IMG/VR virus record: IMGVR_UViG_3300031951_000587 | Location: 1-36,176 of that record | Source of the DNA: a virus | Length of the DNA stretch: 36,176 nt | Direction: 5' to 3' (one strand) | Part shown: positions 1-36,176 of the stretch, one piece after another | How the letters are laid out: each line of letters starts with the position of its first letter | Numbering within the stretch: position 1 is the first letter of the stretch | The notes under the pieces: model-generated | The model's input: the letters and a program-made list of their open reading frames with translations, nothing else | What the model was told of the DNA's origin: nothing | Database searches by the model: none | Program-made: the position numbers and the translations under genes

Positions 1-1
1 G

Positions 2-1297
2 GGCGCGTATACTAACGCCGTTGACCCATTCTATTGGGGGCTCAGGCAGACGGGCGCGGGGATGACCGTAAACCAGACGGGCGGCAACCTGCTAATTACC
101 TGTGGTACCACAACGAACAGCGAGACCATTATCCGTTCGGTGCGGCCCTTTAGCGGGTCACACATCCTCCGGTTTATCTCTACCCTCACCCAGCGGAACG
201 CCAACAACAACTGCATTGTAGAGCTTGTCGATTTGGTAGGTGATGGGCTGAGCTACACGATTAACTCTGCCACGTCTGTTACGGTTACGTTCCCAAGCGT
301 TAACCCGTTTGCAGCGCCTAACGTCGGCCAGCAGCTCCACATCGGCCAGATAACGGGGGCGGCGGGTATCCCCTTGCTTGCCACTATCGCTAGCGTGTCG
401 GGGCTTACGGTAACGCTCACGGTAGCGGGGTGGCCCGCGTCGGGCTCAGGCACGTGCTCGCTGTTTGGGCGCAACGCTATAGAGTTTAGGTACACAGGTA
501 CCACCACTACGGTTATCTCGATGCGTACCCGACGGAACGGGTATCAGACGGCGGAAGATATTACGGTAAACACCACCACGACGGCGCACCAGATTGAGTC
601 CAACTTTTTGGCGGGGGTGCGGCTTAATCTTTCCGACCGACTTATTACATCTTTAGCCACGGGTATCTCTACGCTTCGTGGGGATAGGATAGCCAACTTG
701 CCAGATGAGGATACGGAGATGTATCTACAGATACGCTCGCTAAACGGTACATCTGCTCCTACGGCCACGACGTGGACGCTTGGCATAATGAGCGTAAGCG
801 ACTACGCGGTGCAGCCCGTATCTATCGTGCAATCGGAACCAGCGGCTCGCCAACAGACGGAGACAACGGGCACGGTTGCCCTTTCGGCGCTGCCCGCCCT
901 AGTCGCAGGTAGTGCGCTAGCGGGCGACGTAGGGGTACAGGTTAGGGCAAACGCTACGGGCGCGGCCACTCCGTTCAACATCAACTCCCCCGCAACTCCA
1001 ATAGGGCAGTCTATTAAGGGGGCTTCGGGGCGGCTATTTTCTCTCTATTTCCGAAACAGCAACGCGGCCTCTCGGTGGCTCAAGGTGTTCAACGCCACCT
1101 CTGTCACAATGGGCACCACGGCGGCGACTTTGGATATTGAGATTCCCCCCCTTAGCACAGGCATAACCTACCCAATACCCGACGCAGGCGTGGGATTCAG
1201 CACCGGCATTTTTATCGCCGTGACCGCTGGCAAGGGCCTTACAAACAATGCGGCGATAACCTTAGACGATGTATCCGGCGGCGGCTCGTTCGCGTAA
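2..1297 (+). CDS. Virion structural protein, 5'-truncated by the window edge
   Basis: The frame is open to the first base, and the codons before the ATG at 62 read as sensible protein (TNAVDPFYWGLRQTGAG). The true start therefore probably lies outside the window and the ATG at 62 is an internal methionine. The visible 430 residues are rich in Thr, Ser, Gly, Ala and Val with short beta-prone segments, almost no Cys, and no membrane segment or catalytic motif. This composition fits a virion surface or tail-associated protein. It resembles structural proteins I recall from environmental phages, but I cannot name a family. It is followed after 23 bases by a small gene in the same operon and stands at the head of the tail block. 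Virion role is likely; exact part unknown. Confidence 0.6.
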   Translation, partial: GAYTNAVDPFYWGLRQTGAGMTVNQTGGNLLITCGTTTNSETIIRSVRPFSGSHILRFISTLTQRNANNNCIVELVDLVGDGLSYTINSATSVTVTFPSVNPFAAPNVGQQLHIGQITGAAGIPLLATIASVSGLTVTLTVAGWPASGSGTCSLFGRNAIEFRYTGTTTTVISMRTRRNGYQTAEDITVNTTTTAHQIESNFLAGVRLNLSDRLITSLATGISTLRGDRIANLPDEDTEMYLQIRSLNGTSAPTATTWTLGIMSVSDYAVQPVSIVQSEPAARQQTETTGTVALSALPALVAGSALAGDVGVQVRANATGAATPFNINSPATPIGQSIKGASGRLFSLYFRNSNAASRWLKVFNATSVTMGTTAATLDIEIPPLSTGITYPIPDAGVGFSTGIFIAVTAGKGLTNNAAITLDDVSGGGSFA

Positions 1298-1320
1298 CTC
1301 TCACCTTTTTTCTTTTTCTT

Positions 1321-1608
1321 ATGCCCAAGTCAGTTTCAATCCAAGTGCTTATTCGGGACGGAATCCCTACCGAAGAGCATCCCAACGGCCAAATCATCAA
1401 CGCCGAAAGTGCCCAGGGCACCACGGAAGATGATGGCGGTACCGTTCGCATCCCCGTTGGGTACCTGCCCAACATTTTGACCGCCCTGCCCTCAGACATT
1501 CTGCGCACGGTTCACGAGCCGTCCGTAGACAAGCCCGCGCCTACGGATGTAGAGCGCACGGAGGACACGGAGAACAGTGAGTCTATTCTCGCTTTCACCG
1601 AAGCCTAA
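1321..1608 (+). CDS. Hypothetical protein, acidic, tail block
   Basis: A 95-residue acidic protein of no family I recognise. The N-terminal half has a beta-like pattern and the last 35 residues are rich in Glu, Asp, Thr and Ser and are probably disordered. The ATG follows a 20-base pyrimidine-rich leader (mostly T and C) with no Shine-Dalgarno sequence, as at several other gap-preceded starts here. Its stop overlaps the next start. Its place between a structural protein and a tail-completion protein suggests a minor virion or assembly role, which is inference from position only. Confidence 0.7.
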   Translation: MPKSVSIQVLIRDGIPTEEHPNGQIINAESAQGTTEDDGGTVRIPVGYLPNILTALPSDILRTVHEPSVDKPAPTDVERTEDTENSESILAFTEA

Positions 1609-2093
1609 TGCTTGAAAAAGTCGTAGCCGACTTTATCCAAGACGCGCTAGACAAGGGCGTGGTGGAGCTTGTGTCTGCCTCACAGCAGATCGGCCCCGCT
1701 TCGCCCAACGCGCCCGCTGAATCGTTGAACCCAAAGAATACGGCTCAGACTAAGATACGGGCTACCCTAGACAGAGACAATCTAAAGGGCACGATAGTCG
1801 GCCCCGATTCTATTAACTGGATTGAGCGAGGCAGGAACCCAGGCGGCAAACTACCACCTACTGCTCCGCTAATAGACTGGATGCGCAGGCAAGGCATAGC
1901 GCCTGGCGAGGAAAACAAAGCGGTATGGGGTATCCGTAAAAACATAGTAAAGAGAGGTATCAAGCCTCGCCCTTTCGTTCGGGCGGCACTAACGGACGCG
2001 GGCCTAATCTCAATCAGCGCAAACGCTCAGACGCTCGCGGGATTAGTAGCGGTAGAGCTGGGCAAGGACATAGTAAAAGACCTACCTAAATGA
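1608..2093 (+). CDS. Tail-completion protein, HK97 gp10-like (putative)
   Basis: A 161-residue protein. The middle carries the pattern WIERGRNPGGKLPP, then W near an R-Q-G-I turn, and later a W-G-I/KRG/KPRPFV block. This order (WxxxGxxPG, then RPF) is what I know from HK97 gp10-type tail-completion proteins, which cap the head-proximal end of the tail tube. No signal peptide or membrane segment is seen. The start overlaps the previous stop and the end overlaps the next start (ATGA), so it is translated in a coupled series with tail genes. The family match is by motif memory, not by search. Confidence 0.6.
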   Translation: MLEKVVADFIQDALDKGVVELVSASQQIGPASPNAPAESLNPKNTAQTKIRATLDRDNLKGTIVGPDSINWIERGRNPGGKLPPTAPLIDWMRRQGIAPGEENKAVWGIRKNIVKRGIKPRPFVRAALTDAGLISISANAQTLAGLVAVELGKDIVKDLPK

Positions 2094-4216
2094 GCCTAGA
2101 ACATAACCTAATCCCCTACACGAAGGCGGGGCTATTCAACGGGAACCAAGTCGAGCAGTCGCTAGACCCGTGCGGCTCTCCGTTATTTCACGGGTGGCAG
2201 TTCGGGCGGCGAGCTACAGCGGCGACGTTTCGTGCTCAGCTCCCTATCCCTACCACGGTCAACGCGGGGGATACGGTTACGGTCGCGGGGCGAGCATTCA
2301 CGGCACGGGCTACACCTTCGGCGGCGGATGAATTTAGCACGAGCAATGCAGCGCAGACGTTAGCGGCGGCGATTAACGGTAGCCTTACTCTGGCACCTGA
2401 CTACCAAGCGTTCTCTGGTTTGGCGGCGGCGGTTACTCCGGTCAACCTAATGGCTTCGGGCGATAACGGGACCTTTGAGGCGAACGCTACGGGGTGGTCT
2501 GCGCCTGCGTCGGGGTCGGGTCGAACGAACGCCCAAGCTCAGGCGGGAACGTGGTCATATCGCCTAAGTGCATCGGTGCCCAGTGTTGGGGTAACGACTA
2601 ACGCAGACGTGCCTTTAGATGCAGGGCGGCGCTACAGGGTGGTGTTTTGGGCGCGTACTGACAACCGTGGAGAATACACTAGCGGGGGCCTTACCTTTTC
2701 GGTACTCGGTGCGGGGCCGTTATCTGCGCCTGCAAATTTTATTTCACAAGTGCCTGCGAACAATGCGTGGAGTAGAGTAGAATATGAGTTCAACCAAGTC
2801 TCAGCAGGGACTCAGATAACATTCATCGTTGACGGGCGTGGCAGTAGCCCTGCGGTATGGATAGACAGTGTAGAAGTTAGAGAGGTGGTGGTGTCAGCAG
2901 GCAGCGGCGATGTAGTGGTTTTGGGCCGTCGTTCCGGTAGTGCGCTGAACCTAGTGGCGGGTTCCACTATCAAAGGCACCTTCGTCAGCAGCCCGACCTT
3001 TAACACGCTCATAACGATAACCAACGGGACGGATGCAGACAACGCCCAGCAGCAGATAGATTGGCGGGCCTATGTGGAACTTTGGAGGGCAGACGTACCG
3101 TGGGGCCAACCTGACACGGGGGCACACAACAAACTATTGGGCACCTTTGAACTTCCCTATGTAGGGTCTAGCGAAGGCTACCGAGTGGACATTGCTCGGT
3201 ATCTACAGCCGCTAGTCAGCATCCCTACTCCGGTGAGACCTTATACATCCACACTACAGCAGATCGGCGGCTTTGTCGGCTACCGATTGAAGTGCGGGGA
3301 ATCCTATCGGGCGAGCGCAAGCGCAACGGCGGCACAGGTTAGAAGCCTAGTGGACTACGGGGTAAGGTGGGCAGCGCCTCACGCGGTTCCGTTAGCGATA
3401 GACCCAGGTAACAATTTAGACCGCTGGGCCGACACGCCGCGAAGTGTGTGGCACGAATGGCCGCAAAACAGAATCGTGCGAGCGGACGGGGTAAATATGC
3501 CAGTGTACTTTTGGCTGGCCGTACAGACCTCCACAGCCCAGCTCGTTAGTGCGCTCTTTACGTTCATCATGGCAGACGGCACGATACAAGCCGTTACCCG
3601 TGCGCTGGGGAGTATCACGGCTTCGGGGCTCTACGAATTGGAGCTAAGTGAAAGCGGCTCGCCGTACAATCAGTTAGTAGGGGAGTGGTTACGATGCACG
3701 GCAACGATTAGCGTAGCGAGTGTGAATCAAGTGTCATTTACGCTACAGAAAGACGCAAGCCGAGACGGGCGCAGGTTCAACACGTTACTTTGGAGGAACA
3801 GATACGGAACTTTTGACCTGTTCACCTTTGACGGATCACGCGAAGAGGCGATAGACCTAGACCGCGTAGAGTTCGGGCGGGCGACACTCCCCCAAGCCTC
3901 AGCGGGGTATTACGCAACGGTAGACCCGCCCGACCGGATAGGTGTAGCGGAATCGGGGCGGCTTGTTACTACAGCACGGCGTAGACTAGGGCTTAACAGT
4001 GGGCTAGTGGACACGGCTCACCACGAATGGCTGCTAAGTCTATTGCTGGCAAAAGAGGTCTACCTAGCGGATACCGTTGACGGAATCGCGGGGCCGCAAG
4101 ATGTATGGCGCGCTTGCTCTATAGTTGACCAAGACTGGGCGCGGGACACTGAGGCGAATCTGTTTAACCTTTCACTAACCGTAGAGTACGGGTATGAGGA
4201 AGGGGTGCTCCGGTGA
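2090..4216 (+). CDS. Large tail protein with an inserted carbohydrate-binding-like domain
   Basis: A 708-residue virion protein. Residues about 120-270 look like a CBM4/9-type jelly roll: NLMASGDNGTFEANATGW at the front, an AGTWSYRLSA strand, then RRYRVVFWARTD and a WSRVEYEF...VWIDSVEVREV end. These are the usual landmarks of such modules. The flanking parts are beta-rich and the C-terminal third (about 560-708) looks like a tail or baseplate scaffold domain. It overlaps the upstream and downstream genes by 4 bases each. A module that binds host surface glycan on a tail protein is the natural reading. Which baseplate part it is cannot be settled here. Confidence 0.6.
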   Translation: MSLEHNLIPYTKAGLFNGNQVEQSLDPCGSPLFHGWQFGRRATAATFRAQLPIPTTVNAGDTVTVAGRAFTARATPSAADEFSTSNAAQTLAAAINGSLTLAPDYQAFSGLAAAVTPVNLMASGDNGTFEANATGWSAPASGSGRTNAQAQAGTWSYRLSASVPSVGVTTNADVPLDAGRRYRVVFWARTDNRGEYTSGGLTFSVLGAGPLSAPANFISQVPANNAWSRVEYEFNQVSAGTQITFIVDGRGSSPAVWIDSVEVREVVVSAGSGDVVVLGRRSGSALNLVAGSTIKGTFVSSPTFNTLITITNGTDADNAQQQIDWRAYVELWRADVPWGQPDTGAHNKLLGTFELPYVGSSEGYRVDIARYLQPLVSIPTPVRPYTSTLQQIGGFVGYRLKCGESYRASASATAAQVRSLVDYGVRWAAPHAVPLAIDPGNNLDRWADTPRSVWHEWPQNRIVRADGVNMPVYFWLAVQTSTAQLVSALFTFIMADGTIQAVTRALGSITASGLYELELSESGSPYNQLVGEWLRCTATISVASVNQVSFTLQKDASRDGRRFNTLLWRNRYGTFDLFTFDGSREEAIDLDRVEFGRATLPQASAGYYATVDPPDRIGVAESGRLVTTARRRLGLNSGLVDTAHHEWLLSLLLAKEVYLADTVDGIAGPQDVWRACSIVDQDWARDTEANLFNLSLTVEYGYEEGVLR

Positions 4217-6606
4217 GTGTCGAAGTGTACCTAAATGACGGGCTTGCGGACTTAGGTGCGAACCAAGAGCCGCCGCTTATTTTCAAGCGAGCCTTTGACC
4301 CCGACGAGCTAGCGAGCCCTGCGGGCGACAGAGCCATATCCCTCAAGCTGCCACGGACGCTGAATAACATGGCGCTGCTAGGGAATGTAGAAGACGTGCA
4401 GCAGTCAGCGGCGTTCGCCCGATTGGGTGAAGTGCAGGTGAGGATTTTAGTAGAAGGGGTGCAGGTTCTAAGGGGCACCCTATTGATCAATAGAATCACC
4501 CCTACGGCGGTCGAATGCGGGGTGGTGGGGGATAACATCACTTGGGCTCAGGTATTCGCAGCGCGAAGCCTACGCGAAATAGAGAGCCTACCGTGTATAG
4601 ACTATTCGGCGACGGCAAACCAAGGGGACGGTGTAACCCTGTGGGACTTGTGGCAGACAGACGAAGCGGATGGATTCGGGGTGCAGTTCCCTTTGGTGAG
4701 TTATGGTAACTTCCCCGCCGACCCTGCCAATACGAACACGAACCCGATTAACGGGGTAACGACAATCGCCGCAAGTGCTGGGGTGATCGACGGGGCGATA
4801 TTGGACAACAGGTCAGCGTGGCCGATTGATGCGCTTGAGGTACGGCCAGCGGCGTATGTGCGTCCTGTTTTGCAAGCGATGTTTGAAGACGCGGGGTATG
4901 ACGTGGAGGGCGACTTTTTCACCGACCCCAACTTTGCCGATTTAGTAGTGCCGTTTACGGATTCTCAAGATCAGCCGCCGATATGGAACTGGGGCCGATT
5001 AGGTGTAGGGCAGTTCAACGCATACGCACAGGGACTTAACTCGGCGCTAGGGACTTTCCCATATCTTAATGGCGGCGTATTTTTCCGTAACGCAGTCAGC
5101 ACAACGACGGGAATAGCTGAGGGATTCTTTGCATCTTCTAGTCCGTTCAACACGCCGATAGGGCTAGCGGTTGGGCAGTACCGAGCCGAAGATGTTTTAC
5201 GTGAGTGGTTTTTTAATGGGGCGGACGTGCTGCCATCGGTGCTAGACTATGTACGGGTTCCGTACCTATTCGCGCCCGAAGATGGCAGCTACAGAATGAC
5301 GCTCGCGGGGGATTGGATAGACGTGTTTTACGATACGACAACCTTTGCCAGCCCCACCCCCGCAAGGGCGATAATCTACATCCGCAAAATGCCTGTGGGC
5401 TTTTTCGACGGGTTGACCTTTGACCTAGCAAATACCTTTTCGAGCGGCAACGATCTCGGCCTACCCTACCGAGCTGAGGCACGAACGGCGGCGGCGCTCA
5501 CTCTCTCTACGGATGTATTCGCGGTAACGAGCCGCACGATGCAGGTGAACGCCCCAGGCACGGGAACTGACCCTAGAGCAGTTGCCTCGTTCACAATGGA
5601 TACGGGGTGTGTGACTTTGAAGAAAGGCGAATGCCTAGTGCCGTTTATCGTAATGGCCTCAGACAACGAATCGGTAGCGGGGCGGCAAAGTTTTGTAAAC
5701 TGCCAGAATAATGTACAGGCGAGCGTAACGGGGTGTGGTGGCAACGACTGCCTAAGTGTAGCAAGTGTCTTACCGGATGCGAACCAAGCCGACTTCCTCC
5801 GGTGGCTAGTAAGACTCTTTAACCTATACATAGAAACGGACGAACAGCGCAAGCGAGTGGGAATCTTCACCCGTGAAAAGTACATGGTGCCACAAGGGGG
5901 GGCGATTGAAATAGAAGCGGGCAGCGGAGAAATTCGGCCACCATCCCTAGCTAAGACCACTACTTTTTCGTTTGCACCGGAGGATGGTGAGGCCCTGTTC
6001 GCACCAGGCAGATATGACGTGAGCTACACAGCCGAGAGTGAGAATCTACGGGAGACGGCGGCGGTAGAAACGGGCTTCGCGGCAACTGCCATTCGTGGGT
6101 ATGTCCTACCCACGCAAGGCACTACCCTAGACCTGCCTACGCTTAACACCTTAGACGAACTAAATAAGGTACTAGGGGAATTGGGGGATGCAAGCCAACA
6201 GGTGAGGCTGAGCTACACGCCACGCATTCTAAAATGGAAGGGGCTAGACACTAGACCTGTTTCGGATGGTCTTTACATCGGGGGCAAAAAGTACCGAGTG
6301 AACTACCCAACGGATAGCGGGAACTTTACCTATCCGAAAGCAGTCTTCGTGGACACGGGCGCGGCATGGGTGCTGAGCTTTGCAGATGAGCGGTCTTTAC
6401 TTACGGAGTTTTATGCCCGTGAATTAAGAGAGAGAGAGCGGGGGCTAGAGATACGGGTGATCGCCAATGTGGACGCGGCAACGGTTCGGGCGCTAGGGCC
6501 GCGCGTTCCCGTAACGTTTGGGGGTCAGGTGTACCGACTGTTAGAGATTGAGGGCTTTGACCCGACGGGCAAGCGGCTAACAAAAATCAGACTAGCGAAA
6601 GCATAA
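4213..6606 (+). CDS. Putative tail-tip / baseplate hub protein
   Basis: A 797-residue protein starting at a GTG that overlaps the upstream stop. The first 110 residues (an IFKRAFDPDELASPAGDRAISLKLPRT-type start, then a strand-rich part) resemble the N-terminal domain of large tail-tip or hub proteins of Bacteroidota phages. The middle has paired cysteines around residues 475-515 (CVTLKKGEC and VTGCGGNDC). The C-terminal third is mixed alpha/beta with VIANVDAATVRALGPRVPVTF, a lid-like domain. It sits directly upstream of the tape measure, although hub genes normally lie downstream of it. No peptidase motif was seen. Function is inferred from size and place. Confidence 0.5.
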   Translation: MSVEVYLNDGLADLGANQEPPLIFKRAFDPDELASPAGDRAISLKLPRTLNNMALLGNVEDVQQSAAFARLGEVQVRILVEGVQVLRGTLLINRITPTAVECGVVGDNITWAQVFAARSLREIESLPCIDYSATANQGDGVTLWDLWQTDEADGFGVQFPLVSYGNFPADPANTNTNPINGVTTIAASAGVIDGAILDNRSAWPIDALEVRPAAYVRPVLQAMFEDAGYDVEGDFFTDPNFADLVVPFTDSQDQPPIWNWGRLGVGQFNAYAQGLNSALGTFPYLNGGVFFRNAVSTTTGIAEGFFASSSPFNTPIGLAVGQYRAEDVLREWFFNGADVLPSVLDYVRVPYLFAPEDGSYRMTLAGDWIDVFYDTTTFASPTPARAIIYIRKMPVGFFDGLTFDLANTFSSGNDLGLPYRAEARTAAALTLSTDVFAVTSRTMQVNAPGTGTDPRAVASFTMDTGCVTLKKGECLVPFIVMASDNESVAGRQSFVNCQNNVQASVTGCGGNDCLSVASVLPDANQADFLRWLVRLFNLYIETDEQRKRVGIFTREKYMVPQGGAIEIEAGSGEIRPPSLAKTTTFSFAPEDGEALFAPGRYDVSYTAESENLRETAAVETGFAATAIRGYVLPTQGTTLDLPTLNTLDELNKVLGELGDASQQVRLSYTPRILKWKGLDTRPVSDGLYIGGKKYRVNYPTDSGNFTYPKAVFVDTGAAWVLSFADERSLLTEFYARELRERERGLEIRVIANVDAATVRALGPRVPVTFGGQVYRLLEIEGFDPTGKRLTKIRLAKA

Positions 6607-8912
6607 TGGCACAAGAGCAAGTAATTCTCACCCTTCGGGTTGACGGTGTAGACAAGGCCATTACCTCGGCCGAGCAGCTTAACTCTGAGATTAAAGAGCT
6701 AGAGCAACGGCTAGCCAGTACGGCGGTCGGGTCTAAGGGATACCGAGAGCTAAACACTCAGCTTACGGCAGCGCGACGGAGTGCGGCTCAGCTAGGGTCA
6801 GAAAGCAGAAGTGCATTTCAGAAATTAGACGGCGGCGTAAGCGCAGCGGTCAAGGGCTTTGGCGCACTAAGACTAGCGGTAGCGGCTACAGGTATTGGTG
6901 CCCTGATTCAACTAGCGGTCGAATTGTTTAACCGCTTCTCGGCTTTTGATAGCGTCCGTGACTTGTTTGAGCGCATCTCTGCGATTATCGGAACAGGTCT
7001 AAGCCAAGCGGTAAAAGCCGTGGTGCAACTGTTTGAGGGCGACTTTAGCGGCGCATTCAAGTCTTTAACTACAGACCTAGTGGCGGCGGTAAAAGAGACG
7101 GACAGGCTGACACAAGAGTTTCAAAAGCTAGAAGATGCTGAGCGGCTACAAGCTATTGCAAGTGCTGAGGCAAATAAGGAAATAACCAAACTACTCATTC
7201 AGTCTCGCCAACGTAACAGGTCTGAGGCGGAACGGCTAGCCTTGCTAGACAAAGCATCTGAATTGGAAATAAAGAACTTTGAAACAGAGTTAAAATTAGC
7301 GAAACAGCGCGAGGCGATATTTAAGCGTGAGGCAGAGATACGTGAGGGCGAAGAGTCTTTCTTGTTAAAAGCGCAGGAGGCAACGCGCCAACGGATCGCT
7401 CTCGAAACGGAATCACAGAACCTACTCGAAAAGATTGGGCAACGTCGGGCGGGGCTACTTGAGGCTCAGGCAGCAGAGCAAAAGAGACTAGCGGACGAAG
7501 CCAAGAAAAGACGGGAGGCCGAGATAGACGCGCAACTGGCACTAGAGAAGGCCCGCAACCAGTTGGCGGCGGCGCAGTTGGGGAACGCAAAGAATCTAGC
7601 CGCCGAGCTTGAGCGCATCCGGTTAAACGAGGCTACGGCGAACGCTGAGTTTCGGGCGCGTGAGCTTAAGGGCGAAAAGGTCCTGGCCGAAGAAAGAGCG
7701 GCGGTAGCGGAACAGTTCGCTAACGAGCGCCAAGCCTTACGGGATGCCGAGGCGGCAAAACAGATTGAGGCGCTAAAAGAAATAACCACGGCTCAGGTGC
7801 AGGAGCTTGAGGCGGTACGGGATGCGACCGACCAAAGCGCACAGGTAAGACTAGCCGCCGAACTCAAAGTGCTGAGCATTAAGCGGGCGCAGATTGAGGC
7901 CGACCGCGCTTTGAAGTTATCGGGTGAAGATTTATCCGAAACTCAGGTAAAGGCGATTAACGCTACAGCGGATGCAGCACTATCGGCGCTAGACCGTGCG
8001 TCGGCTGTCGTACAGGCGAGAGTAGGGAGAACACCAGGCGGGCTAATCGGGCAACTGTTTGGATTCAGTGAAAAAGACTTCGAGGAGTTTAATCAGCGAG
8101 TGCAGGATGTACAAGCCATTGCACAAGGGCTAGGGGAGACGTTCGCGGCGCTAGCTCAGGTGCAAGCGGCTCAGGCGGCGGCACAGATACAGGGGCTACA
8201 GGAACAGGCTCAGGTGGCGAGTGAGTTGGCGGACGAAGCGCAAAGCCAAGCGGATGCGTCAGCAGATCGGGCTCAGTCTATAGAGCAGAGACTGTTCACG
8301 GCGAGGGTAGACCAGCGGTCTAGGCTTTTGGCGTTGATTGAAAGAGAGCGACAAGCACAAGCGAGACAGAACGCCGAAGCCCAAGCGCAGACAGAACAGG
8401 CGAAAGCAAGGCAGGAGGAAATAAAGCAACTGCAAAAGGAACAGGCCGAGACGCAGAAAGCCTTGCAACTGTTTAACGTTATCACGAATACGGCTTCGGC
8501 TATCGTGGGATTCCTTGCGACACCAGGGGGAATACCTGGCACTATCCTATCGGTGCTCGCAGGAATAACAGGCGCGGCTCAGGCGGCGGCGATTGCTTCT
8601 ACTCCTATCCCAACATTCGCGCAGGGGGGATTCACGGGATCGGGCTTTGGCCGTCGGGACGGGTCGGGATTTAAGCCAGCGGGCATAGTACACGAAGGGG
8701 AGTACGTGGTGCCCAAGTTTCTAGTCAACTCAAGCAGCACTAGACCGTTAGTAGCGGAGCTTGAGCAAGCGAGACGCAAAGGGCTCAAAGGGTATGCCGA
8801 AGGCGGGCAAGTGTCAGCACCGTCAGCGCCTCCGGTTGTCGTTGTCAGTGTTGAGGCGATAGACCGAGTGAGGGATGACGTGAACAGGGTGGACGTGCTC
8901 GCTAGGCTGTAA
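6606..8912 (+). CDS. Tail tape measure protein
   Basis: A 768-residue protein with the classic layout. An amphipathic N-terminus is followed by a hydrophobic segment at about residues 83-110, then long alanine/glutamate/glutamine-rich coiled coil from about 160 to 620. A second hydrophobic stretch lies at about 620-665. The C-terminus contains GIVHEGEYVVPKFLV, a signature end of many tape measures (GxVH.GE.V.P). Tape measures set tail length and enter the cell envelope during injection. At roughly 1.5 angstrom per residue, 768 residues would give a tail of about 115 nm. The stop is followed by a 51-base gap holding a -7 box. No frameshifted chaperone pair lies upstream, where siphophages usually have one. 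Confidence 0.85.
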   Translation: MAQEQVILTLRVDGVDKAITSAEQLNSEIKELEQRLASTAVGSKGYRELNTQLTAARRSAAQLGSESRSAFQKLDGGVSAAVKGFGALRLAVAATGIGALIQLAVELFNRFSAFDSVRDLFERISAIIGTGLSQAVKAVVQLFEGDFSGAFKSLTTDLVAAVKETDRLTQEFQKLEDAERLQAIASAEANKEITKLLIQSRQRNRSEAERLALLDKASELEIKNFETELKLAKQREAIFKREAEIREGEESFLLKAQEATRQRIALETESQNLLEKIGQRRAGLLEAQAAEQKRLADEAKKRREAEIDAQLALEKARNQLAAAQLGNAKNLAAELERIRLNEATANAEFRARELKGEKVLAEERAAVAEQFANERQALRDAEAAKQIEALKEITTAQVQELEAVRDATDQSAQVRLAAELKVLSIKRAQIEADRALKLSGEDLSETQVKAINATADAALSALDRASAVVQARVGRTPGGLIGQLFGFSEKDFEEFNQRVQDVQAIAQGLGETFAALAQVQAAQAAAQIQGLQEQAQVASELADEAQSQADASADRAQSIEQRLFTARVDQRSRLLALIERERQAQARQNAEAQAQTEQAKARQEEIKQLQKEQAETQKALQLFNVITNTASAIVGFLATPGGIPGTILSVLAGITGAAQAAAIASTPIPTFAQGGFTGSGFGRRDGSGFKPAGIVHEGEYVVPKFLVNSSSTRPLVAELEQARRKGLKGYAEGGQVSAPSAPPVVVVSVEAIDRVRDDVNRVDVLARL

Positions 8913-8951
8913 CGTAAGTATCCTATACGGCCAACCGCCTATATGGCGCTC

Positions 8952-8959
8952 TAGCTTTG
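8952..8959 (+). promoter_or_regulatory. Promoter -7 box (TAGCTTTG) for the capsid operon
   Basis: TAGCTTTG fits the Bacteroidota -7 consensus TAnnTTTG and lies in the gap after the tape measure gene. Only four bases separate it from the GTG of the protease/scaffold gene, so a transcript from it would be nearly leaderless. No clear TTG box is seen at the usual distance. A small dyad, CGCC-TATAT-GGCG (8936-8948), lies just upstream. Confidence 0.5.
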
Positions 8960-8963
8960 GGGC

Positions 8964-10214
8964 GTGGACAAGCTACCAGTTTACCGTGCCGTGTTGGCGG
9001 GCAAAAGCTCACAGGACGGCGTTACGGCGATTAGCTTGGTAGAGTCGCCCGCGATAGGGTACAACTTCATCGCACTTGAGGCCGAGACGAAGGCGCTACA
9101 GTTTAAGGCCGACGAGCCAAAGTATCTTTTGACTGGCCCCGCGTTGGTGCCAGGTTCGCGCATCTTTCGTAAAGACGAACAGTCAGGTGAAGGGTATTTT
9201 GTGGTGTTCGAGGAAAGCACGGTAGAGCTGCTCTCTCAGCAATTCGCAGAGAACCAGCGCACCCGTAGCCTGACCCACCAGCACGCGGATAGCATCTTAG
9301 ACCAGACGGTAGTCGAATCTTGGGTAGTCGAAAACCCTGAGCTAGACAAGTCTAAGGCTTTGGGATTCAACGTGCCGAAGGGTACATGGATGCTGAGCGT
9401 AAAGGTTACACCTGACTACTGGCAAAAGCATATCGCCACGGGCAAGATTAAGGGCTTTAGCGTAGAGGTTTCGACCCTGCTAGAGTTCGACAGAAAGACA
9501 AAAACAGACTCAACGCTAGACCGCTTTATGAATGTAATCGATAAGCTCGTGGCTAAGTTCGAGGGCGAGCAGCCCGCCGAAGGGCCTACGGAAACCAGCT
9601 TTAGTGCTGAGGTGGACGGCAAGCCCGCTATCGTTACGATTGACGCGAAGGGCCGCGCTTCGTATAACGACGGCAAGAAAACCAAGCCCCTCAAGAATGG
9701 CATTTACAAGCGCGGCGAAAACACCTATGTAGTGGTGGACGGGCGCGTACAGAGCCTTGAGGAAATCCAATTCAGCGCCAACCCCGACGCGGCTACCACG
9801 GAACAACTGGAGGCGATGACGGTGCTTACCCCCGACGGCTCGGCGATTCTCTTACCCGAAGCAAACGAGCAAGGCGTAGTGGCATTCGACGTAACGGACG
9901 CACAGGGTAACGTAGTGGGAAACATGGTGTTCACCCCAAGCGTGGGCGCGGCTGAAACAAACCCTTCGGATAGCTCTGAGCCTGTAACCGACCCCGATGA
10001 GGTGGCCTCGCTGAGCAAGTCGCTGAAAGAAATTACGGGCATACTCGCTGAGCAAGCAAAAGCTACACAGGCGCTACAGAAAGAGGTGCTAACGCTGAAA
10101 AACGCGAAGGTGCCCGCTGACCGCCGTAGCCCCCAAGAACTTGACCCCACGGGTGAGCCAACGCGGCTTTCCGTGAAAGACTACTTCGCCGAAAAAAAAC
10201 AACAATCTAACTAA
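8964..10214 (+). CDS. XkdF-like prohead protease fused to a scaffold domain
   Basis: A 416-residue protein with a GTG start. Residues 1-175 match XkdF-type phage serine proteases: a SLVESPAIGYNFIALE start, GPALVPGSRIFR (58-69), THQH (104-107), VVESWVVE (116-123) and GFSVE (164-168). His105 and Ser166 are the likely catalytic pair. Residues 195-300 form a small beta domain with Gly-Lys turns. The last 90 residues are acidic, then a coiled coil (LSKSLKEITGILAEQ...), as expected of an internal scaffold. The protein would shape the procapsid and then cleave itself. The capsid gene follows five bases later. The -7 box four bases before the GTG supports this start. Confidence 0.85.
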   Translation: MDKLPVYRAVLAGKSSQDGVTAISLVESPAIGYNFIALEAETKALQFKADEPKYLLTGPALVPGSRIFRKDEQSGEGYFVVFEESTVELLSQQFAENQRTRSLTHQHADSILDQTVVESWVVENPELDKSKALGFNVPKGTWMLSVKVTPDYWQKHIATGKIKGFSVEVSTLLEFDRKTKTDSTLDRFMNVIDKLVAKFEGEQPAEGPTETSFSAEVDGKPAIVTIDAKGRASYNDGKKTKPLKNGIYKRGENTYVVVDGRVQSLEEIQFSANPDAATTEQLEAMTVLTPDGSAILLPEANEQGVVAFDVTDAQGNVVGNMVFTPSVGAAETNPSDSSEPVTDPDEVASLSKSLKEITGILAEQAKATQALQKEVLTLKNAKVPADRRSPQELDPTGEPTRLSVKDYFAEKKQQSN

Positions 10215-10219
10215 CCGTT

Positions 10220-11224
10220 ATGCCTTTAACTGCTAACCCCGTCGTATACAACGGCGAAGACACCAACCTACTCGTAGCCGAGACGCTACGCGGCACTAAC
10301 CTTGTAGCGAAGTCGGGCCACCGAGTTCTACAGGGCTACAAGTCAACAGCTCACTGGGGTACGCTTGAGGGCGACGCTTGCTTGGGTGCATACGAACTGT
10401 GTGCTACCACGATTCAAGATCAGCGGTATGAGGAGTATTCCACTCCGCTCACTCGCTTTCAAGCCAACTTCCGCATCCGCCACGATTCACTTCGCGCTAC
10501 CCTGCGTGAAAAGTACTATCGTGCGGGTCAGTTGAACGGCTCGTTTCTGGATGATTCTGAGGTGCAGCGTTTGCTCTTGGACATTATCACCAAGAAACTC
10601 GGCACGGCGGCTGACCAGATTCTAATGCGCGGCGGTAGTTACTACGCCTTCGGTGACGGGTGTATTGACTTGAACCTCTTGCAAGGGATCATGGCCCAGC
10701 TGCGTAACGACAACAACGTACCGGAGGTAGTGGCGACGGATTCCACGACCGTAGCAACCAGCCCAACTACTGGCGTGTTTTCGGCCTTTGACCGCGCTTT
10801 GGCGGCGCTGCCTGAGTACCTGCGCTTCACGTCTGACCCTGAGCGCAAACTGAAAATCTACGCTTCGCCCACCGTGGCCCAAGCGTTCCACCGCTCAATC
10901 AGCCAGATCGGCGGCGGTAGCTACTACGTGGCCATCACGCAAGGCGGCTCGCCTCAGTTCGTTGCCAACCAGACCTACCCTACGGGTCTACACGGTGACG
11001 GCATGATCGAGGTAGTTACGCTTTCGGAGATTCCCGCTGGCAAGTTCTACATCACGTGGCCTGGTAACATCGGCATCTTCTACGATGACGCTAACGACTT
11101 CGCTAACGTGCTGATGGTTGACGGACGTAACAGCGTCGGCATCTGTGACTACGTTGAAATGCGCGTGAACGCTCTGATGGGTGTTGACGTGTTCCGCCCC
11201 GAAGAGGCAGTAGTGGCCATCTAA
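10220..11224 (+). CDS. Major capsid protein
   Basis: A 334-residue protein right after the protease/scaffold gene, the standard place for the major capsid protein. The layout fits an HK97 fold: N-terminal arm, a strand-helix E-loop/P-domain-like middle (RYEEYSTPLTRFQANFRIRH, then a helix), and a C-terminal A-domain-like part with ITWPGNIGIFYDDAND and VDGRNSVGICDYVEMRVNA. Cys count is low and there is no signal or membrane segment. A cleavage site is not obvious; the C-terminus of the protease/scaffold is a more likely target. Two genes later comes a strong terminator, suiting high late expression of capsid and tube. The identification rests on context and general shape. Confidence 0.8.
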   Translation: MPLTANPVVYNGEDTNLLVAETLRGTNLVAKSGHRVLQGYKSTAHWGTLEGDACLGAYELCATTIQDQRYEEYSTPLTRFQANFRIRHDSLRATLREKYYRAGQLNGSFLDDSEVQRLLLDIITKKLGTAADQILMRGGSYYAFGDGCIDLNLLQGIMAQLRNDNNVPEVVATDSTTVATSPTTGVFSAFDRALAALPEYLRFTSDPERKLKIYASPTVAQAFHRSISQIGGGSYYVAITQGGSPQFVANQTYPTGLHGDGMIEVVTLSEIPAGKFYITWPGNIGIFYDDANDFANVLMVDGRNSVGICDYVEMRVNALMGVDVFRPEEAVVAI

Positions 11225-11237
11225 TCAAATAACGCTT

Positions 11238-11801
11238 ATGTCATGCACTGCGGGCGCTTGCCTACTTACTACCGGACTTAACGCCGCCTGTACCAATCGG
11301 GCGGCGGGGGGCAACCGAGCACGGATATGGGTGATTAACCGCTGTCAGGTTGTAGACTTCGTGAGCTACGGCTACAACAGCGAGAGCACCATTACGGGCT
11401 TTACGTTGTCGGCTGGCGCAGTGTGGCGGCGCGTGAGTGCCCTGCGCAACACCGTAACCACGACTGAGGATGTAGTGGACATCTCGAACGCTGTAACGCA
11501 AACGGTGTCGTTCTCAATCGGCAAGTTCGGTGACGACATCGACAAAGAGGATGCAGCCGCCCAGGTGATCGACTTCCTTAACGACATCAAGAACCAAGAC
11601 GAAGGTTTGGTGGTGGTGGTCGAGGATAACAACGGTGTGCGGTTCCTTTACGGCGAAGATTCGGGCCTATTCATTCAGGCACCATCTAGCCGCACGTCGG
11701 GCGCTGCATTCACTGAGGTAGCGACTACTGCTTTGGTTCTCGCCGGAGGTAACAGCTCTTACGGTAAAGTTCTCGCCCCTAGCGTAGTGCTGACCGTCTA
11801 A
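11238..11801 (+). CDS. Putative major tail (tube) protein
   Basis: A 187-residue protein, beta-rich, with TQTVSFSIGKFGDD followed by an acidic helix (KEDAAAQVIDFLNDIKNQDEGLVVVVED), then LYGEDSGLFI and a C-terminal strand ending in VVLTV. The strand-helix-strand core is compatible with a tail tube protein. Its position right after the capsid gene and ahead of a strong terminator suggests an abundant virion protein. The N-terminus has three cysteines in the first 20 residues, which is unusual for a tube protein. Alternatives are a head decoration or adaptor protein. Confidence 0.55.
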   Translation: MSCTAGACLLTTGLNAACTNRAAGGNRARIWVINRCQVVDFVSYGYNSESTITGFTLSAGAVWRRVSALRNTVTTTEDVVDISNAVTQTVSFSIGKFGDDIDKEDAAAQVIDFLNDIKNQDEGLVVVVEDNNGVRFLYGEDSGLFIQAPSSRTSGAAFTEVATTALVLAGGNSSYGKVLAPSVVLTV

Positions 11802-11831
11802 AATTCTTTCTAGGAGTGGTTTAGGTTATGA

Positions 11832-11860
11832 GGGGGCGGCGAGGGTTGCCCCCTTTTTTT
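11832..11860 (+). terminator. Strong intrinsic terminator after the capsid and tube genes
   Basis: GGGGGC (11832-11837) pairs with GCCCCC (11848-11853) across a 10-base loop, followed by seven T. This is a textbook rho-independent terminator on the + strand, placed 30 bases after the stop of the tail-tube candidate. It would end or attenuate the capsid transcript before the next virion genes. Confidence 0.85.
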
Positions 11861-11868
11861 GAAGTAAC

Positions 11869-12201
11869 ATGATACCCTGGGTAGAGCAAGCTGAAAACGC
11901 CATTGTGCTGTACGAGCCCGTAAGGCTGGCAGGGATGGTGCGCGTTAGGTTTACTCCGCCTTATGGGTCTAGGTTCACGGAAATTATCGCCTTCCCTAGT
12001 GAAGTGGAAGACTTGAGCCATGCGGTTCGGCTCAAGTTTACGGACGTGTCTATCGCGGCAGAGGGTACGGCTATTGGGCGGGTGGCGCTATACGCAAAAT
12101 TCGGGCGGGCGCTGTTATCTTGCAGCGTGGAAAGCCGTGCGGATGTATTCTCAGATTGGGCGGCTGATTGGACGGGCCTTATTCAAGTTAAGCCGTTATG
12201 A
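11869..12201 (+). CDS. Hypothetical protein upstream of the fibre-like gene
   Basis: A 110-residue protein of no family I recognise. It has a beta-rich pattern with several aromatic residues and no signal or membrane segment. Its ATG lies nine bases after the T-tract of the terminator, so it may be expressed by read-through. It ends in a 4-base ATGA overlap with the fibre-like gene, implying coupled translation and a related role, perhaps an adaptor or assembly partner for that protein. The role is inferred from context alone. Confidence 0.6.
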   Translation: MIPWVEQAENAIVLYEPVRLAGMVRVRFTPPYGSRFTEIIAFPSEVEDLSHAVRLKFTDVSIAAEGTAIGRVALYAKFGRALLSCSVESRADVFSDWAADWTGLIQVKPL

Positions 12202-13676
12202 CGCTGGGCCTATTCAACGGGACGGGAAGCCGGCATAGCGACCCCACGCTAGCGGGCGTTAGGGGCGTATGGGTGAGCCGGAGAATGTGGTGGCAGTACT
12301 TTACGTCTGAGGTTACTTCGGGTCAACAGCGGGGCCGCATTACGGGCTACGGGGCCTATCTACCGAAATGGATATTCGTAGCAGGACAAGGGGCGCGGGC
12401 GAATTGGAACGAGCGGAGAACGGACGCACCTGCTAAGGCTTTTGAGCAAGAGGTGCAGTTTAGGTCGAATCACTTGAACGCTGAGCGGTCGGACTTTTTT
12501 GAAAGATTAGCGAGCTGCCCTGACTTGATGGTGCTGTTATGTGACGGCAACGGGAGATTTTGGATGGTCGGGGAGGATGCTGGACTTAGAACGAACTGGA
12601 CAGGTAAGACGGAGAATGTACAGGGGTATGAGATTACGATAACGGGCCAGCAGCGATTCCCCACGAGAGAGGTAGCGGGCGACGCGGCTCAGCTAATGAT
12701 TCAGTCTGACCCTACGTCTGTTTCACCGGAGGCGGCGGCGATTCTTGACCCCGAAGATTTAGCCTACTTAGGTTTGGACGATTCGGGCTGCATTGTGTTG
12801 GGCCAGAATCCGGTTACGATCTGCTGTGGTTCGGGCGGTGGGATTAGCGAAGAAGAAGTGCAGACGCTGATAGACAACGCACTTGCGACCTTAACGGCCT
12901 CGGACATTTCATTCACTCCTACGGGCTCACTAACGGCGACGAATGTGCAATCGGCGATTGCACAATTAGAGCAAGGGGTGGTAAATTCTCTCATGCCTAT
13001 CGCTACGAACGTAGCCCGATTAGACGGCGTTAACGACCACTTTACGTGGAACACGGCGGGGGCCGCACTGCCGAATGAAATGACGTTCACGTGTTGGGTG
13101 AAGGCGGATGCTATCGTAAACAGCAGGGCGCTGTTCACCACTAACTACCTAAACACGGGTACGGATACTATCTGTTTTGCGCTGGGGATAGGGTCAACGG
13201 GGCCACAGCTTACGCGGCGGGCGGCGGCGACGGGCGCGACTGTTCTAGCTTATGCGATTCCGCCAGAAGCTAATCAGTTCACGCCCCTACTGTTAGGCAA
13301 CTGGGTACACGTTGCTTTCCGCCTCCGCCGCATTGCCACAACCTACGCAGATATATGGGTTAATGGCCAGCTATTTCAGTTTGGGTCTGCCTTTGCTCTC
13401 CCCCCAACAAACTACGGCACTACTGCTGGGTTCGGGAATAATGTAGGGGATCAGTTCTTTCGTGGGTGCTTTTCCAACTTCACGCTACACAGTCGGCTCT
13501 TAACTAGAGATGAAATGCTGAGCCTAGCTCGGCGCGGTAGGGCGTTTTCTGTTCCCGCTTCGGGGCTTATTGCTCACTGGCCGTTTGAGTCTATCGGTGC
13601 AACAACACCAGACATAAGCGGCAACGGCAACACGTTAACGGCGGTCAACGGGCCACTACAGGAGACCATGAACTAA
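12198..13676 (+). CDS. Tail-fibre-like protein with C-terminal LamG-like domain
   Basis: A 492-residue mosaic. Residues 1-165 form a tail-associated domain (WVSRRMWWQYFTSEV..., GYEITITGQQRFPTREV). A linker around 230-262 has the fibre motif SFTPTGSLTATNVQSAIAQLEQG, which I know from many tail-fibre N-terminal connectors. From about 270 on a concanavalin/LamG-like jelly roll follows: a VARLDGVNDHFTW start, FTCWVKADAIVNSRALF, LLGNWVHVAFR, ADIWVNGQLF, and a final GLIAHWPFE...DISGNGNTLTAVNGP. Such domains bind glycans or proteins, so this is a candidate receptor-binding protein. It overlaps the next gene by one base. Confidence 0.65.
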   Translation: MTLGLFNGTGSRHSDPTLAGVRGVWVSRRMWWQYFTSEVTSGQQRGRITGYGAYLPKWIFVAGQGARANWNERRTDAPAKAFEQEVQFRSNHLNAERSDFFERLASCPDLMVLLCDGNGRFWMVGEDAGLRTNWTGKTENVQGYEITITGQQRFPTREVAGDAAQLMIQSDPTSVSPEAAAILDPEDLAYLGLDDSGCIVLGQNPVTICCGSGGGISEEEVQTLIDNALATLTASDISFTPTGSLTATNVQSAIAQLEQGVVNSLMPIATNVARLDGVNDHFTWNTAGAALPNEMTFTCWVKADAIVNSRALFTTNYLNTGTDTICFALGIGSTGPQLTRRAAATGATVLAYAIPPEANQFTPLLLGNWVHVAFRLRRIATTYADIWVNGQLFQFGSAFALPPTNYGTTAGFGNNVGDQFFRGCFSNFTLHSRLLTRDEMLSLARRGRAFSVPASGLIAHWPFESIGATTPDISGNGNTLTAVNGPLQETMN

Positions 13677-13876
13677 TGCAGGTATTTAATCAATACGCAG
13701 TAGTGCCGAGTGGCAGCCAGCTTACGCTACAGTACACCTATACGTGGCCTGTCAGCGTGGGATGGACAGGGCTTGAGTGCCGTGAGTTCACTGAGGCACA
13801 GAAAGAGGAAATACTGAGCTTGGGCGGGCTTATTTTTGCAGACCCTAACGAATACATGAAATGGCTTCACTCCTAG
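13676..13876 (+). CDS. Small hypothetical protein between fibre-like gene and portal
   Basis: A 66-residue protein with a beta-like N-terminal half and a helical C-terminal half (FTEAQKEEILSLGG). No family recognised. It overlaps the fibre-like gene by one base at its start and the portal start by 16 bases at its end, so it belongs to the same message. A fibre chaperone or accessory role is possible, but only position supports it. Confidence 0.6.
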   Translation: MQVFNQYAVVPSGSQLTLQYTYTWPVSVGWTGLECREFTEAQKEEILSLGGLIFADPNEYMKWLHS

Positions 13877-15249
13877 ACCAAGCTCAGCTACCTGGGATGC
13901 CGATGTTCTTCTCGGTGAGCCTTAACGGGAAGGCTAAGAGAACGCCCACCCTAGACCAACGGGACACTAGGGGCTGGGTGAAGTACGGCCAGCGCAACCA
14001 GTTCCCTGACGAGATCGTAGAAGTTGCCAGAATGAGCCCCACGGTGGCAGCGATTCACAAGCGGTATGTAGACTACACGGCGGGCGAAGGGGCGATGGTG
14101 GTTAAAGCAGACGGCTCACCGTGGCCCGAAGCTCAGGCGTGGGCTAATTCTTTGGATGACGGGGCGGGGCTAGAAAGCCTAGTGTTTTCTGCTGCACATG
14201 ACTGGTGGCTATTTGGAGCGTTCTCATTTCAAGTCCTTTGGGGTGAGGTAGACCCGAAGGTAAAGGACGTGCTGAGGCAGGACTGGCAGAACATCCGCTT
14301 GGGGTATTCGGCGAAACCGGACGAGGATGATGAATACGAAAAAGGGGTATGGGTGAGCCCGTTGTGGAGCAAGTACACTAAGTCTGTTTATGAGCCTAAG
14401 TTTTACCCGTACTTTAGAGAGGGCGAGCCAAAGATGGTGCCTGCATTCTTTGTCGAGAAAGCCTACACGGCGGGCTTTGATTCCTACCCGCTGCCTCCGT
14501 GGTATTCGGGGTATAAGGCGGGCCAGACGGAGGCGGAGCTAGAAACAATGCGGTACAATCTCGCCGAGCGGGCGATAATGCCGTCGGGGGTTTTGGAAGT
14601 CCCTATGGCACTAGACCCTGAGAAACGGAAAGAGTTTGAGCGACAACTAAGGGAAGAGTTTACCGGAGCCGATAATGCTGGCAAGGTGTGGCTAATCCCC
14701 AACCCTATGGGTGCTGAGGGGGCGAAGGTGAATTTTACGCCGTTCACAAACGGCCCTCAAGATCGTGACTTGAGGAATCTACAGGAACAGGTGCAAGCCT
14801 CAATCGTGAAAGCTTTTGCGCTACCTAGCCCTACCCTAATCGGGCTACCTGGTGGGGCTTCGTTGGGAGGTGACGGGGGAACGATTGAGCGGGCCAGCTC
14901 AGAGCTTTACTCGAAGGTTATCAAGCCTGCACAAGGCAGAATCACTAGGGCGCTAGAGATGATGCTTAACGCGGCGGGATACTCTAACGCAGTCGTAAAA
15001 ATTAAGCAGAGCTACCCTGGCTTTGACGCTGAGGGCAATGCATTAACAGCAAGCGTGGGAGTTTCGGGTGCTTTGGCTCAGGCGACTACGGCCTTACTCG
15101 CGGCAGTACAACAGAAACAACTAGGGCCGGACGCGGCGCAAGTTCTATTGGAGCAGCTCGGCTACTCGGCAGAAAAGGCAAAACGGATGGTGGACTCACA
15201 GTTATCTCTATTAAATGGCGCTGCTCCTAACCCAAGCCCAGCTAACTGA
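13861..15249 (+). CDS. Portal protein
   Basis: A 462-residue protein with a portal layout. A DTRGWVKYGQRNQFPDEIVEVARMSPTV N-terminus leads to a helical clip/stem region. Near residues 300-345 come AFALPSPTLIGLPGGASLGGDGGTIERASSELY and helices (VIKPAQGRITRALEMML), as in portal proteins that form the 12-fold ring at the head vertex. The tail end is alanine/glutamine-rich helix. Portals usually sit between terminase and capsid genes. This one lies 2.6 kb downstream of the capsid gene, behind the fibre-like gene. Overlap with the next gene is 35 bases. Confidence 0.8.
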   Translation: MASLLDQAQLPGMPMFFSVSLNGKAKRTPTLDQRDTRGWVKYGQRNQFPDEIVEVARMSPTVAAIHKRYVDYTAGEGAMVVKADGSPWPEAQAWANSLDDGAGLESLVFSAAHDWWLFGAFSFQVLWGEVDPKVKDVLRQDWQNIRLGYSAKPDEDDEYEKGVWVSPLWSKYTKSVYEPKFYPYFREGEPKMVPAFFVEKAYTAGFDSYPLPPWYSGYKAGQTEAELETMRYNLAERAIMPSGVLEVPMALDPEKRKEFERQLREEFTGADNAGKVWLIPNPMGAEGAKVNFTPFTNGPQDRDLRNLQEQVQASIVKAFALPSPTLIGLPGGASLGGDGGTIERASSELYSKVIKPAQGRITRALEMMLNAAGYSNAVVKIKQSYPGFDAEGNALTASVGVSGALAQATTALLAAVQQKQLGPDAAQVLLEQLGYSAEKAKRMVDSQLSLLNGAAPNPSPAN

Positions 15250-15706
15250 GTTCTGCCCAGTCGGGCACTCAGTGCAGTGGGAACACGGCCCCCACCAATC
15301 CGTTCGCGCGGTAGAGGATAGCTACTTGCGTCCTTTGCTCTGTGATGAGCTATTCGACGAAGTAAAGACCGAGTTTGAACTAAACGTGCTGAGCACGGCT
15401 AATGCTCTACTTTACAACACGTACATAGTTCCCTATCTAGCGTGGAAGTCTTACTGGCACTTCGTTAAGTTTAAGTCCTATCAGACTAGGGATCAAGGTG
15501 TGGTAACGCCCACGGGTCAAAACTTCGGCGCACCTGACTTAGCCGCTATCGCCAACATAGAGCAGAACGCGTTAAGCCAAGCCCAGTCTTACGAAGCTAG
15601 GCTTAGAAAATTCCTATTAGAGAACTCAGCCGACTACCCTACATGGGGGGTGAACTGTTCCTGCTCTCAGACTAAACCACTAGACCCATTCATCGCGGCG
15701 GTATGA
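15215..15706 (+). CDS. Head-tail connector / head-completion protein (putative)
   Basis: A 163-residue, largely helical protein starting inside the portal gene's end. The pattern of long helices with conserved aromatic positions (YNTYIVPYLAWKSYWHF, then NIEQNALSQAQSYEARLRKFLLEN) is what I expect of gp6/DUF6712-like connectors of Bacteroidota phages. These dock below the portal. The C-terminus has a CSCSQTKPLDPFIAAV tail with two cysteines. It overlaps the glycosyltransferase gene by four bases. Connector function is supported by size, helix content and its place beside the portal, not by a search. Confidence 0.55.
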   Translation: MALLLTQAQLTEFCPVGHSVQWEHGPHQSVRAVEDSYLRPLLCDELFDEVKTEFELNVLSTANALLYNTYIVPYLAWKSYWHFVKFKSYQTRDQGVVTPTGQNFGAPDLAAIANIEQNALSQAQSYEARLRKFLLENSADYPTWGVNCSCSQTKPLDPFIAAV

Positions 15707-17175
15707 AATTGTTTGTCGGGCTCCTACTGTTTCAGCGACACCACAACGAGTATCTGCTAAAGCAGTGGATAGACGGGCTACACGCTTCGGAGGTCGGGGT
15801 GCACTCTGCGACAGGTTATATAGGTACGGAGTGGCGGGACAAACTAGTGCCGACCCAACCTACATCTTGGGCGCAGACGATGTTAGCTCATTACGCTCTT
15901 TACGATGCGTTTCTAAAGTCAGACTGTGACCGATTCATACTGTTAAGCGAGTCGTGCTTTCCGATTGAGGAGCCCGAAGTGGTTTTCGACGAGCTAGAAA
16001 AACAGGGCGATGCTGCGCTTCTAATGCAGTACATTACTCACCCTCACCTGAACGGCAATAAGCAGTGGTTCAAGCCGACGCACAACTGGCGGCGGGTACA
16101 CCCTCACGCGCATAACGTTTTAGAGTTCCACGAGCAGTGGTACAGCTTGCCTAGAGACCTAGTGCATCAAATGTGCCAGCCCGACGTGAGGGCATGGACG
16201 CAGAAGTGCTTTGCCAGATCGGGCGGCGACAATGAAATGTTTGTAGCGACCACGCTCAAGTTTCTCCAGCAGTCACATAGGGTTAAAGAGTACCCGCTGA
16301 CCTACTGTAAATGGGAACATTCAGTGTCCCACCCCAACGTTCACTACGTTGTCGATAACCAATTTGTTAAATCTCTGCGCGAACAGGGCTTTTTGTTTGC
16401 CCGTAAGATAGTGCAGACCTCAGTTGTATCCGCAGACCTTAGCTTTGTGAAAATGGCACGTAAGAAAAAAGAGCAGAAGCTGGCCGAGGGCGTGAACCTT
16501 GTGCCTGTGATTCTGACTAACGACCCGACTAAGCAGACAGTTTTGGACTTAGTGGAATCGCTAGGTGAGGATACCTTAGTGGCGAACTGGGGGCACGGTG
16601 GGAACATCCCACACGAAGGGCACTTCACGGCCCACGCGAACGCCGCTATTGACCTAGCGATTGCGAAAGGGGCTACACACGTTTGGATGCTGAGCGATGA
16701 CGTGGTAATCGAATACGGTCAACGTGCGGCGGTTGGGTCGGCGTTGTCTGATTCTCAGATAGGGATGTACACGGCGGCGTTCAACGCTAACTACCAGTTC
16801 CTACACTTCGGCGGGACTGAGGGGGTTAGAGACGTGCCCTTTGTAGAGCCTACGGCTTTCGTTATTTCAGTCGCGGCGTGGAATGAGATAGGCCGACTGA
16901 ATGAAATTTTTGTGAGGGGCTGGGGCGTGGCTGAGGACTATTGCTTACGCCTTCGCGCAGCGGGGTATAGGACGGTAGTGGACGATAGGTCTAAGATGCA
17001 CCACCACCACAAACAGACGGTAAAGCACGAGCCCGATTATGAGGCGAAGGGCATGGAAGAGTTTAGGCGAATGAAAGAGCTACACGGTGCGGCGTGGCCT
17101 GTCAAACTACACGAAAACTACCCAGGCACTACGAGCTGGTTTTTACAACACTACCATAAGCACGGGACTATCTAA
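15703..17175 (+). CDS. Two-domain glycosyltransferase (GT14/Branch-like + GT2-like fusion)
   Basis: A 490-residue protein. The N-terminal half resembles core-2/I-branching (GT14) enzymes: a VGLLLFQRHHN opening, FILLSESCFPI at 78-88, HEQWYSLPRDLV at 143-154, and GGDNEMFVATTL around 174-185. After a basic linker (ARKKKEQK, 252-259) the second half looks like a GT-A/GT2 fold: NLVPVILTND at 265, SDDVVI (331-336) as DxD-like metal site, GWGVAEDYCLRLRAAGYRT (406-424), and a HHHH cluster (433-436). It lies between head and lysis genes with ATG overlaps on both sides, so it is co-expressed late. It may decorate virion proteins or host surface glycans. Substrate unknown. Confidence 0.7.
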   Translation: MKLFVGLLLFQRHHNEYLLKQWIDGLHASEVGVHSATGYIGTEWRDKLVPTQPTSWAQTMLAHYALYDAFLKSDCDRFILLSESCFPIEEPEVVFDELEKQGDAALLMQYITHPHLNGNKQWFKPTHNWRRVHPHAHNVLEFHEQWYSLPRDLVHQMCQPDVRAWTQKCFARSGGDNEMFVATTLKFLQQSHRVKEYPLTYCKWEHSVSHPNVHYVVDNQFVKSLREQGFLFARKIVQTSVVSADLSFVKMARKKKEQKLAEGVNLVPVILTNDPTKQTVLDLVESLGEDTLVANWGHGGNIPHEGHFTAHANAAIDLAIAKGATHVWMLSDDVVIEYGQRAAVGSALSDSQIGMYTAAFNANYQFLHFGGTEGVRDVPFVEPTAFVISVAAWNEIGRLNEIFVRGWGVAEDYCLRLRAAGYRTVVDDRSKMHHHHKQTVKHEPDYEAKGMEEFRRMKELHGAAWPVKLHENYPGTTSWFLQHYHKHGTI

Positions 17176-17417
17176 TGCCTGAGCTAATTCGCCTCCTAAT
17201 GAGCAACGTGGTGTTGCTACAGTTCACGAAAGTGACTGACGGGCGGAACCGTTTTGCGATTGCGACGCTAGACCCGCGCAGGTACACGTATGCGTTTAAG
17301 GGCGGGAGTGCCCCGAACGTGCCAGGACTTTTCAGGTATTGGGACATCGCACTAGGTGAGTGGCGGTCTTTCTACCTCAGCAACGTAGGCTCTTACTCAG
17401 TTGTACCAAATAGATGA
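17175..17417 (+). CDS. Small SH3-like protein (DUF2693-like, putative)
   Basis: An 80-residue protein. VVLLQFTKVTDGRNRFAIATLDPRRY followed by FRYWDIALGEWRSFYLSNV resembles small Bacteroidota phage proteins of the DUF2693 kind, a beta-barrel with the pattern FTKxxG...R.A.ATL...WD...WRSF. Such proteins have no assigned role that I know. The first codon overlaps the glycosyltransferase stop; an ATG eight codons in (before NVVLLQF) may be the real start. It precedes the lysis genes. Confidence 0.55.
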   Translation: MPELIRLLMSNVVLLQFTKVTDGRNRFAIATLDPRRYTYAFKGGSAPNVPGLFRYWDIALGEWRSFYLSNVGSYSVVPNR

Positions 17418-17650
17418 TAGACGAAATTAAAGCGCATTGGTGGTGGCTTACGGCGTTAGGCGCGGCGATAGCGGGGGGTGTGCGGTGGCTCTTCGGGATG
17501 CAGGCTCAGATAGACCACCTGACGAAAGAGCGAGAAAAAGACAACGAAGAGCGGGCGAGCCAAAAGAAACACATCGAGCACTTGCTAGATGTTAGCGCCC
17601 GCACTGAAACAAAGCTGGACTTCGTAGTAACCTACCTAACGAAAGAATGA
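17414..17650 (+). CDS. Small membrane protein with coiled coil, holin-like
   Basis: 78 residues. One hydrophobic segment near the N-terminus (WWWLTALGAAIAGGVRWLF, about 9-27) is followed by a charged coiled coil (AQIDHLTKEREKDNEERASQKKHIEHLL). This is the reverse topology of XhlA, but the size and make-up fit a small lysis or anchor protein. It overlaps both neighbours by four bases and lies directly before a second small membrane protein and an M23 endopeptidase. Holin, antiholin or anchor are all possible. Confidence 0.6.
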   Translation: MIDEIKAHWWWLTALGAAIAGGVRWLFGMQAQIDHLTKEREKDNEERASQKKHIEHLLDVSARTETKLDFVVTYLTKE

Positions 17651-17877
17651 ATTTCATCGCCAAAGCACTAAGCGGAACGGACGGCAACGGTGGGCTCACA
17701 CCCAGCTCGAAACGATTGCTTGCCCTAGCCTCATTCATTATCGCCGTCGTAGCGGGATTCACCGACCGACTTGAGGTAATGCAGACGTTTCTAATGGCAG
17801 CCGCCGCGCTCAGTGGGCTGACCACGATAGATGCGTTTGTTTCCCGTAGGTTTTACAACGGCTCGAAAGATGCTTAG
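17647..17877 (+). CDS. Putative holin
   Basis: 76 residues with two hydrophobic segments (LLALASFIIAVVAGF at about 24-38, and TFLMAAAALSGLTTIDAF at about 47-64), a short charged turn between them, and a basic tail (SRRFYNGSKDA). Size and topology fit a class II holin, which would permeabilise the inner membrane and release the endopeptidase encoded immediately downstream. The endopeptidase start overlaps this gene by eight bases. Confidence 0.65.
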   Translation: MNFIAKALSGTDGNGGLTPSSKRLLALASFIIAVVAGFTDRLEVMQTFLMAAAALSGLTTIDAFVSRRFYNGSKDA

Positions 17878-18340
17878 CTGGCCCGTAACCCGCCCGCGCA
17901 TGACTTCGGCGTTTGGCAACCGCGCTAACCCCGTGGCCCAGGGTACTCAATTCCACCCAGGTATAGACATAGTGTCGAATGACGGCGCTAGGGTTCCGGT
18001 CTTAGCGGCGGCGACGGGTACGGTAGTTAGGGTGGATGTGCCAGGCAACGGCGGCGGCTACGGCTTTCAAGTCATTATCGACCACGGGCTGATTGACGGC
18101 GCTAGGCTGTACACTCAGTACGCACACCTGCACGGGCCGCCAAAGGGCACTAGAGTTGAAGATTCGAGCATCTGCGTAAAGAGGGGCGAAGTGGTGAAGG
18201 CAGGCCAACAGATCGCCCTAATGGGCAACACGGGCGTAGGCACGGGAATACACCTTCACTTTGAGGTTCGCAGAAATTCACCAAAGGCCCACTCGGCGGG
18301 CGGTGAAGTGGCGAACCCGCTCACGTATCTAAAGTCCTAG
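17870..18340 (+). CDS. M23-family endopeptidase (endolysin)
   Basis: A 156-residue LytM-type metallopeptidase. It has the G/N-rich front (TSAFGNRANPV), the first zinc motif HPGID (HxxxD, about residues 30-34), AAATGTVVRV, and the second zinc motif HLHFEVR (HxH) near residue 130. Such enzymes cut peptide cross-bridges or stems in peptidoglycan. No signal peptide is seen, so export would depend on a holin, and two holin-like genes lie immediately upstream. I prefer the ATG at 17870 over an in-frame upstream ATG at 17831, because it gives an eight-base coupled overlap and starts close to the domain. Confidence 0.85.
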   Translation: MLSWPVTRPRMTSAFGNRANPVAQGTQFHPGIDIVSNDGARVPVLAAATGTVVRVDVPGNGGGYGFQVIIDHGLIDGARLYTQYAHLHGPPKGTRVEDSSICVKRGEVVKAGQQIALMGNTGVGTGIHLHFEVRRNSPKAHSAGGEVANPLTYLKS

Positions 18341-18343
18341 CCC

Positions 18344-18571
18344 ATGTATTCCTCCCTAGACTACAATTTAGTTGCCTTGCGGGCGACTAGCTTAGAGGTA
18401 CTAGTGGAGGTCTTAGCCGAGTTTCACACCCTCGCCCGCGAGCTTGCAATGACGGGGGTAGGGACACAGGTTTACGTGCGGCACACCACTACGGGATACG
18501 CGGTGTTCACCATCAAGCGCCGCAAGGTTGTGGCTTCACGTCCGTTACTTGAGCAGATATGTCCGAACTAA
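18344..18571 (+). CDS. Hypothetical protein in the lysis region
   Basis: 75 residues of no family I recognise: a helical N-terminus (LEVLVEVLAEFHTLARELAM) and a beta hairpin-like C-terminal half (TQVYVRHTTTGYAVFTIKRRKVV). No signal or membrane segment. It begins three bases after the endopeptidase stop behind a CCC leader and overlaps the next gene by 13 bases, so it is in the late operon. Role unknown. Confidence 0.6.
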   Translation: MYSSLDYNLVALRATSLEVLVEVLAEFHTLARELAMTGVGTQVYVRHTTTGYAVFTIKRRKVVASRPLLEQICPN

Positions 18572-18744
18572 GATACCTACCTACCCAAGCTCAAGTAGAC
18601 GAACTCCGTAAGGCATTCGGGGTCGAGAAATTGGAGGCGTTCCTGCTCGTTTCAAACGCGCTAGGGAAGACGTTTAACCTACACGAGCTACAGTCTTACC
18701 GTGAACTGAGTAAGTACCTAACCGAGCACCCGCCTAATGTTTGA
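18559..18744 (+). CDS. Small helical hypothetical protein
   Basis: 61 residues, almost wholly helical by pattern (QAQVDELRKAFGVEKLEAFLLVSNALG, LHELQSYRELSKYL). No cysteine, signal or membrane segment. It overlaps both neighbours and directly precedes the metallophosphoesterase, to which it could be an accessory. No function can be assigned. Confidence 0.55.
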   Translation: MSELRYLPTQAQVDELRKAFGVEKLEAFLLVSNALGKTFNLHELQSYRELSKYLTEHPPNV

Positions 18745-19591
18745 GGTCAGTAAGACGGATAGCACCATACTGGTGAGGCTGCTTGAGTTCAGCAAGCGAC
18801 ACATTCACTACGACGTTTTCGACGCTCACTGGGACAACCCGAAATGCGACAGGGCCAAGCTAACTAAACACCTTAAATGGGTGGTAAAGAATGGTGGGAC
18901 GCTAGGCTTCAAAGGCGATTTATTTTGCGCGATGCAGGGCAAGTACGATCCTCGCGCTAGCAAGTCTGACATTCGCCCCGAACATCAAAACGCTAGGTAC
19001 TTAGACTCACTTGTAAGCACGGCGGCTGAATGGTTCGCCCCCTACGCCCCGTACATAACCGACCTGTGCTACGGCAACCACGAAACGGCAATACTCAAGC
19101 GGCACGAGGTAGACCTAATTGAGCGGCTAGCTGAGGCGCTGAGGCCTCACGGGTTCAAAGGGGTGGTCGGAAACTACGCAGGCTTTCAGATGTTCACGGT
19201 TATCTCAGGCAGTGATAAGGCTAGCTGCCGACTTAGGGGGTACTATAACCACGGCTTTGGCGGCGGCGGGCCAGTCACGAAGGGATTGATAGACTTTAGC
19301 CGAACAGACGTATATCTAGACAACGTTCACTACACGTCTATGGGGCACGTTCACCAGCTCACGTCGGATAAGACTACTGTGGTAAAGGTTAATGAGCGGG
19401 GCGATATGGTGAGCTACGACCGCTGGCACCTTAGATCGTCAACCTACAAAGAAGAGTACAAGGTGCTAAACGGCTACCACATCGAGAAAGGGCGCGGGCC
19501 GAAACCGTTAGGGGGCTGGGCCTTTGAGGTACGGAGGGTCAGGGCTGGTGACAAAGTAGCAATCAAAATGACACCTATCTGCCTAGACTAG
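18737..19591 (+). CDS. Calcineurin-like metallophosphoesterase
   Basis: A 284-residue protein with the metallophosphoesterase motif order: DAHWD (29-33, in place of DxH), KGD (59-61), GNHE (113-116), NHG (171-173) and GHVHQ (203-207). These residues bind two metal ions in phosphatases, phosphodiesterases and some nucleases. There is no signal peptide, so it acts in the cytoplasm. Its site inside the lysis block, between the endopeptidase and a spanin-like lipoprotein, is odd for a nucleic-acid enzyme and suggests late expression. Possible substrates are nucleic acid ends, cyclic nucleotides or phosphoproteins. The sequence cannot tell them apart. Confidence 0.8.
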   Translation: MFEVSKTDSTILVRLLEFSKRHIHYDVFDAHWDNPKCDRAKLTKHLKWVVKNGGTLGFKGDLFCAMQGKYDPRASKSDIRPEHQNARYLDSLVSTAAEWFAPYAPYITDLCYGNHETAILKRHEVDLIERLAEALRPHGFKGVVGNYAGFQMFTVISGSDKASCRLRGYYNHGFGGGGPVTKGLIDFSRTDVYLDNVHYTSMGHVHQLTSDKTTVVKVNERGDMVSYDRWHLRSSTYKEEYKVLNGYHIEKGRGPKPLGGWAFEVRRVRAGDKVAIKMTPICLD

Positions 19592-19597
19592 TAAACC

Positions 19598-20110
19598 ATG
19601 CGCCTCTTTTCTTTAACAGCCGCCGCCCTTATTCTCGCTAGCTTAACTAGCTGCTCACGGCACGTACAGAGGGCCTACGAACGCACCACGGTAGAGACTG
19701 AGGTAAGCACTAGCTCAGAGGCTTCCGTGTCAACTGAGGCCCTGTCTGAGGCCGTGAGGATGGATAGCGTAGCCCTCAAGTCTGGCACGTTAGAGATAGA
19801 GCTTACCGTAGACAGTTCGGGTCGGGTGAACATACCAGGTGTAGGGATAGTCGCGGCCCAGCCTGGCACTACGTTTAAGGTGAAGGTCGGGAGTACCGAT
19901 AGCACGGCGGTACGCAGATCGGCTGAGGTGAGCGAAACGCGGCGGGATTCTACGGGCAAGTCAGACTTGAGGTCGCAAACTGCGACCGATGCGGTTATTA
20001 AGACCCTAGACAAGGTGAGCACGTCAGGGCCTCCGTCGTGGCTGTGGTGGGTGGTGGCCCTAATCGGGGGCGTGGTGGCTGGCCTTATGGCGCGGCGTAA
20101 GGGGAAATAA
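19598..20110 (+). CDS. Lipoprotein with C-terminal membrane segment; candidate unimolecular spanin
   Basis: 170 residues. The N-terminus is a lipoprotein signal (MRLFSLTAAALILASLTSC) with lipobox LTSC, lipidated Cys at 19. The middle is a Ser/Thr/Val/Glu-rich linker that is beta- or coil-prone. The C-terminus has a transmembrane segment (SWLWWVVALIGGVVAGLMA, about 147-165) followed by the basic end RRKGK. Outer-membrane lipid anchor plus inner-membrane C-terminal segment is the layout of unimolecular spanins such as T1 gp11, which fuse the membranes at the last lysis step. The lysis genes sit just upstream. It is the last gene before the non-coding region. Confidence 0.65.
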   Translation: MRLFSLTAAALILASLTSCSRHVQRAYERTTVETEVSTSSEASVSTEALSEAVRMDSVALKSGTLEIELTVDSSGRVNIPGVGIVAAQPGTTFKVKVGSTDSTAVRRSAEVSETRRDSTGKSDLRSQTATDAVIKTLDKVSTSGPPSWLWWVVALIGGVVAGLMARRKGK

Positions 20111-20141
20111 AAAGCCCCACTAGTCTGTATCCTAGCGGGGC
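20105..20141 (-). terminator. Intrinsic terminator of the minus-strand RNA unit (distal)
   Basis: Stem GCCCC/GGGGC (20114-20118 with 20137-20141), continued by CTAG/CTAG (20120-20123 with 20132-20135), eight-base loop. On the minus strand it is followed by TTTTTATTT (20113-20105). On the + strand the hairpin is followed by CGCCGC with no T-tract, so it works for minus-strand transcripts. Confidence 0.65.
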
Positions 20142-20184
20142 CGCCGCTACACTAAGCCCTCTGCCAGGAGCTGCCACAAAGCTA

Positions 20185-20215
20185 CAAAAATAAACGGCCC
20201 CATTGCTGAGGCCGT
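20185..20215 (-). terminator. Intrinsic terminator of the minus-strand RNA unit (proximal)
   Basis: Stem ACGGCC/GGCCGT (20194-20199 with 20210-20215) with a ten-base loop. On the minus strand it runs directly into a T-rich tract (TTATTTTTG). In the + direction only a weak CGTGCTTTT follows. Two tandem hairpins with the same polarity suggest that a minus-strand transcript really is ended here. Confidence 0.65.
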
Positions 20216-20252
20216 CGTGCTTTTGGTGCTACCGCAAGCTGCTTAGAAGGTG

Positions 20253-20336
20253 GGGCCGACCTAGACTCTCGGTCACGGCGAAGCGAACTTCGCGGCGGGA
20301 TTCTAACCCGCGTCAGAGGCTTTCGCCTCACGGCCC
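20253..20336 (-). ncRNA. Compact four-hairpin RNA, cloverleaf-like, unknown family
   Basis: Read on the minus strand, GGGCC (20336-20332) pairs with GGCCC (20257-20253) and encloses four stem-loops in a row: GAGGC-GAAA-GCCTC (20329-20316), GCGGG-TTAGAAT-CCCGC (20311-20295), GCGAAG-TTCG-CTTCGC (20293-20278) and GACC-N9-GGTC (20274-20258). Nearly every base is used. Two loops are stable tetraloops (GAAA, UUCG). The second hairpin has a seven-base loop that reads either as an altered T-loop or as an anticodon loop with U33 and AGA (Ser). In that reading the third hairpin is the long variable arm of a class II tRNA. No true D-loop GG or TTC T-loop is present. Confidence 0.5.
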
Positions 20337-20340
20337 GCTG

Positions 20341-20412
20341 TGGACACAGTGGGAGTCGAACCCAATCTTTTTTATTGCAAGTAAGGCGCTCTTGCCGTTG
20401 AGCTACTGGCCC
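20341..20412 (-). tRNA. tRNA-Ala(UGC)-like gene with broken stems
   Basis: Minus-strand cloverleaf. D-arm GCTC-AACGGCAA-GAGC (20403-20388) is perfect. Anticodon loop CTTGCAA (20381-20375) gives UGC. T-loop TTCGACT (20360-20354) is canonical with four of five stem pairs. The anticodon stem CCTTA/TAAAA has two C-A mismatches. The acceptor GGGCCAG/TGTGTCC has two mismatches plus two G-U pairs. No CCA is encoded, only A at the discriminator. It could be a decaying tRNA, an edited or structurally tolerant phage tRNA, or a tRNA mimic. A -7 box lies four bases upstream of its first base. Confidence 0.5.
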
Positions 20413-20415
20413 GCA

Positions 20416-20423
20416 CAAAGATA
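20416..20423 (-). promoter_or_regulatory. Minus-strand -7 box (TATCTTTG) for the RNA unit
   Basis: On the minus strand TATCTTTG matches the Bacteroidota -7 consensus TAnnTTTG. It is three bases from the 5' end of the tRNA-like sequence, so transcription would start at or near its first base. A TTG (complement of 20452-20454) lies 28 bases upstream, longer than the usual spacing. The space between is filled by a palindrome. Confidence 0.55.
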
Positions 20424-20426
20424 GGC

Positions 20427-20451
20427 AACTAACCGGTAATACCGGATAGTT
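20427..20451. promoter_or_regulatory. Operator-like palindrome, 11-3-11
   Basis: AACTAACCGGT, spacer AAT, ACCGGATAGTT: 10 of 11 positions of each arm are complementary. It lies immediately upstream of the minus-strand -7 box, where a bound dimer would block or recruit RNA polymerase. A phage HTH protein such as the one encoded at 21026-21229 is a natural candidate ligand (inference). Confidence 0.5.
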
Positions 20452-20496
20452 CAACTGCGTAGGTCTTAGCGCAAACTATGTATAAGGATGCGCTCG

Positions 20497-20532
20497 GTAC
20501 GCATAGGGATAGCGATTTGCCTATTCCCGTAC
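20497..20532. promoter_or_regulatory. Second dyad between the divergent promoters
   Basis: GTAC (20497-20500) plus GGGATAG (20506-20512) mirror CTATTCCC (20521-20528) plus GTAC (20529-20532), with an eight-base centre. It sits between the minus-strand RNA promoter and the + strand early promoter, with no reading frame around it. It may be an operator or an RNA hairpin. Nothing else is recognisable in 20452-20585. Confidence 0.35.
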
Positions 20533-20585
20533 ATACTTCGCGTTTCTGTTCATAACGTGTTAGTAACTTATTCTGCCCTTGCCCC

Positions 20586-20615
20586 TTGCTTATTAGCGAG
20601 TTGCTAGTATCTTTA
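20586..20615 (+). promoter_or_regulatory. Early promoter, TTG-N19-TATCTTTA
   Basis: TTG (20586-20588), 19-base spacer, TATCTTTA (20608-20615). Spacing and boxes match the Bacteroidota vegetative promoter (TTG...TAnnTTTG) apart from the last base. It lies 29 bases before the first early gene and is divergent from the minus-strand RNA unit. Confidence 0.6.
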
Positions 20616-20644
20616 CGTCATAATCACTCACCCACTTTTACCCG

Positions 20645-20971
20645 ATGTACGAAGCCCGCCAAACCTCAATGACGCGCGTAGCCGACCTAGTTCGGCAAGG
20701 CAAAATGACCCTAGATGAAGGCAATGTCGAGTATGTGCGGATAGACAAGGTTCGCCTCGTGATGCGCAGCCTGCCCGCTAGTGTTCGCAAGGCCCTTAAC
20801 GAAGGCGTAAAGGCTGGCAAGCTAGGCCACCTCAAGAAAGACGGCCTCAAGCCGGAGGCCTATTTTCACCCCCTGCACAAGGGCACCGCAATCTTTATGC
20901 GTGAGAATCGCCAGCGGGCAGTGTGGGCCGCTACTGGCAAGATTATCGTCCCGCATTCAAGTTTAGAGTAG
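20645..20971 (+). CDS. First early gene, basic hypothetical protein
   Basis: 108 residues, basic (many Lys and Arg), with helical stretches (MTRVADLVRQGKMTLDEG, LPASVRKALNEGVKAGKLGHLKKDGLKPEAYFHP). No family recognised. A HPLHKGTAIFMREN segment near residues 75-88 gives a possible nucleic-acid-binding look, but no defined motif is present. It is the first gene behind the early promoter and is followed by a hairpin with a short T-tract, so it may be expressed more than the genes after it. This is the usual slot for a host-takeover or regulatory protein, which is inference. Confidence 0.65.
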   Translation: MYEARQTSMTRVADLVRQGKMTLDEGNVEYVRIDKVRLVMRSLPASVRKALNEGVKAGKLGHLKKDGLKPEAYFHPLHKGTAIFMRENRQRAVWAATGKIIVPHSSLE

Positions 20972-20980
20972 TGTGATTCT

Positions 20981-21010
20981 GGGGCTGGCACAGGCTGGCC
21001 CCTATCTTTT
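20981..21010 (+). terminator. Weak intrinsic terminator or attenuator after the first early gene
   Basis: GGGGC (20981-20985) pairs with GCCCC (20998-21002) around a 12-base loop, followed by TATCTTTTAA. The T-tract is interrupted, so it is probably partial. TATCTTTT (21003-21010) is also close to a -7 box (TAnnTTTG, last base different) and may start the next message 16 bases before the ATG of the HTH gene. Confidence 0.45.
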
Positions 21011-21025
21011 AACCCCCCTTTTTTC

Positions 21026-21229
21026 ATGGATTCTAAATCACTCACAGAACTCAGAGCCCAGCTACCGCGTGCGTGGCGGGCGAAGATCGCCAAACGGGTA
21101 GGGTGCGACCCCTCCTATGTAGGCAACATCCTAAACGGATACACACCCAGAGACGGCGAGAAGTACCGCAACGTACTGAACGCCGCCAAGCAACTCGCCG
21201 CCGAACACCAAGCCGCTATCAAAGCATAG
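21026..21229 (+). CDS. Small HTH DNA-binding protein (Cro-like, putative)
   Basis: 67 residues. LPRAWRAKIAKRVGCDPSYVGNILNGY at about 13-38 is a good helix-turn-helix: helix 2 AKIAKRVGC, turn, recognition helix PSYVGNILNG, as in Cro/CI-type proteins. The rest is a short helix (NVLNAAKQLAAEHQAAIKA). It starts with an ATG behind a C/T-rich leader. It is a candidate ligand for the palindrome at 20427-20451. It could also be a terminase- or host-related DNA-binding protein, but the early position favours a regulator. Confidence 0.7.
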   Translation: MDSKSLTELRAQLPRAWRAKIAKRVGCDPSYVGNILNGYTPRDGEKYRNVLNAAKQLAAEHQAAIKA

Positions 21230-21233
21230 CCCC

Positions 21234-21536
21234 ATGTTCCCTGTAATCTACCTCAAGAGCGACAACGGCATTAGTCAGTGGCGACTAGTCAAGGCTGAAA
21301 CGCCGGACGAACAAGCCGAGTGGAACGGCATGAGCGTTGACCGCTGGGGCACTATTAGCCTAGACATGGGCCGATATGCACCCTACTCCCGTGACGTAGT
21401 CCCCGCCACTGAGGCCGAGTTCCTAGTGATGTACAAAGCCGCCCAAGAAAAGCAGCTACAGGAGCGCACCCTGTGCATCGTCCAGCAGACCGAAAACGCG
21501 AAGCAAGCCGAACGCCTAACCGAGACTACCCTATGA
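21234..21536 (+). CDS. Early hypothetical protein
   Basis: 100 residues. The first 60 look like a small beta domain ([37 protein letters not shown]) and the last 35 are a charged helix ([24 protein letters not shown]). No family recognised. It begins four bases after the HTH gene and ends overlapping the pentapeptide gene by four bases. Confidence 0.6.
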
Positions 21537-22039
21537 AAGCAGAAGAAGTTTCAACCATCCTTGCCGCCCACAAAAAGTGGCTAGGGGACGAAGAGGGCGG
21601 TAGCCATGCCGACCTGCGCGGTGCCAACCTGAGCGGTGCCAACCTGCGCAATGCCGACCTGAGCGGTGCCAACCTGAGCGGTGCCGACCTGAGCGGTGCC
21701 GACCTGCGCGGTGCCAACCTGCGCAATGCCGACCTGCGCGGTGCCAACCTGAGCGGTGCCAACCTGCGCGGTGCCAACCTGCGCGGTGCCAACCTGCGCA
21801 ATGCCGACCTGCGCGGTGCCGACCTGCGCAATGCCAACCGCATTGCAGTCTTTGGCCCCGCGCCCAGCAGCGGTCGGCTAGTCTATGCCGTGGCTCACGA
21901 AAACGGGCTGTTGTGGCAAGCGGGCTGCTTTTGGGGCACAAGCGAAGAGCTAGCTGCAAAAGTCGCTCAAGTCCATTCGGGCAAAAACCGCGACTGGTAC
22001 GAGGCCGTAATCGCATTAGGAAAACTTCAGCTTACCTAG
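21533..22039 (+). CDS. Pentapeptide-repeat protein
   Basis: 168 residues. Residues 26-100 are 15 perfect A(D/N)L(R/S)(G/N) pentapeptides, which fold into a right-handed quadrilateral beta helix. The remaining 68 residues ([34 protein letters not shown]...) are a C-terminal domain I have seen on phage pentapeptide proteins. Some pentapeptide proteins mimic DNA and inhibit gyrase, but here the outward residues are Arg/Ser mixed with Asp/Asn, so charge mimicry is not obvious. I start it at the ATG at 21533 (overlap ATGA with the previous gene), not at in-frame codons inside the upstream gene. Confidence 0.75.
21608..21832 (+). repeat. 15-bp tandem DNA repeat array inside the pentapeptide gene
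   Basis: Fifteen units of the type GGTGCCAACCTGCGC, differing only at three positions (GGT/AAT, AAC/GAC, CGC/AGC). Codons are kept identical where synonymous change would be free, so the units look recently duplicated rather than only protein-selected. Slippage would add or remove whole pentapeptides in frame. Confidence 0.85.
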
Positions 22040-22042
22040 CCC

Positions 22043-22318
22043 ATGCACCACCCCGCCGACCCCCGCTACGTGCCTACCGAGACAATCTCAGGCTGGCCGC
22101 GTAAAGACTACTGCGGCACCGCCGCCGACGGTAAGGTAGAGTGCTGCCGCTGCCAAAAGGTAGAGCAAGCCATTCACATGGAGTACCACACCTACCGTAA
22201 CCCAGGTTGGCCCGAAGAGGCTGGCTGGTTCCATGAGTGGTGTTGGGAAGATGCTCAAGCCGACATGGAGGCACGTCACAACCTAGTCATATTCTTTGGC
22301 CCCGACCGTGTACGCTGA
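22043..22318 (+). CDS. Small cysteine/histidine protein, possible zinc ribbon
   Basis: 91 residues. CCRCQKVEQAIHMEYHTY followed by GWFHEWCWED gives CxxC, H and HxxC positions, which could bind zinc as a knuckle or ribbon. There is no family name I can give. It starts behind an ACCTAGCCC leader and overlaps the next small gene by 11 bases. It belongs to the early operon leading to recombination genes. Confidence 0.6.
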   Translation: MHHPADPRYVPTETISGWPRKDYCGTAADGKVECCRCQKVEQAIHMEYHTYRNPGWPEEAGWFHEWCWEDAQADMEARHNLVIFFGPDRVR

Positions 22319-22451
22319 CCTCGAACTCTACGGCATTGTGCTGCCCTTGTGCCTGTACAGCTTCGGCCTATCGGTCTGGATTGTCAGCCTACTGCTCAGT
22401 GCCGCCGCTAAGAATTTCCGTTCACTCTTTAACCCTCACCCCCCTAAGTGA
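22308..22451 (+). CDS. Small one-helix membrane protein
   Basis: A 47-residue reading frame with GTG start at 22308, overlapping the previous gene by 11 bases and ending in GTGA with the next. Residues about 10-33 are a long hydrophobic segment (IVLPLCLYSFGLSVWIVSLLLSA), then a basic tail (KNFRSLFNPHPPK), giving an N-out, C-in single-span shape. Both boundaries overlap in the style of its neighbours, which argues that it is a real gene. Role unknown. Confidence 0.55.
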   Translation: MYADLELYGIVLPLCLYSFGLSVWIVSLLLSAAAKNFRSLFNPHPPK

Positions 22452-22627
22452 CCTTTAACCAATTCCTCTCCCACGCGGGCATGATGCCCAGCGAGGGCAA
22501 CTACCCAAGCAAGCGGCTCACGAAGCTGCCAGAGAGCACAGGACTGAGCCCGTTGTGGCGCAGTAACTACGAACGCATCAAAGCCGACCTCGCCGCCGCT
22601 AACCCTAACCTCACCAAGAAAAAATGA
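22448..22627 (+). CDS. Small basic hypothetical protein upstream of the Sak4-like ATPase
   Basis: 59 residues, GTG start at 22448 in a GTGA overlap, and an ATGA overlap with the ATPase at its end. Composition is basic with a Lys-Lys-Lys end (NLTKKK), helical centre (LWRSNYERIKADLAAA). No motif recognised. Coupling at both ends supports expression with the recombinase. Confidence 0.6.
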   Translation: MTFNQFLSHAGMMPSEGNYPSKRLTKLPESTGLSPLWRSNYERIKADLAAANPNLTKKK

Positions 22628-23487
22628 GCTTCACATTCAAAAAGGCCAGTAAGGCCCAAGCTAAAGCCCGTGTAGCCCTTATGGGGGTAACGGGTTCGGG
22701 CAAAACCTACACCGCCCTCAAGATCGCCACCGACATGGGCGGCACTATAGCCGTGATAGACACAGAGCACAGCACGGCTTCTAAGTACGCCGACACGTTC
22801 ACCTTTGACACCCTCAGCCTAAACAGCTACGAACCGGATACCTACGTTGCCGCTATCAAAGCAGCCGAAGGCTACGACGTGCTAGTGATAGACTCCCTGA
22901 GCCACGCATGGGCAGGGAAGAACGGGGCGCTCGAACAGGTTGACCAAATCGCCAAGCGGTCGAACTCCGGTAACAAGTTCACGGCGTGGGCAGACGTGAC
23001 CCCGATGCAGCAGCGGCTAGTCGAAGCGATGCTGAGCTTCCCTGGCCACCTGATTGTAACAATGCGCTCCAAAATGGAGTACGTGCTAAAGGACAACGGC
23101 AAGGGCAGACAGGCACCCGAAAAGGTAGGGCTCGCCCCGATTCAGCGCGACGGGATTGAGTACGAATTTGACGTGGTGGGCGAGCTGAACCTTATGCACG
23201 AGCTAATCATCACCAAGACGCGCTGTAGCGAGTTGGACGGGGCTATCGTGCTCAAAGGTGAAGGCATAGGAGCTACCCTAGCCGAGTGGCTCGCAGACGG
23301 CGTAGCGCCCGTAATGATGCCCCTAAACGCAGACCAAGCGGTGCAAGATGCCAAAGACCTTGCCGCCCTCGAAACCGAGTGGAACAAGTGGAAAGACCAA
23401 GCCGAAACCGAAGGCTGGCTAGACCCATTCAAAACCGCCGTGAAGAATCGCAAGGCCAAGCTCACCCCTACCCTACAGCCAAAATGA
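22624..23487 (+). CDS. Sak4-like RecA-fold ATPase (recombination/annealing)
   Basis: 287 residues. Walker A GVTGSGKT (21-28), acidic loop VIDTEH (44-49), Walker B VLVID (86-90) followed by SLSHAW, then a helical domain. This is the layout of phage Sak4/AAA_24 proteins, a RecA-like core used in single-strand annealing recombination and replication restart. The C-terminal part (residues 240-287) is a charged helix that could bind a partner such as SSB. The downstream VRR-NUC nuclease suggests a recombination set. It acts on DNA in the cytoplasm and is early expressed. Confidence 0.75.
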   Translation: MSFTFKKASKAQAKARVALMGVTGSGKTYTALKIATDMGGTIAVIDTEHSTASKYADTFTFDTLSLNSYEPDTYVAAIKAAEGYDVLVIDSLSHAWAGKNGALEQVDQIAKRSNSGNKFTAWADVTPMQQRLVEAMLSFPGHLIVTMRSKMEYVLKDNGKGRQAPEKVGLAPIQRDGIEYEFDVVGELNLMHELIITKTRCSELDGAIVLKGEGIGATLAEWLADGVAPVMMPLNADQAVQDAKDLAALETEWNKWKDQAETEGWLDPFKTAVKNRKAKLTPTLQPK

Positions 23488-23963
23488 GCCACGAACGCAT
23501 CATAGCCCAAATTGAGGCCCTACCCGCTAACCCTAGTGAGGTAGACCAGATAGCCGCCGTCTTAATTGACAACGTGCTAGAAGGCAACTCTGAGGCCCTA
23601 CCGCTGCTCTTACGGCTAAAGAGTTGGGGGCGGCTACAGAAGGCCGTGGCTGAAGCGATAGCCCCCATTGCCGCGAAGGAATTGGCGGCACGGGGGAAAG
23701 ACAACCAGATGCTCGGCTACCGTATGTCTGTTACGTCTACCACTACCTACGACTACTCTGGCTCACCCGAATGGCAACGACACAAAACCGAAGAAATAGA
23801 GGCAGCGGAAAGGCGCAAATCTGTAGAGTATGAACTCAAGCGCTTTGCCGATCTTGGCGAGGTAGCCGAAACAGCCACAGGCGAGGTACACGCCGCCGCC
23901 GCCGTGAAGAGTTCAAAGCAAGGCGTAAGCTTCACCCCCCTAGACCGCCCAAGTGACCACTGA
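23484..23963 (+). CDS. Hypothetical protein in the recombination block
   Basis: 159 residues from the ATG at 23484 (ATGA overlap). The N-terminal half is helical (MSHERIIAQIEALPANPSEVDQIAAVL). The middle has TTTYDYSGSPEWQRHKTEEIEAAERRKSVEYEL, a pattern I have seen in Bacteroidota phage proteins beside recombinases but cannot name. No catalytic motif is visible. It overlaps the nuclease gene by 11 bases and is likely an accessory protein of the ATPase or nuclease. Confidence 0.65.
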   Translation: MSHERIIAQIEALPANPSEVDQIAAVLIDNVLEGNSEALPLLLRLKSWGRLQKAVAEAIAPIAAKELAARGKDNQMLGYRMSVTSTTTYDYSGSPEWQRHKTEEIEAAERRKSVEYELKRFADLGEVAETATGEVHAAAAVKSSKQGVSFTPLDRPSDH

Positions 23964-24300
23964 GGAAAGCCTACACATCGAGTGTTTCAAGTGGTGGCAG
24001 CTACAGTACGGCAACCGTAAAGAGGGCCTGCTCTTTCATGTGCCCAACGGCGGCACCCGCCACCTATTCGAGGCCACCAAGCTCAAGCGCATGGGCGTTA
24101 CCCCTGGCATCCCCGACCTAGTGCTAGTCCTGCCCTACGGGCGCGTCTGCTGGTTCGAGCTGAAGGCCCCAAAGGGGCCAGTACGTTCATCGCAAATCGC
24201 GATACACGATAGGCTCAGAGAGTGCGGCCAGCAGGTGTACATCGTGAAGTCCTTTGACGCTTTCGAGCAGATCGTGAATGCCCTTTACGCGAACGGGTAA
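23953..24300 (+). CDS. VRR-NUC domain nuclease
   Basis: 115 residues, GTG start, comprising a single PD-(D/E)xK nuclease domain of the VRR-NUC type. It has HIECFKWW at the front, LFHVPNGGTRH, GVTPGIPDLVL (active-site Asp about 55), WFELKAPKG (Glu69, Lys71) and a Q/H pair after it. VRR-NUC proteins cut branched or structured DNA; phage versions are linked with recombination and resolution. It is the last gene before the strong terminator at 24321. Confidence 0.85.
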   Translation: MTTEESLHIECFKWWQLQYGNRKEGLLFHVPNGGTRHLFEATKLKRMGVTPGIPDLVLVLPYGRVCWFELKAPKGPVRSSQIAIHDRLRECGQQVYIVKSFDAFEQIVNALYANG

Positions 24301-24320
24301 GCCAGCCTAGCCCAACACTA

Positions 24321-24353
24321 GCCCCGCTCTACTACAGGGCGGGGCTTTTCTTT
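24321..24353 (+). terminator. Strong intrinsic terminator ending the early operon
   Basis: GCCCCGC (24321-24327) pairs with GCGGGGC (24339-24345), seven perfect pairs and an 11-base loop, followed by TTTTCTTT. It lies 21 bases after the nuclease stop and separates the early operon from a new promoter. Confidence 0.85.
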
Positions 24354-24376
24354 GTTGAAATAAATCTTACGGGGTG

Positions 24377-24408
24377 TTGCGATATGTTAGAAATACCTTT
24401 TATGTTTG
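24377..24408 (+). promoter_or_regulatory. Promoter TTG-N21-TATGTTTG for the replication operon
   Basis: TTG (24377-24379), 21-base spacer, TATGTTTG (24401-24408), matching the Bacteroidota TTG/TAnnTTTG pair. The ATG of the next gene lies four bases after the -7 box, so the message would be leaderless or nearly so. Confidence 0.65.
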
Positions 24409-24412
24409 TGGT

Positions 24413-24595
24413 ATGGAATACCCCAAGCCCCCAAGAGGTGTGATTCAGGCGACGGCTACCCGCGCAAGCTGTAGCTACTTCTACGCATGGCAGGTCTTGC
24501 TAGGCAAGGAGCGCCGAGAGACGATGGTAACGGCCCGGATCTGGAAAGCCTACCGCGAGATCATGGCCGAGAATTTCCCGAATAAGACGGCTTAA
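24413..24595 (+). CDS. Small HTH-like protein heading the replication operon
   Basis: 60 residues, beginning MEYPKPPRGVIQATATRAS. The stretch GVIQATATRASCSYFYAWQVLLGKERRETMVTARIWKAY has a helix-turn-helix-like spacing of small and hydrophobic residues and could bind DNA. I take the ATG at 24413 because the promoter -7 box ends at 24408. The in-frame GTG at 24374 lies upstream of that box and would not be transcribed. It ends directly at the start of the DUF1376-like gene with no gap. It is possibly an autoregulator of the replication operon. Confidence 0.6.
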   Translation: MEYPKPPRGVIQATATRASCSYFYAWQVLLGKERRETMVTARIWKAYREIMAENFPNKTA

Positions 24596-25333
24596 ATGCA
24601 AAAGGCTTATTATATGCGCCTCAACATAGGCGACTTGCATAGCTCGCCCGCATGGCGAATTATGAAGCCAATTCAGCGCGGCGCATATATTGAGCTATTT
24701 ACCCTTTGCTTTGGTGCGGGCGGGAAGCTGCCCAACGATCCAGAGCAGTTGCGCCTAATGAGCGGCATGACGGTTAAGGAATGGCGTAAGTATGGGGGCC
24801 TTGTTTTGGCTCAGTTCGAGCCGCACACCGACGGAGATGGAACGCTGACGCAGTCCCGCGTCGTAAAAGAACTGATTGCCATAGCGGAAAAGGGCGACAA
24901 GGCAAGGGCTTCGGCCTCAGCACGTTGGACGCATTCACCGGATGCGAACGCATACCGAACGCAAAGCGAAGGCAATGCTAGACAGAAGACAATAGACAGA
25001 AGACAGAAGACAGATAGAATACCCCCTACCCCCAAAGGGGCTTTGGACTACTCCCTACCCTTAGACCTCATGGCAGACCCTAAGCTAGTCGAGGCATGGG
25101 GCAGGTGGAACACGCACCTAGCGGAAAAGAAAGTAAGGCGAACGCAGAGCGCAATTAGTGGGCAAATAAACAAATTGAGGCAATTAGGTGCATTAGCAGT
25201 ATCTACTATTGACAACTCAATAGCTGGTAATTATCAAGGGCTTTGGGAGCCAAAGCAACAATTCGGCGGCAATTCTCAATCTACTCCGCAACAAACTAGC
25301 CGTGTACCCCGCCAAGCCCCCCGACTGCAATGA
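24596..25333 (+). CDS. Replication protein, DUF1376-like N-terminus (helicase-loader candidate)
   Basis: 245 residues. The first 100 (YYMRLNIGDLHSSPAWRIMKPIQRGAYIELF..., KLPNDPEQLRLMSGMTVKEWRKYG) follow the DUF1376 winged-helix pattern found in phage replication proteins. A linker of charged and iteron-encoded residues (NARQKTIDRRQKTDR) follows. The C-terminal part (LDLMADPKLVEAWGRWNTHLAEKK..., SAISGQINKLRQLG) resembles the helical end of these proteins. It overlaps the DnaB gene by four bases, so an initiator/loader that brings DnaB to the origin is the natural role. Direct repeats inside the gene may mark that origin. Confidence 0.7.
   Translation: MQKAYYMRLNIGDLHSSPAWRIMKPIQRGAYIELFTLCFGAGGKLPNDPEQLRLMSGMTVKEWRKYGGLVLAQFEPHTDGDGTLTQSRVVKELIAIAEKGDKARASASARWTHSPDANAYRTQSEGNARQKTIDRRQKTDRIPPTPKGALDYSLPLDLMADPKLVEAWGRWNTHLAEKKVRRTQSAISGQINKLRQLGALAVSTIDNSIAGNYQGLWEPKQQFGGNSQSTPQQTSRVPRQAPRLQ
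24980..25014 (+). repeat. Iteron-like AGACAGA direct repeats in the replication gene
   Basis: AGACAGA occurs at 24980-24986, 24994-25000, 25001-25007 and 25008-25014, with a degenerate copy AGACAA at 24987-24992. The cluster sits between the two domains of the replication protein, comparable in place to the origin inside lambda O. It is A-rich compared with its flanks. Origin function is inferred. Confidence 0.5.
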
Positions 25334-26757
25334 CACAGAGAATCCCACCTCAGGCGCTTGAGATTGAGCAGGCCGTACTCGGCGCGGTTATGCTACAGCG
25401 GGACGCACTCGTTCGCGTAGCTGACCTGCTGACACCGGAGATGTTCTACTCGCCAAAGCACCGCACGATCTACGGGGCTTGCCTAGAGCTGAGCCAAGAG
25501 GGCAGCCCGATAGACATACTCACCGTAACCCAAAAGCTACGCAAGCAGGGGCTCGCCGATGCGTCGGGCGGGGCATTCTACCTCACACAGCTAACGAGCC
25601 GAGTGAGCAGCGCGGCTAACATAGAATTTCACGCTCGCTCGCTGGCCGAGAAATGGATACTTAGGGGGCTGATTGAGCTTACCCAAAAGGTAGCAGACAA
25701 AGCCTACACGGAAGAAACGGACTGTTTTGACCTACTCACCGAGGTAGATAGCGAGCTAGTGCGGCTGGGCCGCGTATCCGATTCGGGCAAGGCTGTTAAG
25801 CATAGGGACGCGCTACGGTTAATGCTCAAGAATCTGGAGGATGTAGCGGCGGGCCGAGCTGCGCCCGCCATATCCTTTGGCTTCAAAGAGATAGACTACC
25901 TGATGAACGGCGGCGGTCGGGCAGGTGATCTAATCATAATCGGGGCGCGGCCAGGTATGGGCAAGTCGAACCTAGCCGTGAACATCTCAATGAACGTAGC
26001 TCGGCAAGGGCACCCCGTGTACTTCGTATCGCTTGAAATGAGCACACAGCAGCAGGTTGAGCGAACGGCGGCGCTGACTAGCACCACGAGCATGGGCCGC
26101 ATTAAGGCACCTAAGCGGCTACAGTCAAGCGACTGGGCACGGCTTTCAATGGCCGCTAACGACACGCAAGGCTTTAACATCACTTGGGATTCACCTGGGA
26201 TACTGACCGCCGTACAGCTACGCGCAAAGGCTATGAGGTGGGCACGTGCCGAGAAGGTGCAAGAGGGCAAGGGGCTACTGGTGCTAGACTATCTACAGCT
26301 CGTTCAACCGGAGGGGCGGGGCGGCGGCAACCGTGAGCAGGACGTGAGCCACGTAAGCCGAACGCTAAAGCAGCTCGGCATGGAAATCGGCATTCCGGTT
26401 ATCGCCTTGTCTCAGCTCAGCCGAGACGTAGAAAAGCGAACGAATGACAAACGGCCCGTGCTATCGGACTTGCGGGAATCGGGCGCTATAGAGCAGGACG
26501 CAGACTACGTGGGATTCATTTACCGCGACGGGTACTACAACCCGAAAACTGACCAAGATGTCTACGACCCGAAGGCCGAGTACATCCAGGCAAAGGGACG
26601 CGGGGCTGATATTGGTACGGGGTACCTACACTTTCACGGCGAGTTCTCCCGCTTTATAGACGATCCCCAAAGCCCGAACAAAGAGCTGATACGGTCAGCC
26701 CAGCAGGCTGAGCACCTGATTGAGTTGCCGCCCGCCCCCAAGCCTTCACCCTTTTAA
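25330..26757 (+). CDS. dnaB: Replicative DNA helicase, DnaB family
   Basis: 475 residues, the normal DnaB length. The N-terminal domain opens with QRIPPQALEIEQAVLGAVML and includes FYSPKHRTIYGACLEL. The linker helix precedes the RecA-like core: GFKEIDYLMNGG, Walker A GARPGMGKS (205-213), FVSLEMS, Walker B LLVLDYLQLV, then SRTLKQLGMEIGIPVIALSQLSR and SDLRESGAIEQDADYVGFIYRD. All DnaB hallmarks are present. It unwinds DNA at the phage fork, loaded by the upstream protein. It is followed by a 12-base gap. Confidence 0.95.
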   Translation: MTQRIPPQALEIEQAVLGAVMLQRDALVRVADLLTPEMFYSPKHRTIYGACLELSQEGSPIDILTVTQKLRKQGLADASGGAFYLTQLTSRVSSAANIEFHARSLAEKWILRGLIELTQKVADKAYTEETDCFDLLTEVDSELVRLGRVSDSGKAVKHRDALRLMLKNLEDVAAGRAAPAISFGFKEIDYLMNGGGRAGDLIIIGARPGMGKSNLAVNISMNVARQGHPVYFVSLEMSTQQQVERTAALTSTTSMGRIKAPKRLQSSDWARLSMAANDTQGFNITWDSPGILTAVQLRAKAMRWARAEKVQEGKGLLVLDYLQLVQPEGRGGGNREQDVSHVSRTLKQLGMEIGIPVIALSQLSRDVEKRTNDKRPVLSDLRESGAIEQDADYVGFIYRDGYYNPKTDQDVYDPKAEYIQAKGRGADIGTGYLHFHGEFSRFIDDPQSPNKELIRSAQQAEHLIELPPAPKPSPF

Positions 26758-26769
26758 CCCCCACCCCCT

Positions 26770-27735
26770 ATGAAACTAGTCCCAGTAACACCGAAGACGC
26801 TGAGCACTCAGCAGATGGTGCCTATTCGCCACATAGCGCGTTACGCACATAACAATCAGTGGCATGAGGCGCAAGAAGTTCAAGCCGCCCTAATCAACGC
26901 CGAGCGCGAGGTAGGGGTGAGGGCCGTAGTGGAGGTGCTGAGGCGGCTTTGGAATTTGACGAACGAGGGCACGTCCGAAGCTGAGCTGCTTGAGGCCACG
27001 CGAGACGCCGACGAATTGTTAACCCTTTACCAAGAATGCGGCGCCGACCTCATAGAGGTACCCGAATCAGTAGTCCACCCTATCGGCCCTGAGCACAAGT
27101 TGAAAGTAGGGGATAAGGTACAATCTTGCAAAGGTGGTGATATAGGCGTAGTCTATGAGCCTGGATCAGCGACCAAGAAAGAATACCCCTATTCCGTTGC
27201 CGTAAAATGGCAAAGTGGCTATCAAGGCCATTCGACATATCATGCTAGTTTTGGGCAGTCGGTCTTTTACCCTGGCGATGTGTATTACGGCTCTGTGACC
27301 CGCATCTCCCACGCCCCTACGCCTGAGCCCGCGAATCAGACAACAGGCGAGTGGGTGCGCGTTCATGAGGCCCCTACGTCGGAGCCTGATTTAGCTGACC
27401 TACCCCACGGCTGCGTGTACACTGAAGCAATGGACGATTACCTAAAGGAGCACAAAGCCAAGCTAGCCGCCCAGAAAGCCGACCTATTAGAAGAGGCCGA
27501 TAGGGTGAACCCGCGCTTGATGCAGGCTACGGATGAGCAGATCGAGGCTGAGCGCGAACGCAGGCGAGTGCAAGCGCTGCCGCAGAAATTGCTTGATGAG
27601 GCAATAGATAGTCTTGCGAGTGAAGGAATTGGGTTTACTCGCGCCGAAAGGCGGGTAGACCTTGAAAATCTTTGCAAACTAGCCCGTGCCGCCGAGCGCG
27701 AGCTAATCAAGCAGGAAGGAGGTAGCCATGAGTAG
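26770..27735 (+). CDS. Hypothetical protein with KOW/SH3-like segment
   Basis: 321 residues. The N-terminal part is helical (QWHEAQEVQAALINAEREVGVRAVVEVLRRLW). The middle has LKVGDKVQSCKGGDIGVVYE, the look of a KOW/SH3-type beta barrel, and WVRVHEAPTS. The C-terminal third is charged helix. No enzyme motif. It starts behind a TTTTAACCCCC-type leader and overlaps the next small gene by eight bases. Position after DnaB suggests a replication or host-interaction accessory, but nothing shows it. Confidence 0.6.
   Translation: MKLVPVTPKTLSTQQMVPIRHIARYAHNNQWHEAQEVQAALINAEREVGVRAVVEVLRRLWNLTNEGTSEAELLEATRDADELLTLYQECGADLIEVPESVVHPIGPEHKLKVGDKVQSCKGGDIGVVYEPGSATKKEYPYSVAVKWQSGYQGHSTYHASFGQSVFYPGDVYYGSVTRISHAPTPEPANQTTGEWVRVHEAPTSEPDLADLPHGCVYTEAMDDYLKEHKAKLAAQKADLLEEADRVNPRLMQATDEQIEAERERRRVQALPQKLLDEAIDSLASEGIGFTRAERRVDLENLCKLARAAERELIKQEGGSHE
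27717..27723 (+). promoter_or_regulatory. Unusual Shine-Dalgarno AGGAGGT
   Basis: AGGAGGT lies four bases before the ATG at 27728, inside the end of the preceding gene. Most starts in this window have no such motif, so this one probably helps the ribosome at an overlapped start. Confidence 0.5.
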
Positions 27736-28048
27736 CGCACCACAGGGGCCGTATCGGGCCGTACTCAAAGACGACTATAGCGGCACGGTATTCTTTGGTG
27801 AGAAAAGAGTGTTTTGGTTTCAAGACGGGCTAGATGCCGAGCTAGAAGCAGAACGCCTGAACGCCGCCTACTACGCAGGGCGCGAGAGCGTGATGGCGGT
27901 GCTGAGGGAGCTTGAGGCCGCTGCCGACCAATACAGATATTCAGTGGAGGCGCATTTTCCCCAGAACTCCAAAGCGGATACCGCCCGACTGATTACCGCG
28001 CAACTTGCCGCCGACGAACTCCTTAACCCTAAGCCCCCTACCCAATGA
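27728..28048 (+). CDS. Small hypothetical protein
   Basis: 106 residues. GPYRAVLKDDYSGTVFFGEKRVFWFQDGLDAELEAERLNAAYYAG has a beta hairpin then helix, and the rest is helical (ADTARLITAQLAADELL). No family recognised. It starts after a Shine-Dalgarno sequence and overlaps the next gene by four bases (ATGA). Part of a chain of short coupled genes of unknown role. Confidence 0.6.
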   Translation: MSSAPQGPYRAVLKDDYSGTVFFGEKRVFWFQDGLDAELEAERLNAAYYAGRESVMAVLRELEAAADQYRYSVEAHFPQNSKADTARLITAQLAADELLNPKPPTQ

Positions 28049-28662
28049 ATGCCCTAGTAAAGCCTGAGCCCGCCGTATCCCCAGCGCCCAAGATAGGCGA
28101 CGTGTACTGGCTGTGGGGCGACACAATCTTTGCCATTGCCGCTATTGAGACTGTTGGGCAAACGTTTCTATACTCAGACCACACAGACCAAGATCGGGCG
28201 CGGCGGGCTACAGATACAGATTTCTGGGGCGCACGCTACCTTGGCACCCTAGACGAGCTACGGGCTCGCGCTACGGCTGAATGGGAGCCAGGCTATACCT
28301 ACGTGAAGGGGCCTTTTGACCAAGGGCCTTTTTGGGTAGACGAAGACGATCCAAGTTGGGTGGATGGGCCGGAAGGATACGACTGGAAGTTTGAGTCAGC
28401 CGAAAAGGCAAAGGCTCACGTGTCTGACCTCAACTTTGCCTATGCAGTCGGGCTTTCCCATGCGGGCAATCGGGGCGATCTGCTCTACACCGACAACAGC
28501 GCAGTAGTGGCTAAGCTGAGTGCAGAGAACGAGCGGCTAAGGGCGGCGGCAAAAGCCCTGCTACATAACGGCGGCACAGGGCCGTATGGTTGTTTCTCGC
28601 CGCCTGAGTTTTATCAGGGCTTGCAAGACGCGCTCGCCGCCGTGGAAGGAGATGCAGCATGA
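28045..28662 (+). CDS. Hypothetical protein, acidic
   Basis: 205 residues, rich in Asp, Glu and Trp (GDVYWLWGDTIFAIA, WEPGYTYVKGPFDQGPFWVDEDDPSWVDGPEGYDW). No motif or family recognised. The C-terminal end is helical with a short glycine turn. It starts in an ATGA overlap and its end is coupled to the next gene, with AAGGAGAT before that gene's start. Acidic, aromatic composition would suit a protein-mimic or binding role, but this is speculation. Confidence 0.55.
   Translation: MNALVKPEPAVSPAPKIGDVYWLWGDTIFAIAAIETVGQTFLYSDHTDQDRARRATDTDFWGARYLGTLDELRARATAEWEPGYTYVKGPFDQGPFWVDEDDPSWVDGPEGYDWKFESAEKAKAHVSDLNFAYAVGLSHAGNRGDLLYTDNSAVVAKLSAENERLRAAAKALLHNGGTGPYGCFSPPEFYQGLQDALAAVEGDAA
28646..28653 (+). 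promoter_or_regulatory. Shine-Dalgarno AAGGAGAT
   Basis: AAGGAGAT lies five bases before the ATG at 28659 and marks the start despite the four-base overlap with the preceding gene. This is the second clear Shine-Dalgarno in a window where such motifs are rare. Confidence 0.5.
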
Positions 28663-28934
28663 GCCTACCCCTATCTCTCGATGACCTGAAGGATCCGTCC
28701 CTTACTCACTCGTTCTCATGTGAGGCAGCTAATCTCGCATGGGGCCGTGCCGAGTTGCTATATTCACGGTATCGCCCAGAAGCCAAGAAACACGCAAAAC
28801 TAGCCGAGTGGGCTCACCTACTGGCAGTAGAGGCGCTGCACTTGGTTAATACTGTTGAGTACAGAGACAGGCACTGTCAATTCGAGCAATCCGTCCGCGC
28901 CTACAACGCCGAGTTCAACCCTAAAGCCGAATGA
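28659..28934 (+). CDS. Small hypothetical protein, paralogue-like of the 29176 gene
   Basis: 91 residues. HSFSCEAANLAWGRAELLY and EWAHLLAVEALHLVN correspond in spacing and residues to PFTCAAAKRLWPFTE and EYTHLLLMAVGEL in the gene at 29176. The remainder is helical. No known family. It ends NPKAE with the stop overlapping the next start, and the 13-base end is repeated at the 29168 junction. This suggests gene duplication with drift. Confidence 0.55.
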   Translation: MSLPLSLDDLKDPSLTHSFSCEAANLAWGRAELLYSRYRPEAKKHAKLAEWAHLLAVEALHLVNTVEYRDRHCQFEQSVRAYNAEFNPKAE

Positions 28935-29179
28935 CAGCCTACAAACACCCAAATGGTAAGTACGTTCGCTATTTGCTCGAAGACCCCAATTTAGAGTGGC
29001 CTACAGAAAAAGACGCCCGCACGGCCTATGATTTCATGTATCAATTTGACCCCAAGAGTGGCCACATGGAAACAGACCTAGCGCTCAAACGAGTAATGGA
29101 ACACTATTGGAGCGGCGAGCCCTGCGCCAAAGCCGACCTTGCCGCCGTCCGAACTTACTATCTACCCAAAGCCGAATGA
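28931..29179 (+). CDS. Small hypothetical protein
   Basis: 82 residues, helical with aromatic residues (YVRYLLEDPNLEW, TAYDFMYQFDPKSG, LALKRVMEHYWSGEPCAKADLAAVRTYYLPKAE). No family or motif seen. Both ends overlap by four bases. Its C-terminal LPKAE end and the DNA around it copy the end of the preceding gene, so it is linked to the same duplication. Confidence 0.5.
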   Translation: MTAYKHPNGKYVRYLLEDPNLEWPTEKDARTAYDFMYQFDPKSGHMETDLALKRVMEHYWSGEPCAKADLAAVRTYYLPKAE

Positions 29180-29490
29180 CCCTCCCGACCTCCCCCTCTG
29201 AGTGCCACGCGCCGTTTACGTGTGCGGCGGCAAAAAGACTGTGGCCATTTACTGAAACAATAAATGAAATTGCATTCTTGTTTCAAGACTACGCCGCATC
29301 GGAGTATATTGAAAAAGAGGGGCCAACCTACGCCGCCGCCCAAGAGGCCGAGTACACCCACCTGCTGCTTATGGCGGTAGGGGAGCTACGCGAATGCCAA
29401 GACCTAGCCCTCACATGGCGGCAAGAGGCTGACGAAGACGCTATCCCGCTTGCGGTTGCCCTAAACGACTATTACCTAGCCCACAAATGA
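29176..29490 (+). CDS. Small hypothetical protein, paralogue-like of the 28659 gene
   Basis: 104 residues from the ATG at 29176; longer in-frame starts inside the preceding gene are less likely. Segments PFTCAAAKRLWPFTE and EYTHLLLMAVGELREC match the pattern of the gene at 28659. It is helical and acidic in the C-terminal half (RQEADEDAIPLAVALNDYYL). No known function. The last codons overlap the next gene by four bases. Confidence 0.55.
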   Translation: MTLPTSPSECHAPFTCAAAKRLWPFTETINEIAFLFQDYAASEYIEKEGPTYAAAQEAEYTHLLLMAVGELRECQDLALTWRQEADEDAIPLAVALNDYYLAHK

Positions 29491-29735
29491 AAGCAGAAGG
29501 CATAACAGACAGGGTTCGGCTCCAGGTTGACGAGGCCCTTAGCAGACGCAATCTAGGCCAACGAGCGGCCGCGTCAGACTTCATCGGCGGGGCCCAGCGC
29601 TTGCGCAACCGTGAGCGCCAGCGCAGGCTAGCCGAGCGGGCGAAGCTACAGGCCGAGATAGAGCGGCTGCGGGCAAAGGCCAAGATGGCGTTGCGAGTAT
29701 CGCCGTCAATCAACATCTTCCCTACCGCAGAATGA
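29487..29735 (+). CDS. Small basic helical protein
   Basis: 82 residues, basic with a long helix (ASDFIGGAQRLRNRERQRRLAERAKLQAEIERLRAKAKM) of coiled-coil type. Its first 13 bases (ATGAAAGCAGAAG) are identical to the start of the pentapeptide gene at 21533, which may be chance. It could bind nucleic acid or form a coiled coil with a partner. No family assigned. Confidence 0.5.
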   Translation: MKAEGITDRVRLQVDEALSRRNLGQRAAASDFIGGAQRLRNRERQRRLAERAKLQAEIERLRAKAKMALRVSPSINIFPTAE

Positions 29736-29995
29736 ACCGCCGCACCCCCAAGCGAGCCCGCCAAGAGCGTGAGTACGCGAAGCTGAGGGTAGGGTATCTA
29801 CAGGCCCACCCTATGTGTGAGGCGGGCCTAGCGGTATGCACAGGACAGGCCACGGAAATACACCACAAGGCAGGGCGCATAGGCGAGCTGCTAACCAACA
29901 CCGAGCACTTCTGCCCTATATGTCGTAACTGCCACGACTACGTGACGAACAGAATGAGCGCGTCTGAGGCTAGGGAGAGGGGGCTAAAGGTGTGA
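29732..29995 (+). CDS. HNH-type endonuclease-like protein
   Basis: 87 residues. Cys29 and Cys36 (MCEAGLAVC), then the pair His44-His45 (EIHHKAGR), Asn56 (TNTEHFCP), then CPICRNCHDYV with Cys61, Cys64, Cys67 and His68. The order (Cys pair, HH, N, Cys pair and H) is that of small HNH nucleases with a structural zinc. It lies next to a NinB-like gene, as in recombination or packaging clusters. No DNA-recognition domain is attached, so the target is unknown. Confidence 0.75.
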   Translation: MNRRTPKRARQEREYAKLRVGYLQAHPMCEAGLAVCTGQATEIHHKAGRIGELLTNTEHFCPICRNCHDYVTNRMSASEARERGLKV

Positions 29996-30399
29996 CCGAG
30001 CAAACCACCTCACTCGGCGTATTCGACCTAGACAGCGAGGCCGAGACTGCCAGCCTGATTAACAAGCTCAAGCGGCGGTCGGGTAGGCTAGAGGTGGTGC
30101 TGAGGCCGTGGCGGGCGCGGCGGTCGAACGCTCAGAATCGGTACTACTGGGGGGTGGTTATGGTCTACTGCGCCTTCGCGTGGAAGTGTACCGCCGAGGA
30201 AGCCCACGAGCGGGTGAAGCTGAAGTTCTGCGGGGTTCCCAAGTTTATCGCAGGTGCCTACGAAATACATCCAGGCTCTACCGCTGACCTAGACACCGCC
30301 CAATTCAAACAGCTACTCGAAGCAATACAGAAAGACGTAGCCGCCGAGTATAACGTGTACATACCTGACCCTAACGAGCCAATCTTTGACGATGAATAG
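29992..30399 (+). CDS. NinB-like recombination protein (putative)
   Basis: 135 residues, GTG start. RPWRARRSNAQNRYYWGVVMVYCAF matches the start of NinB/Orf-like recombination mediators in the basic and aromatic positions, and VYIPDPNEPIFDDE is a typical C-terminal end. NinB proteins bind single-stranded DNA and aid recombination. It overlaps the HNH gene and the next gene by a few bases. Identification is by pattern and should be checked by profile search. Confidence 0.6.
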   Translation: MTEQTTSLGVFDLDSEAETASLINKLKRRSGRLEVVLRPWRARRSNAQNRYYWGVVMVYCAFAWKCTAEEAHERVKLKFCGVPKFIAGAYEIHPGSTADLDTAQFKQLLEAIQKDVAAEYNVYIPDPNEPIFDDE

Positions 30400-30670
30400 C
30401 ATAGAGCCCTACTGGAAAGAACACGAGCACGAGGCCGTAGAGTATTACCTGCGCTGGGCGAAGTGCTGGCAGATGGTTAAGGGGTGGCGAATGCTCCAAG
30501 TCGGGTACTGCGTGGCGATTGAGAACGGGCTAAAGTTCCCGAAAGAGATCGACAATATGTGGCGGCTGGACGGATGGGGCGAACGCTGGAAAGTCCGCAT
30601 GGTAGCCCGCCCCCGCGAATGGAAACAGGTTTACTACTTCAAAAATGAAATACCTACAGTTCACCAGTGA
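30392..30670 (+). CDS. Hypothetical protein, tryptophan-rich
   Basis: 92 residues from the ATG at 30392; an in-frame TTG at 30386 is a less likely start. Trp and Lys are frequent (RWAKCWQMVKGWRMLQVGYC, MWRLDGWGERWKVRMV). No motif recognised. It overlaps the previous gene by eight bases and the next by 26. Coupled to NinB-like and DnaA-C-like genes, so probably DNA metabolism or host interaction. Confidence 0.55.
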   Translation: MNSIEPYWKEHEHEAVEYYLRWAKCWQMVKGWRMLQVGYCVAIENGLKFPKEIDNMWRLDGWGERWKVRMVARPREWKQVYYFKNEIPTVHQ

Positions 30671-31082
30671 GGGCAGCCCCGCACTACTGGCCTTGCCAGC
30701 CGAAAGCATAGTGAGGGCAAAGGAGATTCTCGCCACCGCTGAGGCCGAGATTAACAAGCTTATGCCAAAGCAGAAGCAGAAGGCCCTTACCCCGAAAGAC
30801 CACCTGAGCACGATACAAGCCTGCATCTGCGACCACTACGTTATCGGGTTAGAGTTCATGTCGGGCAACCAGCCGCATAGGGTAGAAGGCCGCACCATTT
30901 TGGTAGGGATTATGAAACATCTAGGGTACACCCATAAGAGGATAGGGGAGATGATCGGCTTTGCGATGCAGAGCGTTACCAGCTTGAGTGTCAGACACGC
31001 GAACGAAGAACGGGGCAACGCGGCCTATCGGGCAGCTTATGAGGCCGTGCTAGAACAGGTAAAAAAGAAAATGGCTATATAG
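30645..31082 (+). CDS. DnaA C-terminal-like DNA-binding protein
   Basis: 145 residues. The C-terminal half (EGRTILVGIMKHLGYTHKRIGEMIGF, then SVTSLSVRHANEER) follows the DnaA domain IV pattern: a helix ending in LGYT, then IGEMIGF, then the signature-like TSLSVRHA. In DnaA this domain binds DnaA boxes. The N-terminal half is helical (ESIVRAKEILATAEAEINKL) with no ATPase motifs. It could target the phage or host origin without acting as an ATPase. It is the last gene before a promoter. Confidence 0.6.
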   Translation: MKYLQFTSEGSPALLALPAESIVRAKEILATAEAEINKLMPKQKQKALTPKDHLSTIQACICDHYVIGLEFMSGNQPHRVEGRTILVGIMKHLGYTHKRIGEMIGFAMQSVTSLSVRHANEERGNAAYRAAYEAVLEQVKKKMAI

Positions 31083-31099
31083 TAAATCAAAAGACTTAC

Positions 31100-31107
31100 T
31101 ATCTTTG
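31100..31107 (+). promoter_or_regulatory. Promoter -7 box (TATCTTTG) before the packaging-region operon
   Basis: TATCTTTG fits TAnnTTTG exactly and lies in the only gap between 30.4 and 33.9 kb. Three bases separate it from the GTG at 31111. No good TTG box is seen at 19-21 bases, but the upstream stretch is A-rich. Confidence 0.6.
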
Positions 31108-31110
31108 GGC

Positions 31111-31407
31111 GTGCTATCGGAGTCACAGAAGGTCGCCCGCATTGTGGCTATCTGCCTAGACGGGTCTAAGCCCCCGTACACCCGTGAGGTAAAGGGCTAC
31201 CACAACCGTCTGGCCTGCGCCATTATACTGACTGAAATGTTAGGCTTGTGTGGGTCTGAGGCAGCAAAGGCTATTGGGGTGAACGTGCCGACCATATCCT
31301 ACATGAGGCGCAACCATCAAGACTTCCAGGTACTCAGAGACCCCAAGAGCCGAAGGTACGTTAGGAGACTAGCCGAACTCAAAGAACAATGTGCCCAGTA
31401 CCTATAA
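31111..31407 (+). CDS. HTH-domain protein
   Basis: 98 residues from the GTG at 31111. The TTG at 31105 lies inside the -7 box, so it cannot be the start of a message made from that promoter. LACAIILTEMLGLCGSEAAKAIGVNVPTISYMRRNH is a clear helix-turn-helix: helix SEAAKAIG, turn, recognition helix VPTISYMRR. The rest is a basic helix. It is probably a transcription regulator of the packaging-region operon or a DNA-binding partner of the DnaA-C-like protein upstream. It overlaps the next gene by 19 bases. Confidence 0.65.
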   Translation: MLSESQKVARIVAICLDGSKPPYTREVKGYHNRLACAIILTEMLGLCGSEAAKAIGVNVPTISYMRRNHQDFQVLRDPKSRRYVRRLAELKEQCAQYL

Positions 31408-31625
31408 ATGAAATCGTGCTGGCCGTGGCTATTGGCTGGCTGGGCCTTTGGCTAGCGCGTGAGCTAGGCTACCTAGTCCCGTGGACGTTTTGCTCGCGGT
31501 GTATAGCCTTTTGGTCGGGTCTTGCGGTATTCCTATTTTTGGATGAGCTGCCACCATTACAGGCGATTGGGTGGGCAGCGGTAGCAAGTATAGTCGCCTA
31601 CTACTTTGACCGGAACATACCATGA
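31389..31625 (+). CDS. Small membrane protein with CxxC
   Basis: 78 residues with three hydrophobic segments: VLAVAIGWLGLWLA (about 10-23), IAFWSGLAVFLFL (39-51) and IGWAAVASIVAYYF (60-73). A Cys-x-x-Cys pair (FCSRCIAFW) sits at the border of the second. The Cys pair and Trp remind me of small Bacteroidota membrane proteins, but I cannot name a family. It overlaps its neighbours. A role in exclusion or membrane anchoring is possible. Confidence 0.6.
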   Translation: MCPVPINEIVLAVAIGWLGLWLARELGYLVPWTFCSRCIAFWSGLAVFLFLDELPPLQAIGWAAVASIVAYYFDRNIP

Positions 31626-31759
31626 CTTGGGACGAGATAGCCAAAGAGATAGTGCGGCTTCGTGAGCGCGTAGCCCTATTGGAGGCAAAGGTAGAAGCTC
31701 TAGAGCGGTTGCCCCGCCCCGCCGTTACCGTATTCCGTGACCCGCGAACGAATGACTAA
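31622..31759 (+). CDS. Small coiled-coil protein
   Basis: 45 residues, ATG at 31622 overlapping the previous stop (ATGA) and a TAA at 31757 overlapping the next gene. The core (EIAKEIVRLRERVALLEAKVEALERL) is a regular heptad leucine-zipper-like coil. The reading frame fits the gene-coupling style of the region, so it is likely real. It may be a dimerising adaptor. Confidence 0.55.
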   Translation: MTWDEIAKEIVRLRERVALLEAKVEALERLPRPAVTVFRDPRTND

Positions 31760-31988
31760 GGAGCGAGCCCGTGAGATCGTGGACGCATGGGGCACCCCGC
31801 ATGGGACGTTCCAGAACCCTCGTTTCAAGCGGAACGGGGCTGAGCGGGCGTACTCGGACGAATGGATAGCCCAAAGCCGAGTAGAGCTGGCCGAACTCTA
31901 CCAGGAACGGAAACACCAGCCTATGGGCACGTGCCCTAGCTGTTTAGAGCGAGCACTTAAACTAGCACGAGCTACGGCGTATGGGTAG
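31752..31988 (+). CDS. Small hypothetical protein with a Cys pair
   Basis: 78 residues. The ATG at 31752 gives an eight-base overlap with the coiled-coil gene; an in-frame GTG at 31737 is a possible alternative. TKERAREIVDAWGTPHGTFQNPRFKRNG is followed by a helix and a CxxC (TCPSCLERALKLARA). No family named. It overlaps the ParB-like gene by eight bases. Confidence 0.55.
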   Translation: MTKERAREIVDAWGTPHGTFQNPRFKRNGAERAYSDEWIAQSRVELAELYQERKHQPMGTCPSCLERALKLARATAYG

Positions 31989-32613
31989 GCCAAAGATTAG
32001 TATAGAATACCGCAAGACGGACGAGCTAAAGGCTTACGGGCGGAACGCCAGAAAGCACCCAGGCCAGCAGATAGACGCGCTAGCTAAGGCTATCCGTAGG
32101 TTTGGCTTTTTAGTGCCGGTGATCGTGGAGGCAGACGGAACACTGATAACGGGGCACGGCCGGGTTGAGGCAGCCCGCAAGATAGGGCTGGAGGAGGTGC
32201 CAACGGTTTCGGCAGAGGGGCTAAGCGCAGCGGAGATACGCGCACTAAGGCTGGCAGATAACAAGCTGGGGGACAAAAGCGACTGGAACAAGTCGGCGTT
32301 AGCGGCCGAGCTATCGTGGATTATGGATAACGTCGGGGATGTTGAGGTAACCGGCTTTGATTCAATAGAACTTACAAAGTTATTAGGGACGGAGCAGGGC
32401 CACGCGCAAGAGTTGCCGCCTGCGTCTATTCAGCTAAAGCCCGCGCAGGAGTACTTGGTGGTGGTTTGTGAAGACCAAGAGCAATGGGACAAACTAAGGC
32501 AAGCGCTGAATCTTGGACTTGTAAGCAAACGAGGGTATAAGCAAGGCTCGGACTTTGTAACAGTAGGACAGGAGCGCGTAATAAAGGCAGAAAGAATCTT
32601 AGAGCTATGCTGA
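31981..32613 (+). CDS. ParB/Srx-like N-terminal domain protein
   Basis: 210 residues. The first 110 match the ParB/sulfiredoxin fold: YRKTDELKAYGRNARKHPGQQIDALAKAIRRFGFLVPVIV, GTLITGHGR with the catalytic-type GHGR at 58-61, then VPTV, and RALRLADNKLGDKSDW. In phages this domain is normally followed by a DNA methyltransferase. Here it is followed by a 100-residue tail without methylase motifs (no DPPY), so it stands alone. ParB-like domains act as CTP/ATP-dependent enzymes or nucleases on DNA. It overlaps the glycosyltransferase gene by seven bases, which suggests a shared role in DNA modification. Confidence 0.75.
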   Translation: MGRPKISIEYRKTDELKAYGRNARKHPGQQIDALAKAIRRFGFLVPVIVEADGTLITGHGRVEAARKIGLEEVPTVSAEGLSAAEIRALRLADNKLGDKSDWNKSALAAELSWIMDNVGDVEVTGFDSIELTKLLGTEQGHAQELPPASIQLKPAQEYLVVVCEDQEQWDKLRQALNLGLVSKRGYKQGSDFVTVGQERVIKAERILELC

Positions 32614-33311
32614 TTGCGGTGCCAAGTAAAGGGCGGGCGGGCCGGACTACGACTCAGCGGCTTGTAGACGGGGCAATGTTTTTTGTGCCAGCGGGCGAAG
32701 TGCGGGAGTATCTCAGCGCGGGGATAGAATGCGTAGGGGTGCCTAATGACGTGAGGGGGATAACGGCGACAAGGAACTGGATACTAAAGAACACGGAGGA
32801 GCGGCACGTAGTTATGCTAGATGATGACATGAAATTTATTAGCTGGATGAAAATGCACGAGAACAATTTTGAGCAAATAAAAATGAGCGCAAAGGAATTT
32901 GCCAAGGAATGCCAAACAATGTTTGAGCTAACGGAAGGGATGAGCTACAGGATATGGGGGCCAGCTACGCAAAGCGCAATTAGGGCAGTGTACCCGTACA
33001 AGCCTATACTGTTTCGATCGTATGTGCTAGGGACTTGCATAGGCATCGTAAACGACGGCATAACGTTTGACGAGAGCTTTAAAGTCAAGGAGGACTACGA
33101 GCTTTGCTTGCGGTGCGTGAAAGAGGACGGGGGTGTAGTGGCGGCAAGGTATTGGATCGCCGAGGCTTCGCACTGGAAGGACGAAGGGGGGTGCCGAGAC
33201 TATAGAACGGTTACTATGGAAGAGGATGCCGTAAGCAAGCTAATGGCGATGTACCCTGGGATGGTAAGAACAGCTCGCAGGAAATCGGGCATAAACATAG
33301 AGATACTGTAA
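32607..33311 (+). CDS. GT-A glycosyltransferase, TET-associated-GT-like
   Basis: 234 residues. The opening MLIAVPSKGRAG, ITATRNWIL (52-60) and the metal site MLDDDMKF (DDD 72-74) are those of the GT-A family called TET-associated glycosyltransferases in phages. The back half (VLGTCIGIVNDG, KVKEDYELCLRCV with acidic base, HWKDEGGC) fits as well. Such enzymes are predicted to add sugars to oxidised or hydroxymethylated bases. No TET/JBP hydroxylase or base-synthesis gene is visible here, so the acceptor is unknown. The middle of the gene is more A/T-rich than its flanks, a possible sign of transfer. Its stop overlaps the small terminase start. Confidence 0.65.
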   Translation: MLIAVPSKGRAGRTTTQRLVDGAMFFVPAGEVREYLSAGIECVGVPNDVRGITATRNWILKNTEERHVVMLDDDMKFISWMKMHENNFEQIKMSAKEFAKECQTMFELTEGMSYRIWGPATQSAIRAVYPYKPILFRSYVLGTCIGIVNDGITFDESFKVKEDYELCLRCVKEDGGVVAARYWIAEASHWKDEGGCRDYRTVTMEEDAVSKLMAMYPGMVRTARRKSGINIEIL

Positions 33312-33673
33312 TGCCACGGAAACCAAAGCAGATACCGGAAACGGTACAAACAGAAGAGCAGGCAAGAGCGCTGGCTGCGGTAGGGCTTACGATAGCCGAG
33401 ATAGCTGATGTGCTAAAGGTGAGCGAGTATGACGTAAACAGGGGGGCGTTATCGCAAGCCTATAAAGAGGGACGCGCTAATGGCAAGAAAAGCATATTAG
33501 CGGCACAGTACCGGCGGGCTCTTAACGACTCGCACCCTGGCTGCGTTTACGCGGCGGACAAGATGCTCAAGATGGTACACGGCCTACACGAAACTCAGGG
33601 CATCGCGGTCGGGGATTCGAACATAACCCTGCTGCTCACCCCTGAGCCGCCTAGCAATGGAACTACAGCCTAA
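33311..33673 (+). CDS. Small terminase subunit (putative)
   Basis: 120 residues. ALAAVGLTIAEIADVLKVSEYDVNRG is a helix-turn-helix that binds the packaging start site. SQAYKEGRANGKKSILAAQYRRALNDSHPG and CVYAADKMLKMVHGLHE follow the pattern of small terminase subunits (HTH, then helical oligomerisation region). The last 20 residues are disordered. The large subunit lies 0.7 kb downstream, separated by two genes, which is unusual since the two are normally adjacent. Confidence 0.7.
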   Translation: MPRKPKQIPETVQTEEQARALAAVGLTIAEIADVLKVSEYDVNRGALSQAYKEGRANGKKSILAAQYRRALNDSHPGCVYAADKMLKMVHGLHETQGIAVGDSNITLLLTPEPPSNGTTA

Positions 33674-33914
33674 CACCTACTATTGGACTAGGGACAAGCG
33701 CATAGCCTATGTGCTTGGGCGGCTGCCACTTACCGGAGAGCGAGAGCACGGGTGGGTAGTAGCTTACTACAAGCTAGGGGAGTACACGCTTTTTGGGTGG
33801 GCTTATCGGGTTAACGGCTACTGCACCTTAGACCAGTCAGAACAGTCCGACGACCTAGTAGCCCCCGTTTCGGCTGAAGAGCTTGAGGCTTTCTACAAGT
33901 CCGAAGAAGATTAA
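33657..33914 (+). CDS. Small hypothetical protein between terminase genes
   Basis: 85 residues. TYYWTRDKRIAYVLGRLPL, HGWVVAYYKLGEYTLFGWAYRV and a final acidic helix (SAEELEAFYKSEED): beta-rich with many Trp and Tyr, no family recognised. It overlaps the small terminase gene by 17 bases and is followed by a 12-base gap before the exported protein. Confidence 0.55.
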   Translation: MELQPNTYYWTRDKRIAYVLGRLPLTGEREHGWVVAYYKLGEYTLFGWAYRVNGYCTLDQSEQSDDLVAPVSAEELEAFYKSEED

Positions 33915-33926
33915 CCAACCACCCTT

Positions 33927-34373
33927 ATGAAAACCACCCTTTTGTTTCTGCTCTGTGCTATGCACCTGAGCCTATCAGCCCAGCTACGCACCCGCGTAGC
34001 CCTCACGGCCCCCAATGCCGTAGAGCTAGGGCTAGAGTACATTCAGCGTTCGGACGCGCTACACCTCAGCTACGGGGCTTCTGTGTTGAACGGCCAGCGG
34101 GACTGGGCTGCCACGGGATACGTGAACGTAGGCTACGGCGGCACCAAAGCGGACGGCTGGGGCACCACCCCGCTGATCGGCACGCGACTAGGGTATCAGG
34201 TACACCCGACGCGCGACCTACCGGATGCGTTTGTACTCGCGCCCTATGTGGCAGTACGGGGCCGCAAGCGCACGTATGAGCTATTCTTTAGAGTGGCGTG
34301 GCACAATGGGTTCACGCACCTGTTAGCGCAGAACGCGGCACAGTTCGGGGGCGGGGTAGCTGTAGTGTTTTGA
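33927..34373 (+). CDS. Exported outer-membrane beta-barrel-like protein
   Basis: 148 residues. The N-terminus is a signal peptide (MKTTLLFLLCAMHLSLSAQ, cleavage probably after Ala18). The mature part is a series of alternating strands separated by Gly/Asp/Asn turns (RTRVALTAPNAVELGLEYIQ, LHLSYGASVLNG, GYVNVGYGG). It ends GGGVAVVF, with a terminal Phe as in the beta-signal of outer-membrane barrels. At about 130 residues it would make an eight-strand barrel. It sits between the terminase genes, which is odd. Candidate roles are exclusion of superinfecting phages or a Lom-like surface change. The ATG lies 12 bases after a stop with a C-rich leader. Confidence 0.6.
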   Translation: MKTTLLFLLCAMHLSLSAQLRTRVALTAPNAVELGLEYIQRSDALHLSYGASVLNGQRDWAATGYVNVGYGGTKADGWGTTPLIGTRLGYQVHPTRDLPDAFVLAPYVAVRGRKRTYELFFRVAWHNGFTHLLAQNAAQFGGGVAVVF

Positions 34374-35584
34374 CCCCAGTAGCCTACCCTCAAGCCTTTC
34401 ACCCTATCTGGACAACGGATAGGCGGTATGTTGTGCTTTGGGGCGGGGGCGGGTCGGGCAAGTCCAATTTCATCTCTCGGCACTTAGTCGTTAGGGCTGC
34501 CACCGAAAAGGATAACCGCTACATCGTATTCCGCAAGCACTACCGCCAGCTAAGGGAATCGGTCTTCGCCGAGTGCTGCCGTCGGGTGAACGAGTTGGGG
34601 CTAGGTAACCACTTCGTGTTTATGCTCAGCCCGATGCAGATAGTCTGCAAGACCACGGGCTCGGTTATCCTATTCATGGGACTGGACAACCAAGAAAAGG
34701 TGAAGTCCACGGCAAGGGTATCTACCGTCTGGTTTGAAGAGGCCACGGAGTTTTCTGAGGATGATTTTTGGCAGATAGACAAGGAACTGAGCAAGGCCGA
34801 GACTAAGTACCCCAAGCGGTACTTCCTGAGCTTTAACCCAATTAGCCAGCAGAATTGGGTGTACGGGGCATTCTTTGCAGAGACGGCGGAACGGGCCGAG
34901 TTCCACGCCAACGCCCTGAGAATAAAGACTACCTACCGAGACAACCCATATCTGTCAGCGGATGCAGCGGAGTTCTTTGAGCGGGCTAAGACCCTGCGGC
35001 CCAGGTTCTACGCGGTGTACGGGAATGGGGAATGGGGCACACCGGAGGATTTAGTAGTAGGGCCGCTACCGGAGGTAGACCGGATACCCGACGCGGCCAA
35101 GCTAGTCTGCTACGGGCTAGACTTTGGCTTTAACGACCCGTGCGCCCTAGTGGCGATCTATCGGGATGATGGCGTTTACTACGTGAAGGAACTACTCTAC
35201 CGCACTCAACTCACGGTAGGGGCCTTAGCGGACGTAATGAAAGAAATGCAGGTAGAGCAGTACGTGCCTATCTACTTTGACAGCTCACGGCCAGAAATGG
35301 CGGCGGGGCTTCGGGCGGCGGGGTATCTAGCGCAGAAAGCGAACAAGTCAGTAGCGGCGGGCCTAGATGCCCTCAAGTCCCACAAAGAGGCGGGGCGGCT
35401 GTTTACGCTAGGCGCGAACGTGAACCTAAACAAAGAGCTGGCCGTGTACGCTTGGCGTAAGGATAGGGACGGCCACATACTTGAAGAGCCCGAAGACGGG
35501 TACGACCACGGGGTGGATGCTTTGAGGTATGGCCTTTTCACACATTTGAAATATTCGGGGTATGGGTCGGGCTTAACCTTTTAG
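34370..35584 (+). CDS. terL: Large terminase subunit (PBSX/Terminase_3 type)
   Basis: 404 residues, TTG start at 34370 overlapping the previous stop by four bases. The motif order fits the packaging motor: Walker A GGGGSGKS (25-32), Walker B-like TVWFEEATEF, coupling motif SFNP, then the nuclease domain with YGLDFGFNDPCALVAIY, the acidic YFDSSRPEM, and GYDHGVDALRYG near the end. A longer frame upstream overlaps the beta-barrel gene and is less likely. It pumps DNA into the procapsid and cuts the concatemer. The packaging start cannot be read from the sequence. Confidence 0.9.
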   Translation: MTPVAYPQAFHPIWTTDRRYVVLWGGGGSGKSNFISRHLVVRAATEKDNRYIVFRKHYRQLRESVFAECCRRVNELGLGNHFVFMLSPMQIVCKTTGSVILFMGLDNQEKVKSTARVSTVWFEEATEFSEDDFWQIDKELSKAETKYPKRYFLSFNPISQQNWVYGAFFAETAERAEFHANALRIKTTYRDNPYLSADAAEFFERAKTLRPRFYAVYGNGEWGTPEDLVVGPLPEVDRIPDAAKLVCYGLDFGFNDPCALVAIYRDDGVYYVKELLYRTQLTVGALADVMKEMQVEQYVPIYFDSSRPEMAAGLRAAGYLAQKANKSVAAGLDALKSHKEAGRLFTLGANVNLNKELAVYAWRKDRDGHILEEPEDGYDHGVDALRYGLFTHLKYSGYGSGLTF

Positions 35585-35592
35585 TATCTTTG
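35585..35592 (+). promoter_or_regulatory. Promoter -7 box (TATCTTTG) after the large terminase
   Basis: TATCTTTG starts at the base after the terminase stop and lies 24 bases before the next ATG, matching TAnnTTTG. A TTTG at 35545 is 36 bases upstream, too far for the -33 box, so only the -7 element is supported. Confidence 0.5.
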
Positions 35593-35616
35593 GATACCAC
35601 ATAACCACTCCACAAA

Positions 35617-36176
35617 ATGAATACCGTTCACATTGCCGTAGTGATCCTTTCTGGATGGATTGCTACTTTGTTCCTGTGGCACATTGCCCGAATGGCTAAA
35701 GAGGGACAAGAAAAACCCGAAGCCCAGCCCCCGAAGCCCGCCCCCCCGCCGCCGCCAAAGCGCCACGAGCGTTTCCCGTGGCTAGATGTAGATGGTACGT
35801 TCATTGGCTACGACCGGGATGAGTGGCCCGACATTTACACAAGCTGGGACAATACAACCCGAAACAAATTTTGGGAAGATGATGCCAAAGAAAACAATCG
35901 GAGAAAAGCTAAAGAGCGAGAGGCTTTGCCATATTACGACCGCAAGCTGTGGCGCGTGGGCGACTTGATAAACGCGGGCATGATGAAGGCTGAGATTTAT
36001 TCGCTTAAAGGCTCGGTAATAATTAAGATCGTGGAGGTTATGCCCAGCTCCGGCACTAGGGGGATTGAAGTGGGCAACCTAGAAAGCCTAAACGAGTACA
36101 GTAACTACGAAAACGTTTCATGCAAACTCCGCTTGCTAAATGACAATAAAACAGTTCCTACGGGTTGTAACCCTTA
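35617..36176 (+). CDS. Membrane-anchored protein with proline-rich linker, 3'-truncated
   Basis: The frame is open from the ATG at 35617 to the window end (186 residues seen). Residues 5-23 form a membrane segment (HIAVVILSGWIATLFLWHI), followed by a charged stretch and a proline run (QPPKPAPPPPPK at about 38-48). The rest is soluble, acidic and aromatic (RFPWLDVDGTFIGYDRDEWPD, NKFWEDDAKENNRRKAKERE), then a beta-rich end. It has no family I recognise. The proline linker suggests a protein projecting into the periplasm or cytoplasm from the membrane. It has its own -7 box. Its stop lies beyond the window. Confidence 0.6.
   Translation, partial: MNTVHIAVVILSGWIATLFLWHIARMAKEGQEKPEAQPPKPAPPPPPKRHERFPWLDVDGTFIGYDRDEWPDIYTSWDNTTRNKFWEDDAKENNRRKAKEREALPYYDRKLWRVGDLINAGMMKAEIYSLKGSVIIKIVEVMPSSGTRGIEVGNLESLNEYSNYENVSCKLRLLNDNKTVPTGCNP

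Follow-up and report, generated by a model that had tools for sequence, protein, structure and literature searches.

A minus-strand unit in the longest gap of a phage genome

What RNA, if any, is made from the one long gap of a phage genome in which the protein genes all point the other way? The window, by which we mean the whole stretch of DNA analyzed here, is a virus record of 36,176 bases with 55% G+C. Matches to PHROGs and Pfam (tail, protease, portal, endolysin, Sak4-like, DnaB, ParB-like, glycosyltransferase and terminase genes) were all located on the + strand, and a gap of 534 nt (20111-20644) was by far the longest in the window, the runner-up measuring 111 nt. The minus strand of this gap contains a promoter-like -7 box and a tRNA, then a stable RNA of several hairpins, and finally two terminators with T tracts in the minus orientation only. 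An earlier note, made from the sequence alone, had described just such a genome, with every protein gene on the + strand and a minus-oriented set in the sole long gap, and this description was borne out for the likely protein genes. It had also proposed that the set is a transcription unit serving as a regulator, an antisense barrier or a tRNA mimic. A separate minus-strand unit is well supported, as far as sequence can tell, by the promoter-like box, the structured RNA and the tandem terminators; the proposed functions fared less well. The features, read from the right-hand end of the gap, are as follows.

20608..20615, + strand: candidate promoter TATCTTTA of the rightward early genes (by inspection; one base off TAnnTTTG)
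20427..20451, no strand: 25-bp palindrome AACTAACCGGTAATACCGGATAGTT, close upstream of the box; candidate operator for the minus promoter
20416..20423, minus strand: candidate -7 box TATCTTTG of Bacteroidota type (motif search; placement of the box at -12 to -5 from PMC9723704)
20341..20412, minus strand: tRNA-Ala(UGC) gene, nucleotide 1 to discriminator A73 (Rfam, ARAGORN, phage homologues)
20406..20412, minus strand: 5' strand of the acceptor stem, GGGCCAG (7/7 pairs with 20342-20349 once U 20346 is omitted)
20377..20379, minus strand: anticodon UGC in the loop CUUGCAA (ARAGORN)
20342..20349, minus strand: 3' strand of the acceptor stem, CUG-U-GUCC, with bulged U 20346 (G3-U70 at 20410/20344)
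20249..20336, minus strand: RNA of four hairpins, closed by GGGCC/GGCCC and beginning 4 nt past the tRNA
20185..20216, minus strand: intrinsic terminator 1 (hairpin 20216-20193 and T tract)
20105..20142, minus strand: intrinsic terminator 2 (hairpin 20142-20113 and T tract)

No sister phage was found using the 19598 protein and the portal protein as queries. A terminase search returned one 100% identical piece of contig, which does not cover the tRNA region, and otherwise relatives at 25-32%. The identical stretch belongs to a second IMG/VR contig (L101; 10,644 bp) and represents the same virus in another sample. Relatives of the metallophosphatase (41-48%) had no tRNA unit downstream of the metallophosphatase gene, relatives of the 20645 protein had no adjoining tRNA, and a broader phage DNA search with the region matched pentapeptide-repeat genes only. 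As no close relative covering the region was found, conservation of the unit was not seen, which counts against the explanation preferred below. Elsewhere in the window, a TET-associated-type glycosyltransferase (Pfam TAGT) is encoded at 32607-33311, between ParB-like and small-terminase-like genes, and suggests that the DNA may be hypermodified.

The first RNA is a tRNA-Ala(UGC)

The structure following the box had been called tRNA-like, and an Rfam search of the minus strand had been proposed as a check. It is an actual tRNA by Rfam, where the minus strand matched RF00005 with 35.7 bits against a gathering threshold of 29, and by ARAGORN, which called a tRNA-Ala(tgc). Our family model (R1), which includes the window sequence, scored it at 82.5 bits. 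In the canonical reading the acceptor stem has two mismatches, but the full 7 bp form when it is read as GGGC-CAG / CUG-U-GUCC, leaving a one-base bulge (U) on the 3' strand after pair 4. The T stem consists of 4 bp. The uninterrupted 7-bp acceptor stem and 5-bp T stem of a canonical tRNA are absent and, because non-canonical acceptor and T stems proved common to the whole subfamily, we regard the RNA as a structural variant of tRNA. In the window copy, three of the five anticodon-stem pairs form, C27-A43 and C28-A42 being unpaired, whereas most relatives have all five; the loss of these two pairs suggests that this copy may be weak or decaying. It does not encode CCA (nor do many family members), its MFE is no better than that of shuffles (z 0.0), and it is solitary, outside any tRNA array. 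The D arm, the T arm, the bulged acceptor, the anticodon loop and all alanine identity bases are intact.

The lower acceptor stem covaries in a bulged register

All of the tRNA-Ala copies compared, from the window and from Vibrio phages, appeared defective in the lower acceptor, and for this reason further members were sought. A pattern in which only the anticodon loop, the T loop and the GUCCA end were fixed yielded at least 107 distinct phage tRNA-Ala sequences. Among the matches listed, 25 of 107 distinct sequences had five or fewer of the seven canonical acceptor pairs, and 21 of these 25 paired 7/7 with one 3'-strand nucleotide left out after pair 4, a result that bulges elsewhere in the 3' strand or anywhere in the 5' strand did not approach. 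Among the same matches, the skipped base was U in 20 of the 21 distinct bulged members, and a complete 5-bp T stem was present in 4 of the 21, as against 62 of 70 members with a normal stem.

In an alignment of 17 bulged sequences, 100% of the acceptor cells were paired in the bulged register and 68% in the canonical reading, whose fifth pair never forms. Two-sided changes were observed at all three pairs below the bulge (C-G to U-A; G-C to A-U and U-A; G-C to C-G and U-G). Covariation across related phages had been named in advance as a check, and for the tRNA part the outcome was positive, the lower acceptor pairs covarying in the bulged register. Since the 17 sequences had been chosen beforehand as bulged, an open-pattern search provided a cleaner test, with any anticodon allowed and pairs 6 and 7 left free. 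Nineteen distinct sequences, including ones previously collected, were recovered, of which 17 pair 7/7 in the bulged register (about 14% would be expected by chance). By inspection, every one carries an alanine anticodon, UGC or, in a few cases, CGC. The group can be defined as GGGC-NNN / NNN-U-GUCC, pairing 7/7 only with the U skipped, and the window tRNA falls within it. Covariation shows the predicted acceptor to be a stem of 7 bp in which a single U, between pairs 4-69 and 5-68, is bulged. No bulged acceptor in a phage tRNA-Ala was found in the literature, and the bulged-acceptor phage tRNA-Ala is a type so far undescribed.

The bulged tRNA is borne by phages and specific for alanine

A BLAST search of phage records located the tRNA-Ala in 26 records of Vibrio phages, including KVP40, at 77-81% over 73 nt, and the bulged form was also found in dozens of IMG/VR phages. 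A GUGUCCA-ended pattern fitted 26 IMG/VR contigs, 22 of them bulged, and in a single scan of 84,980 bacterial and archaeal species genomes this narrow pattern found no bulged copy; the lone cellular match has a normal stem and lies inside an array of 18 tRNAs. Because the pattern is narrow and rare cellular copies may exist, these counts indicate a strong virus bias and not an absolute absence from cells. As a specificity control, 1,834 distinct ARAGORN tRNAs from the fetched loci were compared. A poor acceptor was present in 40 (16 Ala, 24 other); 13 of the 16 tRNA-Ala fit a U bulge after pair 4, while 2 of the 24 others fit any bulge, neither being a U after pair 4.

Of 29 carrier loci, 26 gave no further tRNA-Ala call; each locus being a fragment of about 1-14 kb, "sole tRNA-Ala" applies to the arrays seen. 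Two of the loci, L156 and L232 (23 and 24 tRNAs), cover all 19 other amino acids, and the KVP40 stretch, besides having no other tRNA-Ala, is missing only Pro. ARAGORN misses the bulged tRNA in 14 of the 29. The bulge is not confined to UGC, since tRNA-Ala with anticodon CGC at L268 4677-4747 and L270 1065-1135 fit the bulged acceptor, at 6/7 pairs. Locus L137 carries another tRNA-Ala(UGC) as well as a bulged one (1949-2024 and 2284-2358), as do L124, L159, L263, L264 and L266; phages with both kinds are hard to explain by codon supply alone.

The alanine determinants of bacteria are A73, G2-C71 and G3-U70 (PMC9976931). In the bulged members G1-C72, G2-C71, G3-U70, C4-G69 and A73 are invariant, and all 17 aligned sequences combine G3-U70, G2-C71 and A73 with an alanine anticodon, as expected of a tRNA-Ala. 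Irregularity of the acceptor helix was reported to be unimportant for recognition of G3-U70 by a mitochondrial AlaRS (PMC9976931). Because it is the only tRNA-Ala found in the rich arrays of most carriers, the bulged RNA is most likely the phage's working alanine adaptor.

Comparison with known tRNAs

In Vibrio phage KVP40 and its relatives (Schizotequatrovirus), the homologous tRNA-Ala (AY283928.2, 175581-175655; L108 2499-2573) is annotated as tRNA-Pseudo-1, and the phi-pp2 copy as pseudo tRNA-Ala(TGC). The KVP40-like tRNA is 78-81% identical over 73 nt to that of the window and shares its bulged U, G3-U70, A73 and UGC anticodon, but in KVP40 the anticodon stem is intact, the gene encodes CCA, and it is part of an array of over 20 tRNAs. 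We counted its GenBank label against our preferred explanation; however, with a full 7-bp acceptor once the U is bulged, tRNA-Pseudo-1 is probably a functional tRNA-Ala and not a pseudogene. Between KVP40 and VS1 the tRNA is 98.6% identical and the flanks 88-94%, a comparison too shallow to prove selection. The tRNA-Ala(UGC) of Pectobacterium phage Wc4 (Ounavirinae; MN270891) resembles the window's in its close sequence, G3-U70 and weak lower acceptor, but reaches only 6/7 pairs in the bulged register and has a T stem of 5 pairs.

Allo-tRNAs and selC* tRNA-Cys, as outlined in a review (Mukai et al. 2017, reviewed in PMC7609411), have 8/4 or 9/3 acceptor/T stems. According to that outline, they too depart from the canonical split between acceptor and T arm, a 4-bp T stem occurs among them and the T stem of selC* tRNA-Cys contains a bulged A; they stem from bacterial genomes and metagenomes, and their acceptors number 8 or 9 pairs. 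The phage tRNA, in contrast, has 7 pairs with one bulged U in the acceptor, is of alanine type and is found in viruses; it lacks the 8 or 9 acceptor pairs and 12-bp branch of an allo-tRNA. The tRNA-Tyr of phage T5 counters retron-Eco7 (PMC11555353), and a T5 tRNA-Lys variant is cited there as countering PARIS. In these supplements a phage tRNA is thought to replace a host tRNA, and the same may hold here, with the difference that the acceptor stem appears altered.

Promoter, candidate operator and terminators

The -7 consensus of Bacteroidota sigma-A, TAnnTTTG (PMC7366714), is placed at -12 to -5 (PMC9723704). It is not enriched across the whole window (17 found, 15.2 expected); 7 of the 17 copies lie within the 2.8% of the DNA that is intergenic (binomial P 2e-7, without correction for base composition), and the three exact copies of TATCTTTG are all intergenic. 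The minus-strand box reported at 20423-20416 is one of these, and the intergenic enrichment, together with the placement of the exact copies, makes it credible. The same pattern suggests that the host may be a member of the Bacteroidota. On inspection, TTTG was absent at the usual -33 distance from the minus box, which speaks against the preferred explanation; a TTTG -33 element could not be identified in Flavobacterium johnsoniae (PMC7366714). Transcription is expected to start at about 20411-20412, the first nucleotides of the tRNA, which would therefore be nearly leaderless.

In the palindrome AACTAACCGGTAATACCGGATAGTT, 11 of 12 arm positions are complementary; the window holds two such palindromes, against a Markov mean of 0.6. 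It lies between the divergent candidate promoters and is a plausible candidate operator, and a small HTH gene at 21026-21229, with weak Pfam matches, may encode a candidate regulator. On the other side, TATCTTTA lies about 30 nt upstream of the ATG at 20645 and is divergent from the tRNA unit. The two hairpins said to have a T-rich tract only in the minus orientation were confirmed; each has a GC-rich hairpin and, downstream of it in the sense of the transcript, a T tract, as in an intrinsic terminator, on the minus strand only. Five terminator-like sites were counted in the 1.5-kb stretch, against 1.1 +/- 1.0 in shuffles. Two more minus-strand TAnnTTTG boxes at 20177-20192 overlap the T tract of terminator 1 and could be either chance occurrences or a second start ahead of terminator 2.

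The four-hairpin RNA

The four-hairpin RNA claimed downstream of the tRNA (about 20336-20249) has a stable predicted fold (-42 kcal/mol), but the fold is not strand-specific (z -2.4 on the minus strand and -2.1 on the plus strand), and with values so nearly equal the fold alone does not assign a strand. Its GAAA tetraloop exists in the minus sense only. The second hairpin, GCGGGTTAGAATCCCGC (20296-20312), is T-arm-like, with 9 bits of tRNA resemblance, and could be the remnant of a second tRNA. The element as a whole was rejected as a second tRNA, having no Rfam or ARAGORN call and resembling tRNA in this hairpin only. It had no Rfam match, and the phage search found no relative whose stems could be compared with its own; the BLAST matches obtained in phages (Lactobacillus phage JNU_P2, Siphoviridae ctl617) were T-arm-like stretches only and were discarded. 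In JNU_P2 (L241, about 265-330), an unannotated tRNA-like sequence, CACGCATAGCTC...GGGTTCGAATCCCGCTGCGTGCA, with an unusual anticodon loop was noticed, for which ARAGORN makes no call.

Alternative explanations

With the first RNA identified as a covarying, alanine-specific phage tRNA-Ala, the regulator, barrier and mimic put forward in the earlier note are not the best reading, and a regulator or antisense barrier becomes unnecessary as the main function. The downstream RNA may still serve a separate purpose. The unit might be a regulatory non-coding RNA or a tRNA mimic whose four-hairpin part is active, and a second stable element (z -2.4) only 4 nt past the tRNA, with a minus-only GAAA tetraloop and a T-arm-like hairpin, speaks for this; the absence of any Rfam or meaningful phage match and a + strand fold almost as good (z -2.1) make it distinctly unlikely. 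The tRNA would then be a 5' processing handle, as where a tRNA is cotranscribed with a stable RNA, a version we find equally doubtful. In the tRNA region of phage T4, the stable RNAs C and D adjoin tRNAs; the window likewise has a tRNA beside a stable RNA, a likeness of arrangement alone. The hairpins could also work in the + sense, ending the late operon or separating late from early genes as a barrier of DNA or RNA. They directly follow the last late gene (20110), and minus-strand terminators would additionally shield the late genes from antisense RNA, but the T tracts occur in the minus orientation only and we consider a + sense role very improbable.

Two further readings concern the tRNA itself. 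Its acceptor might be merely mismatched, without a bulge, the degenerate stem being common by descent; annotators and ARAGORN do treat it as mismatched or overlook the tRNA. Pairs 5-7, however, show two-sided changes in the bulged register only, which renders this reading hardly credible and rules out a tRNA mimic acting through a mismatched acceptor. Alternatively, the window copy may be a decaying tRNA-Ala pseudogene, the remnant of a horizontally acquired phage tRNA from a subfamily that is functional elsewhere. The loss of two anticodon-stem pairs, the solitary position, the missing CCA and the MFE (z 0.0) are all in keeping with decay. Against it, the D and T arms, bulged acceptor, anticodon loop and alanine identity bases are all intact, a promoter and terminators precisely bracket the tRNA, pair 27-43 is missing in some relatives too and many other family members likewise lack an encoded CCA. 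We regard decay as unlikely, though with a real chance of being correct.

Proposed function and significance

The best explanation, which we hold to be probable, is a minus-strand tRNA operon with a bulged-acceptor phage tRNA-Ala. A Bacteroidota sigma-A-type promoter (box 20423-20416) would start the RNA at or next to nucleotide 1 of the tRNA-Ala(UGC), with little or no 5' leader, and two intrinsic terminators would halt it ahead of the late genes. The tRNA belongs to a phage-borne subfamily in which a U bulges out between pairs 4-69 and 5-68 and the T stem mostly has 4 bp, so that the 3' strand, from the T loop to A73, stays at the usual length of 12 nt. RNase P acts as a ruler (PMC4919913), and with the 12-nt strand kept the bulged U may therefore preserve the distance measured by RNase P and other partners. 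Once transcribed and matured, the tRNA would be charged by the host AlaRS and would read GCA, GCG and GCU codons during infection.

The bulge may have been selected for leaving the AlaRS contacts intact while altering the part of the stem that is inspected by other readers, for example toxSAS-type toxins. The toxSAS class has been implicated in immunity against phages, and one of its toxins, FaRel2, reads acceptor pairs 1, 2, 4 and 5 (PMC11559606); phages escape tRNA-targeting defences via their own isoacceptors (PMC11555353). A bulge placed exactly between pairs 4 and 5, with the alanine determinants intact, might fit escape from such a toxin. It is a tentative proposal, and in our estimate an unlikely one, that these RNAs form a phage tRNA-Ala class of their own, with a U bulge and a short T stem, selected for being charged by AlaRS yet unrecognised by toxins or enzymes that read the acceptor.

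Acceptor stems with a conserved bulge are rare exceptions to tRNA architecture; this one is borne by viruses and tied to one amino acid, and in the model phage KVP40 it has been set aside as a pseudogene. If the tRNA is functional, AlaRS, the CCA-adding enzyme, EF-Tu and the ribosome would all accept a stack of 11 pairs plus a bulge, and many phage tRNA annotations would need correcting. It would also offer a defined way of testing whether evolution lets phage tRNAs evade defences that read the acceptor stem.
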